From: Vreelandella aquamarina
Lineage (GTDB): Bacteria; Pseudomonadota; Gammaproteobacteria; Pseudomonadales; Halomonadaceae
Assembly: GCF_900110265.1 (NCBI RefSeq)
Contig: NZ_FODB01000013.1
Span: 1-64,000, forward strand
Length of the DNA: 64,000 nt
Direction of reading: 5' to 3'
The position numbers were made by a program, and so were the translations under genes. Each line of letters starts with the position of its first letter. Position 1 is the first letter of the stretch. The notes beneath the pieces are model-generated. The model worked only from the letters and a program-made list of their open reading frames with translations. It was not told the origin of the DNA and made no database searches. This document shows positions 1-64,000 of this stretch, piece by piece.

Positions 1-103
1 CAGCCATACCCATGGGGGCGCCAGGGTGGCCGGATTTGGCCTTCTGAACAGCATCCATGGAAAGGGCGCGAATGGCATTGGCCAGCTCAAAACGGCTATT
101 CAT
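1..103 (-). CDS. tkt: Transketolase, N-terminal part only (cut by window edge)
   Basis: The gene starts with ATG at 103 on the minus strand and runs off the left edge, so only the first 34 residues are visible. They include [20 protein letters not shown], the typical transketolase start with the GHPGAPMG segment that lies near the thiamine diphosphate site. An AAGGT ribosome site sits a few bases upstream. It lies 39 bp behind transaldolase on the same strand, so the two are probably cotranscribed. Transketolase moves two-carbon units in the non-oxidative pentose phosphate pathway. Placed here, it would consume erythrose 4-phosphate made by the divergent polyol genes. Whether this is the only transketolase of the cell cannot be seen. 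Confidence 0.9.
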
Positions 104-142
104 ATTAGTGATACCTTGGTTGTTATATTGGGTAGCGTCTCG

Positions 143-1090
143 TTAGGCACGAGTGGTCAAACGTTGAGTAATCAACGACTCCAATGTTTGCTGGTCGTTG
201 GCAAAGCGTCGGATTCCGTCAGCCAGCATCTCGTTGGCCATTGCATCTTGGTTGTGTTGCCAACGAAAACCTGCTTCTGATAGCGGTGTAAATGCTTTAC
301 GAGTGACGGTTTCCTGTTGGATTTTTGGAGTGACCTCTCCTTCCATGCTATCAAGCTGTTCTAGCAGTCCGGGAGAGATGGTCAGACGATCGCAGCCCGC
401 CAATGCTAATACTTGATCGGTGGTGCGAAAACTTGCCCCCATGACGACAGTGTCATAATGACCTGCGGCCGCTCTCTCGCAAATCCCCTTTACAAATAGC
501 ACGCCAGGGTCTTCTTCGGGTGCGAACTTTTCACCGCTTGTCTTTTGGTACCAATCGCTAACGCGGCCAACGAAGGGCGATATCAGGTACACACCTGCAT
601 CAAAGCAGGCCTGTGCCTGAGCATCGCTGAAGAGGAGCGTTAAGTTGCAGTTGATGCCTTCACGCTCTAATTGCTGAGCCGCGCGGATCCCTTCCCAGGT
701 AGACGCGAGCTTAATTAGCACACGGCTGCGGTTAATACCCATTCTTTCGTAGCGCTCAATCAGCTCGTAAGCCTTTTGAATACTGGCTTGAGTATCAAAA
801 GAGAGGTGTGCGGACACTTCTGTCGATATTCGTCCAGGCACCACATCAGCAATTTGTCTGCCAATCGCAACCGAGAGTTGGTCAACTATTCGGCTCAGGT
901 CGTCTTCATCACGACATGATTCAGCAAGCACCTTGTCGATTAGCTCTTGATAACGAGGCAGTTCGAAGGCTTTGAGAATCAAAGAGGGATTAGTGGTGGC
1001 GTCCTGCGGTTGATAGCGCTTTATGGCATCCAAGTCGCCCGTGTCGGCCACGACCAATGAGTGTTCGCGTAATCCAGCAAGAAGCGACAT
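143..1090 (-). CDS. tal: Transaldolase
   Basis: This 315-residue protein has the length and sequence of TalA/TalB-type transaldolase. The Schiff-base lysine is in VLIKLASTWEGI near residue 127, and the N-terminal DATTNPSL segment is present. It is a cytosolic enzyme that transfers dihydroxyacetone units between sugar phosphates, for example using erythrose 4-phosphate as acceptor. An AAGGAGAG ribosome site precedes the ATG at 1090. It is the first gene of a leftward tal-tkt unit that diverges from the isomerase-kinase-regulator genes. That position suggests shared control by the SorC-family regulator and a job in disposing of erythrose 4-phosphate, which is inference. Confidence 0.95.
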   Translation of the reverse strand: MSLLAGLREHSLVVADTGDLDAIKRYQPQDATTNPSLILKAFELPRYQELIDKVLAESCRDEDDLSRIVDQLSVAIGRQIADVVPGRISTEVSAHLSFDTQASIQKAYELIERYERMGINRSRVLIKLASTWEGIRAAQQLEREGINCNLTLLFSDAQAQACFDAGVYLISPFVGRVSDWYQKTSGEKFAPEEDPGVLFVKGICERAAAGHYDTVVMGASFRTTDQVLALAGCDRLTISPGLLEQLDSMEGEVTPKIQQETVTRKAFTPLSEAGFRWQHNQDAMANEMLADGIRRFANDQQTLESLITQRLTTRA

Positions 1091-1441
1091 TGCCTACTCT
1101 CCTTTAAAAATGAACGCTCTGTGTTCAAATGATTGTTCATTTGAGCCGGTTTAGTCAAATTTTCGCGTCACTGAAATCGATTTTAAGGTCATTGAACAAA
1201 AGTATAGTGCTTGTTAGATAGTGATTTATCATTTAATAATTCTTTTTCTATCAATGGTTTGTTTATATTTCCTTGAGTTTCCCTCTAATTTCTCTAGAAA
1301 AATGCGGATGGATCTTATGATCTATGTGTTTACAAATGATCGGTTGGTGATAGATTGATAGCGTCAGTAGACGGCTGGCAACTAGGTCGGTATCCATTGT
1401 TGGTCGTCCGCGTTTCTATTTCCTAGAAAGGGAGAGCATGA
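1091..1441. promoter_or_regulatory. Divergent promoter region with candidate SorC-type operators
   Basis: This 351-bp AT-rich gap separates tal (minus) from the isomerase gene (plus) and must hold both promoters. At 1125-1144 there is a perfect inverted repeat with 8-bp arms TCAAATGA and TCATTTGA around a TTGT spacer, just upstream of tal. The half-site GTTCAAATG (1123-1131) recurs in reverse at 4923-4931 in front of the dehydrogenase-transporter genes. A related ACAAATGATC lies near 1334. I could not assign -35/-10 boxes with confidence. I see no gene in this gap. Confidence 0.6.
1125..1144. promoter_or_regulatory. Perfect palindrome, candidate operator for the locus regulator
   Basis: Arms TCAAATGA and TCATTTGA are separated by TTGT, 35 bp upstream of the tal start codon. 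The arm sequence is shared with the gap before the EltD-like gene (CATTTGAAC at 4923-4931). That is what one expects for the binding site of the SorC-family protein encoded at 3748. The assignment is inference from position and repetition only. Confidence 0.5.
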
Positions 1442-1915
1442 ATGTCTGATGTGACACCTTCTCTCAAAGTCGCCATTGGCGGTGATGAGGCCGCTTACGA
1501 CTTGAAAGAGATCCTTATCGGTTATATCCGTGAGTTAGGCTACGAGGTTGAAGATTTTGGCACTTTCAATGCCCAGCCGGTCCTGTACCCCGATATTGCC
1601 TTTGAGGTGGCTACGGCTATTAAGGAAGGGCGCTTTGATCGTGCAGTGCTGGTATGCGGCACGGGAATCGGGGTGGCTATTTCTGCCAATAAAGTGTCAG
1701 GTATTCGCGCGGCGCAGGCGCACGACACTTACTCCGCAGCAAAGGCGCGCACTAGTAACAATGCACAGATTGTAACGCTGGGGGCTCGGGTGATTGGGCC
1801 AGAGCTGGCTAAATCAATAGTGGCAACCTTTTTGGGTAGTAATTTTTCGGGTGGAAATTCCGAATTAAAAATAGCAAAAATTGACGAATATGAGTCTCGA
1901 TTGAATACTCGGTAA
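1442..1915 (+). CDS. rpiB: RpiB/LacAB-family sugar-phosphate isomerase (EryI-like)
   Basis: This 157-residue protein has the fold-defining GGDEAAY start and the VLVCGTGIGV segment with the catalytic cysteine near residue 71. That marks it as an RpiB-family aldose-ketose isomerase. RpiB enzymes interconvert ribulose and ribose 5-phosphate. In tetritol loci, members called EryI or DerI convert D-erythrulose 4-phosphate to D-erythrose 4-phosphate, and the neighbouring kinase and EltD-like dehydrogenase favour that role here. The start at 1442 follows a GGGAGAG site. The stop codon lies inside the loop of a 12-bp inverted repeat, between this gene and the kinase gene downstream. Confidence 0.88.
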   Translation: MSDVTPSLKVAIGGDEAAYDLKEILIGYIRELGYEVEDFGTFNAQPVLYPDIAFEVATAIKEGRFDRAVLVCGTGIGVAISANKVSGIRAAQAHDTYSAAKARTSNNAQIVTLGARVIGPELAKSIVATFLGSNFSGGNSELKIAKIDEYESRLNTR

Positions 1916-1938
1916 CCGTGGTACTGCTCATATTCGTC
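1883..1938 (+). other. Inverted repeat around the rpiB stop codon
   Basis: The arms GACGAATATGAG (1883-1894) and CTCATATTCGTC (1927-1938) are perfect 12-bp complements separated by 32 bases that contain the rpiB stop. No T-run follows, so it is not a simple terminator. A stem in the mRNA here could modulate stability or expression between the isomerase and the kinase, or the DNA repeat could be a protein site. Confidence 0.55.
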
Positions 1939-2008
1939 GACGCTGATTAATAACAACAGCATGCAAGCTGTGATTACGCAGTTTGGCCTCACTCCAGAGG
2001 ATATAATA

Positions 2009-3739
2009 ATGACACGCCTATTTAATGATCCAAGTGATTTCCCTGAAGAAGCTCGTTTAGGTTTAGTTGCTGCGCATCGCGATAAGTTGATGGCTGTGCC
2101 GGGAGGCGTTGTACGCAGTACGCGCAGCCAGCCAGGAAGTGTTGCGGTCGTGGTTGGCGGTGGCAGTGGCCATTACCCAACCTTTGCGGGGTTAGTAGGG
2201 CAAGGGCTGGCCCATGGGGCTGTCATGGGTAATCTGTTTTGTTCGCCTTCTTCGCAGCAAGTTTATTCTGTCGCCAAAGCCGCTAACAACGGTGGTGGTG
2301 TGCTGCTCTCTTTTGGGAATTATGCGGGGGACGTACTGCATTTTGGTGAGGCGCGCGAGCGTTTGATCGCAGACGGAATTCCCTGTGAGATCGTTCTGGT
2401 CACTGATGATGTCGCCAGTGCTCCCTTGGCTGAGATTGATAAGCGGCGTGGCATCGCGGGTGATCTAACCGTTTTCAAGGCCGCTGCCGCTGCGGCAGAA
2501 AAGGGATTATCACTGGACGAAGTGGTTCAAGTGGCGAAGGAGGCAAATCGCTGCACGCGCTCTTTCGGAGTGGCGTTTGAAGGATGCACATTACCTGGTG
2601 CAGCCGATTCGCTCTTTCATGTGCCCGAGGGCAAGATGGCCATAGGGCTGGGGATTCACGGCGAGCCGGGTATTAGTGAGACGGATATCCCATCCGCAGA
2701 TGGCCTGGCAGAAATCCTCGTTGCCAGGTTGTTGGAGGAAGTTCCTGACGGTATCAGAGTCCAAGGAGCTCGGGTGGCGCCAATACTCAATGGGCTGGGT
2801 ACTATTAAGTATGAAGAGCTGTTCGTTATTTATCGCAAGGTTGACGAACTGCTGCAGGAAGCTGGGTTAGTCATTGTGGAGCCTGATGTGGGTGAGCTGG
2901 TGACCAGTCTTGATATGGCTGGGGTTTCGCTGACGTTATTCTGGCTTGATAATGATATGGAGCCGCTGTGGACTGCTGCTGCGGATGCGCCGGGTTATCG
3001 AAAAGGTAGCGTGACGCCAGCGCAGGCGCTGGATCCTGCTGAGGTAGAGGTAGTTATACAAGATGAGATTCCCGAGGCTAGCGATATCTCGCGAAAACTA
3101 GCGTTTGGTGTCGTTGAGGCGCTCGAAGTGCTCGCAAATACGGTTAATGAAAACTGTGAGATGTTGGGCCAGATTGATGCGGTTGCTGGAGATGGTGATC
3201 ACGGTATTGGTATGCAGCGGGGCAGCAGGGCTGCGCTTGAAGCGGCCAGAGAGGCTCTTGATGGCGGGGCTGGCGCAGAGACAGTGCTGCAGTGGGCTGG
3301 GCAGCGCTGGTCAGACGAAGCGGGCGGGACTTCTGGTGCCATCTGGCGGGTTATCTTAAAAGCGATGGGGGAGTCGCTTGGCAATGAGAAGCCGTTATCA
3401 GTGCAGCGTCTTGCCGCTGGCGTGGTCAATGCCCGTCAGCAAGTCATGGCATTTGGTAAGGCTGAAGTGGGCGACAAAACGCTTGTCGACGTGCTAGTGC
3501 CTTTTGCCGATGCCCTGTCTTGGGAGGCTGAGAAAGGCCAGGGAGCTTTGGCTTGCTGGGAATCCGCTGCACGCATAGCGAGTGAGGCTGCTGAGGCCAC
3601 TAAGCAATTAATTCCCCGCGTTGGCCGCGCACGCCCATTGGCTGAAAAAAGCGTGGGTACACCTGATGCTGGTTCTGTTTCATTGGCGCTGATTATTCAG
3701 GCGCTGATTCCTGTGTTGAAAAAGTGTCAAGCAAGCTGA
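2009..3739 (+). CDS. Dihydroxyacetone-kinase-family kinase (DhaK-DhaL fusion; erythrulose kinase candidate)
   Basis: The protein joins a DhaK domain and a DhaL domain in one chain of about 576 residues, the ATP-dependent form of the family. In DhaK, GGGSGHYP lies near residue 50. GIHGEPG near 215 carries the histidine that binds the ketose covalently. In DhaL, GDGDHG near 394 supplies the magnesium-binding aspartates and EAGGTSG follows. Relatives in tetritol loci (LerK, DerK) phosphorylate L- or D-erythrulose, and that is the likely substrate here. Plain dihydroxyacetone remains possible. The ATG at 2009 is chosen over the one at 1961 because an AGAGG site precedes it by 8 bases and homologues start near this point. 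Confidence 0.88.
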   Translation: MTRLFNDPSDFPEEARLGLVAAHRDKLMAVPGGVVRSTRSQPGSVAVVVGGGSGHYPTFAGLVGQGLAHGAVMGNLFCSPSSQQVYSVAKAANNGGGVLLSFGNYAGDVLHFGEARERLIADGIPCEIVLVTDDVASAPLAEIDKRRGIAGDLTVFKAAAAAAEKGLSLDEVVQVAKEANRCTRSFGVAFEGCTLPGAADSLFHVPEGKMAIGLGIHGEPGISETDIPSADGLAEILVARLLEEVPDGIRVQGARVAPILNGLGTIKYEELFVIYRKVDELLQEAGLVIVEPDVGELVTSLDMAGVSLTLFWLDNDMEPLWTAAADAPGYRKGSVTPAQALDPAEVEVVIQDEIPEASDISRKLAFGVVEALEVLANTVNENCEMLGQIDAVAGDGDHGIGMQRGSRAALEAAREALDGGAGAETVLQWAGQRWSDEAGGTSGAIWRVILKAMGESLGNEKPLSVQRLAAGVVNARQQVMAFGKAEVGDKTLVDVLVPFADALSWEAEKGQGALACWESAARIASEAAEATKQLIPRVGRARPLAEKSVGTPDAGSVSLALIIQALIPVLKKCQAS

Positions 3740-3747
3740 CATGATAC

Positions 3748-4758
3748 ATGCCCTTTAACAACCCCTGGATGTCGAGGATGAATGGTCAAGACGCTGCAGA
3801 TATAGACTTAATGACAGAGATTTCAACGCTCTACTATGTGCAGGGGGAAACGCAGGAGGCAATCGCAAATAGGCTTGGGCATTCGCGTGTGCGAATAGGG
3901 CGGCTGCTCAAACGTGCCCAGGCAGAAGGAATTGTCGATGTTCGAGTGCGCCTGCATCCCGCCGTTAGTGTTGAGATTGAGCAGGAACTCAAGCGTCGCT
4001 TTGGCCTGAAGCGAGCATTGATTGCTCTGGATCATGCCGACCCGGATGTACAGCGCTCGTCAGTCGCTAGTTTAGTGGCAGACCATCTGTCGCGTAGTTT
4101 GACCGATGGTCAGATCGTGGCCGTTGGTATGGGGCGTAACGTGGCCGCCGTGGCAGATAATGTTTTCTTAGCGGAGTCGTTAAAGGTTTCATTCGTGTGC
4201 GCAATTGGGGGCTCGCTGCGTGCAGGTGAGCATATGAATCCCGATCATATTTGTCGACGTTTGGCGAGTAGGTTTGGCGGTGACAGTGAGACGCTTTATG
4301 CCCCTGCGCTGGTACAGAGTGGTGAGCTTAGGGATGCGTTGTATGAAAACTCTACCGTGCGCCAGACGCTAGACCGAGCGCGACGCGCGGATACCGCCTT
4401 GATTGGCGTGGGGGACGTGAGTGAAGACAGCAATATGGTGCGCATGGGGTGGTTTTCGGCCCAGGAGATTGCAGAAGCGCGGCTCTCTGGAACTGTGGGC
4501 GATATGATGGGCTATGACTTTATCGATATCCATGGAAGGCCTTCCGCAACGCAGATGCAGGGGCGTGTGGTGGGGCTTAATATACAGGATCTTACGCGCA
4601 TTCCAGACGTTATTGCCATCGCCAGTGAGAATACTAAAGCGGTCGGCATACTGGGGGCGCTGCGTACCGGCGTTATCGATACTTTGGCCACTAGTGTCAC
4701 TAACGCACACACTATTCTGCGTCTCGATGAAGCGACTCAAGGGGAGGTGCGCACTTAA
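3748..4758 (+). CDS. SorC/DeoR-type sugar-binding transcriptional regulator (EryD-like)
   Basis: This 336-residue protein has an N-terminal helix-turn-helix (about residues 37-60, including AIANRLGHSRVRIGRLL) and a long C-terminal SorC sugar-phosphate-binding domain. Such proteins usually repress or activate a local sugar operon in response to a phosphorylated intermediate. In Brucella the erythritol regulator EryD belongs to this family. It follows the kinase gene by 8 bp and so is in the same transcript. It probably acts at the palindrome at 1125-1144 and the half-site at 4923-4931. The start is uncertain: ATGs at 3769 and 3778 are in frame, and no strong ribosome site stands out. Confidence 0.85.
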   Translation: MPFNNPWMSRMNGQDAADIDLMTEISTLYYVQGETQEAIANRLGHSRVRIGRLLKRAQAEGIVDVRVRLHPAVSVEIEQELKRRFGLKRALIALDHADPDVQRSSVASLVADHLSRSLTDGQIVAVGMGRNVAAVADNVFLAESLKVSFVCAIGGSLRAGEHMNPDHICRRLASRFGGDSETLYAPALVQSGELRDALYENSTVRQTLDRARRADTALIGVGDVSEDSNMVRMGWFSAQEIAEARLSGTVGDMMGYDFIDIHGRPSATQMQGRVVGLNIQDLTRIPDVIAIASENTKAVGILGALRTGVIDTLATSVTNAHTILRLDEATQGEVRT

Positions 4759-5180
4759 CTTGTATTCAAGCTTAGCTGCCTTTTAAAGACCCCTGGGTTG
4801 CGTTGCGCCAAACCTCAATCTCAACCCCAGCCCTGCTCCCTGAGGCATGTACACCTTTTGGCATGCCTGGTTTGCTGCCCCGCCTCCCGCACGATGTCGG
4901 TAACGACAAGCTGGCTTGTGTACATTTGAACGATTAAGGAGCATATTTTATGGCTTTAAGTGGAGCTACCGCTTGGCCGTAATAACAAATAATTTCCATT
5001 TTTTTAATTTAATTATAAAAATCAATAAATTGCATTGTTGGTCTAAAGTATAAGATTAGAAAATGCCATTATGGATTGACTCGACTATGCTTAAAGCAGT
5101 TAATTCATATGCACACAATAAGATCTTTTGTAATGCGGGCGTCGCTAGCTAGGCACTACAAGATACATTAGGAGTGAATA
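4759..5180. promoter_or_regulatory. Intergenic region before the EltD-like gene
   Basis: This 422-bp gap holds a CATTTGAAC half-site (4923-4931) shared with the tal-rpiB promoter region. It also holds a 10-codon ORF with its own ribosome site (4950-4982) and a very AT-rich stretch from about 4980 to 5070. The last part before the gene has a good AGGAG site. No convincing terminator follows the regulator gene; the weak GGCATG...CATGCC pair near 4842-4867 lacks a T-run. It is likely a promoter for the dehydrogenase-transporter genes. Confidence 0.5.
4950..4982 (+). pseudogene. Ten-codon ORF with ribosome site; possible leader or gene remnant
   Basis: AAGGA at 4936-4940 is followed 9 bases later by ATG and the short frame MALSGATAWP, then a stop. 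The arrangement (operator half-site, ribosome site, ATG) looks like a true gene start from which the body has been lost, or a small leader peptide. No downstream sequence continues a recognisable protein. The call is speculative. Confidence 0.25.
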
Positions 5181-6287
5181 ATGCATAATGCTGATAACAA
5201 CAATCGCACCGAACTACCACTGACCATGCAAGCCGTCGTCGCCTACGCGCCTGGAGATTATCGTCTTGAGGAGGTGGCATTGCCGAAGGTGGGAGAGGGT
5301 GAAGTACTGATAAAGGTTGAAGCGTGCGGAATCTGTGCAGGTGACCTCAAGGCATATGAAGGTGCCCCAAGCTTTTGGGGAGATGATACTCAGCCTGCTT
5401 ATATCAAGGCGCCGATGATTCCAGGCCATGAGTTTATTGGTCATGTGGTGGCTTTAGGAGAAGGTGTTGCAGGCTTTGAGGTTGGCGATCGCATTATTTC
5501 TGAGCAAATCGTACCTTGCTGGGGATGCCGTTTTTGTAACCGTGGGCAGTACTGGATGTGCGAAAAGCACGACGTGTATGGTTTTCAGCACAACGTAAAT
5601 GGCGGCATGGCCGAATATATGGTCTTTCCTAAAGAAGCCATTAATCACAAGCTGCCAGATGAAGTTCCGATGGAGAAAGCGGTTCTTATTGAACCCTATG
5701 CTTGTTCATTGCATGCCGTTAAGCGTGCTCAGATTGAGCTGGGAGATGTGGTTGTCCTCTCCGGAGCAGGAACTTTAGGGCTAGGAATGATCGGAGCGAT
5801 CAAAAAATCCGGGCCATCCAAGCTGGTTGTACTGGATCTCAATAATAAGCGCTTAGAGCTTGCCAAACAGTTTGGTGCTGACATTGTATTGAATCCTGCT
5901 GAAGTCGATGTTGTTGACTATGTGAAGAGCATAACGGAAGGATATGGTTGCGATATCTATATCGAGGCCACGGGAGCTGTTAAGTCGGTAGAGCAAGGGC
6001 TTTATATGATTCGTAAACTTGGCCGGTTCGTCGAGTTCAGCGTATTCAAAGAGCCAGTGACGGTTGATTGGAGCATTATCAGCGATCGTAAAGAGCTGGA
6101 TATATTAGGTGCGCATCTAGGCCCTTATTGCTATCCACTTGTGATCGAAGGCATCGGAAATGGCGATTTCCCAACGGATCATGTGGTGACCCATAAGCTT
6201 CCGTTAGCCGAATTTCATCAAGGTCTAGAGCTAATGCGCAATGATCCTGACGCGTTAAAGGTTGTGCTTATACCTGACGGGAAATAG
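5181..6287 (+). CDS. eltD: Zinc-dependent polyol dehydrogenase, EltD-like (erythritol/L-threitol dehydrogenase)
   Basis: This 368-residue medium-chain dehydrogenase has a full zinc set. CGICAGD near residue 49 and PGHEF near 80 supply the catalytic site. The cysteines of CWGCRFCNRGQYWMC near 112 form the structural site. GAGTLGLG near 195 binds NAD. From memory of the family, the segments SEQIVPCW, VTVDWSIISD and GAHLGPYC are shared closely with Mycobacterium smegmatis EltD, which oxidises erythritol and L-threitol to L-erythrulose. It opens the transporter unit and has an AGGAG site. Substrate assignment rests on this remembered resemblance and on context; other polyols are possible. Confidence 0.8.
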   Translation: MHNADNNNRTELPLTMQAVVAYAPGDYRLEEVALPKVGEGEVLIKVEACGICAGDLKAYEGAPSFWGDDTQPAYIKAPMIPGHEFIGHVVALGEGVAGFEVGDRIISEQIVPCWGCRFCNRGQYWMCEKHDVYGFQHNVNGGMAEYMVFPKEAINHKLPDEVPMEKAVLIEPYACSLHAVKRAQIELGDVVVLSGAGTLGLGMIGAIKKSGPSKLVVLDLNNKRLELAKQFGADIVLNPAEVDVVDYVKSITEGYGCDIYIEATGAVKSVEQGLYMIRKLGRFVEFSVFKEPVTVDWSIISDRKELDILGAHLGPYCYPLVIEGIGNGDFPTDHVVTHKLPLAEFHQGLELMRNDPDALKVVLIPDGK

Positions 6288-6334
6288 ATGACGGACGTTT
6301 CTTACTTATAAATATAATGATAACCGGAGTGATT

Positions 6335-6979
6335 ATGTCGGCGACATTAAATTCGGTGCCCGGTGATAAGCGTATAAAGGTCTATGTGGCAGCTGCTTTT
6401 GCTTTAGCGCTGGTTGCACTCATGGCGTTTGATACCAAAGTCATTAGCCTTACTGAACTTGAGAGCGAGGTGGGGTTTTCACCCCAGCAATTTGCTCAGG
6501 AAACCTTTCCAGAGATTCAGGCATATGTCGAGAATAACGCCGTAAATGCATCGGTGTTGGCGCCAGAAGTGCTTCAGGATGCCGGCGCGGCAGGTGAGAA
6601 ATACGGTGTTGCTGCTGGCATTGGTTATATTGTGCCAGTCTCTTTATCAGGTGCTGCCATAGAAGGACGGGGGGGCGTTTACACCCTTGATGTTGAAAAT
6701 GTTCCTTCTGATGTCGTCATTCGTGTGCAAACAGGCCCAGCTATTAATGGCACGACGCTAAGAGATACAACCGGCACTATTCAATTTGGTGACTTCACCA
6801 ATCAAATCGAATACCAAGATGTTGGCGCAGCCCTCAATGACGAAATGAAGCGTCAAGTTCTAGCGGATATTTCCGGACAAGACTTAACCGGAAAAACGTT
6901 AGAAGTGGTCGGCTCTTTTACCATGATAAATCCCAAAAACTGGCTAATTACGCCGGTGAGTATAACGATCATTGAGTGA
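6335..6979 (+). CDS. DUF2291 family protein of sugar ABC loci
   Basis: The protein has about 214 residues, with one N-terminal membrane segment (about residues 14-30) and an extracytoplasmic remainder. It resembles DUF2291 proteins, which sit beside ribose-type ABC importers and have no established function. The ATG at 6335 is preferred over 6317 because CCGGAG precedes it closely. The gene lies between the dehydrogenase and the ATPase genes and its stop falls 8 bp before the ATPase start, so it is translated with the transporter. There is no lipobox cysteine, so it is a membrane-anchored protein rather than a lipoprotein. A part in substrate capture or transporter assembly is a guess. Confidence 0.7.
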   Translation: MSATLNSVPGDKRIKVYVAAAFALALVALMAFDTKVISLTELESEVGFSPQQFAQETFPEIQAYVENNAVNASVLAPEVLQDAGAAGEKYGVAAGIGYIVPVSLSGAAIEGRGGVYTLDVENVPSDVVIRVQTGPAINGTTLRDTTGTIQFGDFTNQIEYQDVGAALNDEMKRQVLADISGQDLTGKTLEVVGSFTMINPKNWLITPVSITIIE

Positions 6980-6987
6980 GGGCGGCT

Positions 6988-8535
6988 ATGAGTATGGATA
7001 GATCAACAGTGAACGTAGCTCCACCCGAAGTGATACTTTCTGCACGCAATATCGAAAAACGTTTCGGTGCCGTGCAAGCCCTCAAAGAAGTGAACTTCGA
7101 TATATATCGAGGACAGGTGACAACGCTCTTTGGTGAAAATGGAGCGGGTAAATCCACGCTGATGAAAATTTTGTCTGGTGTCATTGCTCAGACGGCGGGC
7201 GAGATTGTATTGGAAGGCGAGAGCGTCAGCTTTTCGTCGCCGTCGGATGCTGAAGCGCTGGGGATTACCATTATTCATCAGGAGTTGAGCTTGGCTCCTA
7301 ACCTGAATGTGCGTGACAACATTTTTATGGGCCGTGAGCTGACTAAAGGAAGGGGTAGCGTCGACTATAAAGAAGAAGCGCATCAGGCTGAACTGTTAAT
7401 GGCAGAGCTGGATGAACCGATCCACCCTCTTACCCTGGTGGAAGATCTGCGGGTGGGGCAGCAACAAATCGTTGAAATCGCTAGAGCGCTGTCCAAGAAC
7501 TCTCGCATTTTGATTATGGATGAACCAACTTCCGCATTGAGTGCCACGGAAGTCGAGACGTTATTTAAAGTCGTCCAGGATCTCAAAAACAAGGGTGTGT
7601 CGATTGTTTATATTTCTCATCATTTGGAAGAGGCGTTGCAGATTACCGATCATGCCGTTGTTCTCCGCGATGGAGTCATGACTGCTTACGCCCCACGTAG
7701 TGATATCGACCTGCAGTGGATCGTCAGGCATATGGTAGGAGAGAGTTTCGATCTTGGCTCACCGCCTACAGGGTATGAGCTGGGTTCCACCGCGCTCTCT
7801 ATCCAGAATCTTTACCTCAGCGACGATAAAGTGGCAGGTCGCTATGTTGTTGAGGATCTTTCCCTTGATGTGCGCGCCGGCGAGATTGTCTGCATCTATG
7901 GACTAATGGGCGCGGGAAGAACTGAGTTATTGGAGTGTGTAGCAGGACGAACCCGGCAGACCAAGGGAGATATCTTGCTCAATTCAACTGACGTATCGCA
8001 CTACAACATTGCACAGCGAATCGAGAGAGGGTTGGTGTTAGTGCCTGAGGATCGCCAGCGAGATGGGCTGGTGCCCACCCTGTCAGTCGGAAAAAATCTG
8101 TCGCTAGCCAGTATCCATGCGTTTACTCGCAAGGGGCTTACTTCATCCAGCTTGGAGGCAGAAATGATTAATTCAGCTATCAATCAGGTGCACATTAAAA
8201 CAGACGGTGGGGAGGCTGCCATTGGCTCACTGTCTGGTGGTAACCAGCAAAAAGTAGTGATCGGTAAGATGTTGGCTACTCATCCAGACGTCATCATGCT
8301 TGATGAGCCAAGCCGTGGTATCGATGTAGGTGCCAAGGCCGAAGTATTCAAGTTATTGAGCCAAGGGGCCCAGCGGGGGTTGGCGGTTGTCTTTACAACA
8401 TCTGAAGTAAGCGAGTGCTTGAGTATTCCACACAGAGTGCTGGTGATGAGCAAAGGACGGATCTCTGCTGAATTCAAACCGGGTGTAACGAAAGATGAAA
8501 TTATGGCTGCTTCGGGCGAATCAGTTGCTGCATGA
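6988..8535 (+). CDS. Ribose-type sugar ABC transporter, ATP-binding protein (two NBDs)
   Basis: This RbsA/EryE-like protein of about 515 residues carries two nucleotide-binding domains. The first has Walker A GENGAGKST near residue 49 and the DEPTSALS Walker B region. The second has the degenerate Walker A GLMGAGRTE typical of this class, signature LSGGNQQK near 415, and DEPSRGID. It powers import by the permease encoded next. ATG 6988 is chosen because GAGGG precedes it; a GTG at 6976 overlaps the previous stop. With the EltD-like enzyme beside it, a tetritol such as erythritol or threitol is the best substrate guess, though ribose-like sugars cannot be excluded. Confidence 0.92.
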   Translation: MSMDRSTVNVAPPEVILSARNIEKRFGAVQALKEVNFDIYRGQVTTLFGENGAGKSTLMKILSGVIAQTAGEIVLEGESVSFSSPSDAEALGITIIHQELSLAPNLNVRDNIFMGRELTKGRGSVDYKEEAHQAELLMAELDEPIHPLTLVEDLRVGQQQIVEIARALSKNSRILIMDEPTSALSATEVETLFKVVQDLKNKGVSIVYISHHLEEALQITDHAVVLRDGVMTAYAPRSDIDLQWIVRHMVGESFDLGSPPTGYELGSTALSIQNLYLSDDKVAGRYVVEDLSLDVRAGEIVCIYGLMGAGRTELLECVAGRTRQTKGDILLNSTDVSHYNIAQRIERGLVLVPEDRQRDGLVPTLSVGKNLSLASIHAFTRKGLTSSSLEAEMINSAINQVHIKTDGGEAAIGSLSGGNQQKVVIGKMLATHPDVIMLDEPSRGIDVGAKAEVFKLLSQGAQRGLAVVFTTSEVSECLSIPHRVLVMSKGRISAEFKPGVTKDEIMAASGESVAA

Positions 8536-8554
8536 TTATTCAATCGGATAGGTA

Positions 8555-9658
8555 ATGACTATGTCTCATCACAACAATAACGCGTTACAAGTTGAAAAAG
8601 GCAGTATCGATATCGTCAAGATTTTGCTGGAAGGTAGGGCTTTTTTCGCATTAATCGTGATCATTATTGTCTTTTCCATGCTCTCGCCTGTTTATTTTTC
8701 GACAGGTAATTTTTTAACCATGTCATCTCATGTAGCTGTTTTTGGCTTGCTAGGTATTGGCATGCTGTTTGTCATTCTGACCGGTGGTATCGATCTGTCG
8801 GTTGGCTCTACGCTAGCACTTTGCGGGGTGTTCGCCGGTATGTTGCTAGAAGGGATAGAGATTGAGGCTCTTGATTTGGCTTTCTTCCCTTCAGTGTGGG
8901 TGGTTGTGGTTCTTACCTGCTTACTGGGCGGTCTGGTGGGGGCTATCAATGGTGTGTTAGTTGCCTATTTTAAAGTACCTGCATTTGTGGCCACACTGGG
9001 TATGTTGTATGTCGCCCGCGGAGCTGCCCTATTGCTAACGGATGGATTAACGTTTAACCGTTTAAGTGGTGACCCTGCGTTAGGGAATACAGGCTTTGAG
9101 TGGCTTGGATTTAATAAGCTATTGGGTATTCCGGTAGGCGTTTTGATTCTGTTTGGTGTTGCCATTGTGTGCATGTTGGCCCTCAGTCGTACTCCCTTTG
9201 GCAGATGGGTCTACTCGACAGGAGGGAATGCGCGCGCTGCCGAGCTTTCTGGGGTGCCCGTCAATCGCGTTAAGCTCTCTGTCTATATTATTTCTGGCGT
9301 ATGTGCTGCCATGGCTGGAATTGTGCTCGCCTCACAGTTGACGTCTGCTGGACCTACGGCAGGTACTACCTATGAGCTGACAGCAATTGCTGCGGTGGTG
9401 ATTGGTGGTGCTTCACTAATGGGGGGACGCGGCACGGTTCGCAATACATTATTGGGTGCTTTTGTGATTGGTTTTCTAGCCGATGGTCTTGTCATCATCG
9501 GGGTGTCTGCCTACTGGCAGATGGTATTCACGGGCAGTGTTATCGTCTTCGCTGTCATGCTAAATAATGTCCAATACAGCGCTAAAAATAAGTCCTCGAA
9601 AAAAACTGAGAAAGCTGCAGAAATTAAGCGCGAAGGTTCTAGGGCAAGTGCTACTTAA
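8555..9658 (+). CDS. Ribose-type sugar ABC transporter, permease
   Basis: This 367-residue protein has eight to ten hydrophobic segments and the family marker LTGGIDLSVGSTLAL near residue 75. It is an RbsC/EryF-type inner-membrane permease, likely acting as a homodimer. It follows the ATPase gene by 19 bp. The C-terminal tail beyond the last membrane segment is rich in lysine and glutamate and is longer than usual. ATG codons at 8555 and 8561 are both possible. A perfect hairpin covers its stop codon, between permease and binding-protein genes. Confidence 0.92.
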   Translation: MTMSHHNNNALQVEKGSIDIVKILLEGRAFFALIVIIIVFSMLSPVYFSTGNFLTMSSHVAVFGLLGIGMLFVILTGGIDLSVGSTLALCGVFAGMLLEGIEIEALDLAFFPSVWVVVVLTCLLGGLVGAINGVLVAYFKVPAFVATLGMLYVARGAALLLTDGLTFNRLSGDPALGNTGFEWLGFNKLLGIPVGVLILFGVAIVCMLALSRTPFGRWVYSTGGNARAAELSGVPVNRVKLSVYIISGVCAAMAGIVLASQLTSAGPTAGTTYELTAIAAVVIGGASLMGGRGTVRNTLLGAFVIGFLADGLVIIGVSAYWQMVFTGSVIVFAVMLNNVQYSAKNKSSKKTEKAAEIKREGSRASAT

Positions 9659-9667
9659 CGTAGCACT
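9647..9667 (+). other. Hairpin at the permease stop codon
   Basis: AGTGCTAC and GTAGCACT pair perfectly over a TTAAC loop that contains part of the stop codon. There is no T-run, so transcription probably continues into the binding-protein gene. Stems at this place in ABC importer operons often protect or process mRNA so that the binding protein is made in excess; that role is inferred. Confidence 0.5.
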
Positions 9668-9736
9668 GCTTAGAAGTGTGACCTGCTCAGGTCTACCTAT
9701 ATAAAGACTAACAATCATAACGATGAGGTAATAACC

Positions 9737-10693
9737 ATGCTTCCAAAAAGTAAAAAAATGCTTTTTACAGCACTCGCCAGTGTCTCGATGCTCTTTAGCG
9801 GTGCCATAGCTGCTCAGGACAAGGGGTTGATCTCAATTATTGTTAATGATATGTCAAATCCCTATTGGCAAACGGAAGGCACCATTGCGGGGCGCACAGC
9901 TGAAGAGTTGGGCTATGACGCAAATGTCAGTTCCCATGTGGGTGATACCAACACTGAGAGTAATCTGGTTGATACGGCAATTACCAATGGGGCTAAAGCG
10001 ATAATTCTAGATCCTGCTAACGCGGATGGTTCCATTGGCGCGGTGCGAAGAGCCGTTGAGGCGGGAATTCCTGTCTTTATTATTAATGCTGAGATTAACC
10101 AGCAGGGGCTGGCCAAGGCGCAGCTGGTTTCCAATAATGCCCAGGGCGCCGCGTTAGGTGCGCAAGAATGGGCAATGCAATTGGATGGCGAGGGATCTTA
10201 TATAGAATTAAAAGGGCCTCCTTCCGATAACAATGCTGCGACACGATCCAATGGCTATGAGACGGTGTTAAGCCAGTACCCCGACCTTACCCTGGCGGCG
10301 TCTGACATCGCTAATTGGGATCGAACCGAAGGGCGTAATAAAATGCAGAGCATGCTCCGTTCTCATCCTGATATCAGGGGTGTCATTAGCGGCAACGATG
10401 AAATGGCCTTAGGTGCGATTGTTGCCCTAAAGCAGGAGGGGCTGCTCGATGATGTATTGGTTGGTGGGTTTGACGGTTCGCCCGATGCGGTTGATGCGGT
10501 TCGCTCGGGAGAGTTGGCTTATACTGTTCTACAACCGGTAGCCGTATTTGCAGAAGATGCGGTAAAAATCGCTGATCATTACATCAACACAGGTGAAACA
10601 GGGCTAGATAGCGAAAAGCAGCTTTATGACTGTATCCTTATTACGCCAGATAATGTAGACAACTATACCTCTCCCTTTGTTTTGGAAGAATAA
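9737..10693 (+). CDS. Sugar ABC transporter, periplasmic binding protein (RbsB-like)
   Basis: This 318-residue protein has a clear Sec signal (KKMLFTALASVSMLFSGAIA, cleavage near AIAAQ) and a type I periplasmic-binding fold starting SIIVNDMSNPYWQTEG. GGFDGSPDAVDAV is the usual C-lobe segment. It delivers the sugar or polyol to the permease encoded upstream. It follows that gene by 78 bp with a GAGGT ribosome site. A strong terminator lies downstream at 10747-10777, closing the transporter transcript. Confidence 0.92.
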   Translation: MLPKSKKMLFTALASVSMLFSGAIAAQDKGLISIIVNDMSNPYWQTEGTIAGRTAEELGYDANVSSHVGDTNTESNLVDTAITNGAKAIILDPANADGSIGAVRRAVEAGIPVFIINAEINQQGLAKAQLVSNNAQGAALGAQEWAMQLDGEGSYIELKGPPSDNNAATRSNGYETVLSQYPDLTLAASDIANWDRTEGRNKMQSMLRSHPDIRGVISGNDEMALGAIVALKQEGLLDDVLVGGFDGSPDAVDAVRSGELAYTVLQPVAVFAEDAVKIADHYINTGETGLDSEKQLYDCILITPDNVDNYTSPFVLEE

Positions 10694-10746
10694 GATGTGT
10701 AAGAATAGGCTTTAGTCGCGTAAGTGTTAGAGGAACTTGCCTAGAG

Positions 10747-10777
10747 GCCAGTCAGCTTTAAAGCTGGCTGGCTTTTT
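10747..10777 (+). terminator. Intrinsic terminator after the transporter genes
   Basis: GCCAGTCAGC (10747-10756) pairs with GCTGGCTGGC (10763-10772) with one G-T pair over a TTTAAA loop, and TTTTT follows. It lies between the binding-protein gene and the PfkB kinase gene, so the kinase would be expressed by read-through or at a lower level. Confidence 0.85.
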
Positions 10778-10795
10778 GAACAAGAGGGTGTGTCA

Positions 10796-11695
10796 ATGAT
10801 CTTTAATTTTGGTTCAATTAATATCGATTATACTTACCTTGTGCCCTATTTTGTTCGCCCTGGCGAAACCTTGGAAAGTGATGATTATAATATTGGATTA
10901 GGTGGAAAGGGCGTCAATCAGTCGTTGGCAATAGCGCGTGCTAAAGGAATGGTGAGTCACTGGGGGCGAGTTTCATCGATCGATGCTTGGGTGACCATTG
11001 AGCTTGAGTCTGCGGGTGTTGGTGTGAAAGATATTGAATTGACCCCAGAGCCAAGTGGGCATGCGATTATTCAAATTGATGCACTGGGTGAAAACGCTAT
11101 TCTTTTATTCTCTGGCGCCAATCATGGTTTTACACGGGAGAAAATGACGGCTCTTGTTGCGCAAACTGCGCCTGGTGACACAATACTTATCCAGAACGAA
11201 TGTAACGGGCTTGATCAGCTTATTCCATTAGCAGTGAGTCATGGCTGTAAGGTGATATTTAACCCAGCACCAATGACCTCGAAAGTATCATCACTACCTC
11301 TAGACCAGTGTGAACTGCTTTTTTTTAACCGTACAGAGGCCGCCGCTTTGTTAGAAATGCCAGTAGATTCGAGCGCCGCAGATTTGCTTATGCGGTGTAA
11401 AGAATCGCTTGGCGATGTTGAGGTGGTTCTTACTCTAGGTAGCGAGGGGGCTTGGTATCAGCGCAGCAATGAGACTCTTTTTCAACCGGCTTTAAAGGTA
11501 AAAGCCGTTGATACAACGGCTGCAGGCGACACCTTTGTGGGCTACTTCCTTGCTGCGAGGCAAGCTGGCCTAACGCCCTCACAGTGCTTGCAAAGGGCGG
11601 CAACGGCGGCTGCCCTGGCGGTACAAAAATTCGGTGCTGCCAGTAGCATTCCGATGGCGTCAGATGTTGACGGGATCATATATCAAAGTACCTAA
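10796..11695 (+). CDS. PfkB-family carbohydrate kinase (ribokinase-like)
   Basis: This protein of about 299 residues has the two PfkB signatures: an early GLGGKGVNQSLAIARA segment near residue 38 and DTTAAGDTFVGYF near 238 with the catalytic aspartate. It phosphorylates a sugar or related compound in the cytosol; ribokinase is the closest type. ATG 10796 is chosen over a GTG at 10790 because AAGAGGG is well spaced only from the ATG. It sits just after the terminator of the transporter genes. In a tetritol locus that already has a DhaK-DhaL kinase its substrate is unclear: it may act on erythrose, erythrulose or a side substrate. Confidence 0.85.
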   Translation: MIFNFGSINIDYTYLVPYFVRPGETLESDDYNIGLGGKGVNQSLAIARAKGMVSHWGRVSSIDAWVTIELESAGVGVKDIELTPEPSGHAIIQIDALGENAILLFSGANHGFTREKMTALVAQTAPGDTILIQNECNGLDQLIPLAVSHGCKVIFNPAPMTSKVSSLPLDQCELLFFNRTEAAALLEMPVDSSAADLLMRCKESLGDVEVVLTLGSEGAWYQRSNETLFQPALKVKAVDTTAAGDTFVGYFLAARQAGLTPSQCLQRAATAAALAVQKFGAASSIPMASDVDGIIYQST

Positions 11696-11824
11696 AGATA
11701 GTCGAAATCAGTGCATCACTTAGCTGAAAATACATAATACATATCAAATGTTTAGCACTTTCTATTTGCTTGCGAGCAGCCATTTAGGCCGCCCGCTATC
11801 TCTCTTATATACTATTATGGACTT

Positions 11825-11833
11825 GGTATTGAC
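11825..11833. repeat. Target site duplication, left copy
   Basis: GGTATTGAC here is repeated at 14152-14160 on the other side of the IS66 element. The shared stretch is 9 bases, of which 8 are the duplicated target and one overlaps the element end. Confidence 0.85.
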
Positions 11834-11913
11834 GTAAGCGCTCCACCAACCCCATCTTCTACAGCTGAGTAGCACGCGTCAGACTAGTGTCACCCGATTC
11901 CAAGGAGGACACC

Positions 11914-12123
11914 ATGACCGACCTGACCTCGACACAGGCCTTCTGGCTGGGCCATTTGTTCCATGCCTCATCCCGGCAGCTGGCGCTGAGTGAATACGCC
12001 GAGGAGCAAGGACTGGAACTGGCGTCACTGCTGGCGTGGGAGCAGCGCCTGGAGGTACAGGGCGTACCCGTGCCACCTCGCCACCGGCCGCTGCGCTTCG
12101 TCGCCGTGGAGGTGGCCCGATGA
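11914..12123 (+). CDS. tnpA: IS66 accessory protein TnpA
   Basis: This 69-residue protein sits first in the IS66 gene order and has a strong GGAGG ribosome site before ATG 11914. It is a small TnpA-like accessory protein, shorter than some relatives, with an N-terminal helical region and the SEYAEEQGLELASLLAWEQR segment suggesting a helix-turn-helix. Its stop overlaps the tnpB start by ATGA, so the two are translationally coupled. The function of TnpA in IS66 transposition is only partly known. Confidence 0.8.
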   Translation: MTDLTSTQAFWLGHLFHASSRQLALSEYAEEQGLELASLLAWEQRLEVQGVPVPPRHRPLRFVAVEVAR

Positions 12124-12476
12124 TCCGGCCGGATACCCGGCTGCGGGTCTATCTGTGCCGCGAGCCCGTCGACATGCGCAAGCAGATCGATGGACTGGCC
12201 CTGTTGGTTCAGGAGGCCATGGAGCTCAACCCCTTCGAGGAGGCGGTCTTCGTGTTCGGCAACCGCCAGCGCGACAAGGTGAAGCTGCTGTTCTGGGAGC
12301 GTAACGGCTTCGTGGTCTGGTACAAGCGCCTGGAGCGGGAGCGTTTCAAGTGGCCGGACCGCCTGGAGAGCGACACTGTCACGCTCTCGGGCCAGGAGCT
12401 GAACTGGCTTCTGGATGGCTATGACCTCAGCGCCATGCGCCCCCATAAGGCCCTGGATTTTCAGTCGGTTGGCTGA
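12120..12476 (+). CDS. tnpB: IS66 Orf2 accessory protein TnpB
   Basis: This 118-residue protein starts at ATG 12120, overlapping the tnpA stop. The segments VYLCREPVDMRKQIDGLA and DKVKLLFWERNGFVVWYKRLE are the signature of IS66 Orf2 (the PF05717 family). It is needed with TnpA and TnpC for IS66 transposition. It is unrelated to the RNA-guided TnpB nuclease encoded at 19259. Confidence 0.93.
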   Translation: MIRPDTRLRVYLCREPVDMRKQIDGLALLVQEAMELNPFEEAVFVFGNRQRDKVKLLFWERNGFVVWYKRLERERFKWPDRLESDTVTLSGQELNWLLDGYDLSAMRPHKALDFQSVG

Positions 12477-12518
12477 TTTTCTGCTGCTTTCAGCGGCGCC
12501 GCTTGGTAAAATGGCGGC

Positions 12519-14114
12519 ATGATCTCACCGGCCTCGACATCTTCCATCAGCGTCTCCCAACTGCAGCGCCAAGTGCGTGCTCAGCAGGAGGAGATTGCGC
12601 GTCTTCATCGCCTGATGGAGAAGAAAGAGGCGGAGTGGGAAGCTGCCAAGGCCGCGCTGTTCGAGCAGTTCCGTCTGGCCATCGAGCGTCAGTTCGGCCC
12701 CTCCACCGAGAAGTACCGCGTCGAACAGGGTGATCTCCTCATCAACGAGGCCGAGGTGGCCGTGGATGAGGAGGAGGACGCGGCGACTGCCGATGACGCG
12801 AACGCTGAAGAAACCGCTGCTGAATCTCGCCAGCCGGCCAAGCGCCGCACTCGCGGCGGCCGCCTCGCCTTGCCGCCCGAACTGCCGCGCGTTGAGGTCG
12901 TGCACGAGCTGCCCGAAGACACCCGTCGCTGCGCCGAGGATGGCACCGAGCTCAAGGTCATCGGCGAGGAGATCAGCGAGGAACTGCATGTGGTGCCGGC
13001 ACGGGTCGAGGTGATCCGCCATGTGCGTCGCAAATATGCCTGCCCGGCCTGCGAGGAAGGCGTACAGATCGCACCGCCACCGGCCAAGCTGCTGCCCAAG
13101 AGTAATGCCAGTGCCACCTTGCTGGCCTACATCGCCACCGCCAAGTACCAGGATGCCTTGCCGCTCTATCGGCAGAGCCAGATCTTTGCCCGCCACGGCG
13201 CCGAGATCCCGCGTAACACTCTGGCGCGCTGGATGGTGCAAGCCGGTCAGCGTATGGCGCCACTCATCGAGGCGCTACGCCGACACCTTTTACAGGCGCC
13301 ATTGATCCACATGGATGAGACCACCCTGCAGGTCAATGCTGAGCCGGAACGCAAGGCCAGTTCGACCTCCTACATGTGGCTACAACGCGGTGGTCCACCC
13401 GGCCAGCAGGTGGTGCTGTTTGATTATGACGCCAGCCGAGCCGGCCGGGTGCCCGTACGCCTGTTGGGTGACTATGCCGGTCGCCTGGTCACCGATGGCT
13501 ACGAAGGCTATGCCGAGGTGGTGCGCAAGAACGGCATCACCCATGCCGGCTGCTGGGCGCATGCACGGCGCAAGTTCGTCGAAGCGCAGAAGGTCCAGCC
13601 CAGGGGCAAGACCGGCAAGGCCGACTGGGCGCTCAACCAGATCCGCAAACTCTACGCTGTGGAAAAGCAGGCCAGGGCGTTGGCGCCCGAGGCGCGTCAG
13701 GCATTGCGTGATCAGAAGAGCCGCCCGCTGATCACCCAGCTGCGCACCTGGCTCGACAAGTCGCTGACGCAGGTGCTGCCGAAGAGCACGCTGGGCCGGG
13801 CGCTGCACTACCTGGAGGGCCAGTGGCAGCGACTGACCCGCTTCCTCGATGACGGGTTGATCCCGCTGGACAACAACCCGGCCGAAAACGCCATTCGCCC
13901 CTTCGTCGTCGGCCGCAAGAACTGGCTGTTCAGCCACACCCCGAGCGGTGCCCAGGCCAGCGCGGCAATCTACAGCCTGATCGAGACGGCCAGGGCCAAC
14001 GGCCTCTCGCCCTACGAGTACCTGCAGTTCGTGTTCGAGACCCTGCCCGCCCTCAGCGACGATGACCTCGACACACTACTGCCCTGGCAGTGGAAAGAGA
14101 CATTACCGGTCTAA
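12519..14114 (+). CDS. tnpC: IS66 transposase TnpC
   Basis: This 531-residue DDE transposase begins with a coiled-coil region (about residues 10-50, QRQVRAQQEEIARLH), followed by an acidic linker. A zinc-binding segment comes next (RKYACPACEEG near 170). The catalytic domain has HMDETTLQV for the first aspartate, RLVTDGYEGYAEV for the second, and NNPAENAIRPFVVGRKNWLF near 450 for the glutamate. The frame is intact, so the IS66 copy is potentially active. It begins 42 bp after tnpB. Confidence 0.95.
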   Translation: MISPASTSSISVSQLQRQVRAQQEEIARLHRLMEKKEAEWEAAKAALFEQFRLAIERQFGPSTEKYRVEQGDLLINEAEVAVDEEEDAATADDANAEETAAESRQPAKRRTRGGRLALPPELPRVEVVHELPEDTRRCAEDGTELKVIGEEISEELHVVPARVEVIRHVRRKYACPACEEGVQIAPPPAKLLPKSNASATLLAYIATAKYQDALPLYRQSQIFARHGAEIPRNTLARWMVQAGQRMAPLIEALRRHLLQAPLIHMDETTLQVNAEPERKASSTSYMWLQRGGPPGQQVVLFDYDASRAGRVPVRLLGDYAGRLVTDGYEGYAEVVRKNGITHAGCWAHARRKFVEAQKVQPRGKTGKADWALNQIRKLYAVEKQARALAPEARQALRDQKSRPLITQLRTWLDKSLTQVLPKSTLGRALHYLEGQWQRLTRFLDDGLIPLDNNPAENAIRPFVVGRKNWLFSHTPSGAQASAAIYSLIETARANGLSPYEYLQFVFETLPALSDDDLDTLLPWQWKETLPV

Positions 14115-14151
14115 ACGATACCTGTATAGATGGGGTTATTGGACCGCTTAC

Positions 14152-14160
14152 GGTATTGAC
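14152..14160. repeat. Target site duplication, right copy
   Basis: GGTATTGAC matches 11825-11833. It directly abuts the stop codon (14161-14163, minus strand) of the lumazine synthase gene, so the IS66 element landed just outside that coding region. Confidence 0.85.
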
Positions 14161-14637
14161 CTAGTTTAAGGTTTGAATCTTTTTATGATTTTCCAAAGTC
14201 ATGACCAACGCTTCGGCGGCTTCCTTGCCTTTGGCGAGGAAATGGCCATGGAAAAAATCATGGTGTGTGCTGTGTTCATGAAAATGATGAGGCGTCAGCA
14301 CAACCGAAAGAAAGGGGATTTCGGTTTCCAGTTGCGCTTGCATCATGCCTTCAATGACAGCTTGAGCAACGAATTCGTGCCGATAGATGCCACCGTCAAT
14401 GACAAAGCCAGCTCCCACAATGGCGCTGTAACGGCCAGTTTTGGCGAGTAGTTTAGCCTGAAGCGGGATTTCGTAAGCCCCTGCAACTTGGAATATCTCT
14501 ACTTGGTCAGCAGAAAAACCATGCTCGCTAGCAAGTTGAGCAATAAATGCCTGACGAGCTTGAATGACTATATCGTGATGCCACGACGCTTCGATAAAGG
14601 CAACGCGAACAGATGAGGAGTGTTGGGTCTGATTCAT
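14161..14637 (-). CDS. ribH: 6,7-dimethyl-8-ribityllumazine synthase, RibH2 type
   Basis: This 158-residue protein is a lumazine synthase, the penultimate step of riboflavin synthesis. It joins ribityl-aminouracil with dihydroxybutanone phosphate. The AFIEASWHHDIV start, the VAGAYEIPLQAKLLAKTG segment and the VLTPHHFHEH region resemble the decameric type II enzymes (RibH2) of Brucella and Mesorhizobium rather than the standard icosahedral RibH. ATG 14637 is chosen because AGGA lies 6 bases upstream; ATG 14643 is an alternative. An FMN riboswitch precedes it on the same strand. Being a standalone gene outside the rib operon, it is probably an extra, flavin-regulated copy. Confidence 0.9.
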   Translation of the reverse strand: MNQTQHSSSVRVAFIEASWHHDIVIQARQAFIAQLASEHGFSADQVEIFQVAGAYEIPLQAKLLAKTGRYSAIVGAGFVIDGGIYRHEFVAQAVIEGMMQAQLETEIPFLSVVLTPHHFHEHSTHHDFFHGHFLAKGKEAAEALVMTLENHKKIQTLN

Positions 14638-14739
14638 GGTCATCCTATGGGATTGTTTACCAGAACCAGGGCATGAGGCATCCAATAGCACAGCACCCGT
14701 ATGCGTTGGAACGCTACAGGTAATATCACTAGGAAACCT

Positions 14740-14912
14740 TCTCTTTTATCCGGACTATGACCGTCGGCTCCGGAATCTCACCGAATCTGCTGTCCTCAAC
14801 TATCGGGTTACACCCTTTAGCTGAGCGCTCGTGGGCTTGTCCATATCCGTTAAGATATGGCATTACCACCGGTGGGGACTTACACCCCGCCCTGAGAAAG
14901 TTCGCCATTATT
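14740..14912 (-). promoter_or_regulatory. FMN riboswitch (RFN element)
   Basis: Read on the minus strand, the region has the conserved RFN blocks: GGGCGGGGTGTAAGTCCCC then ACCGGTGGTAATG, a variable stem with GCCCACGAGCGCTC, then CAGATTCGGTGAGATTCCGG and GCCGACGGTCATAGTCCGG. A TATAAT box lies just upstream on the same strand (14922-14927). The aptamer ends about 100 bases before the lumazine synthase start. It should turn the gene off when FMN is plentiful. Confidence 0.95.
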
Positions 14913-15097
14913 GGCGGGGTTATTATACGCCTTCTGCTTGGAAGATATAGCAGGCCCTGTCAAAAATTGCTTGGTTCTTGTTTGTGGGTGGAATCTTGCT
15001 AGTTAAGCCCAAGCTGACAGAGATAATGGTAAGCTATGGATAGCACTTAGCAGGGTAATGACCCTGTGATGTCAGAGATAGATCACCGGAGGGGAGT

Positions 15098-16141
15098 GTG
15101 AAGGGCAGCCGTTTCAGTGCAGGGAGAGCCAAGGCGCTTCTCTTATCGCTCAGTGTTGGTGCAGCAGGCGGTGTGCTGTTTCACATTTCGGGGCTGCCGC
15201 TGGCCTGGATGCTTGGCCCCTTGGTGGCGAACCTGCTGGTGTCTGCCAAAGGCGTGAAGGTTGAAGTGCCTGAGTCGCTGCGCAGCGTGTTTTTAGCGGT
15301 GATGGGCATGGTGCTCGGCAGCCAAGTCACGCCTGAGCTGGCCCACCGGGTGCTCGACTGGCCCGTTTCGGCCATGCTGCTGTTGGCGGGGGTAGCGGCG
15401 TCAACCGCCGTGGCGTCTGCCTGGTGCCGCCGCTGTGGTTTCGACCCTGTCAGCGCTTGGTTTGGTGCCTCGCCGGGCGCCATGACCGCGATGATCCTAT
15501 TGGGTGAGCGATGCGGCGGCGACCCGCAGCGCATTGCCATTGCCCAGTCGCTGCGTATCGTGCTGGTGATCCTCTTTCTACCGCCGCTGTTTTGGGCATT
15601 TGAAGGGGGAGAAGGCACGCTGGGCCCGGCAGAATCAGCACTCACCGATGGCTGGTTGTTGCTGGCTATTCCACTGTTGCTGCCGCTGGGTAAATGGCTG
15701 CGCCTGCCAAGCCCCGCGCTGCTCGCTCCCTTGTTAGCCACCGCGCTACTCTCCGGGTTAGATATCGCCAGCCTCGCCCTGCCAAGCTGGGGCATGAACC
15801 TGATGCTCTGGGTGCTGGGCAGCGCGATTGGTTCACGCTTTCAAGGTATGACGCGGCGGCTGTTGGGCCGCTACTTATGGCAGTCAGGCGTTGCGACGCT
15901 GCTGGCCCTCGTCGTGTTGGCTGTTTTTGCCGAACTGATCCACCAAACGGTGGGGGTAGGGCGCGATGTTGCCTTGCTCGCTTTAGCCCCCGGCGGTATT
16001 GGTGAAATGGCGATACTCGCCGTCGCGCTCAACATTGACCCGGTGTTCGTGGCTTTTCATCACCTGCTGCGGATGGTCACCCTGATGATTGTTGCTCCCT
16101 TCTGGGCCCGCTGGCTAATGCGTCATCATCCTGACGCCTGA
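15098..16141 (+). CDS. AbrB-family (PF05145) membrane protein
   Basis: This 347-residue polytopic protein has about ten membrane segments in two repeats. Repeats of the type LPLAWMLGPLVANLL and SPGAMTAMILLGE mark the AbrB/ammonia-monooxygenase-like family, whose transport role is not well established. The GTG start at 15098 is preceded by GGAGGGG. It stands alone, 66 bp before an ABC exporter gene on the same strand. It should not be confused with the AbrB transition-state DNA-binding regulator. Confidence 0.8.
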   Translation: MKGSRFSAGRAKALLLSLSVGAAGGVLFHISGLPLAWMLGPLVANLLVSAKGVKVEVPESLRSVFLAVMGMVLGSQVTPELAHRVLDWPVSAMLLLAGVAASTAVASAWCRRCGFDPVSAWFGASPGAMTAMILLGERCGGDPQRIAIAQSLRIVLVILFLPPLFWAFEGGEGTLGPAESALTDGWLLLAIPLLLPLGKWLRLPSPALLAPLLATALLSGLDIASLALPSWGMNLMLWVLGSAIGSRFQGMTRRLLGRYLWQSGVATLLALVVLAVFAELIHQTVGVGRDVALLALAPGGIGEMAILAVALNIDPVFVAFHHLLRMVTLMIVAPFWARWLMRHHPDA

Positions 16142-16207
16142 CGTCGCGATCATTACGCTAACTCTCCTCGCTGTGCTCCCTTTTATCGCGTCATGTAAGG
16201 ACTCTCC

Positions 16208-18100
16208 ATGCTGTCACGTCTGCTCTCGCCGCTGTTCCGTTTTTTTGAGGAGCGCGTTAACCCCTACCCAGAGGGTGAGGTCACCACACCGCCCAAAGGG
16301 CTGTTGCCGTTTATCTGGCACTTTTCGCGCCCGGTGTGGCCGTGGCTGCTAGTGATGTCGTTGATTACGGCGGTGGTATCCGCCGCAGAGGTGGTGTTCT
16401 TTAGCTACATGGGCGATTTGGTGGATTGGCTGGGTGGCGTCGAGCGCGCCGATTTCTGGGCCAACCACGGCCTGTGGCTGGCGGGCCTTGGTTTGTTAGT
16501 GGTGGTGGGCCTGCCGCTACTGGTGCTGCTGCAGTCGCTGGTCACCCACCAGAGCATTTTTGGTAACTACCCGATGATTGGCCGCTGGCTCTCTCATCGC
16601 CATATGCTCAGCCAGAGCCTAGCGTTCTATCAAGATGAGTTTGCCGGGCGGGTATCGCAAAAAGTGATGCAAACCGCGCTGGCCGTGCGGGAAACCGTCA
16701 CCAAAGTGATGGACCTGATGGTTTACGCCATCGTCTATTTTACCGGGGCGGCCATTCTGTTGGGACGCGCCGATCCATGGCTGCTGCTGCCGCTAGGCCT
16801 TTGGCTGATCGGTTATTTGGGCATCATGCGCTTTTTCGTACCGCGCCTGCGGGATGTCTCTATGGCCCAGGCGGATGCTCGAGCTCAGATGACTGGCCGC
16901 GTGGTGGATAGCTACAGCAATATCCAGACTATCAAGCTGTTTGCCGATACTCAGCGCGAAGAGCGCTACGCCAAAGATGCTATGGAGGGCTTTATGGTCA
17001 CCGTGCATCGCCAGATGCGCCTGGTCACGGTGATGAGCGTCTGCTTGACGCTGCTTAATACGCTGCTGCTAGTTGGCACGGCAGGCATGGCGATTGCAGC
17101 GTGGTACATGGAGGCGATCTCTCTGGGCGTGCTGGCTATCGCCATTGCCCTGGTGATGCGGATCCGTTTTATGTCTGACTGGATTTTATGGGAAGTCGCC
17201 GGGCTGTTTGAAAACATCGGCACGGTGCAAGATGGCATGAACACCATCGCCCAGGAGCCGACTGTCAAAGATGCTCCTAATGCCAAAGCATTGAGCGTGC
17301 CCAACGGAGAGATCGTCTTCGATACGCTGCGCTTCCAATATGCCCAGGCAAAAGGGGAGAGCAAAAACGTCTTCGATGGTCTGAGCCTGACCATCAAACC
17401 CGGTGAAAAGATCGGCCTGATTGGCCGTTCCGGGGCGGGGAAATCGACCCTGGCGAACCTGCTGCTGCGCTTTTACGACCTGAAGGGCGGGCGCATTTTG
17501 ATCGATGGACAAAACATAGCCGAGGTCACCCAGACCTCGCTGCGCCATCAGATCGGCATGGTGACCCAAGACACCTCGCTGCTGCACCGTTCGCTGCGAG
17601 ATAACATCCGCTACGGCAGTCCGCACGCCAGCGATGAGGATGTCTGGCAGGCGGTATGCCGTGCCCATGCCGATACTTTCATCAATGACCTAGTCGATCC
17701 CAAAGGGCGGCGAGGTTTGGATGCTCATGTGGGAGAGCGGGGCGTGAAGCTCTCCGGCGGCCAGCGCCAGCGCATTGCCATCGCCCGGGTGCTGCTCAAG
17801 GACGCCCCGATTCTGGTGTTGGATGAAGCCACCTCGGCGCTGGATTCCGAGGTTGAAGCGGCGATTCAAGAGCAGTTGGATGCGTTGATGGAGGGCAAAA
17901 CGGTGATTGCCATCGCCCATCGGCTCTCCACCATTGCCATGCTAGACCGTTTGATTGTGGTGGATGAAGGGCGCATGGTGGAGAGCGGCACTCATCAGGA
18001 ATTGCTGGCTCGAAACGGCATCTACGCAGGCCTTTGGCAGCGCCAGTCGGGCGGCTTTTTGGGTAACGACCTTGATCCTGATAACAACGCCCCCATTTGA
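16208..18100 (+). CDS. ABC exporter, fused membrane and ATP-binding domains
   Basis: This 630-residue half-transporter has an N-terminal six-helix exporter domain (about residues 40-350). Its C-terminal ATPase has Walker A GRSGAGKST near 406, signature LSGGQRQR near 514 and Walker B ILVLDEATSALD near 535. It is of the MsbA/multidrug type and works as a dimer in the inner membrane, exporting a lipid, peptide or drug. The substrate cannot be told from sequence. A GTAAGG ribosome site precedes ATG 16208. A dehydrogenase gene follows by 45 bp and may be cotranscribed. Confidence 0.9.
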   Translation: MLSRLLSPLFRFFEERVNPYPEGEVTTPPKGLLPFIWHFSRPVWPWLLVMSLITAVVSAAEVVFFSYMGDLVDWLGGVERADFWANHGLWLAGLGLLVVVGLPLLVLLQSLVTHQSIFGNYPMIGRWLSHRHMLSQSLAFYQDEFAGRVSQKVMQTALAVRETVTKVMDLMVYAIVYFTGAAILLGRADPWLLLPLGLWLIGYLGIMRFFVPRLRDVSMAQADARAQMTGRVVDSYSNIQTIKLFADTQREERYAKDAMEGFMVTVHRQMRLVTVMSVCLTLLNTLLLVGTAGMAIAAWYMEAISLGVLAIAIALVMRIRFMSDWILWEVAGLFENIGTVQDGMNTIAQEPTVKDAPNAKALSVPNGEIVFDTLRFQYAQAKGESKNVFDGLSLTIKPGEKIGLIGRSGAGKSTLANLLLRFYDLKGGRILIDGQNIAEVTQTSLRHQIGMVTQDTSLLHRSLRDNIRYGSPHASDEDVWQAVCRAHADTFINDLVDPKGRRGLDAHVGERGVKLSGGQRQRIAIARVLLKDAPILVLDEATSALDSEVEAAIQEQLDALMEGKTVIAIAHRLSTIAMLDRLIVVDEGRMVESGTHQELLARNGIYAGLWQRQSGGFLGNDLDPDNNAPI

Positions 18101-18145
18101 GACTAGACCGGTCGCCTAGTAAGGGCGCTTTAACAGGAGGTAGTG

Positions 18146-19153
18146 ATGCAAGCGATTGAGCTTCAACAACCCGGCGGTTTAGATAAATTAAATGTTGTCG
18201 ACGTGGCAGCCCCAGGGGAGCCAGGCCCCGGCGAGATTAAAGTGCGCCTGCACGCCAGCTCACTGAACTTTCACGACTACGCGGTCGTGGCGGGGATGAT
18301 TCCCACCGACGATAAGCGCATCCCAATGTCCGATGGTGCGGGCGTGGTGGAAGCCGTTGGCGAAGGTGTGGAAGAGTTTGCCGTGGGCGATGCGGTCGTC
18401 TCGACCTTCTTCCCATACTGGCTGGAAGGCCCGGCGCGCGTAGGCGACTTTACCACCACCCCTGGCGATGGCGTCGATGGCTATGCCCGCGAGCAGGTAA
18501 TTCGACCGGCCACATGGTTTGCTCGCCAGCCGATCGGCTACAGCCATGTAGAATCCGCCACGTTGACCACCGCAGGATTGACCGCTTGGCGCGCGCTGGT
18601 GGTGGACGGCGGCTTGAAAGCGGGCGATACCGTGCTGGTACTGGGTACCGGCGGGGTGTCGATCTTTGCGCTGCAGTTCGCCAAGCTGATGGGGGCTCGA
18701 GTGATCGCGACCTCCTCTTCCAATGAGAAGCTGGAGCGCCTGCGTAGCCTCGGCGCGGAGCACACCATCAACTACCGCGAGACACCCGAGTGGGGAAAAG
18801 CGGTCAAAGCGTTGACCGACGGCAAAGGCGTGGATCACGTCATCGAGGTAGGCGGCCCCGGTACGCTGCCGCAATCCATCGATGCCGTGAAGATTGGTGG
18901 ACACATTTCGCTGATTGGCGTACTGACCGGCCGCGAGGGAGACATTCCCACTGCCAAGCTCATGGCGAAACAGGCCAAGCTGCAGGGTTTGATCGTCGGT
19001 AGCCGTCGCCACCAGATCGAGATGATCGACGCGATCGAAGCGGCGAATTTGAAACCGATCATCGATCGTGAATTCCCGCTTAGCGAGATTGCCGAGGCGT
19101 TTCGTCATCAAGAATCGGGCAAGCACTTTGGTAAAATTTGCCTGACCTTCTGA
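18146..19153 (+). CDS. NAD(P)-dependent medium-chain alcohol dehydrogenase/quinone oxidoreductase family
   Basis: This protein of about 335 residues belongs to the medium-chain reductase superfamily. The N-terminal catalytic domain (SSLNFHDYAVVAG) lacks the structural-zinc cysteine cluster. The cofactor-binding segment VLGTGGVSIFALQFAK lies near residue 170 and an SSSNEK loop follows, which suggests NADP preference. ATG 18146 is preferred to the GTG at 18143, since AGGAGG is 5 bases before it. A terminator follows at 19203-19225. The physiological substrate is unknown. Confidence 0.85.
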   Translation: MQAIELQQPGGLDKLNVVDVAAPGEPGPGEIKVRLHASSLNFHDYAVVAGMIPTDDKRIPMSDGAGVVEAVGEGVEEFAVGDAVVSTFFPYWLEGPARVGDFTTTPGDGVDGYAREQVIRPATWFARQPIGYSHVESATLTTAGLTAWRALVVDGGLKAGDTVLVLGTGGVSIFALQFAKLMGARVIATSSSNEKLERLRSLGAEHTINYRETPEWGKAVKALTDGKGVDHVIEVGGPGTLPQSIDAVKIGGHISLIGVLTGREGDIPTAKLMAKQAKLQGLIVGSRRHQIEMIDAIEAANLKPIIDREFPLSEIAEAFRHQESGKHFGKICLTF

Positions 19154-19202
19154 TCAAAATGCGCGTCAAACCTCGGCCTTCTAGGCTGGGGAAGGAAAGC
19201 GC

Positions 19203-19225
19203 GAGGCGCGCAGCGCCTCTTTTTT
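19203..19225 (+). terminator. Intrinsic terminator after the dehydrogenase gene
   Basis: GAGGCGC and GCGCCTC form a 7-bp stem over GCA and are followed by six Ts. The TnpB element begins immediately after this T-run. Confidence 0.85.
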
Positions 19226-19236
19226 GACACGCTATA

Positions 19237-19250
19237 TCTAGCGCGCTAGA
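19237..19250. repeat. Palindrome, candidate left-end hairpin of the TnpB element
   Basis: TCTAGCGCGCTAGA is a perfect 14-base palindrome ending 8 bases before the tnpB start. Subterminal hairpins of this kind are recognised by the Y1 transposase in IS200/IS605 elements. Here it could also overlap the tnpB promoter. Confidence 0.5.
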
Positions 19251-19258
19251 TTAAAAGC

Positions 19259-20416
19259 ATGACGACCGTACACCGCGCCTATCGTTATCGGTTTTATCCC
19301 ACGTCCGAGCAAGCCGACCAACTTGCTCGGACGTTTGGCTGTGTGCGGTACGTTTACAACCACTTCCTCCGCCAGCGCACCGATGCCTGGTTTGAGCATC
19401 AAGAGCGGATGGGCTACAACGCCACCGCCAAAGCCCTCACGACCCTCAAGAAACAGCCGGACACGGCGTTTCTGGCCGAGGTGTCCAATGTCTGCTTGCA
19501 ACAGTCGCTCCGGCATCTCGACCGCGCCTTCTCAAACTTCTTCAAAGGTCAGGCGCGGTATCCCACCTTTAAGAAAAAGCAGCGCAAGCAATCCGCTACC
19601 TACATGGCCAACGGCTTTCGCTGGCGCGATGGCAAGCTGTGGCTTGCTAAGCACAAAGACCCGCTCGACATCCGGTGGAGTCGTTATTTTTCCGGCACAC
19701 CAAGCAGCATCACGGTGAGCTGCGATACCGCTGGCCGTTACCACGTCAGCTTTTTGGTGGAAGAAGCGGTCACGCCGCTGCCCGTGACACCCAAAATGGT
19801 CGGTATCGACCTTGGGCTGACGCACCGCGTCATCACCAGTCACGGCGATAAAATCCCCAATCCGCGCTTTCTGCGCCGTACCGAGCGTAAATTGGCGCGG
19901 GCACAACGAAGCCTGTCGCACAAACGGAAAGGCTCTAACAACCGCGCCAAGGCGCGGCATCGGGTGGCCAAGGTGTATGCCAAACTGGCCGATCAGCGCC
20001 GCGATGCCACCCACAAACTCTCCACGCAGCTTATTCACGAGAACCAAGTTATTGCTGCCGAGAGTTTGCAAGTCAAAAACCTGCTGAAAAACCGCTCGCT
20101 CTCAAAGGCGATCAGCGACGTAGGCTGGCACCAGCTCACCCAACAACTGGCGTACAAGGCCGAGCGGTACGGGCGCGATTTCGTTCAGATCGACAAGTGG
20201 TATCCCAGTTCGAAGCGATGCTTTCACTGTGGCCATATCATCGACAACATGCCCCTTAACATCCGCACTTGGAACTGCCCAAGCTGCGGCACCCAAGGCA
20301 TCGACCGGGACGTGAACGCTGCCCGCAACATTTTGCAATCGGGCAAAGCCATTCTGGCGGGGGCTGACAAGCTGCGCCAGCATGAGAAAACTACCGTGGG
20401 GCTCACGGGAAGCTAA
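19259..20416 (+). CDS. tnpB: RNA-guided transposon nuclease TnpB (OrfB, IS200/IS605)
   Basis: This 385-residue protein has all the nuclease features intact. The N-terminal YRYRFYPTSEQADQL and FGCVRYVYNHFL segments are present. RuvC-I aspartate is in GIDLGLTHR near 182, and RuvC-II glutamate is in IAAESLQVKNL near 267. A zinc ribbon carries CFHCGH near 320 and CPSCGTQ near 340. The RuvC-III aspartate is in DRDVNAARNI near 350. TnpB cuts DNA next to a TAM using an omega RNA made from the element's right end, which helps to keep the element in place. No TnpA is present, so movement would need a partner supplied elsewhere. The length is usual for the family. Confidence 0.93.
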   Translation: MTTVHRAYRYRFYPTSEQADQLARTFGCVRYVYNHFLRQRTDAWFEHQERMGYNATAKALTTLKKQPDTAFLAEVSNVCLQQSLRHLDRAFSNFFKGQARYPTFKKKQRKQSATYMANGFRWRDGKLWLAKHKDPLDIRWSRYFSGTPSSITVSCDTAGRYHVSFLVEEAVTPLPVTPKMVGIDLGLTHRVITSHGDKIPNPRFLRRTERKLARAQRSLSHKRKGSNNRAKARHRVAKVYAKLADQRRDATHKLSTQLIHENQVIAAESLQVKNLLKNRSLSKAISDVGWHQLTQQLAYKAERYGRDFVQIDKWYPSSKRCFHCGHIIDNMPLNIRTWNCPSCGTQGIDRDVNAARNILQSGKAILAGADKLRQHEKTTVGLTGS

Positions 20417-20580
20417 GCCTGTGGAGCTTGTGTAAGACCTGAGGTGCTATCACCAAGGGCAACGGGCTGCGAAGCAGGAACCTGGAAGGCGACAACCAGG
20501 AACCCCCTTCCTTTCCGCCGTAGGCGGCAGCGTCCTAAAACGCTGAGGGAGGGGAGGAGGTCAAAATCAAGCGCTAACAA
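20400..20580 (+). ncRNA. Presumed omega RNA of TnpB (right-end RNA)
   Basis: The stretch from the end of tnpB through the element's right end holds several stems: CCGCC/GGCGG over GTA near 20515, AGCGT/ACGCT near 20530, and CCCCCTTCC facing GGGAGGGG. It ends at GGAGGTCAA (about 20557-20564), where the scaffold of omega RNAs normally meets the guide. The guide would be the flanking sequence from about 20565. Exact RNA ends cannot be read from sequence. Confidence 0.65.
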
Positions 20581-20636
20581 TCGTACTACACGTCTGCATA
20601 GAAGGCGGGCGTGTAGTGCGTATCAACCATGTTGCC

Positions 20637-20903
20637 CTACTCTCCTAATCGGCTAAATACCACGCCTTTTACCTCAAGTTCCCAGATGTCGTCGTAAGGC
20701 ACAGTGACGCCATCCATATCGCCAGGGTCGCCGGTACTGTTTTTAATCACGGTGTCGGGAATGACCTTCACTCCCATCACCCCGACATGCTGAATTCTTC
20801 CGCTGAACCGGTTGCCTTCCTGCTCAATGAGCACCCGCTCGCCTGCAATGCACTTCGCAAGCTTCTCGTGTAGTTCAGCCATCGTGACATTCACCACGCT
20901 CAT
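20637..20903 (-). CDS. Small conserved-looking protein of unknown function
   Basis: This 88-residue acidic, soluble protein starts at ATG 20903, where GGAGG lies 5 bases upstream; the longer frame to 20945 has no ribosome site. It contains a short beta-rich core (VLIEQEGNRFSGRIQHVGV, then IWELEVKGVVFSRLGE) and no membrane segment. I do not recognise a family. It lies between the TnpB element and a rightward gene pair, with nothing in context to suggest a role. Confidence 0.6.
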   Translation of the reverse strand: MSVVNVTMAELHEKLAKCIAGERVLIEQEGNRFSGRIQHVGVMGVKVIPDTVIKNSTGDPGDMDGVTVPYDDIWELEVKGVVFSRLGE

Positions 20904-21039
20904 CGTCGCCTCCTGCGCATCGCTCAAAAGTGAGTTACTTGGCAATAACGACTTTATTTTAGACGATAAGTTCGGCTAGCCCGGGGGGGTGGCATAAGGC
21001 ATGCTAACCTTAATCTAGTTTACTGAATCGAGGCGAGAT

Positions 21040-21852
21040 ATGGCGCAAGGCTCAACGAACGTGGCTTTATCGCCATGGAACGTGGTGGCATTAGACACCT
21101 TTCAAACCCCTGAGCGCACTCAGGCGAGCCAGTGGCGGCGTAGCTGGCGAGCGGCCACCACCTGGATGATAGGCAAGGAAGCTTCCGAGCGCCAAGCGAA
21201 GCAGGAGAGTGAACTGCGCGCGCTGCCTAAAGTGAAGCTGGCGCATGTTGCGCCCCCCATTGACTGGCTGCCCGCCACCGAACGCTTGAAACAGGCGCTG
21301 AAAGACTACGAAGATGCGCCGGTTGTGCTGTTTATTTCACCGCCTTACGGCGGGCACAGCACCGTGGTGAGCCAATGGGCTGCGCAACAGGATATTCCTT
21401 GCCTCACCGTACCCACGCTGAAAGAGCTAGTGGACGGCAGCCTAGCCTGGGTAGAAGACGCTACCCAGCTAAAGCGCTGGGCAATTCCTGCCTTGGAGTA
21501 CCACTTTTTACGCCATACCAATGGCTTGCAAAGCGTTCGTGAGTTGCTTGAGCGTGCCTTGAGTGGGCGCCTGGGGCAGAGCGTGATGGGGTGCGATAGC
21601 TGGACCTACGCCTACTTACAGCATGCGGTGGGGCTGGAGGGCGTGCCGGTATTGACCCTCCAAGGGCTAGAAGACCAAGCCTTAAAGCACGTGCTGCCCT
21701 TTTCTGACCACGAAGCGTTAAACGCACGCTTTGCCCTGGCGCAGCGTGGCATTCTTAGCAGCCAGCAAGGGCGCTGGCAGGTGGCGCCGCTTAGCTATGC
21801 CAGCGTGCGGCAGCTGCTTGAGTCGCGTAACTATCTCGTTGACCCGCTCTAG
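21040..21852 (+). CDS. Unknown protein with a P-loop-like segment, paired with MscS
   Basis: This 270-residue soluble protein is not one I recognise. A hydrophobic strand leads to a glycine-rich turn (VVLFISPPYGGHSTVV near residue 100). It recalls a Walker A loop but has histidine in place of lysine. A later segment PVLTLQGLEDQALKHVLPF and a C-terminal winged-helix-like stretch (RFALAQRGILSSQQGRWQVA) follow the layout of AAA-type proteins. It ends 8 bp before an MscS-family gene, so the two are surely cotranscribed. It may be a non-hydrolysing nucleotide sensor or a scaffold for the channel; that is inference only. Confidence 0.6.
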   Translation: MAQGSTNVALSPWNVVALDTFQTPERTQASQWRRSWRAATTWMIGKEASERQAKQESELRALPKVKLAHVAPPIDWLPATERLKQALKDYEDAPVVLFISPPYGGHSTVVSQWAAQQDIPCLTVPTLKELVDGSLAWVEDATQLKRWAIPALEYHFLRHTNGLQSVRELLERALSGRLGQSVMGCDSWTYAYLQHAVGLEGVPVLTLQGLEDQALKHVLPFSDHEALNARFALAQRGILSSQQGRWQVAPLSYASVRQLLESRNYLVDPL

Positions 21853-21860
21853 GAGCACTA

Positions 21861-22673
21861 ATGGAAGACCAAGGGCAGTACGCCAAGCTGTTTAACGAAA
21901 TGGATAGCCAAGCGTTGATAACGCTCGGCCTTATCTTGGTCAGCACGATTCTACTGATTATTGTCAGCCAGCGAGGACTCAACTGGGTGGCGAATCGGCT
22001 ACACGGCCAAGTGCGCTTTCGGGTCTTTGCCCTGGTGCCGCTCACCCGCCTGCTAATTTTGATCGCCGCGCTCGCCACTGCCGTCCCCATCATTATCGAG
22101 CCGTCGTTGCGCAATATGGTGACGCTGCTGGGGGCGATTGGCTTAGCCATTGGCTTTGCCCTGAAAGACTATGTCAGCAGCCTGATCGCTGGGGTAGTGT
22201 CTGCCGTCGAGCTACCGTACCGGCCTGGCGACTGGGTGAATATCGAAGGCACGTACGGCGAAGTAAAGCACGTGGGCATGCGTACGGTAGAAGTACAAAC
22301 TCCTGATGACGATCTGGTCGCCGTGCCGCATTTGAAGCTCTGGGACACCGCGATCTATAACGCCAATAATGGTGGCACTAGCCTGCAGTGCGTGGCGAGT
22401 TTTTACCTTCATCCAGAGCATGAAGCCGGCTGGGTGCGCAAAGCACTGCGCGATGTGGCGCTGACCAGTGCTTATTTAAAATTTGGAGAGCCGATTATTG
22501 TGGTGGCGGAGGAGAAGCCCTGGGGCACCCATTACCGTATCCGCGCCTACCCCGTCGACCCCCGCCAGCAGTTTCTGTTTGTCACTGATTTAACGGTGCG
22601 CGGCAAAACAGTGCTTAGCGCTGCTGGCATTCAACCAGCGCTGCTACCACCGGATGCGGCACTAGATGCATAG
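21861..22673 (+). CDS. Small-conductance mechanosensitive channel, MscS family
   Basis: This 270-residue protein has about three membrane segments and the MscS pore helix (LLGAIGLAIGFALKDYVSS near residue 88), followed by GDWVNIEGTYGEVKHVGMRTVEV of the beta domain. It releases solutes when membrane tension rises, a need for salt-adapted cells. AGGAG precedes the ATG. The pore helix keeps the Gly/Ala packing pattern, so a working channel is expected. It is immediately downstream of the unknown P-loop-like gene. Confidence 0.88.
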   Translation: MEDQGQYAKLFNEMDSQALITLGLILVSTILLIIVSQRGLNWVANRLHGQVRFRVFALVPLTRLLILIAALATAVPIIIEPSLRNMVTLLGAIGLAIGFALKDYVSSLIAGVVSAVELPYRPGDWVNIEGTYGEVKHVGMRTVEVQTPDDDLVAVPHLKLWDTAIYNANNGGTSLQCVASFYLHPEHEAGWVRKALRDVALTSAYLKFGEPIIVVAEEKPWGTHYRIRAYPVDPRQQFLFVTDLTVRGKTVLSAAGIQPALLPPDAALDA

Positions 22674-22766
22674 TTGGATGAATAAAAGCAACCCGACCGC
22701 CAGCAGAGATGCCAGCGGCGGAAGGGTGGATCTTCGTGCCGAGGGATGCGTTGAGCGACTAGCGGC

Positions 22767-23498
22767 TCAAGCCTCGTCTTCCGGCAGTTCCGCGTTATGG
22801 AAGACATTCTGGACGTCGTCCAGGTCGTTGAGCATACCCAGAAACTTTTCAAACATCGCCACGTCGTCGCCTTCGATGGGCGTGGTGGTTTGTGGCAAGA
22901 ACTGGATTTCGTCGACCTCGAAGTTGATCTCACCCAGCGCATCCAACAGTGCCTGCTTGGCTTTGGCGTAGTCGGTATGCGGCGCAAAGACGGTGATGCG
23001 CCCCTCTTCCTGTTCGATATCGGTCACGTCCACGTCGGCTTCCATCAGCGCTTCCAGTACGGTTTCTTCATCGCTACCAGCGAAAGAGAAGATCGCGCAG
23101 TGGTCGAACATGTGGCTGACGCTGCCCGGCGTGCCGATCTTGCTCTTGGTTTTGGTGAAGCAGCCGCGTACATCGCCAAAGGTGCGGTTGGGGTTGTCGG
23201 TCAAGCAGTCGACAATCACCATGGCGTTGCCGGGGCCAAAGCCCTCGTAGCGTGCCGGAGAGAAGTCTTCGCCGCCTGCGCCGCTGGCTTTATCCAGGGC
23301 TTTATCAATGACGTGGGACGGCACCTGGTCTTTCTTGGCACGCTCCATCAAACCGCGCAGCGCGAGGTTACCGTTGGGGTCCGTGCCGCCCGCTTTGGCA
23401 CAGACGTAAATTTCACGTCCATACTTGCTGTAAACTTTGGTTTTCGCAGCGGCCGTTTTGGCCATGGATTCCTTACGGTTTTGAAACGCCCTGCCCAT
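22767..23498 (-). CDS. yeeN: YebC/PmpR family protein, YeeN type
   Basis: This 243-residue protein starts [19 protein letters not shown] and carries [30 protein letters not shown] and [24 protein letters not shown]. These mark the YebC/PmpR family, closer to E. coli YeeN than to YebC. Family members were named as DNA-binding regulators, and recent work links YebC to translation of proline-rich stretches. Which role applies to the YeeN branch is not settled. The gene is alone on the minus strand, converging on the MscS gene. Confidence 0.9.
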
Positions 23499-23731
23499 AT
23501 TGAAGTCCTTTATTAGCCATGAACCGCCTGCATGGCAGGCGTCATCGTTTTCAAAAAGGGGAAAATTTTACCCAACAGCGTACCATGCTAACAGCGTTAT
23601 TTAAGCGTCTTTGTGGTTTCAGCAGCGTTGAGTAAAGAAGCCTCCCCCGGCTGCCCAATCATTGGCCACTGGCAAGCCCACCCTTGGCGTATACTGGCCC
23701 ACTGATCACCATACCTTTCAGGGAGGAGAAG

Positions 23732-24349
23732 ATGCCGTTAACACTCTGGCTTTCGCTGGCTGCTATCTGCGCGATGGGCGCTATGTCGCCTGGGCCAGGC
23801 TTAGCGCTGGTACTTCGCCATACGTTAGGCGGTGGACGCGTGCCGGGCATCACGGCCGCTGTTTTTCATGCGTTGGGGGTGGGGTTTTACGCGCTGTTCA
23901 CCGTGCTGGGGCTGGGTGCGATGATGGCCAATTTTCCCGCGTTATTTCAGGTGATTACGTGGTGCGGTGCGGCTTATTTGGCGTGGCTAGGTATTAAGGC
24001 ATTACGGGCAGGGCGTGGGGGAGCGTTCTCACCGGGCGCTGTCACCACCACGCCGCGTCAAGCGGCCAAAGAGGCTGTGCTGGTAGCGTTGGGCAACCCT
24101 AAGCTCATCCTCTTTTTTGTCGCGCTATTAAGCCAGTTTGTGACGCCAGAAATGAACCTGCTTGCGAAGGCGATTATTGTCGCCACAGCTATTATGATTG
24201 ATGGAGGCTGGTACGTGCTGGTGGCAGTGGGGCTCTCTCACTCTCGAGTGCTGCCGTGGCTACAGCGTCACGCTCACTGGATTAACCGCATTACGGGCGT
24301 GCTGTTGATCGCGCTAGCGTTGCGTGTAGTGGCAGGGCCAATCATTTAA
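23732..24349 (+). CDS. LysE/RhtB-family amino-acid exporter
   Basis: This 205-residue membrane protein has about six hydrophobic segments and the family start AAICAMGAMSPGPGLALVLRHTLGGG. A GNPKLILFFVALLSQF segment is also typical. It is an inner-membrane efflux protein for amino acids or homoserine-lactone-like compounds; the substrate is not evident. ATG 23732 follows GGGAGGAG closely, so the frame upstream to 23684 is not used. A 9-bp hairpin separates it from the glutathione peroxidase gene. Confidence 0.88.
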   Translation: MPLTLWLSLAAICAMGAMSPGPGLALVLRHTLGGGRVPGITAAVFHALGVGFYALFTVLGLGAMMANFPALFQVITWCGAAYLAWLGIKALRAGRGGAFSPGAVTTTPRQAAKEAVLVALGNPKLILFFVALLSQFVTPEMNLLAKAIIVATAIMIDGGWYVLVAVGLSHSRVLPWLQRHAHWINRITGVLLIALALRVVAGPII

Positions 24350-24361
24350 CCTGTGCGCTGG

Positions 24362-24383
24362 TGCCACTACCGTTGTAGTGGCA
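24362..24383 (+). terminator. Hairpin after the LysE-family gene
   Basis: TGCCACTAC and GTAGTGGCA form a perfect 9-bp stem over CGTT, 12 bp after the stop codon. There is no T-run, so termination would be Rho-assisted or partial. Confidence 0.45.
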
Positions 24384-24425
24384 AGGTAAGGTGTATGCTG
24401 GCAAAGGCATTTTAGAGGCCTGGCG

Positions 24426-24911
24426 ATGACGATTTACGAGCAGGATTGTTATACCCATCAAGGTAAGCCCTTCAATCTGCGCGCTTTGCGTGGGCAGGTA
24501 TTATTGGTGGTCAATGTGGCCAGCCAGTGCGGTTTTACGCCGCAGTTGAAAGAGCTCGAGGGGCTGTACCAGCGTTACCGGGATCGTGGATTTACCGTGT
24601 TGGGCTTCCCCTGTAACCAGTTTGGCCGCCAGTCGCCCGAGAGTGCCGAGGCGTTCTGCGCCTTTGGCGAGCAGCAGTTCGGGGTGAGCTTTCCGCTGCT
24701 GGAAAAGGTGAAAGTCAACGGCTCCGATGCTCACCCGCTATTTGTACAGCTCAAGCGGGAGGCGCCAGGGATTTTGGGCACCAAAGCTGTAAAGTGGAAT
24801 TTCACCAAGTTTCTGGTAGGCCGAGATGGCAAGGTCATCGCCCGCTTTGGCCCCAAGGATCATGGGTTAACGCTGCGCTTAGCCCTTGAAGCCGCACTGG
24901 ATAAAGAGTGA
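24426..24911 (+). CDS. Glutathione peroxidase family thiol peroxidase (BtuE-like)
   Basis: This 161-residue protein has the family's catalytic set: cysteine in VNVASQCGFTPQ near residue 35, glutamine in GFPCNQFGRQ near 70, and the Trp-Asn of KWNFTKFLVG near 125. The active residue is cysteine, not selenocysteine. Bacterial members reduce peroxides using thioredoxin or glutathione in the cytosol. The length is normal and the start at 24426 fits the GGCG-rich leader, though the ribosome site is weak. Confidence 0.92.
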   Translation: MTIYEQDCYTHQGKPFNLRALRGQVLLVVNVASQCGFTPQLKELEGLYQRYRDRGFTVLGFPCNQFGRQSPESAEAFCAFGEQQFGVSFPLLEKVKVNGSDAHPLFVQLKREAPGILGTKAVKWNFTKFLVGRDGKVIARFGPKDHGLTLRLALEAALDKE

Positions 24912-24923
24912 ATCAGCCAGCCG

Positions 24924-25307
24924 CTAAACCTCCCCGCGCGCGACCATCAAGCGTTGCATTAGCTCGGTCCAGCGATGGCGAACCATCATGGTCGTCAATC
25001 CCGAAAAGAGTGCCCAGCTTTTGCGCCGCCAGCCTTTCAATTTCAGATTGTGGTTCACCAGCTGCTTCATCAGTTTGTAGTCATCGAACTTGCGCCACTC
25101 GCTGGCGACTGACAGCTGGTGGCGTGACATCACCGGCGCCAGCTCCAGGCGTAGCATCCACTCAAGCTCTTTGAGCGACATCTTGTGCTGCTCAATCACC
25201 TCAATCATATGGGCGTAGTCGCGCTCGCTGGGTTCGCGGTCAAGCCAGAGAGGGGCAAGTGCTAGCCACAAATCGCCCCGCTCATCGACTAGCTGCTGTG
25301 CATTCAT
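24924..25307 (-). CDS. Hypothetical protein
   Basis: This 127-residue soluble protein is not one I recognise. It is helical, with ERGDLWLALAPLWLDREPSERDYAHMIEVIEQHKMS in the first half and a basic, tryptophan-rich end (GWRRKSWALFSGL). ATG 25307 is chosen because GGGA precedes it by 8 bases. It lies between gpx (convergent) and fabV (divergent), and context gives no function. Confidence 0.6.
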   Translation of the reverse strand: MNAQQLVDERGDLWLALAPLWLDREPSERDYAHMIEVIEQHKMSLKELEWMLRLELAPVMSRHQLSVASEWRKFDDYKLMKQLVNHNLKLKGWRRKSWALFSGLTTMMVRHRWTELMQRLMVARGEV

Positions 25308-25467
25308 TAAAGATCCCGTCGGCAAGTGGTGGGCAGGCCGCTATCCTGCCGCGAATGGCGGATAAGCTCAAGAGCGGACAGGGCGCGCCGAGACCGCTAG
25401 AATACCCTCATTGATAACTCGGCACTGCCGTGCCGAACGCAATACTCATCTGATGAAGGGGTCGAAT

Positions 25468-26664
25468 GTGATCATTAAACCGAAAGTGCGTGGCTTTATC
25501 TGCACCACCACCCACCCGAAAGGCTGCGAGCAGAACGTTCTCGAGCAGATCGAAGCGACCCGCGCCCGTGGTTTGGACAAAAGCCAAGGCCCGAAGAAAG
25601 TGCTGGTGATCGGTGCCTCTAGCGGTTACGGCCTAGCGGCGCGTATTACCGCCGCCTTTGGTTACGGCGCCGACACTCTGGGGGTGTTTTTTGAAAAGCC
25701 GGGCACCGAGAAGAAGCCGGGCACCGCTGGCTGGTACAACAGCGCCGCGTTCGATAAGTTTGCCAAGCAGGAAGGTCTGTACAGCAAATCCATTAATGGC
25801 GATGCGTTCTCCCACGAAGCTCGCGAGAAAGCCATCGAGCTGATCAAGCAGGACATGGGCGAGGTCGACCTGGTGGTTTACTCACTGGCCTCGCCGGTGC
25901 GCAAGATGCCCGATACCGGTGAAGTCAAACGCTCTAGCCTAAAGCCGATTGGTGAGACCTACCGCGCCACGGCCATTGATACTAACAAAGACACCATTAT
26001 TGAAGCCGAAGTGGAACCGGCCACCCAGCAGGAGATCGACGACACCATCACCGTGATGGGCGGCGAAGACTGGGAGCTGTGGATGAGCGCTCTGGCCGAT
26101 GCAGGCGTGCTGGCCAAAGGTGCCCGCAGCGTGGCGTTCAGCTATATCGGCACCGAAATCACCTGGCCGATCTACTGGCATGGTGCCCTGGGGAAAGCCA
26201 AGGAAGACCTGGACCGCGCAGCGGCGGCCATCGATGCCAAACTGCAAGAGAGCGGCGGCGGTGCCAACGTGGCGGTGCTGAAATCCGTCGTTACCCAAGC
26301 CAGCGCGGCGATTCCGGTGATGCCGCTGTACATCGCCATGGTCTACAAGGTGATGAAGGAGAAGGGCCTGCACGAAGGCACCATCGAGCAGCTCAACCGC
26401 CTGTTCGGCGAGCGCCTCTATGGAGGTGAGTTCACCACCGACGAGGCTGGCCGCCTGCGTCTGGACGACTGGGAGCTGCGTGACGACGTGCAGCAGGCGT
26501 GTAAGGATCTGTGGCCTCAGGTGACCACCGAGAACCTGTTCCAGATCACCGACTATGCTGGTTACAAGCACGAGTTCCTGAAGCTGTTCGGCTTCGAGCG
26601 TGACGACGTGGACTACGATGCCGATGTGAACCCCGAGGTCGAGTTCGATGTTGTAACGTTATAA
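25468..26664 (+). CDS. fabV: Enoyl-ACP reductase FabV
   Basis: This 398-residue protein is the FabV type of trans-2-enoyl-ACP reductase, the last step of each fatty-acid elongation round. It begins [13 protein letters not shown] as FabV proteins do. It has the NADH site [16 protein letters not shown] and the catalytic Tyr-(X8)-Lys ([10 protein letters not shown], Tyr near 236). The GTG at 25468 matches the usual start and has AAGGG upstream; ATG 25453 is the alternative. FabV enzymes are naturally insensitive to triclosan in several genera, a family property not shown here. Confidence 0.95.
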
Positions 26665-26731
26665 ACGCAGCGCGACGGGCAGCGCACGCCGATGTGCTAT
26701 GAATCATCGACCGGACTGGATGAGGTGACGT

Positions 26732-26947
26732 ATGGATACCCGAGAGAGCAAAACCCCGGAAGAAGAGAAAGAGCACGTGCTGAGCGAGCGCATACCTGAA
26801 GATTTCGAGACCTCGCAGCCCCAACAACAGCCAGAAGCGAAAAAGTCTGCGAATGGGCTGCATAAAATGCTGCCGTTAATCATCGTGATTATGGGCATCA
26901 TCGTCGCTGGCATTGTCATGTTGGGGCTAGGCAATAGCGGCGGCTAA
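26732..26947 (+). CDS. Small single-pass membrane protein, unknown
   Basis: This 71-residue protein has an acidic, glutamate- and glutamine-rich N-terminal half and one strong C-terminal membrane segment (MLPLIIVIMGIIVAGIVMLG), ending NSGG. It is probably tail-anchored in the inner membrane with the acidic part in the cytosol. GAGGTGA lies before the ATG. A good terminator follows. I do not recognise the family. Confidence 0.65.
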   Translation: MDTRESKTPEEEKEHVLSERIPEDFETSQPQQQPEAKKSANGLHKMLPLIIVIMGIIVAGIVMLGLGNSGG

Positions 26948-26970
26948 AGTGAGCGTTTGCTGTTGTGCTT

Positions 26971-27004
26971 ATTGCCGGGCCTAGGCTCGGCAATTTGTAT
27001 TTTT
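26971..27004 (+). terminator. Intrinsic terminator after the small membrane protein gene
   Basis: ATTGCCG-G-GCC and GGC-T-CGGCAAT pair around TA with one G-T pair, followed by TTTGTATTTTT. It separates the small gene from the arginine regulator transcript. The rest of the gap to 27142 shows no clear feature. Confidence 0.75.
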
Positions 27005-27142
27005 GCGTCCTGTTTTTGTTTGCGTGGACATGGCGCTGCCTTCAATCGCGCAATTGAGTAAGATAGCGTTTAAATAGAACGCCTTATCCAGTCCACCAGC
27101 GGCGGTTTTCATGCAGCGCAATAGGCAGCACAGCGAATTCAC

Positions 27143-28117
27143 ATGCATTCCAGTACGTTAACGCCACCCCCTAGCCACCGCAGGCGGGTGGCGTTTGTGT
27201 TGCTGCCTGGGTTTTCGCTGTTGGCTCACGCCAGCGCTATTGAGCCGCTGCAAATGGCCAACCAGCTGAGCGGCCAGATGCTGTACCACACCGTTACCCT
27301 CAGCCTAGATGAAGAGCCCGTGCGCAGCAGCGCGCAGCTTTCGCTCATCGCGCAGCACACGCTGAGCGCACCCCTTGGGCCGATGGATCTGCTTTTCATA
27401 TGTGCACCGACGCCACTTCCCTACGCACTACCCGCAAAGCTGAATGAGTGGCTGCGTAGTCACCAAGGGCGAGGCGTCGCCTTTGGGGGGCTGGCTGGCG
27501 GCACCGAAGTATTGGCCCGTTGTGGTCTGCTGGAGGGCTACCGCGCGACGCTTCCTTGGCAGCGCTTCGATGCGTTTGCCCAAGCCTATCCCCAGGTGAC
27601 GCTCTCCCAGCAGCTGTTCGAGATTGATCGTGACCGCCTGACCTGCGCGGGCGGCACCGCCGCTATGGATATGATGCTCACGCTAATTGGCAAGCATCAC
27701 GGCCCGCGCTTGGCCGAGCAGGTTTCTGAACAGTTTGTTTGCGACCGTATTCGCTTAGCCGATGAGCGCCAGCACGTGCCGCTGCGCAACCGTTTGGGCC
27801 ACGCGCCCCAGAGCTTGGTAGATGCGGTGACTCTTATGGAAGCCAATATCGAAGAGCCGCTCTCGACGTTGGAACTGGCCGAGCATTTGGGGATCTCCCG
27901 GCGTCAGCTGGAGCGACTATTCAAGAAGTACCTGCAGGCGGTGCCAAGCCGTTATTATCTGGACTTGCGGCTGCAGGAAGCCCGCAAGCAGCTCAGAGAG
28001 AGCGACCGTCCCGTGGGCGACATTGCCCTGATGACCGGTTTCTCCTCGGGCGCGCACTTTTCCACCGCCTACCGTAACCATTTTGGGATCACCCCGCGGG
28101 AAGAGCGGCTGGGGTAG
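27143..28117 (+). CDS. argR: AraC-family regulator with DJ-1/PfpI-like domain (ArgR of arginine catabolism)
   Basis: This 324-residue protein joins an N-terminal DJ-1/PfpI-like domain (about residues 12-190, RVAFVLLPGFSLLAHASAIEPL) to a C-terminal AraC helix-turn-helix pair (about 225-320, LSTLELAEHLGISRRQLERLFKKYL). This is the layout of Pseudomonas ArgR, which activates the arginine succinyltransferase (aru/ast) genes in response to arginine. The ast genes start 100 bp downstream on the same strand, which supports that role. The DJ-1-like domain probably senses the ligand rather than acting as an enzyme. Confidence 0.85.
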   Translation: MHSSTLTPPPSHRRRVAFVLLPGFSLLAHASAIEPLQMANQLSGQMLYHTVTLSLDEEPVRSSAQLSLIAQHTLSAPLGPMDLLFICAPTPLPYALPAKLNEWLRSHQGRGVAFGGLAGGTEVLARCGLLEGYRATLPWQRFDAFAQAYPQVTLSQQLFEIDRDRLTCAGGTAAMDMMLTLIGKHHGPRLAEQVSEQFVCDRIRLADERQHVPLRNRLGHAPQSLVDAVTLMEANIEEPLSTLELAEHLGISRRQLERLFKKYLQAVPSRYYLDLRLQEARKQLRESDRPVGDIALMTGFSSGAHFSTAYRNHFGITPREERLG

Positions 28118-28217
28118 GCGCAGCTTTTCATAATTTACCGTCCCAATACTGAAAGCAGGGCGTCCTACGCCCCCCGTATACTGAATCCATCGCTTACTCC
28201 ACTGGAGGTACTGTCCC

Positions 28218-29432
28218 ATGAGCCACACCCCAAGCCGTCAAGACTTCGACCACTACATGACGCCTAACTACGCGCCGCAGCAGATTATTCCGGTACGTGG
28301 TGAAGGCAGCCGCTTGTGGGACCAAGAAGGCCGCGAGTACATCGATTTCGCTGGCGGTATTGCGGTGAACTCCCTGGGTCACTGCCATCCGGTGCTGGTC
28401 AATGCGCTGAAAGAGCAGGGCGAAAAGCTTTGGCATCTCTCCAACGTATTCACCAACGAACCGGCGCTCAAACTGGCCAAAACCCTTACCGAGCGCACCT
28501 TCGCCGATAAGGTCTTTTTATGCTCCTCCGGCGGTGAAGCCAACGAAGCCGCGCTGAAGCTGGCACGCCGCTGGGCGGTAGACCACCATGGCGAGCACAA
28601 AGATAAAATCATCTCGTTCTACCAGTCGTTCCACGGCCGCACCTTCTTTACCGTGAGCGTGGGCGGCCAGCCCAAGTACTCCCAGGGCTTTGGCCCGGTG
28701 CCGGGCGGCATTCTCCACGCCAACTTCAACGACCTGGAGAGCGTGCGTAAGCTCGTGGGCGACGACACCTGCGCCATCATGGTTGAGCCGATGCAGGGCG
28801 AGGGCGGGATCGTCCCCGCGACCCAAGAGTTCCTGCAGGGCCTGCGCGATCTGTGTGACGAGCACAACGCGCTGCTGATTTTCGATGAAGTGCAAACCGG
28901 CGTTGGCCGCAGCGGAGAGCTGTATGCCTATAAAAACTTCGGCATTACCCCGGATATTCTTACCAGCGCCAAATCGCTGGGCGGCGGCTTCCCGATTGGT
29001 GCCATGCTGACCACCGATGCCATCGCCACATCGCTAGCCATTGGTACCCACGGCTCTACCTACGGCGGCAACGCGCTGGCCTCAGCGGTGGCGCTGGCGG
29101 CGGTCGAGTTCATCGACACCCCCGAAGTGCTGCAAGGGGTCAAGCAGCGTCACGACCTGTTCCGTGAGCACCTGGAAACCATCAACCGCAAACACGGCGT
29201 TTTCAAAGAGATCCGTGGTATGGGCATGCTGATGGGAGCCCAGATGTCGGACGCTTTCGAAGGCCGTGCCAAAGATATTCTGCCGTTGGCGATTGAAGAG
29301 GGCGTGATGGCGCTGATTGCAGGCCCCAACGTGCTGCGTATGGCGCCCTCGCTGGTGATTCCCGAGGAAGACATCGCCGAGGGCATGGCGCGTCTCGAGC
29401 GTGCCATCGAGCGACTTGTCGCTAGCGCATGA
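28218..29432 (+). CDS. astC: Succinylornithine/acetylornithine aminotransferase AstC (AruC)
   Basis: This 404-residue class III aminotransferase has the PLP lysine in [15 protein letters not shown] near residue 251 and [18 protein letters not shown] before it. In the arginine succinyltransferase (AST) pathway it converts succinylornithine to succinylglutamate semialdehyde, third of five steps. The same enzyme can also act in arginine synthesis. A GGAGGT ribosome site precedes the ATG. It heads the run astC-aruF-aruG-astD-astB. Confidence 0.95.
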
Positions 29433-29467
29433 GTAGAGCGCAAGTCACACAAGAGGGGGCGTTAAAC

Positions 29468-30532
29468 ATGTTGGTAATCCGACCGGTCACGCTGGCTGAC
29501 CTTTCCGCCTTAGAGCAACTGGCAGAACATGCGGTGCCTCGGCTTACCAACCTGCCCGCCAATCGGGATCGCCTCGAGGAGCGCATCGTGCGCTCCCAAG
29601 AAGCATTCGAGAGCGAGATCGAGTACCCCGGTAACGAGCACTATATGTTCGTGTTGGCGGACGATAGCCGCAACGAGGTGCTGGGGACGGCCACCATCCG
29701 CGCCCAGGCGGGGGCTGCCGAGGCCTACTACACCTACCGCCAAGAGACGCTGATTCACGCCTCTCAGCAGCTTAACGTTCGCCGTGAAGTGCAAACGCTG
29801 GCGCTTTCCCATGAAGCCTCGGATGCCACGCTGCTTTGCGCGCTGTCGCTTAACCCGCGCTACAAGGGCACCAGCGCGGAGAGCTTACTGCGCCGGGCGC
29901 GGCTGATGTTCATCGCCCAGTACCCGGAGCGCTTCTCGCGGATTCTCGCCGTGGCGTTTCCGGGGTACCTGGATCGCCAGAATGAATCTCCCTTTTGGGA
30001 GAGCGTGGGCCGCCACTTTTTTGCCCGCGGTTTCCAGGAGATGAATCACATAGCGGGCGTGCGCTCAAAGAGCTTCATTGCCGAGGTGATGCCGCAGTTT
30101 CCGCTCTATTTGCCACTGCTCACGCCCCAGGCCCGTGCTGCCATTGGCCGCGAGCATCCGGCCCACGAAGAGGCGCTGGGCGAAATGCTGGCCGAAGGGT
30201 TCGTGCGCTCCAGACACGTGGATATTTTCGATGCAGGCCCCATCGTCAAAGCCGAGCGCGAGCGCCTGGAAACTTTCCGCCGCGCCGCCTGGCACCCGGT
30301 ACGGATACGCCCCGAGCACGCGCTACCCGATGCCGAACCGGCGATGATTGCCAACCAAACGCTGAGTGATTTCCGCTGTATCGTCGCGCGCTACGCGCTC
30401 TCGCCCACGGGGCAGCTGATGCTCTCGCCGCAGCACGCGGAGCGTTTGGGTGTAGAAGAGGGACGGGCGGTGCTGGCGGCACCGTTAACCCTGCCAAGCG
30501 CCATCGATGCGCTTGATGAAGGAGAGATGTAA
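29468..30532 (+). CDS. aruF: Arginine/ornithine N-succinyltransferase, alpha subunit (AruF)
   Basis: This protein of about 354 residues begins MLVIRPVTLADLSALEQLA and belongs to the AstA family, a GNAT-like fold that succinylates arginine with succinyl-CoA. Two unlike subunits are encoded side by side, as in Pseudomonas AruF/AruG. ATG 29468 is chosen because GAGGGGG lies 8 bases before it; the frame is open back to 29429 without a ribosome site. Its stop shares one base with the aruG start. A stretch of about ten residues past the usual C-terminus is Ala/Leu-rich. Confidence 0.92.
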   Translation: MLVIRPVTLADLSALEQLAEHAVPRLTNLPANRDRLEERIVRSQEAFESEIEYPGNEHYMFVLADDSRNEVLGTATIRAQAGAAEAYYTYRQETLIHASQQLNVRREVQTLALSHEASDATLLCALSLNPRYKGTSAESLLRRARLMFIAQYPERFSRILAVAFPGYLDRQNESPFWESVGRHFFARGFQEMNHIAGVRSKSFIAEVMPQFPLYLPLLTPQARAAIGREHPAHEEALGEMLAEGFVRSRHVDIFDAGPIVKAERERLETFRRAAWHPVRIRPEHALPDAEPAMIANQTLSDFRCIVARYALSPTGQLMLSPQHAERLGVEEGRAVLAAPLTLPSAIDALDEGEM

Positions 30533-31563
30533 TGCGCATTCGACCCATTGCCCGTGATGATCTGGATGGGCTCCAGGCGCTTGCGCAGCAGGCCGGTGTT
30601 GGCTTTACCTCGCTGCCGGATAACCGCGAGTTTTTGGCCGGTAAAATCGAGTCCGCCGCCCGCGCGTTCGAAGAGCGTACGCCAGTGGACGACCGTCTCT
30701 ACTTCTTCGTGCTAGAAGATGAAACCAACGGCGAGCTAGCAGGTTGTTGCGCCATCGAAGGTCAGGTGGGTCGTGAAGTGCCGTTCTACAACTATCGGCT
30801 TGGCACGCTGGCGCACTCGTCGGTACAGCTCGATTTGCATCGCACCATCGATACGCTGTTTTTGAGCTCCGACCATACCGGCGACGCCGAGGTGTGCTCG
30901 CTGTTTCTGCGCCCCGAGTATCGCGGCGAGGCCAACAAACACCTGCGTAACGGGGCGCTGCTTTCCAAAGCGCGCTGGCTGTTCATTGCCCAGTTCCGCG
31001 ACCGCTTTCCGCAGAAAGTGCTGGCCGAGATGCGCGGCGTGTTCGACGAGAACAACGTTAGTCCCTTCTGGGAGAGCCTGGGGAAACACTTCTTCCCCAT
31101 GGATTTCAACGAAGCCGACCGCTTGACCGGCCTGGGCCAGAAGAGCTTTATCGGTGAGCTGATGCCCAAGTTCCCGATCTACACCACGTTTATGTCGGAA
31201 GAGGCGCGGGCGTGTATCGGGCAGGTGCACCGTCACACCCGGCCGGCGCTGGGGATGCTTAAAAAAGAGGGGCTGCGCTGGGAAGGCTATATCGACATTT
31301 TCGATGGTGGCCCCACAGTGGAGGCCTACATCGATGACGTGCGGGCGATTCGCAACTCGCAGCTTTATCAGGTGGAAGTCTCAGCGAGCGCGCCGCAAGA
31401 GAGCGTTAGCCGCTGGCTGGCGGCGTCGACCCAAATGCTGAACTTTACCGCGAGCTGGATCGGCCGCGGCCCGGCAGATAGCAGCACGATTGTGCTCACC
31501 CCCGACGAGGCCAAGCGGCTAGGCGTTTCCACCGGCGACGCCGTTCGCCTGCTGGAAACCTAA
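30532..31563 (+). CDS. aruG: Arginine/ornithine N-succinyltransferase, beta subunit (AruG)
   Basis: This 343-residue protein begins MRIRPIARDDLDGLQALAQQ and is the AstA paralogue of the preceding gene. Shared blocks include CALSLNPRYKG in aruF against CSLFLRPEYRGEA here, and the NESPFWESVG/NNVSPFWESLG pair. In Pseudomonas the two subunits form one complex, which is likely here too. The ATG overlaps the aruF stop by one base, so translation is coupled. It catalyses the first step of the AST pathway. Confidence 0.93.
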   Translation: MRIRPIARDDLDGLQALAQQAGVGFTSLPDNREFLAGKIESAARAFEERTPVDDRLYFFVLEDETNGELAGCCAIEGQVGREVPFYNYRLGTLAHSSVQLDLHRTIDTLFLSSDHTGDAEVCSLFLRPEYRGEANKHLRNGALLSKARWLFIAQFRDRFPQKVLAEMRGVFDENNVSPFWESLGKHFFPMDFNEADRLTGLGQKSFIGELMPKFPIYTTFMSEEARACIGQVHRHTRPALGMLKKEGLRWEGYIDIFDGGPTVEAYIDDVRAIRNSQLYQVEVSASAPQESVSRWLAASTQMLNFTASWIGRGPADSSTIVLTPDEAKRLGVSTGDAVRLLET

Positions 31564-31629
31564 CATGAACGCCTGGAACGTCCCTCTGCCCGCGCGAACG
31601 ACGATAAAAATTGAGCAAAGGAGAGCATG

Positions 31630-33117
31630 ATGCACACCGAGAACATGCATGCCCAGCAGCAACAACTGATCAACGGCACTTGGGTCGTCGGCAACGCCGA
31701 GCCTTTTACCAAGCATGATCCGGTGGCGGGTATGCTGCTTTGGCAAGGAGCGGCAGCTTCCAGCAGCCAAGTTGGCGCTGCGGTCGAGGCGGCGCGAGCG
31801 GCATTCCCGACCTGGGCGCGCACGCCCTTTGCTGAGCGTCAGGCGCTGGTGGAGCGCTTTGTCGACGTATTGACCGCCCGCCGCGAGGACTTGGCCATTG
31901 CCATCGCCTCGGAAACCGGCAAACCGCTGTGGGAAGCCCGCACCGAAGCAGGTGCGATGATTGGTAAAATCGCGCTCTCCATCAAGGCGTACCACGAGCG
32001 CACCGGGGAGCGTGAAAAAGCCGTCGGCAGTGCCAAAGCGGTACTGCGCCACCGCCCCCACGGCGTCATGGCGGTGTTTGGCCCCTATAACTTCCCTGGC
32101 CACCTGCCCAATGGCCATATGGTGCCCGCCCTATTGGCGGGTAACACCGTGGTGTTCAAGCCCAGCGACCAAACCCCGCTCACCGCGGATCTCACCCTGC
32201 AGTGCTGGATAGAAGCCGGGCTGCCTGCTGGGGTGATCAATCTCGTGCAGGGAGGGGTGGCCGTGGGACAGGCGCTCTCTGCCCACCCGGGTATCGATGG
32301 TCTGCTGTTTACCGGAAGTGCCAAAGTGGGTGGCATGCTGCAGCAGCAGTTTGCCGGGCAGCTGGATAAAATCCTCGCGCTGGAATTAGGCGGCAACAAT
32401 CCGCTGGTGGTGAAGGATGTGGAGGATGAGCGCGCTGCCGTGCTGACGATTCTCCAGTCGGCGTTTCTCTCAGGGGGGCAGCGCTGCACTTGCGCCCGCC
32501 GCTTGATTGTGCCCCAGGGGGAGGTGGGCGACCACCTCATCGATGCGCTTTCGGATGCCATCGCCAAGCTGCACGTGGCGGGGCAGTTCGACGAGGAGCC
32601 TGCGCCGTTCTATGGCGGCTTGGTCAGCGTTGTCGCCGCCGATGGCCTGCTCAAGGCGCAGGATGAACTGGAAGCCATGGGCGGCACGGTGATCAATCGT
32701 ATGCAGCGCCTCAAAGAGGGCACTAGCTTGCTCAGCCCCGCGCTGATCGACGTGACGGGGTTGAACGTGCCCGACGAGGAGCACTTCGGCCCGCTGCTGA
32801 AAGTCCATCGCTATACGGATTGGGATGAGGCGCTTGCCCTGGCCAACGACACCCGCTATGGCCTGTCGGCTGGGTTGATCGGGGGCGAGCAGGCGGATTG
32901 GGACGACTTCCTGCTGCGTATCCGCGCCGGTATCGTCAACTGGAACCGCCAGACCACCGGTGCCTCGGGCGATGCGCCCTTCGGCGGCGTGGGCGACAGC
33001 GGCAACCACCGCCCCAGTGCCTACTACGCCGCAGACTACTGCGCTTACCCGGTCGCCTCCATGGAGGCCGAAAGCCTGGAAATGCCCGAAACCCTGCCGC
33101 CAGGAGTCAGCCTATGA
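31630..33117 (+). CDS. astD: Succinylglutamate-semialdehyde dehydrogenase AstD
   Basis: This NAD-dependent aldehyde dehydrogenase of about 495 residues has the catalytic cysteine in [13 protein letters not shown] near residue 286 and the glutamate in [13 protein letters not shown] near 254. It oxidises succinylglutamate semialdehyde to succinylglutamate, step four of the AST pathway. Two ATGs (31627 and 31630) follow AAAGGAGAG; the second has better spacing. Its last codons overlap the astB start by ATGA. Confidence 0.94.
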
Positions 33118-34463
33118 GCATGCACGGCATCCGGGAAGTCAACTTCGACGGCTTGGTCGGGCTGACCCACAACTACTCGGGGCTTGCCCATGGTAACGTG
33201 GCCTCCATGAGTCACGGCGGTTTGGTTTCCAACCCCAAAGAGGGGGCGCTGCAGGGGCTGGCCAAGATGAAATCGCTGATGGACGCGGGCTACGCCCAGG
33301 GCGTTTTGCCGCCGCAGCAGCGCCCCGATTTGGGCGCGCTGCGCGACTTGGGCTTCAGCGGCAGCGACCGTGAGATGCTGGCACGTGCCGCGACACAAGC
33401 CCCGCAACTTTTGCGAGCCGTGTGCTCGGCGTCCAGCATGTGGACCGCCAACGCGGGCACCATTACGCCTAGCGTGGATGCACCCGATGGTCGGATGCAC
33501 ATTACCCCGGCCAACCTGCAGTCGAGTTTCCACCGCTACCTGGAGCCGCGCACCACGGGGCGCGTGCTCCAGGCGATTTTCCGCGATGAGCAGCACTTCG
33601 CCCACCACCCGGTGCTGCCCGCCACCCCCGCGTTTTCCGATGAAGGGGCGGCCAACCACACCCGGCTGTGCGGTGAGTATGGCGAGCCCGGCGTGCACCT
33701 GTTCGTGTATGGCCGACAGGCGTTTGGCGGCGGGCGGAACGAGCCCAAGCGTTATCCGGCCCGGCAAACGCTGGAAGCCAGCCAGGCGGTGGCCCGCCAG
33801 CACGGGCTGAGCGACGCCCAGACCGTATTTGCTCAGCAGCATCCCGAGGCCATCGATGCCGGGGTGTTCCACAACGATGTGATTGCCGTGGGCAACGGCC
33901 CGGTGCTGCTCTACCACGAAATGGCATTTCTTGATGAAGAGCGCACGCTCAACGAGCTGCGCGCCAAGATGAGTACGCCGCTGATTCCTGTCCGGGTGCC
34001 GGTGGAAGCGGTGAGCATGGAAGACGCGGTAGCGTCGTACCTGTTCAACTCCCAACTGCTCTCCAACCCAGACGGCACAATGACCCTGGTGGTGCCCAGC
34101 GAGTGCCAAGAGCGTGAAGCCGTTTGGAACACGATTCAGAACTTCATCCTGGCGGGCAATAACCCTATTGGCGAAGTGATCGTTAAAGACGTTAAGCAAA
34201 GTATGCGCAACGGCGGCGGTCCCGCCTGCCTGCGCCTGCGGGTGGTGTTGTCGGAAGCCGAGCGCGCTGCGCTGACTGGCCGTGTACTGCTCAACGAGGC
34301 ACTTTATAGCGACCTCACCGCCTGGGTGAACCGCCACTACCGCGACCGCCTCGCTACCGACGACTTGGCCGACCCGCAGCTCGCGACGGAGGTGCTCACC
34401 GCGCTGGATGAGCTGACGCAGCTGCTGAACATTGGCTCGGTGTATCCGTTTCAACAGGGGTAA
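33114..34463 (+). CDS. astB: N-succinylarginine dihydrolase AstB
   Basis: This 449-residue protein of the amidinotransferase fold begins [28 protein letters not shown], as AstB proteins do, and has the catalytic cysteine in [12 protein letters not shown] near residue 370. It releases carbon dioxide and ammonia from succinylarginine to give succinylornithine, step two of the pathway. The ATG overlaps the astD stop, with CAGGAG upstream, so a frame reaching back to 32898 is not used. It is the last gene of the run; the desuccinylase astE does not follow. Confidence 0.95.
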
Positions 34464-34476
34464 GCGCCCTGCCAAA

Positions 34477-34509
34477 CAACTCATCATGAGGTTTTCTCAT
34501 GATGAGTTG
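34477..34509 (+). terminator. Strong hairpin after the ast genes
   Basis: CAACTCATCATGAG and CTCATGATGAGTTG form a perfect 14-bp stem over GTTTT, 14 bp after the astB stop. No T-run follows on the plus strand, so it may act as an mRNA 3' end stabiliser or a Rho-linked terminator. The sequence from here to the mesX start at 34675 shows no other clear element. Confidence 0.65.
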
Positions 34510-34674
34510 AATTAATGTCGCTTTTCATTCATATGGTGGGTCTGGCATAAAGAACACATCCTCTTCGATGACGTGGCGCTAACGCCCGTCTATCGAAACG
34601 TCACACATGGCATCGAGCGCTGAGCTGCATTGGGGCGCCGTCGCCAATCTCGACCAACAGGGTGTTTGTTCGCG

Positions 34675-35652
34675 ATGAGCTACGACTTTACCTTCGATAT
34701 CAAGAGCGTCCGGTTCGACGAAAACTACCGTCCTGCCGAGAGCACGCGTACCACGACCAACTTCGCCAATCTGGCGAGAGGCGAGCGCTGCCAGGAAAAC
34801 CTGCGTAACGCGCTGACCATGATCGACAATCGCTTCAATACCCTGGCCCATTGGGATAACCCCAAGGCAGATCGCTACGCCGTCGAGCTGGAGATCATTA
34901 CCGGCGAGCTAAGCGTGGCGGCTGAAGGCGCTACCTTCCCGGCGATCGAGATGTTGAAGACGACCATCATCGATCGGCATCTCGACAAACGCATCGAGGG
35001 CATGACGGGGAACAACTTCTCCTCCTACGTCCGCGACTACGACTTCAGCGTGTGGCTCTCGGAGCACAACAAGGAGCGGTCGGAATTTGGTATTCCGGAG
35101 GGGTTTGGCGATCTTCACGGCAAGCTGTTCAAGCGTTTCGTCGACTCCGAGGCGTATCGATCCGTTGCCAGCAAGGCGCCGGTGATCTGTCTCAGCGTTT
35201 CCAGCAACAAGGTGTATCGTCAGACGGAAAATCGCCACCCGGTGCTGGGCGTCGAATACGTGAACGACACATCGTCACTCACGGATTTCTATTTCGCCAA
35301 GATGGGCCTGCAGGTGCGTTACTTCATGCCGCCCCATAGCGTGGCACCGCTGGCGTTCTACTTTTCCGGCGATCTGCTGGCCGATTACAGCGATCTCGAA
35401 CTGATCAGCGCCATCAGCACCATGGAGACGTTCCAGAAGATCTATCGACCGGAAATTTACAACGCTAACTCGGCGGCAGGTAAGGTCTATCAACCGCATC
35501 TGACCCATCAGGACTACTCGTTGACCCGTATCGAGTACGACCGCGAAGAGCGTAGCCAGCTGGCCGTCGAGCAGGGCAAGTTTGCCGAGCGCTACTTCAT
35601 CGAACCTTTCCGTCACGTGCTCGAGCGCTGGTCGGCCGATGTCGCCCTTTGA
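34675..35652 (+). CDS. mesX: MesX (DUF1852), partner of methionine synthase MesD
   Basis: This 325-residue soluble protein matches DUF1852 by its start MSYDFTFDIKSVRFDENYRP and by its fixed partner gene downstream. DUF1852 was named MesX by genetic work showing that MesD-type methionine synthases need it, with oxygen implicated. Its chemical role is not settled. Many conserved-looking His, Tyr and Asp residues (for example VRYFMPPHSVAPLAFYFSG) fit an oxygen-using enzyme that makes or passes the methyl donor. ATG 34675 fits the family start, though the ribosome site is weak. Confidence 0.85.
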   Translation: MSYDFTFDIKSVRFDENYRPAESTRTTTNFANLARGERCQENLRNALTMIDNRFNTLAHWDNPKADRYAVELEIITGELSVAAEGATFPAIEMLKTTIIDRHLDKRIEGMTGNNFSSYVRDYDFSVWLSEHNKERSEFGIPEGFGDLHGKLFKRFVDSEAYRSVASKAPVICLSVSSNKVYRQTENRHPVLGVEYVNDTSSLTDFYFAKMGLQVRYFMPPHSVAPLAFYFSGDLLADYSDLELISAISTMETFQKIYRPEIYNANSAAGKVYQPHLTHQDYSLTRIEYDREERSQLAVEQGKFAERYFIEPFRHVLERWSADVAL

Positions 35653-35677
35653 TTCACTGTTTACCAAGGATATTGTT

Positions 35678-36706
35678 ATGAAGACATTGCTGCCCACATC
35701 GACGGCCGGAAGCCTGCCCAAGCCCGCTTGGCTGGCCGAGCCAGAAAAACTCTGGTCGGACTGGAAGCTGCAGGGCGAGGAGCTGGCCCAAGGCAAGCAG
35801 GATGCACTGCGGATATCGCTGCACGATCAGCGCTTGGCGGGTATCGACATCGTCAGCGACGGTGAACAGACTCGCCAGCACTTCGTCACCACCTTCATCG
35901 AGCACTTGAACGGCGTTGATTTCGAGCAGCGCGAGATCGTCAAGATCCGCGACCGCTATGACGCCAGCGTTCCCTCGGTGGTGGGCCCCGTCTCGCGGGA
36001 AAAACCGGTCTTCGTCGAGGATGCCAAGTTCCTGCGCCAGCAGACCGACCAGCCGATTAAGTGGGCGCTGCCCGGGCCCATGACCATGGTCGATACGCTC
36101 TATGATGGCCACTACAAGAGCCGCGAAAAGCTGGCCTGGGAGTTCGCCAAGATCCTCAACCAGGAAGCCCGCGATCTGGCGGCGGCTGGCGTGGACATCA
36201 TTCAGTTCGATGAGCCCGCCTTCAACGTTTTCTTCGATGAGGTGAACGACTGGGGCATCGCCGCCCTGGAAAAAGCCATCGAAGGCGTCACCTGCGAGAC
36301 CGCCGTGCATATCTGCTACGGCTACGGCATCAAGGCCAATACCGACTGGAAGAAGACGCTGGGGTCCGAGTGGCGCCAGTACGAAGAGATCTTCCCCAAG
36401 CTGCAGGCGTCGAACATCGACATCGTTTCGCTGGAGTGCCAGAACTCCCACGTGCCGATGGAGCTGATCGAGCTGATTCGCGGCAAGAAGGTGATGGTTG
36501 GGGCCATCGACGTGGCCACCCACGCCATCGAGACGCCGGAAGAGGTCGCCGACACGCTGCGCAAGGCGCTGCAGTTCGTCGATGCCGACAAGCTTTACCC
36601 CTGCACCAACTGCGGTATGACGCCCCTGCCTCGTGAAGTCGCCCAGGGTAAGCTGAAGGCGCTGAGCGCTGGCGCGGCAATCGTACGGCAGGAGATTTCT
36701 CGATAG
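35678..36706 (+). CDS. mesD: MesD, folate-independent MetE-like methionine synthase
   Basis: This 342-residue protein corresponds to only the C-terminal catalytic half of MetE (MetE itself is about 750 residues). The zinc-binding set is intact: HICYGYG near 210 (His and Cys), SLECQNSH near 252 (Glu) and CTNCGMTPLPREVA near 310 (Cys). Such core MetE proteins methylate homocysteine without the folate-binding half. The methyl donor for the MesD branch is unknown and depends on MesX, encoded 25 bp upstream. CAAGGA precedes ATG 35678, so the longer overlapping frame is not used. Confidence 0.88.
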   Translation: MKTLLPTSTAGSLPKPAWLAEPEKLWSDWKLQGEELAQGKQDALRISLHDQRLAGIDIVSDGEQTRQHFVTTFIEHLNGVDFEQREIVKIRDRYDASVPSVVGPVSREKPVFVEDAKFLRQQTDQPIKWALPGPMTMVDTLYDGHYKSREKLAWEFAKILNQEARDLAAAGVDIIQFDEPAFNVFFDEVNDWGIAALEKAIEGVTCETAVHICYGYGIKANTDWKKTLGSEWRQYEEIFPKLQASNIDIVSLECQNSHVPMELIELIRGKKVMVGAIDVATHAIETPEEVADTLRKALQFVDADKLYPCTNCGMTPLPREVAQGKLKALSAGAAIVRQEISR

Positions 36707-36794
36707 TCGGCTTGGCCATTAGGCGGGTGATGCCCCCCATGCATTGGGACACAGAGAGTGATACAGGCGGACTAGAGCTTCCGCCTGGGTATCC

Positions 36795-36887
36795 TCGTTC
36801 CAGCGCCCCCCGAAAGCTTTCGATCGACGTCGGCACGCCGTTCACCCGAGGGAAATAGACGTCGGAAAGCATTAAAATCTTCATCAT
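36795..36887 (-). pseudogene. 5' remnant of a glycosyltransferase gene
   Basis: On the minus strand, starting at ATG 36884 or 36887, about 30 residues read MKILMLSDVYFPRVNGVPTS and then IESFRGALERG. This is the usual N-terminus of family 4 glycosyltransferases, where the first strand and donor-loop region look just like this. After it the frame turns into sequence with no likeness to the family and runs into the antisense of mesD. The body of the gene has been lost, probably by deletion or rearrangement at the mesD junction. Confidence 0.6.
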
Positions 36888-36990
36888 GAACGACTTAACG
36901 GCTAGGGTGGCTGCCAGTATGGCAACGCGCCGCGACACCGCCATGACAGCCGTGGTGGTGTTGACTTCCTTTCATCATGATGGATATGAC

Positions 36991-37218
36991 ATGCGACGTA
37001 TTTTTGTGCTGCCCACGTCCTGGGCGGGCTGGGGGCTTTTCATTGCCTTTGTGGCGCTAGTATTGGCCGGTATTTGGCCAGTGATTGGTTGGGTGAACCG
37101 GGCCACGCTGGTGATGGGACTGCCGCTGCTGGTGGTGTGGAGCTACGTGATCATGTTTGCCTGCGTGGCAGTCATGCTAGTGGGCAACCGAATTGTAGAG
37201 CGAGACGACCATGAGTAG
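36991..37218 (+). CDS. DUF3311 small membrane protein, symporter partner
   Basis: This 75-residue protein has two membrane segments (about residues 10-30 and 38-62, SYVIMFACVAVMLV), ending in a charged tail. Small DUF3311 proteins commonly precede sodium:solute symporters and may be an accessory subunit, as in the two-gene symporters with a small first component. Its stop overlaps the symporter start by 8 bp, so they are coupled. The start at 36991 fits the family length; ATG codons upstream would add an unlikely leader. Confidence 0.75.
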   Translation: MRRIFVLPTSWAGWGLFIAFVALVLAGIWPVIGWVNRATLVMGLPLLVVWSYVIMFACVAVMLVGNRIVERDDHE

Positions 37219-38692
37219 TGCCTGGCCGCTGGTCATTACGCTTTTATACGTGGCCACCGCGATGCTGATCGGCCTTCGCGCACAGGCTGGCCGCTCCATG
37301 AATAATCTTGAAGAGTGGGGCGTGGCGGGGCGCAGCATGGGGCCAGTGACGCTTTACCTGCTGATCGCGGCGGGTAGTGTGAGTGCTTACACCTTCATGG
37401 GCGCACCGGGCTGGGCCTACTCCAAGGGCGTGGCGGTATTTTATGTGGCGGTTTATTTGGCCTATTTAGCGCTGGTGGCCTGGTACTTCGGGCCGAAGGT
37501 GTGGCAGTTCGGCGAGCAGTTTGGCCATGTAACGCAGGCAAGCGCCATTGCCGACCGCTACCAAAGCCCTGCGCTAGGGGCGCTCTCCGCGCTGGTGATG
37601 GCGGTGGGCTCCGTGGCCTACGCGGTGCTACAAACGATTGGCTCTGCTTATATTCTGTTCGTGATGAGCGGCGGGCAGATTCCTGTTTGGTTGGGCGTGC
37701 TGTTGGTGCTGGCCTGCATTGCGGTTTATCTCTACGCTAGCGGGCAGCGGGCGATTGGCCGTACCAACGCGTTCCAGGGTGTGTTGATGCTGGTGGTGGC
37801 CTGGGCAGTAGGCCTATGGGCCATACACAGTGCCACTGGCGGGCTGAGTTTTGCGGGCGTATTTGAACGCATCACCGCCGAGAACCCCGAGTTTCTGACC
37901 CTCCCCGGCGCGGGGGGCGATATGAGTTTTAGCTTCTGGACCACGTCGATCATTGTCTCGATGTTCTCGTTTATGCCCCCCGTCTGGACACAGTGGATGA
38001 GCGCCTCTTCAGCGCGCACCATCCGCCGCAGCGCGACGTGGCTACCCACCTACTATGTGGTGATTCTACCTATGGTGGTGGTGGGTTTTATCGGTATTTT
38101 CTCGCTGCCGGAGCTGGCGCGGGCAGATACCGTGGTGCTGGAGTACGCCATGCAGCACTTGCCCGTGGTGTTAGTTGGGCTGCTGGGCGCGGGCACCTTG
38201 GCGGCCTCTATGTCCTCCAGCGAGCCGTTTATTCATTCGGTTTCCCTTTCCGTGAGTAAAGACGTGCTGCAGCCGTTGCTCAAGCTCTCGGAGGGCACCA
38301 CCGCCAAGCTGGCGCGGCTTTTGATTCTGCCCATTATGTTTCTGGTGATTGCGCCGCTGGCGATTGCAGAACCGGGGAGCTTAGTGATGATTTTGCTGGT
38401 GGGGCTTGGCTTTGCTTCGCAGGTTTTGCCCGCGTTTATCGGCATGTTCTTTTGGCCCAGAGCGTCGAAGCTGGGTGTCATGGCGGGCATCGTGGCGGGC
38501 TTCATGGTAACGGTGGCATTCACCGCCGTGTGGCCACACCCGTTGGGGATTCATGCCGGATTCTGGGGGCTGATGGTCAACCTGCCGCTCTTTTTTGCCG
38601 TGTCGCTGGTCACTCCAGCGGGGGAGAGTGAGGTGGTCGAGCGGTTCTTTCGCATTTCGGCGCCACGAGGGCTGACCCGGCTGGGGCGTTAG
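37211..38692 (+). CDS. Sodium:solute symporter (SSS family)
   Basis: This 493-residue protein has about 13 membrane segments and family features such as the N-terminal EEWGVAGRSMGPVTLYLLIAAGSVSAYTFMG region, which forms part of the sodium and substrate path. It uses the sodium gradient to import a small solute; the family covers proline, pantothenate, acetate, sugars and others, and the substrate is not evident. Together with the DUF3311 partner it resembles two-component symporters. The stop lies 25 bp before a perfect hairpin. Confidence 0.88.
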   Translation: MSSAWPLVITLLYVATAMLIGLRAQAGRSMNNLEEWGVAGRSMGPVTLYLLIAAGSVSAYTFMGAPGWAYSKGVAVFYVAVYLAYLALVAWYFGPKVWQFGEQFGHVTQASAIADRYQSPALGALSALVMAVGSVAYAVLQTIGSAYILFVMSGGQIPVWLGVLLVLACIAVYLYASGQRAIGRTNAFQGVLMLVVAWAVGLWAIHSATGGLSFAGVFERITAENPEFLTLPGAGGDMSFSFWTTSIIVSMFSFMPPVWTQWMSASSARTIRRSATWLPTYYVVILPMVVVGFIGIFSLPELARADTVVLEYAMQHLPVVLVGLLGAGTLAASMSSSEPFIHSVSLSVSKDVLQPLLKLSEGTTAKLARLLILPIMFLVIAPLAIAEPGSLVMILLVGLGFASQVLPAFIGMFFWPRASKLGVMAGIVAGFMVTVAFTAVWPHPLGIHAGFWGLMVNLPLFFAVSLVTPAGESEVVERFFRISAPRGLTRLGR

Positions 38693-38717
38693 AGGAGAAG
38701 AGAGAACAGAGAACAGA

Positions 38718-38743
38718 CGAGGCCAGCGCTGACGCTGGCCTCG
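38718..38743. terminator. Hairpin between convergent symporter and SPFH genes
   Basis: CGAGGCCAGCG and CGCTGGCCTCG form a perfect 11-bp stem over CTGA in the 60-bp gap between convergent stop codons. It could serve both strands. There is no T-run on either side, so Rho or a pause would be needed. Confidence 0.5.
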
Positions 38744-38752
38744 CGGGTATGG

Positions 38753-39808
38753 CTACGATTGGCCGCCTGCAGCGCCCCCCACGATGCCACTGCGGAAGCC
38801 GCCCTGACGAGAATTGGCGTGATCCAGATGGTTGGCCACGGTGTCTTCCGGGGAGCCCGCCATTTCACGGAACATGCCCATGGAGCCCAGCAGCGCCGAG
38901 GATTCGTAGGGCACGAAGACGCGCTCGCCGTCTTTCGCCATGGTGGGCAGCACCTTGATGTAGCTCTGGCCGAGCAGATAGCCCACTACCGTACGCTTGT
39001 GCTCGTCGCTGTCGCCAATGGCGCTGAGCACCAGCTTGATCGACTCCTGCTCGCCCTGGGCACGCAGAATGGCCGACTCTTTATCGCCCTGGGCGTTGAG
39101 GATGGCAGACTCACGCTGGCCTTGGGCCATGGCAATGGCTGCTGATTTTTCGCCTTCGGCTTCGGTGACCGTTGCACGACGCTTACGCTCGGCAGCCATT
39201 TGCAGGCGCATGGCCGACTCCACCTCTTCCGGCATGGCGATGTCCTGAACTTCGACCCGGGAGATCTTGACCCCCCACTTGGAAGCAGGCTCTTCCATGG
39301 CAGCCTGAATCTCGTTGTTCACCTCGGCCCGGGATTCGAACAGCTTATCCAGCTCCATCTTGCCGACCACCGAACGCAGCGTGGTCTTGGCCAATACCTC
39401 CACGGCCTGGCTCATGTTCTCGACTTCATAGACTGCTCGCTTGGGGTCGATGATCTGATAGTAGAGCGCGCCGTTGATCCGCACCGTGACGTTGTCGGTG
39501 GTCACGACCGGCTGGCCCGGGAAGTCCATGACGGTTTCCCGACGGTCGATACGAATTTCATCGCTGGTGATGGGGTGGTACTCCTCGCCCATTTTCTTGT
39601 AGCGAATCATGGTGATGGCGCGGGGCTGCTCGATAAAGGGAATGATGATGTTGATGCCGCTCTCCAGCACCCGGTGAAACGAGCCTAGCCGCTCGATCAC
39701 CATGACTTCCGATTGGCGAACGATCACCAAGCCCTTGGAAATGATCAGAATACCGATGACCACGATGATCAGGCTGATCAACAGGCCTGGGCTGATGGGT
39801 AGATCCAT
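38753..39808 (-). CDS. SPFH/band 7 membrane protein, stomatin/QmcA-like
   Basis: This 351-residue protein has one N-terminal membrane segment (LISLIIVVIGILIISKGLVI), an SPFH domain starting VRQSEVMVIERLGSFHRVLE, and a coiled-coil region with the repeat GQRESAILNAQGDKESAILRAQGEQ near 220-260. Such proteins form large membrane scaffolds and often regulate proteases or membrane order. The partner NfeD gene lies immediately upstream on the same strand, the usual pairing. Confidence 0.92.
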   Translation of the reverse strand: MDLPISPGLLISLIIVVIGILIISKGLVIVRQSEVMVIERLGSFHRVLESGINIIIPFIEQPRAITMIRYKKMGEEYHPITSDEIRIDRRETVMDFPGQPVVTTDNVTVRINGALYYQIIDPKRAVYEVENMSQAVEVLAKTTLRSVVGKMELDKLFESRAEVNNEIQAAMEEPASKWGVKISRVEVQDIAMPEEVESAMRLQMAAERKRRATVTEAEGEKSAAIAMAQGQRESAILNAQGDKESAILRAQGEQESIKLVLSAIGDSDEHKRTVVGYLLGQSYIKVLPTMAKDGERVFVPYESSALLGSMGMFREMAGSPEDTVANHLDHANSRQGGFRSGIVGGAAGGQS

Positions 39809-39810
39809 GG

Positions 39811-40305
39811 TTAAAGCTCCTTGCGTTGCGAATGGTCGTCCTGGGGAACCGGGTTGCTGGCAGGGGCCAGCATGACCAGGGCGGTGGTGCCCTCGAAACG
39901 TTTGAACACCACCGGAGTGCCGGAGGGCAGCTCGGTGGCTCCGCTCTCCAGCACGCGTAGTCGATAGAAGTCGCCATTGACCTTGATGCCGGTGGCATTA
40001 TCGAAGTCGCGGGTCAGGGTGACATAGTGTTGGTTCTTTTCCACACCGGTGCCGGTGGTGCCGTAGGCGACCCCCTTGGGCGAAAAGTGCGGGCGAATCA
40101 CCATCACGCCCACGGGCACCAGAATACCCGCGAAGATGCCCATGCTGAGCAGTTGCCAGGGCAGTGTCAGCCCCAGTGCGGTGACGGCGGCGGTCAAGGC
40201 GGCGGCGATGCCCAGCGCCAGGAGGACCATGGCGCCAGAGGTCAGCTCGCCGAGACTGAGCAGCAGCGCGATGACTAACCAAGTGTAGGCCGGATTCCAA
40301 TCCAT
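39811..40305 (-). CDS. NfeD family membrane protein
   Basis: This 164-residue protein has three or four membrane segments in its first 80 residues and a C-terminal soluble OB-fold domain (VTLTRDFDNATGIKVNGDFYRLRVLESG). NfeD proteins partner with SPFH/stomatin proteins. The ATG at 40305 is chosen because AAGGAG lies 5 bases upstream; a GTG two codons earlier is possible. It ends 2 bp before the SPFH gene, so the pair forms one transcript. Confidence 0.88.
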   Translation of the reverse strand: MDWNPAYTWLVIALLLSLGELTSGAMVLLALGIAAALTAAVTALGLTLPWQLLSMGIFAGILVPVGVMVIRPHFSPKGVAYGTTGTGVEKNQHYVTLTRDFDNATGIKVNGDFYRLRVLESGATELPSGTPVVFKRFEGTTALVMLAPASNPVPQDDHSQRKEL

Positions 40306-40356
40306 GTGCACTCCTTATCAAGTGGGCTACCCCAAGGGTAACGTACCTTAGGCCTC

Positions 40357-40387
40357 TTGACCTCTGTGCCGCCCCAAGGTTTTAGAC
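40357..40387 (+). promoter_or_regulatory. MerR-family (CueR-like) promoter-operator
   Basis: TTGACC (40357-40362) and TTAGAC (40382-40387) are separated by 19 bases, the long spacing typical of MerR-controlled promoters. The 21-bp dyad ACCT-N13-AGGT (40360-40380) lies in the spacer, matching the size and outer arms of CueR sites. It would drive the DUF305 gene, which starts 76 bp downstream. Confidence 0.6.
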
Positions 40388-40462
40388 CTTTAATCTATCG
40401 TGACGATAGCATCCTGCCTGACAGAGGCAGGCAAAGCCAATCAGCCATTGAGGAGCACACTG

Positions 40463-40906
40463 ATGTCCAACGCTTGCCAAAGTGTCACCCAGAGCCTTTT
40501 ACCCGCCATGCGCAGGCCGTACTGGGTAGGCGTCATGATGCTCGCGGGGGCGCTGATCACGCCGCTCAGCCATGCGCATCATCACTCATCCGATCACTCA
40601 TCAGATAGCCACGCCCACGAGTCCCATGGGCAGGCCGCATCACCTTCAGAGCATCCGGCCGTTGCCGCTTTTCAGGCGGCCAATGACCGTATGCATGAAG
40701 ATATGAACATGGCCTTCAGCGGAGATCCCGACGTGGACTTTGCCAAGGGCATGATTCCGCACCATGAAGGTGCCATTGCGATGGCCGAGATCGTGCTCGA
40801 ATATGGTGATGATCCAGAGATTCGCCAGCTCGCCGAGGAGATTATCGCGGCTCAAGAGAGTGAAATTGCGTTTCTGCGCGAGTGGCTCGAGCGTCAGGAA
40901 CATTAA
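40463..40906 (+). CDS. DUF305 protein, probable copper-binding periplasmic protein
   Basis: This 147-residue protein has an N-terminal membrane or signal segment (about residues 18-38), a histidine-rich stretch ([17 protein letters not shown]) and a helical DUF305 domain with the core [17 protein letters not shown] near residue 95. DUF305 proteins include copper-resistance proteins of the CopM type. The histidines and the CueR-like promoter both suggest copper binding in the periplasm. ATG 40463 follows GAGGAG; the upstream frame has no ribosome site. Confidence 0.8.
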
Positions 40907-40994
40907 CGTCACCTTGCCCGCATAATCCGCTACGCACCGGCCCCAACAGTGATATTCTGCCCGCCTCTTCAGGGTCGCATCAAAGGAGCGCTGC

Positions 40995-41708
40995 GTGTCG
41001 GGGGTAATTTACGGGTTGGATTTGGCGGGGGTGATCGTGTTTGCCCTGTCGGGAGTCATTTTGGCCTGCCGTTCGCGGATGGACCCGTTTGGCATGCTGG
41101 TGCTGGCGGCGGTGACCGGGATTGGCGGCGGCACCTTGAGGGATCTGGTGCTGGGTGTCCGGCCGGTGTTCTGGGTCACCGACCCCACGTATCTGTGGGT
41201 CATCCTCGCCACGGTGGGCGTGTCGTTGGTGGGATTTCACTATATCCATCGTCTATCTCGGGGGTTTTTACCCATCGCCGATGCCTTCGGCCTGGCGCTG
41301 TTTACCGTGATCGGTACCCACAAGGCGTTGCTGCTGGGCACGTCGGGGGTGGTGGCGGTACTCATGGGCATGATGACCGGTGTGGCGGGAGGCATGATTC
41401 GTGACGTGTTGGCTCAGCGGGTGCCCATGGTGCTGCGCGAAGAGATCTATGCCACCGCCGCCATGGCGGGCGGGATTGTGTATGTCGCGCTGCAGGCGCT
41501 CGATGCGCCGCTGACATTCGCCATTGCCGCCTCATTGAGCGTGACGCTGGGCCTGCGCTTAGCGGCGATTCATTGGCACTTGGCCCTGCCGGTGTTTGCC
41601 TGGGTCACGGTGCCGCCTAAATACCAAGACGCCAACGCGCCGCTGTCTACACCTCAAAAGGCCAAAGAGCGCGTGCGTATGATTCGTCGAGAACGCACGC
41701 GCCGCTAA
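40995..41708 (+). CDS. TRIC-family (UPF0126) cation channel protein
   Basis: This 237-residue protein has about seven membrane segments in two repeats, with FALSGVILACRSRMDPFGMLVLAAVTGIGGGTLRD in the first and AGGMIRDVLAQRVPMVLREEIYATAAMAGG in the second. The paired GGG-RD motifs are typical of UPF0126, now linked to the TRIC potassium-channel fold. The GTG start at 40995 has AAGGAG 6 bases upstream. Its last 4 bases overlap the end of the convergent AsmA-like gene. Confidence 0.85.
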   Translation: MSGVIYGLDLAGVIVFALSGVILACRSRMDPFGMLVLAAVTGIGGGTLRDLVLGVRPVFWVTDPTYLWVILATVGVSLVGFHYIHRLSRGFLPIADAFGLALFTVIGTHKALLLGTSGVVAVLMGMMTGVAGGMIRDVLAQRVPMVLREEIYATAAMAGGIVYVALQALDAPLTFAIAASLSVTLGLRLAAIHWHLALPVFAWVTVPPKYQDANAPLSTPQKAKERVRMIRRERTRR

Positions 41709-44653
41709 GGCCTTGGAAAGCGCTGGGCCTCTCGCCAGCGGTCAAACCAGCGCTTGGGTTGGAGTACGCGTAGGGCCGGTTCGCTGTCATTCAGCTCCAC
41801 GCCGAGGCCCACGGCACCCAGCCGTGCATAAAGCGCGCCGTTGGCTTGGCCGTCGGCTAGGCTCACATCGGAAAGCAGAAGCAGCGGGCCGCCTGTGAGC
41901 GTGAGGTCATGCAGGCGTATTTGCTCGCCGCTCACTGTGAGTAGGGCGTGCCCGTTGATGTTATGCACGTTTAAAATCCTGCCCAGCCAGTCGCTCTCCC
42001 GGGCACGGGCGAGAAATAGCCGTGCCAGCAGCCCAGTATCGCGCATGCCTAACCGTAGCTGGCTGGTGAGTTGTATCGGGGCGTCCCAGTTGAGCTGGGC
42101 TTCTTCCATGGTGAGCTGCACCCACCAGCCTGCGTCCTGAGTGCCGTCGTCGCTTCGGCGAAAAACGTTTTCCAGGCGCAGGTAGGAGTCATTGGCGACA
42201 AAGCGGCGCGTCTCGATATCGCCCTCGGTGAGCTGTAGGTGCAGTGTCACGTCTCCCCTCAGGCGCTGCTCCAGTAGCGCCATCTCGGTTTCGAAAGCGC
42301 GCAGCGTGATATCACCTTGGGCGCGCAGCCCCTCTAGCAGCCATTCGCTGGTTAGGCTGGCACTGCCGGAGAGTAGCTCAACCCCCGCATCTTCTGGCAG
42401 GTAGCGATTGTAGCGGGCAATGTCCGGCACCTCGGTGATTGGCAGCGCAACGCGGGTGGTGAAGTGTTCGGGAGCGGGGGCGTCGAGTACATCACTAAAG
42501 CGGTCGGTTTGGGTGGTGAGCGTAAAGTGGCGGCCTTCCAGATGCGGGCGGTCATCATCTTGTCGCCGTAAGGCGAACTGTGGAATGCCTAGCGAAAGCT
42601 GTGCTTGCTCGGGGCTATCTAACTGGGCGGTCAGCTCGCCGCGCCCGGTGGCCAAGTAGTCGAGAAACGTCACTTCCAGCTGGTTAGCATTGACCCGCAG
42701 CCGAGTAGGGGCTTGCAGCGTGTCGTCTATAAACGCGCCCTGTAAAAAAAGCTGACCGTTGCCGGAAAGCGATACGCCGTGAGCGTCCGGTAAAAACGTG
42801 TTGAGAAACCCTAGCCGCTGCACGCTGCCCTCCAGCGTGAACTGCCCGCTTGGGGTGGCGTTTTGGCGCTGAAAGCGACCGTCGCGCAGCACCAGCGTGC
42901 TCTCCAGCGCTTCGCCGGGATGTTGCGGGTCGGCCACCTGCCAGCTTAGCCGCGAGCCGCTGATGTCCAGCGCTGTGCCATCCAGCGCCGCTTGGTTGAT
43001 GGCCAGCGCCAGCTGTATATCGCTCACCAACGTGCCGCTCTGCTCACTACGTTGCCAGCCGGTGGTCAGCGCGTTGCCAGCCAAATAAAGCTCGCCGCTC
43101 AGTTGCTCGGTCGTGAAGCGGAGCTGCCCGTGGCTGGTGGCTGAGCCGCTGTTTAACGTTAGCGGAGAAGGGCGGGGCAACACCGCCGCAAGGTAGGGTT
43201 GTAGCGCTTGGATATTGGGCAGCGTTGCTTCTTCCCAAATTAGTTGCGCCGTGGCGCTTTGTTGTGCCAGTTCGGGGTCGAGGGGGCTTTGTGCCGCTAG
43301 CGTTAGCGCTGCATCCGCTAGCAAGGTTCGCTCCTGATGGCGCAGCGTGGCGTCTGTGAAGGCCAGCGTTGCCGCTACTTGCTCATCGGGGGAGAGCGTC
43401 GTGTCGAGCGTACCGCTGCCTTGCGCGGTGAGTTCAAGCAGCTCTGCGCCTAGCGTGGGCGCTTGAACGGTTAGCGATGCTTCATAAGGGCGCGCATCCC
43501 GCAGCGTCGCGCTGGCGGTGATGCTCCCCTGGCCGGATAGCCGAACCCCTTGGCCATCGAAGACTGTTGCGAGATAGCGGTCAAGCATGTCCAGGCGCGT
43601 TACCTCGCCCGATAGCTCAAGTGAGGCGCCAGTGGGCAAGTCGAGTTGGTCCAGGCGCTGATTAGGGATGTGGGTAGCGAGGGAGAGCCGTGTGTTTGTG
43701 GCGTAGGGGTGCGTGTCGGCTAGCGTGACGTCCTCCAACTGAGTAGCGAAGCGCAGTTGCCCCTCTACCACAGCGAGCCTGACGCGCCCCTGGCCCGTGG
43801 CGGTATGCGGCGGCGGTGTGTCATCCGCTACCAGCCAGCGGCGCGTGTTGTCGGTACCTTTCAAGCGCTGCTCATCGATAGAGAGCGCAAGCCTTGGGGT
43901 TGCTAATGTGAGTTCGCTGCCCGGCTGTAGTTGGCCCTCGGCAAGCGCTAGCTCACCTTCCAATACGCCGTTGCCTGCCAGGCTCAACCAGGGCAGCGCC
44001 TCTAGGTAGGGCATGAACACGTCCCAAGCATCCGCTTGAGCCGTGATGGCAAGCTGGGCGGTGAGGGCGTCGAGCAGCGCCTCGGTTAACGCATCGCTAC
44101 TTTGCTGGGTAGAAAGTGAGTCCAGCGACGCCGTACTGCGTAGCTGAATATCCTGCACCAGCGTGGTTTGATCGCTCAAGCGGACGAGGCGGCCCTGGGT
44201 GATGTCCAAGCCTACATAAGGCACGCTGAGGATCTCTTGGCTGAACTGGGTATCCTCGACCTTCAGCTGGCCCTCTGCCTCCAGGGCAATGTCCCCGACG
44301 GTAAAGCGGCGAATGCCGTTTGCCTCCAGTGCTTGAATATGTAGCTCTCCGCGAAGCAGGGCAAGCAGCGATAGCGACAGGGTGGCTTGGCTAGCCTCGA
44401 CGGTAATCGGTAGCGCTTCGTCTTCCCGGGCTAGGTAGAGATTTTCCACCTCCCAACGCCCTGGGTGAAGGCTCTGGGCGTTAGACCAGCGCACCTCGAC
44501 CCCTTCGATGGTGGAGATTCGTTGCGGTAGCCACTGGCTGTTGAGTAGCCAGTAGCTGCCTATCAGCCAAATTAGCACAAGCGCTAGCGCGCCAAACAGC
44601 AGGGCGATGAGAAGGCGAAAACGACGTGGTGCAGTGGGCGTGTCACGGGACAT
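41705..44653 (-). CDS. Large AsmA-like/YdbH-like envelope protein
   Basis: This 982-residue protein has one N-terminal membrane anchor (LLIALLFGALALVLIWLIGSYWLL) and a very long extracytoplasmic part made of repeating beta strands. The start SQWLPQRISTIEGVEVRWSN and strand-rich repeats recall AsmA-like proteins such as YdbH and TamB, which bridge inner and outer membranes and move phospholipids. The resemblance is by architecture; I cannot name the orthologue with certainty. It is alone on its strand between a convergent TRIC-family gene and a divergent DUF3581 gene. Confidence 0.7.
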   Translation of the reverse strand: MSRDTPTAPRRFRLLIALLFGALALVLIWLIGSYWLLNSQWLPQRISTIEGVEVRWSNAQSLHPGRWEVENLYLAREDEALPITVEASQATLSLSLLALLRGELHIQALEANGIRRFTVGDIALEAEGQLKVEDTQFSQEILSVPYVGLDITQGRLVRLSDQTTLVQDIQLRSTASLDSLSTQQSSDALTEALLDALTAQLAITAQADAWDVFMPYLEALPWLSLAGNGVLEGELALAEGQLQPGSELTLATPRLALSIDEQRLKGTDNTRRWLVADDTPPPHTATGQGRVRLAVVEGQLRFATQLEDVTLADTHPYATNTRLSLATHIPNQRLDQLDLPTGASLELSGEVTRLDMLDRYLATVFDGQGVRLSGQGSITASATLRDARPYEASLTVQAPTLGAELLELTAQGSGTLDTTLSPDEQVAATLAFTDATLRHQERTLLADAALTLAAQSPLDPELAQQSATAQLIWEEATLPNIQALQPYLAAVLPRPSPLTLNSGSATSHGQLRFTTEQLSGELYLAGNALTTGWQRSEQSGTLVSDIQLALAINQAALDGTALDISGSRLSWQVADPQHPGEALESTLVLRDGRFQRQNATPSGQFTLEGSVQRLGFLNTFLPDAHGVSLSGNGQLFLQGAFIDDTLQAPTRLRVNANQLEVTFLDYLATGRGELTAQLDSPEQAQLSLGIPQFALRRQDDDRPHLEGRHFTLTTQTDRFSDVLDAPAPEHFTTRVALPITEVPDIARYNRYLPEDAGVELLSGSASLTSEWLLEGLRAQGDITLRAFETEMALLEQRLRGDVTLHLQLTEGDIETRRFVANDSYLRLENVFRRSDDGTQDAGWWVQLTMEEAQLNWDAPIQLTSQLRLGMRDTGLLARLFLARARESDWLGRILNVHNINGHALLTVSGEQIRLHDLTLTGGPLLLLSDVSLADGQANGALYARLGAVGLGVELNDSEPALRVLQPKRWFDRWREAQRFPRP

Positions 44654-44760
44654 ACGGGCTTCCTAGCAGATGACTCCTGTTGGCGCGTGTTTTATGGCAT
44701 TATGCGCGACGTGGGGCAGTTATGGGTTTTCGATTTCAACGCTAGGCAGGCAGCAAAGCC

Positions 44761-45468
44761 ATGTTCAAGGATTTTTACGCGCAGCGCGGAGAGTATGTGG
44801 TGATCTCCGCGGAGCAGGCCAGCCGCTTCGCTAAAAGCGTGGCCGGCGACTACAACCCGATTCACAACCCGGATGCGCGGCGTTTCTGCGTGCCCGGCGA
44901 CCTGCTATTTACGCTGGTGCTGGTGAAGTTCGGGCTGTCGCGACAAATGGAATTTCGCTTCACCAATATGGTGGGGGCCGATACACCCATCAAGTTCAGT
45001 GAAACCGAGAACGGGGATATCCACGTCTGTGACGACAGCGGTAAATGCTATTTACAGGTTGTCCGCAGCGGCGAGATGACCCGTGATGAGGCGGTGGTCG
45101 AAGGCTTTGCCCGCTGCTACGTCGCCTTCTCGGGTAAGAATTTTCCCCACTATCTCAAGCCGCTGATGGAGCAGCATGGGGTGATGTTTAACCCTAAACG
45201 CCCGCTGGTGATCTACGATAGCATGGGCTTTTGCCTGGAGCGTTTAGACGGCTTCTCACCTAATCTGGCGCTGAATCAATCCTCCTTGGATGTCCAGGGT
45301 AAACGCGCTGATGCGCTGCTGGAGTTTTCCATTGAGTCAGCCGGTGAAGCGGTGGGTGTAGGCTCTAAGAAGCTCGTCGTCAGCGGGCTATGCGACTACG
45401 ATGCTACCGAAATGGCGGCCATTGTCGACGAATTTTACCGCTTGAAAGCCGCCTACGAAGCCGCCTAG
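44761..45468 (+). CDS. DUF3581 protein, hotdog-like
   Basis: This 235-residue soluble protein begins MFKDFYAQRGEYVVISAEQASRFAKSVAGDYNPIHN. The AGDYNPIHNPD segment resembles the catalytic Asp/His of MaoC-type hydratases, and the family is annotated DUF3581. It probably adopts a hotdog fold and may act on an acyl-thioester, but no function is established. It stands alone with a hairpin downstream. Confidence 0.8.
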   Translation: MFKDFYAQRGEYVVISAEQASRFAKSVAGDYNPIHNPDARRFCVPGDLLFTLVLVKFGLSRQMEFRFTNMVGADTPIKFSETENGDIHVCDDSGKCYLQVVRSGEMTRDEAVVEGFARCYVAFSGKNFPHYLKPLMEQHGVMFNPKRPLVIYDSMGFCLERLDGFSPNLALNQSSLDVQGKRADALLEFSIESAGEAVGVGSKKLVVSGLCDYDATEMAAIVDEFYRLKAAYEAA

Positions 45469-45483
45469 GGCAGTGGATGTCTA

Positions 45484-45519
45484 CCCGTCATTGCGACGCT
45501 GCGTTAGCGCAATGGCGGG
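45484..45519 (+). terminator. Hairpin after the DUF3581 gene
   Basis: CCCGTCATTGCG and CGCAATGGCGGG pair with one G-T pair around an inner 12-base loop, 15 bp after the stop codon. It lacks a T-run, so the terminator call is tentative. A second stem GCGCCGCACGGCGC follows near 45579. Confidence 0.45.
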
Positions 45520-45616
45520 TGCCATTAACGCAACCGCTCAGGTATTCTCAAAGCCGACTAATTAAAAAAACACCCAAAGCGCCGCACGGCGCTCTGGCTG
45601 GACAACGAGGCTTTGC

Positions 45617-46603
45617 ATGAGCCGAATGAAAACGCTGACGCTTGCCTGCGCCGCAGCCGCCTTGGCCGTTTCTTCCATGAGCGCCCAGGCGCGTGACTTC
45701 CGTTTAGGGCTGATTACACCCGCCCAGCATCTGTGGTCCACCGAAGCCGAAGCGTTCGCGCAAACACTCAACGAGCGCTCAGGCGGCGAGCATAGCGTAA
45801 GCGTTTTTCCTGCCCAGCAGTTAGGTAACGAAGCGCAAATGGTGCAGCAGCTGCAAACCGGCGCGTTGGACATGGCCTTTCTGACCATTGCCGAAATCTC
45901 CAACCGCATTCCTGATTTTGGCGCACTTTACGCCCCGTATCTGGTGGACGACGTCAACCACGCGGCGCGCCTGTTGCGTTCCGATGCGGCCGGTGAACTA
46001 CTCGACTTGATGCCGGAAGGCGTGGGCTTTGTTGGGGTAGGTTACGGCATGGTAGGCATGCGCCAAGTATTGAGCCGCAGCCCTATTGAAAGCGCTGATG
46101 ATTTGCATGGCCAGCGGCTGCGTATTACCCCCTTCGAGCCGATCCGTGACTTCTACACCGCGACTGGCGCCGCTCCTGCGCCCATGCCTTTGTTGGAAGT
46201 GTATGATGCTCTCGCCAATGGGCAGGTCGACGCCATCGACATGGACTTCGACTCCATTCTGATTCTGAAATTCTACGAGCAGGCGAACAATCTGCTGATC
46301 TCCAACCATATGATGTTCCCGATGGTAGGGGTGGTGTCTGGGCGGGTATGGCGCGAACTCTCTGAGGCAGACCGCGAGCTGATCGATACCGCCATGGCCG
46401 AGCACCTGGAGAACGTACTGAGCGGTTTTGAGGAGATGGACGCCGCCCAGGAAGAGGAGATCCGCGCGCTGGACATCAATATCGTCGAAGCCGATGCCGA
46501 GTTCTTCTCCGAGGCGATTGCCGAGTGGGAAAGTATTTGGGCACCGAAAGCCCCTATGTTGGATACCCTGCGCGCCGAGGCTGACCGCCTGCGCGACGAG
46601 TAA
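45617..46603 (+). CDS. dctP: TRAP transporter solute-binding protein (DctP family)
   Basis: This 328-residue protein has a Sec signal (cleavage after SMSAQA near residue 24) and a DctP-type fold with the family's conserved arginine in DDLHGQRLRITPFEP. TRAP systems use a sodium gradient to import carboxylates, sialic acid, ectoine and similar anions. The exact ligand cannot be told. It heads the dctPQM set, followed 43 bp later by the small permease gene. Confidence 0.9.
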   Translation: MSRMKTLTLACAAAALAVSSMSAQARDFRLGLITPAQHLWSTEAEAFAQTLNERSGGEHSVSVFPAQQLGNEAQMVQQLQTGALDMAFLTIAEISNRIPDFGALYAPYLVDDVNHAARLLRSDAAGELLDLMPEGVGFVGVGYGMVGMRQVLSRSPIESADDLHGQRLRITPFEPIRDFYTATGAAPAPMPLLEVYDALANGQVDAIDMDFDSILILKFYEQANNLLISNHMMFPMVGVVSGRVWRELSEADRELIDTAMAEHLENVLSGFEEMDAAQEEEIRALDINIVEADAEFFSEAIAEWESIWAPKAPMLDTLRAEADRLRDE

Positions 46604-46646
46604 TCCTTAACGTCAAACAAGCCGTTGATAAAGGCCTTTAATCATC

Positions 46647-47183
46647 ATGTTGCAACGCCTTTCCAAAGGGCTTGCCCGTTGTGAAGAGATCACCGCCGCT
46701 GCCTTGGCAGCGGCGGTGACGTGTTTAATTCTCACAAATATCGCCTTTCGCGCGCTGGGCAGCCCGCTGTACTGGGTCAGTGAACTGGCGATTTACGCCA
46801 TGATCTGGATGACGTTCTTGATTGCTGGGGCGGTGTTGAAACGCCGCCAGGGCATCGCGGTGACACTGGTGAGCGACCTGCTGCCGCCAACGGGTAGAAA
46901 GCTGGTCGGCGTGGCGGTGGATGCCATGGTGCTGTTGTTTGCCCTGCTGCTGGTCTGGCTCTGCTGGGGCTGGTACCAGCCGCTGACGCTGGCCCAAACC
47001 GGCTTCGATACCCAGGCGTTTCAGGGGCAAACGTTTAATTTTATCTATGCGGAAAACACCTCCACCCTGGGCATTAAAAAGTTCTGGGCGTGGCTGATTG
47101 TGCCTTGGTTTGCGCTCTCGCTGAGCCTGCACGGCGTGGCGAACCTGACGCAATCGCTAATGGCATTAAGGGGGCGGGTATGA
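46647..47183 (+). CDS. dctQ: TRAP transporter small permease (DctQ family)
   Basis: This 178-residue protein has four membrane segments with the family's SPLYWVSELAIYAMIWMTFLIAGAVLKRRQGI stretch. It forms the membrane complex with DctM. Its stop overlaps the dctM start (ATGA), so the two are translationally coupled. Confidence 0.9.
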   Translation: MLQRLSKGLARCEEITAAALAAAVTCLILTNIAFRALGSPLYWVSELAIYAMIWMTFLIAGAVLKRRQGIAVTLVSDLLPPTGRKLVGVAVDAMVLLFALLLVWLCWGWYQPLTLAQTGFDTQAFQGQTFNFIYAENTSTLGIKKFWAWLIVPWFALSLSLHGVANLTQSLMALRGRV

Positions 47184-48445
47184 CGGTCGCGGTGTTCTTG
47201 CTACTGCTACTGGGAGCGGTGCCTATTGCGCTAGTGCTGGCGCTTACGGCGATGTGGTATATCCAGGCCTCTGGCAATACGGTGCTGTTTGATTCCTACC
47301 CGCAGCAGCTGTTTAGCGCCATTGAAAGCTACGGCTTGCTGGCGATTCCGCTATTTATGCTGGCCGGGGAGTTGATGAACGAGGGCGGGCTGACCAAGCG
47401 CTTGATTGCTCTGGCCCGCATTCTGGTGGGAGGCTTTCGCGGCGGCTTGGCTTATATCAACTTAGTCGCCAATATGATGATGGCGGCGATCATTGGCTCG
47501 GCGGCCTCGCAAATCGCCATTATGTCCCGCGCTATGGTGCCTGCGATGGAGGAGGAGGGGTACGACACGCCCTACAGCGCGGCGATTACCGCCGCTGGCG
47601 GGCTTTTATCGCCGATTATTCCGCCCTCTATGCTATTTGTACTGTTTGGGGTGATGGCCCAAGTACCCATTGCGGAGATGTTTATCGCTGGGCTACTGCC
47701 GGGGCTGTTGCTGGGCGCGAGTTTCTTCGTGGTTATCGCCCTGGTGGGGCTGGTGCAACAATACCCGAAAGGGCAGTGGCCAAGCCGGCAACAGGCGCTG
47801 CACGATGCGCTATGGGGCATGCCTGCACTGCTGATTCCGGTGATTATCATTGGCGGTATTTTGCTGGGCATTGCGACGCCCACGGAGTCGGCGGCGCTGG
47901 CCTCGCTGGCGGCGCTGTTAATGGGACGCTTTGTGTACGGCGATCTGCGTTTTCAGCAGCTACCCCAAGTGCTTACCCGCACGGCGATTAATGCTGGGCT
48001 GGTGATTATGCTGATTGCGGCGGCAGGTGTGTTTGGCTGGGTAGTGATTTACGAGCAGCTGCCGCAAATGGCCGCTGAATGGATTGCCGCGCTGACCAGC
48101 AGCCCGTTTCTGTTTCTGCTGCTGGTGATTGGGGCGCTGCTGCTAGTGGGAATGGTGATCGATGGGATTGCCGCACTGATTCTGGTGGTGCCTATTTTAA
48201 TGCCCATCGCTCAAAGCCAGTTTGCGATTAGCCCTTACCAGTTTGGCGTGGTGGTTTGCCTGACACTGGTGATGGGGTTGCTCACCCCGCCAGTGGGCGC
48301 GGGGCTGTTTATCGCTTCCTCCATGACCGGTGCGCCGCCGCTAAAAATCTTCCGAGCGCTGCTGCCCTTTTTATTGGCGACCCTCGTCACGCTGGTGCTG
48401 CTGGCGTGGTTGCCCTGGCTAACCGATGGGTTGGTTCGGCGTTAA
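47180..48445 (+). CDS. dctM: TRAP transporter large permease (DctM family)
   Basis: This 421-residue protein has about 12 membrane segments and family motifs such as NMMMAAIIGSAASQIAIMSR and SPIIPPSMLFVLFGV. It is the sodium-driven transport subunit of the TRAP system. ATG 47180 overlaps the dctQ stop, so the frame upstream of it is not used. Confidence 0.93.
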   Translation: MTVAVFLLLLLGAVPIALVLALTAMWYIQASGNTVLFDSYPQQLFSAIESYGLLAIPLFMLAGELMNEGGLTKRLIALARILVGGFRGGLAYINLVANMMMAAIIGSAASQIAIMSRAMVPAMEEEGYDTPYSAAITAAGGLLSPIIPPSMLFVLFGVMAQVPIAEMFIAGLLPGLLLGASFFVVIALVGLVQQYPKGQWPSRQQALHDALWGMPALLIPVIIIGGILLGIATPTESAALASLAALLMGRFVYGDLRFQQLPQVLTRTAINAGLVIMLIAAAGVFGWVVIYEQLPQMAAEWIAALTSSPFLFLLLVIGALLLVGMVIDGIAALILVVPILMPIAQSQFAISPYQFGVVVCLTLVMGLLTPPVGAGLFIASSMTGAPPLKIFRALLPFLLATLVTLVLLAWLPWLTDGLVRR

Positions 48446-48526
48446 AAACAGCATAGCGAGGGCGCTGCCGAGAGGGAAAGGCGTATTGCATTTGGCTAAA
48501 CGTTTTTGTCTTTATCGAGTGGCTAA

Positions 48527-48556
48527 TTGACGTTTACGTTAACTTGCTGATATACC
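48527..48556 (+). promoter_or_regulatory. mmsA promoter with LiuR-like palindrome
   Basis: TTGACG (48527-48532) and TATACC (48551-48556) are 18 bases apart, a plausible sigma-70 promoter. TTGACGTTTACGTTAA (48527-48542) is an imperfect palindrome of the form TTNACGT-NN-ACGTNAA overlapping the -35 box. It resembles sites of LiuR-type regulators of branched-chain amino-acid breakdown, which fits the gene downstream. Confidence 0.6.
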
Positions 48557-48609
48557 CTACAGGCTCCCTATTAGAATCCATAACAAACACAACCACGAGG
48601 ATCAGTGTT

Positions 48610-50106
48610 ATGTCCGTTCGTGAAATACCCATGTATATCGATGGTCAGCCAGTGATGTCGCAAAGCCAGGAGTGGCGCGACGTTGTTAACCCTGCCACCC
48701 AAGAGGTAGTGGCTCGCGTTCCATTCTGCACCTCAGAAGAGGTCGAGCGGGCCGTTGCCAGTGCCAAAACGGCGTTTAAAGAGTGGCGCAAGGTGCCGCT
48801 GGGTAAACGCATGCGCATTATGCTCAAGCTTCAGGCCCTTATTCGCGAGAATACGGCAGAGCTTGCCGCGTTAATTACCGAAGAGCATGGCAAAACACTG
48901 CCCGATGCCGAAGGTGAAGTAGGCCGCGGTCTTGAGGTGGTGGAACATGCTTGCTCCATTACCTCGCTGCAGCTAGGCGAATTAGCCGAAAACGCAGCGA
49001 ACGAGGTGGATGTTTACACCATGCACCAGCCGTTAGGCGTGGGCGCGGGTATTACGGCATTTAACTTCCCGATTATGTTGCCCTGCTTTATGTTCCCGCT
49101 GGCTATTGCCACGGGTAACACCTTTGTATTGAAACCCTCCGAGCAGGACCCGAGCTCTACCATGCGGCTAGTCGAGCTGGCCCATGAAGCGGGCATTCCC
49201 GCTGGTGTGTTAAACGTGGTGCACGGTGGTCCAGATGTAGCGAATCAAATTGCTGACCACCAGGATATCAAGGCGCTGTCGTTTATCGGCTCGACTCATG
49301 TCGGCTCGCTGCTATACAACCGTGCCGCGGCGGCAGGCAAACGGATGCAGGCGATGATGGGGGCCAAAAACCACTGCGTCGTTATGCCTGACGCTAACCG
49401 CAGCCAGGCGATTGACAGCCTGTTAGGGTCTGCTTTTGGCGCGGCCGGGCAGCGCTGCATGGCGAACTCGGTAGTGGTGCTGGTGGGGGAAGCCCGGGAG
49501 TGGATAAAAGATATCGAAGCCGGTGCCCGTGGCATGAAAGTAGGGCCAGGCTCTCAGCGCGATGCAGACCTGGGGCCCTTGGTATCGCCCCAGGCGAAAG
49601 AGCGGGTTGAGCGCTTAATCAGCGCCGGTGAAAAAGAGGGCGCCACACTTCTGGTAGATGGCCGTGGCTATACGGTGGACGGCTACCCGGAAGGCAACTT
49701 TGTAGGACCGACGCTATTTGCCGATGTAACGGCGGATATGACCATTTATCGGGAAGAGATTTTCGGCCCTGTGCTGTGTGTGGTTAGCGTAGAAACGCTG
49801 GATGACGCCATCAACTTTATTAATGCCAACCCCAATGGCAACGGCACGTCGATTTTTACCAACTCTGGCTGGGTGGCTCGCCGGTTTGAAACGGATATCG
49901 ACGTTGGCCAAATTGGTATCAATGTGCCGATTCCTGTTCCCGTTGCTTACTTCAGCTTTACCGGATCTCGGGCATCCAAGCTGGGTGACTTAGGCCCCAA
50001 CGGCAAACAGGCGATTGCTTTCTGGACGCAAACTAAGACCGTCACGGCCCGTTGGTTCGAGCCTGAAAACGTCTCTAGTGGGATTAACAGCACCATTTCG
50101 TTGTAA
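48610..50106 (+). CDS. mmsA: CoA-acylating methylmalonate-semialdehyde dehydrogenase
   Basis: This 498-residue aldehyde dehydrogenase has the catalytic cysteine in [14 protein letters not shown] near residue 284 and the MmsA-type feature [13 protein letters not shown]. It lacks the usual active-site glutamate of NAD aldehyde dehydrogenases, as CoA-acylating members do. It converts methylmalonate semialdehyde to propionyl-CoA in valine and thymine breakdown; malonate semialdehyde from beta-alanine or inositol is also possible. ATG 48610 is chosen for its GAGGA site. Confidence 0.93.
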
Positions 50107-50134
50107 AAGATTCGTTGTTATACGTTTGGGCGAT

Positions 50135-50164
50135 GCGCCTCTTCCAAGCTAGCGGAGGAGGCGC
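50135..50164. terminator. Hairpin between mmsA and the convergent unknown gene
   Basis: GCGCCTCTTCC and GGAGGAGGCGC pair with one G-T pair over an 8-base loop. It lies in the gap between convergent stop codons and could end transcription on both strands. No T-run is present. Confidence 0.5.
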
Positions 50165-50171
50165 AAGTGCG

Positions 50172-50861
50172 TTAAAAACGATCAAATAGTGGCAGGCTGT
50201 CGTTGAGCAGTTGCTCAATGGGGGCAAGCTGGCTTTCATGGAGCACTAGCAGGTAAGGGGCGTCGTGCTGCTCGCTTATGGGGGCCAGCAGTGCAAACTC
50301 ACCCTCTTCCATGTGGAATTCATGGATTTCACGGGGGCCATGTGGGGTATTGCACTGAGAGCAACGATAACTGTCATCTTCGCCGTAAACCAGGCGGTGA
50401 TACATCTTAAATAGCGTATAGAGGGCTAACCCACCATTAAACGCAGGCCAACGTGCAGGCGTTTCGACAATATCGTCTGTCAGCGTTTGGCCTTCTGCCT
50501 CGGCATCTGCGATGGCATCGGCAAGAGGGGCAGCTAAAATGGACGTGTTATCGGCAGGCAGCGGCTCATTTTGCCGGGTGGCGGTGGTGAAGCGCTCCAC
50601 GGCAGTGTGGTAGTCATCTAAGCTATGTAGCGCATAATCGGCGTGCTGCAGGTCAGATGGCTCAAAGCCTCCGTTCTCCCAGCCATGAATGACACGTAGA
50701 GTGACTTGCCCGCGCTGCATCGGGCGTGCTAGCAGCGTATGAAGCATAACGCGGATATGTAGCTGACGCTCATCCGTATCGTTTTCGAACGCACGGTAAG
50801 GGTCGGCAAAAAGCTCATGCAAACGCCCTGGCGTGTGCTCTTTAGCTTCAGAGTATGTCAT
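50172..50861 (-). CDS. Unknown protein with a CxxC pair
   Basis: This 229-residue soluble protein is not one I recognise. It is acidic and has a single CxxC (SYRCSQCNTPHGPREIHE) near residue 168, which could bind zinc or be redox-active. A histidine-rich stretch surrounds it (EIHEFHMEEGEF). No membrane or signal segment is seen. It lies alone on the minus strand between mmsA and the truncated peroxidase-like gene. Confidence 0.65.
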   Translation of the reverse strand: MTYSEAKEHTPGRLHELFADPYRAFENDTDERQLHIRVMLHTLLARPMQRGQVTLRVIHGWENGGFEPSDLQHADYALHSLDDYHTAVERFTTATRQNEPLPADNTSILAAPLADAIADAEAEGQTLTDDIVETPARWPAFNGGLALYTLFKMYHRLVYGEDDSYRCSQCNTPHGPREIHEFHMEEGEFALLAPISEQHDAPYLLVLHESQLAPIEQLLNDSLPLFDRF

Positions 50862-51035
50862 GGTGGTTTCCCTGTTAGTACGCCGCTTTGCTGATAACGT
50901 ACGGCTTTTATGACATGGACTTAATAAGAGTATGGTGAGCGCGAACGCGAAATGAAAGGTGCTTTAGTTAGCTATTTGTTACCAGTTAATTTAATCGCGC
51001 TATTTATATCATGAACATAACAAGAAGGTGTCAAT

Positions 51036-51305
51036 ATGTCTGCTGCTATTAGCCGTTTTAAACTTCCCGAAACGCTGGATGATGTGCCAAGCGATATTCG
51101 TGATGCGATGTTAGCTGTGCAGGAAAAAGCGGGGTTCGTGCCTAATGTGTTTCTGATGCTGGCGCATCGCCCTGAGGAGTTTCGCGCTTTTTTTGGTATG
51201 TCGAATCGCCTGGTGACCCTAGCGGGCACGCCGCCTAATTCCGAGTTCTATCTCATGGGGCGCGTGCCGAAAAAGCCTGACGAATTGGTTCGCGAAACGC
51301 CTTAA
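51036..51305 (+). pseudogene. Truncated AhpD-like peroxidase-related protein (N-terminal half)
   Basis: This 89-residue ORF begins MSAAISRFKLPETLDDVPSD and continues with EKAGFVPNVFLMLAHRPEEFRAFFGM, the exact start of carboxymuconolactone-decarboxylase/AhpD-type peroxidase-related enzymes of about 190 residues. After residue 55 it no longer matches and ends GRVPKKPDELVRETP, without the catalytic CxxC and His. It looks like an internal deletion joined to unrelated sequence, though a small derived protein with its own GAAGG site is possible. Confidence 0.6.
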
Positions 51306-51357
51306 GACTTTACTACGGCGCTGCTTTGATTGAGGATGACGCCTTCATTCACTGTCG

Positions 51358-51442
51358 CCAGGGGAGCCCAAAACGGGCTGAGAATGCGCGTAACGCAGAC
51401 CCTGGAACCTGATCCGGTTCGTACCGGCGGAGGAAGCGCGAC
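51358..51442 (+). promoter_or_regulatory. TPP riboswitch (THI element)
   Basis: The conserved blocks are GGGGAGCCC, CGGGCTGAGA, GCAGACCCTGGAACCTGATCC and GGTTCGTACCGGCGGAGGAAGC, in the right order and spacing for the thiamine pyrophosphate aptamer. The final GGAGG block (51429-51433) lies 9 bases before the start codon of the symporter, so it doubles as the ribosome binding site. TPP binding would close translation directly. Confidence 0.95.
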
Positions 51443-52822
51443 ATGCCATACCTAACGTCTGCTGTGTTAGGCGCAGCCCTGTGCTGCTTTGCCTTTCTGG
51501 GTCTTCGGGCACGCTTTGGCGGCGGCTCCCTGGATGATTATGTCACCGCCCGCAACTCGCAAACTGCGTCCACTCTGGGGCTGTCTTTTTTAGCCTCTGG
51601 AATGGGTGCCTGGATTCTGTTTGCTCCACCTGAAATTGGTGCCTTTGTTGGCCCCGTGGCGCTGCTGGGCTATGCCTTTGGCTCGGCGCTTCCGTTTATT
51701 GTATTGGGCCTTTATGGGCCAAAAATACGCCAAGCGCTGCCTGAAGGGCGCAGCATCGCGGAGTTTGCTGAGGCGTGCTATGGCAAAAACGTTCGTCGCT
51801 TTGTGGCGATGGTATCTGTTGCTTATATGGGCTGCTTTTTAGCCGCTGAGTTAACTGCCATTGGGGCTATTACCGCGCTGCTCTCTGATGTGCCGCCTGC
51901 CGTGGTGATCATTGGCGTTGCTCTAACGACGCTGGTGTACACCGTGATGGGCGGCCTTCGCGCCAGCCTTGCGACCGACCGTTGGCAGGCATGGCTGCTG
52001 TTGGCCCTACTACTGGCGGTGGCGAGCGTAACGCTTTGGCGGCTACCGAGCATGCCCAGCGACGCCGCTTTACCCTCATTGCCAATCGGTAGCTCGCTCA
52101 GCGTGGCATTGACGCTGGTGATTGCTGTGACGGCTGCCAATTTATTCCACCAGGGCTATTGGCAGCGGGTGTGGGCGGCACAAGATGAACAAAGCCTTGG
52201 GCGTGGCGCCTGGCTAGGCGGTGGTATGACGATTCTCGTGGTGATGGTAATTGGTGGCGTGGGCATGATGGCCGCCATGAGCGGTGTCAGCTTAGGTGAG
52301 CCGCCCATGCCGTTTTTTGCGCTGTTAAGCGATGCGCCGATATGGATCACGCTGCCGTCACTGGTACTTGCCGTTACCCTGGTCACGTCTAGCGTCGACA
52401 CGTTACAAAACGGGATTGCCTCGCTATGGGCCAGCGGCGACCGCCCAGATGCTTTAACCAAGGCCCGCTGGCTTACTGTCGCGATCATGGTGCCGGTGAT
52501 TGTGATTGCTCTGCAGGGGCTCTCGGTGCTTCGCCTGTTCCTGATTGCCGATCTGCTGTGTGCCGCCATCGTGGTACCGGTACTGCTTGGCTTATGGCAA
52601 CGCATGACGCCTATGGCTGCGATAGGCGGCGGGCTTGCTGGGCTAGTGGGCGCTGTGCTGCCGGGTTGGTTGAGCCAAGGCAGTGTTAGTGCGGGAGTGA
52701 TAGCAGCCACCTTCCCCGGCAGCGTACCAACCCTTGGCCCGTTTGTTGGGGCGCTGCTGCTCTCAACTGCGGTGAGTATGATCATTGCTGGAGCCAACAA
52801 GCGCCGCGTCCTTGCCCGTTAA
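51443..52822 (+). CDS. TPP-regulated sodium:solute symporter, probable thiamine-related importer
   Basis: This 459-residue protein has about 12 membrane segments of the SSS type, with the sodium-site pattern in LGLSFLASGMGAWILFAPPEIGAFVG. It starts directly after a TPP aptamer that supplies its ribosome site. Control by TPP implies that it imports thiamine or a precursor such as the pyrimidine HMP. I do not know a characterised member, so the substrate is inferred from control alone. Its own neighbours are not thiamine genes. Confidence 0.85.
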   Translation: MPYLTSAVLGAALCCFAFLGLRARFGGGSLDDYVTARNSQTASTLGLSFLASGMGAWILFAPPEIGAFVGPVALLGYAFGSALPFIVLGLYGPKIRQALPEGRSIAEFAEACYGKNVRRFVAMVSVAYMGCFLAAELTAIGAITALLSDVPPAVVIIGVALTTLVYTVMGGLRASLATDRWQAWLLLALLLAVASVTLWRLPSMPSDAALPSLPIGSSLSVALTLVIAVTAANLFHQGYWQRVWAAQDEQSLGRGAWLGGGMTILVVMVIGGVGMMAAMSGVSLGEPPMPFFALLSDAPIWITLPSLVLAVTLVTSSVDTLQNGIASLWASGDRPDALTKARWLTVAIMVPVIVIALQGLSVLRLFLIADLLCAAIVVPVLLGLWQRMTPMAAIGGGLAGLVGAVLPGWLSQGSVSAGVIAATFPGSVPTLGPFVGALLLSTAVSMIIAGANKRRVLAR

Positions 52823-52897
52823 TCAAGGCGTTAAGCAGGAAATTTCGTTTCGCGTTATGCTGGCAGGGATCTGACTACTACTGTAGGTGCGATCGCC

Positions 52898-54328
52898 ATG
52901 AGCCACCTGTTACCTCCTAACGAAAATGCCCGTTTGGCTGCGCTTAACGAGCTAGCACTGTTGGATACGCCGAACGAGCCTGTTTTTGATCGCATTACGC
53001 GCTTGGTAACGGTGCTACTCGGTGTGCCACAGTCAACTATCACTCTGATTGATTCCGATCGGCAGTGGTTTAAGTCGCAAGTTGGTATCAATATCTCCGA
53101 AACGCCGCGGGATGTGGCGTTTTGTGCCTACACCGTGCTGGAAGCTTCTCCGTTGGTGGTGAAAGATGCGCTGCAAGATGAGCGTTTTGCCACCAACCCT
53201 TTCGTGACTCGACCTGATGGAATACGTTTTTACGCAGGCATTCCGCTTAAAAACTCACAGGGATTGGTGCTGGGTTCGCTGTGTGCGATGGATAGCAAAC
53301 CGCGGCAGTTGAGCGCTCAGGAGCAGGCCGCGTTGCAAGATTTAGCCGACATTGTGACCGGTGAGATTCACCTGCGCGAACGGCTCATTAAAGAGCAAAA
53401 AAATAGTATTGCCACCCAAAAAGCGCTCACTGAGCTTCATCAAAGCCTTGAACAGCAAATCGAGCGGCGTACTCGCGAGCTCAATTTGGTGATTGAGTCT
53501 GCCTACGATGCCTATCTGAGCATTGACGCCCAAGAGCGGGTGCTGGACTGGAACCGTGCTGCAGAGAGTATATTTGGCTGGAGTCGCAAAGAAGCTTTAA
53601 TGCGCCCACTAACGGCGCTTATGTTTCCCCAAGGGCTACCCAATCAAGATGAATCTGCGCCTATTTCTTGTGAGGCGACGCGCCGTGATGGCGTCCGCTT
53701 GCCGGTCGAAGTACGCTTGAAAAGCTATGAGATTAATGGTCGGATGCGCCGTAGCCTGTTTATTCACGATATCACTGAGCGCCAGCAGCTAGAGCGGCTT
53801 CGGGATCAACAGGCCCGTGAAGATGTACTGACTCGGTTGCCTAATCGCCGTGCGCTTGACGAGCGCTTATCCGAAGCGATGGCGCGGGTGCGCCGTACCC
53901 TAAACCCGCTGGCGGTGCTGTTTCTTGATTTAGACGGGTTCAAGCGTGTTAACGACCAGCATGGCCACGCCATGGGTGATGAACTGCTGCGCGACGTTGC
54001 CAAGCGCTTGCAGTATGCCGTTCGCGAGACGGACTTTGTTGCCCGTTGGGCAGGAGACGAGTTTGTCGTGCTGCTAGAAGGAGTCACCGCCGAGGCGCTA
54101 GAGCCATTGGCCCAGAAACTGATTCGCCTCATTGAAGAGCCGCTTCATGTTGGTAGCTCTACCTTACGGGTTAGTACCAGCATCGGTGTAGCGCTATTTT
54201 TGCCAGGGGCGTCTGAAACGGCTCAGGAGTTGTTAAAGCGAGCTGACGTGGCAATGTATATGGCTAAGCGGGCGGGTAAAGCGCGTATAGAGCTAGCGCG
54301 CCCGGCAGATATAACGCCCAAGACTTAA
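52898..54328 (+). CDS. GAF-PAS-GGDEF diguanylate cyclase
   Basis: This 476-residue soluble protein has an N-terminal GAF domain (about residues 20-165), a PAS domain (about 195-300) and a GGDEF domain (about 315-470). The active motif reads AGDEF near 386, a change that most active enzymes tolerate. RETD five residues before it matches the RxxD inhibitory site that senses c-di-GMP. It should make c-di-GMP in answer to a small ligand bound by GAF or PAS. No EAL domain is present. Confidence 0.9.
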
Positions 54329-54345
54329 CGAACCCAGGGAAGAAA

Positions 54346-55314
54346 ATGATTCGTTGCATATTAACCACCCCAGAAGGCGATGTGCGTGAGGGGGATGTAC
54401 GCCTAATCGACGACTGGAAAACAATGCCCACTGCCCATTTGTGGGTTGATATGAAAGGCGAAAGCGAAGCGCAGGAGCGTGATGTGCTAGAGCGTTTTGA
54501 CTGCCATCCCTTGGCCATTCAAGATGCCCATAAAGAGCGACACCCGCCGAAAATTGAAGAGTTTGAGAACCATACGCTGATTATTTATCGCGGCATTTCA
54601 TCATTCGATGCCCAGCTTAATTTTGTGCCCCAGCAGGTCTGTTTCTTTATCGGCGAACGTTTTTTGATAACGCTTCACCCCGGAGAAGCCTTGAGTATTG
54701 AGCGGCTGTTAAATGAGCAGGGTAAGGCGTTGCTGGCGCTTTCCCCAGAGCATGTGGCATTAAAAGTGATGTATACCTCAGCAGGATTTTATATTGATAG
54801 CCTGCTGGAGTTTGAGATGGAACTTAGTGATCTTGAGGATGAGCTGCTCGAAAACGGCAACGATGTTCTGATGCGTAAAATTACGACTTACCGCTCGCGG
54901 CTGGTGAAAATGCGGCGCATCTTTAGCTATCACAAAGGTATTACTCAAGAGCTAACGGCGTATGACTACGCCCACTTACCTAGAGGTGAGAGTGAAACCC
55001 TGCACGCGATTACCGATGTAGAGGAGCGCTTTGAGCGCCTCTATACGCTGACACAAATGTACTACGATATTTGCGGTGACTTGGTGGATGGCTATATCTC
55101 TATTTCTTCTCACCAGCTAAATATCACGATGCGTGTCTTGACGGTGATTACCGCTATTTTTGTTCCGCTGACGTTCATTGCCGGTATTTACGGAATGAAC
55201 TTCGAATATATGCCTGAGCTTAGCTATCAATACGGCTACTTCTTTGTATGGGGGGCCATGTTGGGTATTGGCGGTATTTTAATCTGGCTGTTTAAACGCA
55301 AAGACTGGTTCTAA
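54346..55314 (+). CDS. CorA-superfamily metal transporter, ZntB-like
   Basis: This 322-residue protein has a large N-terminal cytoplasmic domain and two C-terminal membrane helices with the CorA-superfamily GMN motif near residue 283 ([19 protein letters not shown]). The MPEL-type loop after GMN is seen in both magnesium (CorA) and zinc (ZntB) transporters. The short N-terminus and absence of a YGD-type start argue for ZntB-like zinc handling, but magnesium remains possible. It is 17 bp downstream of the cyclase gene and may be cotranscribed. Confidence 0.85.
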
Positions 55315-56489
55315 AGCCCTTGCCGGGTGGTGAGTTGGTGTAAACGAAATGCCAGCATGCAAAGCCCCAGCGCAATCAAGAGCCACAGAGCGGCCAGTAA
55401 CATAGGAAAAGCCCGGGCCCCAGCGATATCCAGCAGCGGGCCTGTTAAAGACGGAATAATCAACGCACCGCTACCCGCTGCGGTAAAAATAGCGCCGGTG
55501 GTGCGGCCCCGCATCACAATGGCCTGATTGCATAGCGCAAAGAGTGTCGGGAAAAAAGCAGAGGCCGAAAGCCCAAACAGCAGTGCTCCGAGGCTTAGAG
55601 GCAGCCAGTTAAAATGCAGGCCGGCCGAGGCACCCAAGCCCAGCGCCAAACAACTGGCTAACACCTGCCAGGGTGAACAAACACGCAGCAGAGGAATGGC
55701 CAGCAAACGGCCAGCAGATAGCGCTAGCCAGAATAGAGTGGCCAGCAGTGCCGCCTGCTCGGTAGTCAGCCCTGACAGCGCGCCATACGCCGTCACCCAG
55801 CCAGCAAACGTAATTTCAATGCCCACATAAATGGAAAACAGCAGCATAAATAGCCCCAGCAGCAGTGGGTCACGATGTTTGAGCGCTGCCAAAGTGGCTG
55901 GGTCAGGGTCTACCGTTGGCATAGTCGGGCTGGCAAAGCGCGAAAGTGGCCACAGCATGGCAGCCACGCTTAATGCAACAATCCAAAACGTGAGATGAAA
56001 TTGCCCGGTAAGTGAGAGTGCGGCAATCATAATCAGCGGCGTAAGCATGTTGCCGAAGCTAAAGCAGAAGTGTAGCGCGCTCACGTTTGGGCCTGCCGCA
56101 TCGCGGTGTAGCCATAGCAGTAGCGTATTTCCCCCCGCGTTTAGCGATACTTCCGCAAAGCCCAACAGCATAAACAGCAGCGTTAACAGCACCAGGAGCG
56201 GGCTAAGCGGCGCCAAGGCTAGCCCAGCTACCGCCAGCATGCCCATCATCACCAGCACGTGGTGGCCGTTGAAGCGGTCCATGAGCAGCCCGGTGACCAT
56301 CGCGCCGCTCATGTTGCCCACGGCGCGTGCGGTAAACAGCACGGCGATCTGGCTCATGGAGGCACCGCTGACCTCGGCCAGGTGTGGCAGGGCCGGGCCA
56401 AGCAGGCCGCCGGTCATGCCAATGGCAATGAACAGCCCAAAATAGGTCCAGGTGAGACGGCGATGGTACGTCGAGGGGAAGTGAAGCAT
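55311..56489 (-). CDS. Major facilitator superfamily transporter
   Basis: This protein of about 392 residues has about 12 membrane segments of the MFS type. The first half carries [22 protein letters not shown] and the loop [15 protein letters not shown], which fits the FucP/NarK-like branch, but the substrate is not evident. ATG 56489 is chosen because AAGGA precedes it by 7 bases; longer frames to 56633 lack a ribosome site. Its end overlaps the convergent CorA/ZntB-like gene by 4 bp. Confidence 0.85.
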
Positions 56490-56653
56490 ACCGATCCTTG
56501 GCGAGGGCAGAGGTACAGTCAGTCGTCTAGCTTGACGGGTTTTGCTCTCCATCACTATTGGCGAAAAGTTGACGCCGCGCCATGTGGTTTGCCAAGGAGT
56601 GTGGCATGCTCCCACTCGACCAACGACTTGCAACTCACCGGAGAGTGACCACC

Positions 56654-57232
56654 ATGACCCTCATGATCTTAGGCCTGCTGATCTTTTTAGGCGGGCACTC
56701 GGTACGTATCTTTGCGGAATCCTGGCGACAGCAGCAGATCGCTAACCGTGGCCAAAGCACGTGGAAGCTGGCTTACTCCGTGGTGGCCCTCATTGGCCTT
56801 GCCATCGCCATATATGGCTACGGTCAAACGCGCCTCGACCCTATCAATCTATGGTTTCCGCCGATGGGCTTACGCCATGCAGTGGCGCTGCTGATGCTGC
56901 CCGCGTTTATTATGTTGGTGGCAGCGTATGTGCCGGGTAACGCGATCAAAGCCAAGCTAGGCCACCCGATGATGCTGGCCGTCAAAATCTGGGCGTTTGC
57001 CCACCTGCTAGTGAATGGCCGACTGAGCGATATCCTCTTTTTTGCAGCGTTTCTTGTCTGGGCTATTTTGGCGTTTAAAGCCGCTAAACAGCGTAGCCGT
57101 CAGCAGCCCGCTGCACCGCAATCAACTTCGCTGGCGGCTACGCTGGCCACGGTGGCGATTGGCGTAGTGGCGTATGCCCTGTTTGCCTTCTATCTACACC
57201 CGGTGATCATCGGTGTGCCGGTCTTCGGCTAG
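56654..57232 (+). CDS. nnrU: NnrU family membrane protein
   Basis: This 192-residue protein has about six membrane segments and begins MTLMILGLLIFLGGHSVRIFAESWR, typical of the NnrU family. NnrU was named in denitrification gene clusters, but many members stand alone and their role is unknown; haem or isoprenoid-linked chemistry has been proposed for relatives. ATG 56654 follows GGAGAG. No nitrogen-oxide genes are seen nearby. Confidence 0.85.
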   Translation: MTLMILGLLIFLGGHSVRIFAESWRQQQIANRGQSTWKLAYSVVALIGLAIAIYGYGQTRLDPINLWFPPMGLRHAVALLMLPAFIMLVAAYVPGNAIKAKLGHPMMLAVKIWAFAHLLVNGRLSDILFFAAFLVWAILAFKAAKQRSRQQPAAPQSTSLAATLATVAIGVVAYALFAFYLHPVIIGVPVFG

Positions 57233-57295
57233 TCCCTTGAACCTCGCCCGGCGTTTGTTATTGTCGCGGCATATGCACTGAATAAGGAGCCCCCC

Positions 57296-58468
57296 ATGGC
57301 CCATACGGATAACAACGCGGCGATACCTGCCACGATGTCAGCGATGCTCTTAACCGGCCACGGTGATGTGGACGTGCTGCAGTACCGCCAAGATGTACCT
57401 ACGCCACAGCCAGGCCCGGGGCAGGTGCTGGTGCAGGTCACGGCCACAGCGAAAAACAACACCGACCGCAAAGCACGCGAAGGGCTATACCCCACCAAAG
57501 GGAAAGAGGACGTCACCTCGTTTGCCATGGGCGGCTCCCCGACGCTGACGTTCCCCCGCATACAGGGGGCCGACGTGGCTGGGCGGATCGTCGCCGTGGG
57601 GGAGGGCGTCGACGCCCAGCGCATTGGCGAGCGTGGCCTACTGGATTTCAACATCTACGCCGATGAGCGTCGTGATATTAACCTCACGCCGGACTACTAC
57701 GGCCACGGTGCTGATGGCGGCTATGCTGACTACATTGCGGTGCCTGCCGACCAGTTCCACCACGTCGCTAACCCTGAACTGCATGATGCTGAGCTGGCCG
57801 CTATGGGCATGTGCTCCTATCAAACGGCCTACCACATGATGACTGCCGCCAACGTTCAGGCGGGAGAGCGCGTTCTCGTCAGTGGTGCCAGCGGAGGGGT
57901 CGGCACGGCATTGATTCAGCTCTGTCGTATCGTCGGCGCGATTCCCTACGCCGTCAGTCAGCTCGATAAAGCCGAAGCGCTGCGCGCGCTCGGCGCAGAA
58001 GCGGTGATTGATCGTGGTGACTTACCGACGTTTGTCGAGCGTGTGTTGGCAGAAACCAAGGGGCAAGCCATAGATGCCGTGATGGATCTCGTTGGCGGCG
58101 AGATGACCGACCTGTTTATCGACACCATGATTGGCGATATGCATAGCCGCGCTACGTATCCTCGGCTTTCCATTGCCGGTGCTAGCGGCGGCAACCTTAG
58201 CGAGATTATGTGGACCCGAGTCTACCTGTATCAGGTGCAGATTTTCGGTGTTTCCCACGGCACTCGCGAGGAGGCAGAGCAACTAGTCGCCTGGATTCGT
58301 AGCGGTGAGTTGAAGCCGGTGCTGCACGGCGCGTTCAAACTCTCGGAATTACATCAGGCCGAGCGCTACTTTGTGAACCGGGGCAGCAACTACCTGGGGA
58401 AAATCGTTATTGTCCCCGATGCTCAGTGGGACACCCACGGTGCACCGTTTGTCATTACCACTGCCTAG
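57296..58468 (+). CDS. Zinc-less medium-chain oxidoreductase, quinone-reductase-like
   Basis: This 390-residue MDR protein has the cofactor loop VLVSGASGGVGTALIQLCR near residue 200 and an N-terminal catalytic domain without the usual zinc ligands. It resembles NADP-dependent quinone or enoyl reductases. The gap to the proline-racemase-family gene is only 11 bp, so they form one transcript; the pair may act in one hydroxyproline-like catabolic step. Substrate unknown. Confidence 0.8.
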   Translation: MAHTDNNAAIPATMSAMLLTGHGDVDVLQYRQDVPTPQPGPGQVLVQVTATAKNNTDRKAREGLYPTKGKEDVTSFAMGGSPTLTFPRIQGADVAGRIVAVGEGVDAQRIGERGLLDFNIYADERRDINLTPDYYGHGADGGYADYIAVPADQFHHVANPELHDAELAAMGMCSYQTAYHMMTAANVQAGERVLVSGASGGVGTALIQLCRIVGAIPYAVSQLDKAEALRALGAEAVIDRGDLPTFVERVLAETKGQAIDAVMDLVGGEMTDLFIDTMIGDMHSRATYPRLSIAGASGGNLSEIMWTRVYLYQVQIFGVSHGTREEAEQLVAWIRSGELKPVLHGAFKLSELHQAERYFVNRGSNYLGKIVIVPDAQWDTHGAPFVITTA

Positions 58469-58479
58469 GAGCCGGGTGA

Positions 58480-59529
58480 GTGAAAAACCTTCATACGATT
58501 CAATTGTTGGACACACATGCCGGGGGCGATGTGAGCCGCATCGTCACTGGCGGTATTGATACGTTGCCCGGTGCCACGGTTCGCCAGCAGATGGAGTATC
58601 TGCGTGACGACGCTGATGGGTTGCGCCGTTTGCTACTAGAAGAACCCTACGGCATTCCCGAAATGTCGGTGGATCTATTGGTGCCCGCCACCGACCCAGA
58701 AGCCGTTGCCGGGTACATCATCATGGAAGTGATGGGTTACCCAATTTACTCGGGCTCGAACACGCTGTGTACGGCGACGGCCGTGCTCGAGACCGGTATC
58801 GTGCCCAAGCAGGAGGGGATTCAGCGCTTCAAGCTGGAAGCCCCGGCGGGTTTGGTGCAAATCGAAGCGCGGGTGCATAACGGCGTGGTGGAATCGGTCA
58901 CGTGTGAAGGTCTGCCCAGCTATATCGACACCTACCGCGACACCATCCAAGTCCCGGGGATCGGTGAAGTCACTTACTCGGTCGCTTACAGCGGCGGCTT
59001 TTACGCCCTGGTCGATGCTGAGTCGCTGGGCTTCAAACTGGTACGTGATGAAGAGCAGGCGCTGGCGGCTTGCGCTCACAAAATCGTCGAGGCGATTCAG
59101 GCGCAGCGCGGCTTCTCTCACTATACCTTGGGGGATGTGGGGCCGCTGCCGTTTTTGCACTTCATGGGGCCAGAAGAGTCGGTGGCGGAAGGCTATATCC
59201 GCTCTCGCTCCACGACGTATGTTCACCCTGGCGTGATTTGTCGCAGCACGACGGGCACCGGTACGTCGGCACGGCTGGCATTGATGAATTACGAAGGGCG
59301 GTTAAAGCTGGGCGACAAGTTAGAAACGATATCGCTGCGGGAGACAGGCTTCATCGGTACCTTTACCGGTACGCATCAAGAAGGCGCTTACCAAGTAGTA
59401 GAAAACACCATTACCGGACGCAGCTACGTGCTGGCGGAGTCTAATATTGTCATCAACTGCGATGACCCGATGGTGGCCTGTGGTGAGCTTCACCATATCT
59501 TGAGCGATCGCCACGACGAAGAGCGTTAA
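58480..59529 (+). CDS. Proline racemase-family protein lacking both catalytic cysteines
   Basis: This 349-residue protein has the proline racemase/hydroxyproline epimerase fold, but its two active sites differ. Where racemases carry MCGHG near residue 93 it has SGSNT, and where they carry CGTGT near 257 it has TGTGT. Such Ser/Thr forms occur among trans-3-hydroxyproline dehydratases, which keep one cysteine; here both are gone. A dehydratase or other lyase on a proline-like substrate is therefore likelier than a racemase. The GTG start follows TAGGAG. It is cotranscribed with the upstream MDR gene. Confidence 0.85.
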   Translation: MKNLHTIQLLDTHAGGDVSRIVTGGIDTLPGATVRQQMEYLRDDADGLRRLLLEEPYGIPEMSVDLLVPATDPEAVAGYIIMEVMGYPIYSGSNTLCTATAVLETGIVPKQEGIQRFKLEAPAGLVQIEARVHNGVVESVTCEGLPSYIDTYRDTIQVPGIGEVTYSVAYSGGFYALVDAESLGFKLVRDEEQALAACAHKIVEAIQAQRGFSHYTLGDVGPLPFLHFMGPEESVAEGYIRSRSTTYVHPGVICRSTTGTGTSARLALMNYEGRLKLGDKLETISLRETGFIGTFTGTHQEGAYQVVENTITGRSYVLAESNIVINCDDPMVACGELHHILSDRHDEER

Positions 59530-59542
59530 GCGAAACAGCCGT

Positions 59543-59776
59543 TCAGCCTGTGGTGGCATCTCTTGCCGCGTTTTGCTGCTCAACATAGCCTGCTTGTTCA
59601 ATGCGTTCCCACACCGGGGCCTTCTCGGCCTCGGTCATACTTCCCCAGCAGGCGATTTCATCCAACGTGCGCCCGCAGCCCTGGCACATCTGAGTGCTAG
59701 GCTCTATTTGGCAGACATGAATGCAGGGCGATAGCGGACGAGGAGACGTGGGCATTTGGGTCACTGTGTTAGGCAT
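59543..59776 (-). CDS. DUF1289 small zinc-binding-type protein
   Basis: This 77-residue protein has the DUF1289 cysteine set: CIHVC near residue 18 and CQGCGRTLDEIACW near 31, which probably binds a metal. No function is known. It lies 27 bp downstream of arfB on the minus strand and may be translated from the same transcript. Confidence 0.85.
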   Translation of the reverse strand: MPNTVTQMPTSPRPLSPCIHVCQIEPSTQMCQGCGRTLDEIACWGSMTEAEKAPVWERIEQAGYVEQQNAARDATTG

Positions 59777-59803
59777 GGAAGAAGATTTTGGGCGGGATAA
59801 CCC

Positions 59804-60220
59804 CTAGCCCACCGGCACTTTACCACGCAGTGACTTAATTTTTCCTTTGCGGGTTTTATGGTCTACCCGGCGACGCTGTGAGCCCTTCGTGGGTTTTGTA
59901 GGGCGGCGCGTTTTAGGCTGTTTGGCTACGCTCTTGATCAGCGCCTGCAGGCGGTTCAAGGCATCCTCTTTATTCAACTCCAAGGTGCGGTAGCTCTGGG
60001 CTTTAATAATCACCACGCCCTCTTTGCTGATGCGCTGGTCGGAGAGTGCCATCAGGCGCTCTTTATAAACCGGCGGCAGCGTTGAACGCTGAATATCGAA
60101 ACGCAAATGCACCGCTGAGGCAACTTTATTGACATTTTGGCCGCCAGCGCCCTGGGCGCGAATTTGGCTAATATCAATTTCCCAGTCCGCCACGCTGACG
60201 CTATTGGAAATAGTGAGCAT
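59804..60220 (-). CDS. arfB: Ribosome rescue hydrolase ArfB (YaeJ)
   Basis: This 138-residue protein has the release-factor GGQ motif in AQGAGGQNVNKVASAVHLRF (near residue 26) and a long basic C-terminal tail (KQPKTRRPTKPTKGSQRRR) that enters the empty mRNA channel. It frees peptides from ribosomes stalled without a stop codon. The length and tail match ArfB. AAGGAAC lies before the ATG. Confidence 0.93.
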   Translation of the reverse strand: MLTISNSVSVADWEIDISQIRAQGAGGQNVNKVASAVHLRFDIQRSTLPPVYKERLMALSDQRISKEGVVIIKAQSYRTLELNKEDALNRLQALIKSVAKQPKTRRPTKPTKGSQRRRVDHKTRKGKIKSLRGKVPVG

Positions 60221-60329
60221 TCAGTTCCTTGGTATCCCAGTGAGTCTATAAAGGCTAACATACTTGACAGTGGTTAGGCTGCGGCTGCCTATTAAGGAGA
60301 ACTCTCTCGTTATGTGATAAGGAGCGCCC

Positions 60330-60941
60330 ATGGAAGCCCTGCTAGAACAATCTCCGCTGAGTGCTGGAACCCTCTACCGGCTGCTGTCAGGTAGCGTCTG
60401 TCCCCGGCCTATTGCCTGGGTGGCAACACAAGACAAGCGTGGCAACGCCAATTTAGCGCCGTTCTCGTTTTTTAACGTAGCCAGCATCGACCCGCCCATC
60501 CTGGCTTTTTCACCCCTGCTGGATGGTAGCGCGCAGCCCAAAGACACGCTTCGCAACTTAGACGACCTCGAAGAGTGTGTTGTGCACGTGGGTACCGAAG
60601 GATTGATTGAAGCGCTCAATACCACCAGCGCCAGCCTGCCCAGAGAGGAAGACGAGTTCACCCTGGCAGGGCTTGAAAAGGCCACCATGCAAGGCATCCG
60701 GGTGCCCCGTATTGCCGCAGCCCCCGTCGCGTTTGGTTGCAAACTGGTGGATGTGATTCGCTTTGGTGATCGACCGTTGGCCGGTAGCCTTGTGTTGGTA
60801 CAAATCGTGGCGATATACATCGACGATGAATTATGGGATGGCCGCCACGTTAATATGGAGGCACTCCAACCGATTGGCCGCTTGGCGGGCAGCGACTATG
60901 TGCGCATTACCGACCGCTTTGCTATTGAACGGCCTGCGTAA
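60330..60941 (+). CDS. Flavin reductase-like FMN-binding protein
   Basis: This 203-residue protein belongs to the flavin reductase/FMN-binding split-barrel family, with LYRLLSGSVCPRPIAWVATQDKRGNANLAPFSFFNVAS at its start. Such proteins bind FMN and reduce it, often for a partner monooxygenase, but none is adjacent. AAGGAG precedes the ATG at 60330. It stands alone between arfB and the chemoreceptor genes. Confidence 0.85.
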   Translation: MEALLEQSPLSAGTLYRLLSGSVCPRPIAWVATQDKRGNANLAPFSFFNVASIDPPILAFSPLLDGSAQPKDTLRNLDDLEECVVHVGTEGLIEALNTTSASLPREEDEFTLAGLEKATMQGIRVPRIAAAPVAFGCKLVDVIRFGDRPLAGSLVLVQIVAIYIDDELWDGRHVNMEALQPIGRLAGSDYVRITDRFAIERPA

Positions 60942-60984
60942 CCGACGACACGTTTTATTACATTCTGTTTAAGGCTAGTTGAGC

Positions 60985-61011
60985 TTAAGTCGTATATTCT
61001 TCCGCCGATAA
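60985..61011 (+). promoter_or_regulatory. Sigma-28 (FliA) flagellar-type promoter
   Basis: GCCGATAA at 61004-61011 is the consensus -10 element of FliA promoters. TTAAGTCG lies exactly 11 bases upstream at 60985-60992 and matches the -35 consensus TAAAGTTT at five of eight positions. The spacing is the canonical one. It lies 33 bp before the binding-protein start. Confidence 0.75.
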
Positions 61012-61043
61012 CAGTGAAAGCACACTACGTAGGGGGAGAATTA

Positions 61044-62204
61044 ATGCGGCGTACAAAAACATGGCTATTGGTAGTTGGGCTGTTAGCAGCGCCACTGGCG
61101 CAGGCAGAACTAACGGTGGGCATCGTTGCCCCTTTAAGCGGGGGGGCTGCCCCGTTAGGCATCGGTATGCAGCAGGGAATTGATACCTACTTTGCCAAGA
61201 TAAACGCTGAAGGTGGCGTCAACGGCAATCAATTGGCTTTAAAAGCCTATGATGATCAATATGCGCCGCTGCAGGCTGCCAAGCATACCCGTGATCTGGT
61301 AAGTGATGAGAACCTACTGGCCGCCGTTGGCAATGTGGGTACGCCCACCGCAGCGGTCACCATTCCTATTTATAACCAAGGGAAAACACTGCTGTTTGGT
61401 GCATTCACAGGGGCAGGTATTCTGCGCCGTTCGCCACCGGACCGCTATGTGATCAACTATCGGGCAAGCTACGTACAAGAGACCGCCGCCATGGTGGATG
61501 GGCTGCTTAGCGCAGGTATTCAACCGGAGGAAATTGCCTTTTTTACCCAAAACGATAGTTTTGGGGATGCGGGCTATAACGGCGCGATAAGTGCTATGCA
61601 AGCGCGGGGCTTCTCCAATACGGCTAACTTGGTTCATGGCCGCTTTACCCGTGGGACCCGGAATATCCATCAGGGCTTGGCGACTATTCTCCAAGCGCCA
61701 GTCACACCACGCGCGGTCATCATTGTTGGCACTTTTGGGCCGGCAGCAGATTTTATCCGTGAAGCTCGCCAAGACCTACCTGACACGCTTTTTCTTAACG
61801 TCTCGTTTGTAGGTAGCCAGGCGCTGTTAGAGGAGTTGGGTTCACGACGAGCAGAGGGCGTTATTGTGACGCAGGTGGTGCCACCGCTAGATGCTGACCT
61901 TCCTGCGGTAGAAGAGTATCGCCAAGCGCTGGCAGAGTATGCGCCAAACGCTGCCCCTGACTTTATCTCTCTGGAGGGCTACCTTGCGGCCAAGCTGTTT
62001 GTAGAAGGTGTAAAAGCCGCGGGTAGTAACCCTGATCGTGAAGCGGTTGTAGATGGCTTATTAAGCCTTGGCAGTATTGATATAGGCGTTGGGGAGCCGC
62101 TCACCCTTGGCCCGAATGACCATCAGGCAAGCGATGCTGTTTGGCCTACGGTTATCCGAAACGGCCAGTTCGAGCCGTTGGATTGGGCCAATGTAGCTCA
62201 GTAA
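61044..62204 (+). CDS. Branched-chain amino-acid-type periplasmic binding protein, probable chemotaxis partner
   Basis: This 386-residue protein has a Sec signal (cleavage near APLAQA) and a type I binding-protein fold of the LivJ class ([36 protein letters not shown]). No ABC permease follows; instead a chemoreceptor gene begins 42 bp later. With the sigma-28 promoter in front, this suggests that the protein presents a ligand to that receptor rather than to a transporter. ATG 61044 follows GGGGGAGA; a frame extending to 61014 lacks a ribosome site. The ligand is unknown. Confidence 0.85.
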
Positions 62205-62245
62205 CTCTCCTGTTTGTATTCTCTCTGACACGACGAACTACTCTA

Positions 62246-64000
62246 ATGAAAAAGACCATAAGTATCCGCGCTATGCTGATTAGCCTCTTTGTCGCCGCTG
62301 TACTGGGTGCCATTGTGCTAGCAGGAACGGGCTGGGTGACCAACCAGCGTTTAATTAACGTTCAGCACTTTATTACCGACGAGGTGCTGCCGCTTCAGGA
62401 CGCTAGCCGCAGCATGGTGCTTACCATGGGCGCTTTTGGACAGCGGCATGCTGATTTACTGGCGACTGATGATACGCAAGCGTTGGCGGACATCACTCCC
62501 CGTAGCGCATTAGAAGAGCGCTATGCTCAGGCTCGAGAGGGGCTTGCGGATATTGAGGAAACCGGTGCTGCTGGGCAGCTGTCTGCTTTGGATAACTACT
62601 TCCAGGCGCTGTTGACGGGCGATGAGGCGCTGGAAGGTGTGCGCCGCGATGCGCTGAATCTACAGGTGAAAATGGCCGAACAGATTGCTCAAATGGAAGC
62701 TGCTATTACCAATGTGATGCACAGCGCCGAAGATATTGCTGGCCGCACAGCGCTGGCTCAAGTGCGTGAAGCGCGCATCCAGCGTGAGCTAGTAGAAGCT
62801 TGGCGGCAGGAGGGAACAACTACACTGCCGACGCGGTTATTAGATGACATCTTTAGTGCGCAGGCGGATGTCGGGCGGCTAAGTAGCAACGCGCGTATGG
62901 CGGTTGCCACTCTTGCAGACCTAGGGCGTCAAATGATGCAAGTGGATAGCATTGATGCGTTGGTGAATCTGCGCAGCAATGAGATTTCTCAACAAGTGTC
63001 GCTGGCCCGCCAGTCCCTGGCAGCGATTGCTGATGCCTCCAGCACCACAGTCGAGCAGCGTGCACTGATTAGCGAACTCGATGCGGTGATTGTCGAACTC
63101 AACGGCATCATGGTGGAAGACGCCGACTCGGTTTATGCGCTGCGCCAGCAGCAGTTGGACCTCGGTGCCCAAGTGCAGGCCGCACTGGCCAACGTAGCCA
63201 CTGCGATGAGCCAGATGCGTGCTGCGCTAGGTGATATTGAAGCCTATACCGTTGCCCAGGCAAGCAGCGCCAGTGAGGAAGCCCAAACCTTGGCTAATGC
63301 TGGCCGAACGCTACTGTTGTTGGTCACGGCGGGCGTCATCGGGGTGCTGGCGATCTTTGGCTGGCGGACATTGGTGCGCGTACTCGGCCCGCTGGTGGCA
63401 ATGCGCCGTCAGATGGAGAACATCAGCGGCGCTGCTGGTGAGAATGCCGACTTATCCATGCGCTTAGCCCTAGAGCGTAATGATGAGGTCGGGCAAGCGG
63501 CCCAGGCATTTAACCGAATGATGGATACCTTTGAAGGCGTGGTGGCGAGAATTCGTGAAAGCGCCGAAGCCATTGCCGCGAGCAGCCGTCAGATTGCCGC
63601 CGGTAATGAAAACCTTTCCCAGCGGGCCGATCAGCAGGCGGCATCGCTGGCTGAAACGGCCTCTAGCCTGGAACAAATAACCGCCACGGTAAAACAGACC
63701 GCTGACTACGCCGACCAAGCTAAAGGTGTCAGCGGTAGTGTGGATGAGCGAGCGCGTTCAGCGGGCGATGTTGCCAAGCGCACCACTGCTGCCATGAGCG
63801 ATATCCGGCAGGCGAGCGAAAAGATTACCTCTATTATCAAAGCCATTGATGATATCGCCTTCCAAACGAACCTTCTGGCATTGAACGCTTCGGTAGAAGC
63901 CGCCCGGGCAGGAGAGCAGGGGCGTGGTTTCGCGGTGGTTGCCCAGGAAGTACGTAAACTAGCAGGGCGCAGTGCGGAAGAGGCGGCGCAAATTCGCCAC
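62246..64000 (+). CDS. Methyl-accepting chemotaxis protein, cut by window end
   Basis: The gene is open from ATG 62246 to the window edge, 585 codons, and lacks its last part. It has a first membrane segment (about residues 8-30), a long helical periplasmic domain (about 35-350), a second membrane segment near 355-376 and a HAMP domain. The signalling domain carries the conserved hairpin [41 protein letters not shown] near 530-570. The large all-helical periplasmic domain suggests a helical bimodular or four-helix sensor type, which often reads a binding protein; the upstream gene supplies one. Confidence 0.93.

Follow-up and report, generated by a model that had tools for sequence, protein, structure and literature searches.

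A Liv-type binding protein without a linked transporter and a chemoreceptor with a TorS-like domain as a probable sensory pair in Vreelandella aquamarina

The window analyzed here comprises bases 1-64000 of contig C79 (64,955 bases) from the 3.50-Mb genome of the halophile Vreelandella aquamarina, and its last two genes probably encode a dedicated binding-protein-dependent chemoreceptor, in which a periplasmic solute-binding protein (SBP) docks on the TorS-like domain of a methyl-accepting chemotaxis protein (MCP) and serves sensing only. A transporter-free SBP paired with a TorS-like-domain chemoreceptor is the best reading of this locus. A first-pass annotation, made from the sequence alone, had proposed that the binding protein is dedicated to chemotaxis and not to uptake, and that it is sensed by the periplasmic domain of the receptor. 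Both proposals gained computational support: the former from the adjacent receptor gene in all 33 genomes in which the SBP was found, a conserved sigma-28-type site and the lack of a Liv-type permease beside the SBP, and the latter from TorS as the best structural match and from changes that fall mostly in the distal part of the domain in three of the four receptor lineages that have no SBP of their own. We infer that the SBP has no role in transport.

The SBP gene (61044..62204, + strand) encodes a 386-amino-acid protein with a Sec-type signal peptide, recognized by eye, and with no linked permease. It matches Pfam PF13458 (Peripla_BP_6, E 2.7e-54), in agreement with the LivJ-type binding protein previously called behind the promoter. 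The closest solved structure is 4kv7, a possible Leu/Ile/Val-binding protein from Rhodopirellula baltica (E 7.8e-100), with which the predicted structure aligned at Z 35.1 over 356 residues, the best of five models being fair (pLDDT 75.9) and the other four scoring 41-62. Modeling and family assignment together point to a type I periplasmic binding fold. Structures matched by this Liv-type fold contain leucine, aromatic acids, amides and urea alike, and the genes around the SBP-MCP pair differ between lineages. The protein is 99% identical to the SBP of Vreelandella (Halomonas) lionensis RHS90; in that draft genome (L011 5001-6160) the gene is frameshifted and differs from the window by several single-base indels, representing either an assembly error or a fresh pseudogene.

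The receptor gene (62246..64000 in the window, + strand) encodes a 704-amino-acid MCP with Pfam HAMP and MCPsignal domains. Its earlier identification as a chemoreceptor stands, but the gene is not complete inside the window, as its stop lies at contig position 64360; the complete reading frame is seen in L002. An AlphaFold2 model of the periplasmic domain, built from 15 sequences, was all helical (pLDDT 81.6), as the first-pass annotation had anticipated for a large helical domain. The domain spans approximately 62333..63280 (+ strand, residues ~30-345) and is predicted to form two stacked helical bundles, the limits of which were placed from the predicted helices: a membrane-proximal bundle of residues ~30-145 and 296-345, and a membrane-distal bundle of residues ~146-295 (62681..63130). 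Foldseek returned the TorS-TorT complex as best match (E 6.7e-6, TM 0.76 by target), with TorS sensor domains in ranks 1-5 (E 6.7e-6 to 5.8e-4). Helical bundles give inflated structural scores; with VIA-align, TorS again came first (Z 18.6; 265 residues aligned, rmsd 2.8 Å), TorS sensor domains filled ranks 1-5 (Z 16.6-18.6), and the next rows held unrelated helical proteins, the best non-TorS match having Z 14.8, and McpS at Z 14.5. The modeled domain, with two stacked bundles that superpose on TorS, is thus best described as having a TorS-like fold. We do not call it a member of the Pfam TorS family, because none of 15 halomonad periplasmic domains matched TorS_sensor_domain (PF21689) at E≤1, even though the fold superposes on TorS. 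Assignment to the HBM domain of McpS and CtpL was also rejected, as there was no match to Pfam HBM (PF16591) and McpS was the weaker fold match. Within the receptor gene, the stretch 62966-63145 (residues ~241-300) differs from the otherwise near-identical L011 and is close to L003 when compared by eye, a pattern in the sequences that suggests recombination between species.

Upstream of the gene pair, TTAAGTCGTATATTCTTCCGCCGATAA at 60985..61011 (+ strand) is an exact match to TNNAGT-N13-GCCGATA, and 32 bases separate it from the SBP start codon. The site reads TTAAGT-N13-GCCGATAA. The consensus for sigma-28 (FliA) has the form TAAAGTTT-N11-GCCGATAA, and the last two letters of the -35 element are CG at the present site versus TT in that consensus. 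Genome-wide, the motif has seven exact matches, six of which lie upstream of flagellar or chemotaxis genes, and the earlier call of a sigma-28 consensus promoter with a correctly spaced -35 element is borne out. These six precede the SBP-MCP operon, flgM, flgK, flaG, fliS and a Cache-domain MCP (MCP domain at C49:88897), with gene families assigned by Pfam; the seventh is antisense within a long open reading frame. Only exact matches are informative, because with up to one mismatch the motif was no commoner in the whole genome than a reversed control (67 versus 79 matches). The genome contains fliA. Judged by promoter motif, the pair would belong to the sigma-28 regulon together with flagellar genes of the same genome.

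For promoter conservation, the site with N13 spacing that scored highest over 11 positions was taken from the region ahead of the SBP in each relative. At least 9/11 positions matched in 28 of 33 non-identical upstream regions and at least 10/11 in 26 of them, where single-base shuffles of the regions average about 7/11; the 9/11 sites of L006 and L014 were equalled by 8% and 3.5% of shuffles, respectively. Five regions fell below 9/11: in two, a 10/11 site occurs with a 12-base spacer; in two more the flank is short, at 209 and 220 bases; and L066 reaches 8/11 only. In a further genus, all eight loci, from six genomes, score 10/11 upstream of the SBP. Directly ahead of the MCP no sigma-28-type site was seen: the five regions scored, which fall largely within the SBP gene, reach 7-8 only. 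A search of L002 from 4800 to 8955 (L002 8791-8955 corresponds to contig positions 64791-64955) turned up no sigma-70-like promoter. Since a conserved site stands ahead of the SBP and none was found ahead of the MCP, the two genes likely share one transcript.

The distribution of the two genes was surveyed in 151 genomes of the family, with cut-offs of E≤1e-5 for the receptor domain and E≤1e-30 for the SBP. The receptor domain occurred in 36 genomes; the SBP was confined to 33 of these. In each of the 33, the receptor-domain match lies on the same strand as the SBP match and begins 113-149 bases downstream of where the latter ends, so that the SBP gene is linked to the receptor gene as in an SBP-dependent chemoreceptor. 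At E≤1e-30, the SBP was found in none of the 115 genomes that lack the receptor domain. The one-way linkage of SBP to receptor is therefore exceptionless in this sample, across four genera. Three genomes (G117, G148 and G023) have the receptor and no SBP, and in these the receptor must work otherwise or be decaying. G117 and G148 retain an 11/11 sigma-28-type site ahead of the MCP; in G117 the receptor, with this site intact, lies directly behind a flavin-reductase gene, in the place that holds the SBP in the window and in several relatives. Receptor paralogues without their own SBP are also present in L009, L012 and G102, the genomes of which have the SBP with another receptor. A second receptor of the same family is situated upstream of the SBP in L012 (2559-4679) and L009 (2547-4682) and has an 11/11 sigma-28-type site to itself. 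In L012 the two receptors (2559-4679 and 6195-8309) appear by eye to have nearly identical signalling halves, suggesting gene conversion.

In the wider phylum, 56 genomes out of a set of 398 matched the SBP profile at E≤1e-70; four of the 56 are halomonads. This gave 66 SBP matches, 62 of which lie outside the halomonads, and 60 regions cover 61 of the 62. Partners were counted for the best 32 of the 62 non-halomonad matches (at least 430 bits, L134-L165, with L134 and L051 being one and the same Phaeobacter plasmid). A receptor gene follows directly downstream on the same strand in 16 of these 32; the partners are six MCPs, eight GGDEF proteins and one hybrid histidine kinase, all identified by Pfam, and one HAMP receptor cut by a contig end. 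Among the rest, six SBP genes adjoin an opposite-strand GGDEF gene (CHASE-GGDEF-EAL in the two scanned), eight have no recognized partner, and two have a contig end within 566 bases of the SBP. The 28 lower-scoring regions outside the count mostly have other neighbors by motif search, and L166 has an MCP directly downstream by Pfam. In L156 and L158, from genomes of 7-8 Mb, the homologous SBP genes are divergent from the CHASE-GGDEF-EAL genes, possibly another signalling partnership.

The input domains of several of these partners are related to the halomonad domain. Six GGDEF receptors beside homologous SBPs carry a domain homologous to it over its length (hhalign probability 99.9%, E 3.3e-31), and two MCPs and one GGDEF-EAL receptor in the same setting belong to the same domain family (99.7%, E 2.1e-25). 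Two other MCPs beside homologous SBPs reach the cut-off of 27 bits for Pfam TorS_sensor_domain, with scores of 29.1 and 41.3 bits; these are the Terrarubrum MCP and that of L148. A single domain family for all SBP partners is not supported, as the profiles of alphaproteobacterial MCP domains beside homologous SBPs (A3 and A6) matched the halomonad domain with a probability of only 12.2% and 1.4%. On alphaproteobacterial plasmids, read from five annotated records among the 243 with a match, the order SBP then MCP occurs in Terrarubrum, Thioclava, Ruegeria TM1040 and Phaeobacter and is absent in Bradyrhizobium Ash2021; the halomonad PA16-9 has the same SBP-then-MCP order. No natural fusion of SBP and receptor was seen when open-frame lengths were inspected.

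Transporter linkage was assessed for Liv-type permeases (BPD_transp_2). The V. aquamarina genome encodes four proteins of the SBP family (Peripla_BP_6). Two of the three besides the window SBP, on contigs C90 and C49, adjoin BPD_transp_2 permeases, whereas the window SBP has none; the remaining one, on C91 (G000:C91:15482-16495), has no adjoining permease and no BPD_transp_2 match on the same contig. On contig C79 the only match (8720-9556) lies 52 kb from the SBP, and the permease gene concerned (8555-9658) has, as read from the sequences, its own sugar-type SBP at 9737-10693. Fifteen relatives that carry the pair have 7 to 20 BPD_transp_2 matches each, and in all 15 none lies within 80 kb of the SBP among the matches listed (about 150 of 156, the weakest few left out). 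No linked Liv-type permease was thus found on the contig or in the 15 relatives, and for this class of permease the first-pass statement that no transporter genes accompany the binding protein was upheld. Nor was a permease found on the contig just outside the window, an observation named there as one that would overturn the proposal; contig C79 runs for another 595 bases after the MCP stop and breaks off within a group II intron. The 5' part of this intron (Rfam RF02001) occupies L002 8791-8955, contig positions 64791-64955, outside the window. It is preceded by what appears by eye to be the 3' remnant of an NmrA/SDR-like gene, the full reading frame of which is found in L003 at 8448-9074, and from these sequences there seems to have been a rearrangement just downstream of the receptor. 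In three relatives (L008, L010 and L013), a gene for a 523-amino-acid membrane protein, recognized by eye, follows the MCP in convergent orientation.

These data bear on an alternative in which the SBP has a double role, feeding an unlinked Liv-type ABC permease on C90 or C49 while also stimulating the receptor, as PstS does (PMC4926252). Besides this precedent, candidate permeases exist: the genome has four BPD_transp_2 genes outside the window, and each of the 15 relatives has 7 to 20 matches. These four genes, however, are two neighboring pairs, one on C49 and one on C90, and both pairs already have their own adjacent Liv-type SBP. The window SBP, by comparison, has a conserved sigma-28-type promoter and was not found in genomes that lack the receptor, and its homologues elsewhere often adjoin receptors. 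We consequently consider a double role unlikely and favor a binding protein dedicated to the chemoreceptor.

Receptor lineages that have no SBP of their own offered a view of which part of the receptor may depend on the binding protein. A tree of 45 receptor domains contained 39 that are paired with an SBP and six that are not; three of the six form one paralogue clade, the genomes of which do have the SBP. The label "no SBP of its own" requires four changes on this tree, of which well-supported branches force three or more. Fifty-eight positions are near-invariant in the 39 SBP-paired domains, 31 in the distal and 27 in the proximal bundle, and changes at these positions were compared by Fisher tests, which take positions as independent, so that all p values given here are overstated. 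In the paralogue clade, 13/31 distal versus 0/27 proximal positions were changed (one-sided p below 0.001), and in G117, 7/31 versus 1/27 (one-sided p 0.041). G148, with 8/31 versus 2/27, was not significant alone (one-sided p 0.064), and G023 showed no distal bias, with 3/31 versus 3/27 (one-sided p 0.73). Pooled over these lineages, 31/124 distal versus 6/108 proximal positions were changed (p=3e-5). Seven held-out SBP-paired control clades, when pooled, gave 11/229 versus 14/206 (p=0.86); taken singly, they had 0-4 distal and 0-6 proximal positions changed and no bias. The distal bias persisted, with p from 1.5e-5 to 0.0013, when three settings each of the module limits and of the conservation threshold were used.

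Recurrence of these changes was counted per lineage, with L055 standing for the paralogue clade. V240 was changed in all four lineages without their own SBP, G166, V173 and R228 in three, and R167, L170, G227, N245, Q249, Q256 and the proximal M324 in two. The residues flagged in the distal module are G166, R167, V173, G227, R228, V240, N245, Q249 and Q256. In distant SBP-paired receptors with other outputs, G166, L170 and N245 are identical in 9/9 and R228 in 8/9. Conservation in the distant GGDEF/MCP outgroup, however, barely sets the lost positions as a group (0.46) above the remaining near-invariant ones (0.42). Near-invariant residues that change repeatedly where the receptor has no SBP of its own mark the distal bundle as a putative SBP docking module, and our reading of these sequence patterns is that the SBP would act at this bundle. 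Direct binding of the ligand by the receptor, with the adjacent SBP an unrelated hitchhiker or a ligand-buffering scavenger, is very unlikely: the receptor-only genomes G117, G148 and G023 would fit it, as would McpS, a poorer fold match whose solved structures (2yfa, 2yfb) contain directly bound small molecules, but the exceptionless linkage across four genera, the distal-module changes where the SBP is missing and the attachment of the same SBP-domain pair to other outputs argue against it.

The evidence tips somewhat toward a broader proposal, that a transporter-free SBP of the Liv type combines with a TorS-like bimodular domain into a portable two-part sensor of the periplasm, found on chemoreceptors, diguanylate cyclases and probably histidine kinases, with a distal docking signature (around G166-[R/K]167, R228, N245) that decays within lineages after the SBP is lost. 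If this proposal holds, such decay means that the genomes themselves map the SBP-receptor interface.

In the proposed mechanism, FliA would make the SBP and MCP together with the flagellum, as suggested by the promoter sequence and its conservation. The SBP would be exported to the periplasm and bind a small molecule in its Liv-type cleft. It may then dock on the membrane-distal helical bundle of the TorS-like domain, a step consistent with the predicted fold and with the selective constraint on this bundle. By the precedents of TorT-TorS and of MCPs, docking would shift the long helices leading into TM2 and HAMP, and this shift could in turn alter CheA activity and swimming.

SBP-dependent chemoreceptors, as well as docking of an SBP on a TorS domain, are already known; new here are that the SBP has no transporter linked to it, that the TorS-like domain belongs to a chemoreceptor, and that outputs are exchangeable. 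The best-known SBP-dependent chemoreceptors use the binding protein of a transporter, and this sharing makes it difficult to tell an effect on sensing from one on uptake. In E. coli the pairs are Tar-MBP, Trg-RbsB, Tap-DppA and Tsr-LsrB, and these SBPs are shared with transporters. In the present case the pair has no linked transporter and stands behind a flagellar promoter, a docking module is predicted, and lineages that lost the SBP serve as natural negative controls, so that the interface becomes directly testable. Finding this input module on cyclic di-GMP enzymes as well would mean that sensing through a binding protein can be exchanged from one output to another, and annotations as "ABC transporter substrate-binding protein" can mark sensory proteins. 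No description of this SBP-receptor pair was found in the literature searched, and the main text of a survey of Halomonas chemoreceptors (PMC5907407) nowhere contains the term "binding protein."

Several known systems resemble the pair in part. The E. coli receptors Tar, Trg, Tap and Tsr are similarly SBP dependent (PMC6321045, for three of the four receptors and for Tsr-LsrB), but in contrast to the bimodular domain described here, theirs are single four-helix-bundle domains (PMC6321045). The TorS sensor domain is docked by the periplasmic protein TorT (PDB 3o1h/3o1i/3o1j; PMC8534201 and PMC6321045), and this trimethylamine N-oxide (TMAO)-sensing system shares with the present pair an all-helical, two-bundle periplasmic domain, on which a periplasmic binding protein docks in TorS and would dock here. 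The differences are that the output is an MCP instead of a sensor kinase, that the halomonad domains have no match to Pfam TorS_sensor_domain, and that the SBP is Liv-type (Peripla_BP_6), with no chain named TorT among its PDB sequence matches. CtpL, which mediates phosphate taxis in Pseudomonas aeruginosa, is a chemoreceptor with a helical bimodular domain (PMC6321045) that is stimulated by ligand-loaded PstS (PMC4926252), and a comparable stimulation by the SBP is proposed here. Unlike PstS, which is part of a transporter, the present SBP is not linked to a transporter and, as judged from the sequence, is under one promoter with its receptor, and the receptor differs from CtpL in having no Pfam HBM match.

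The polyamine-sensing system NspS-MbaA of Vibrio cholerae also combines a binding protein with a membrane cyclic di-GMP protein and resembles the GGDEF relatives, although its ligand class and output differ from those of the present pair. NspS is not known to have a transporter; its gene neighbors mbaA, and the protein belongs to another SBP family. Overall, the input side of the halomonad pair would resemble TorT-TorS and its output side CtpL-PstS, with an SBP that appears to be devoted to sensing alone.
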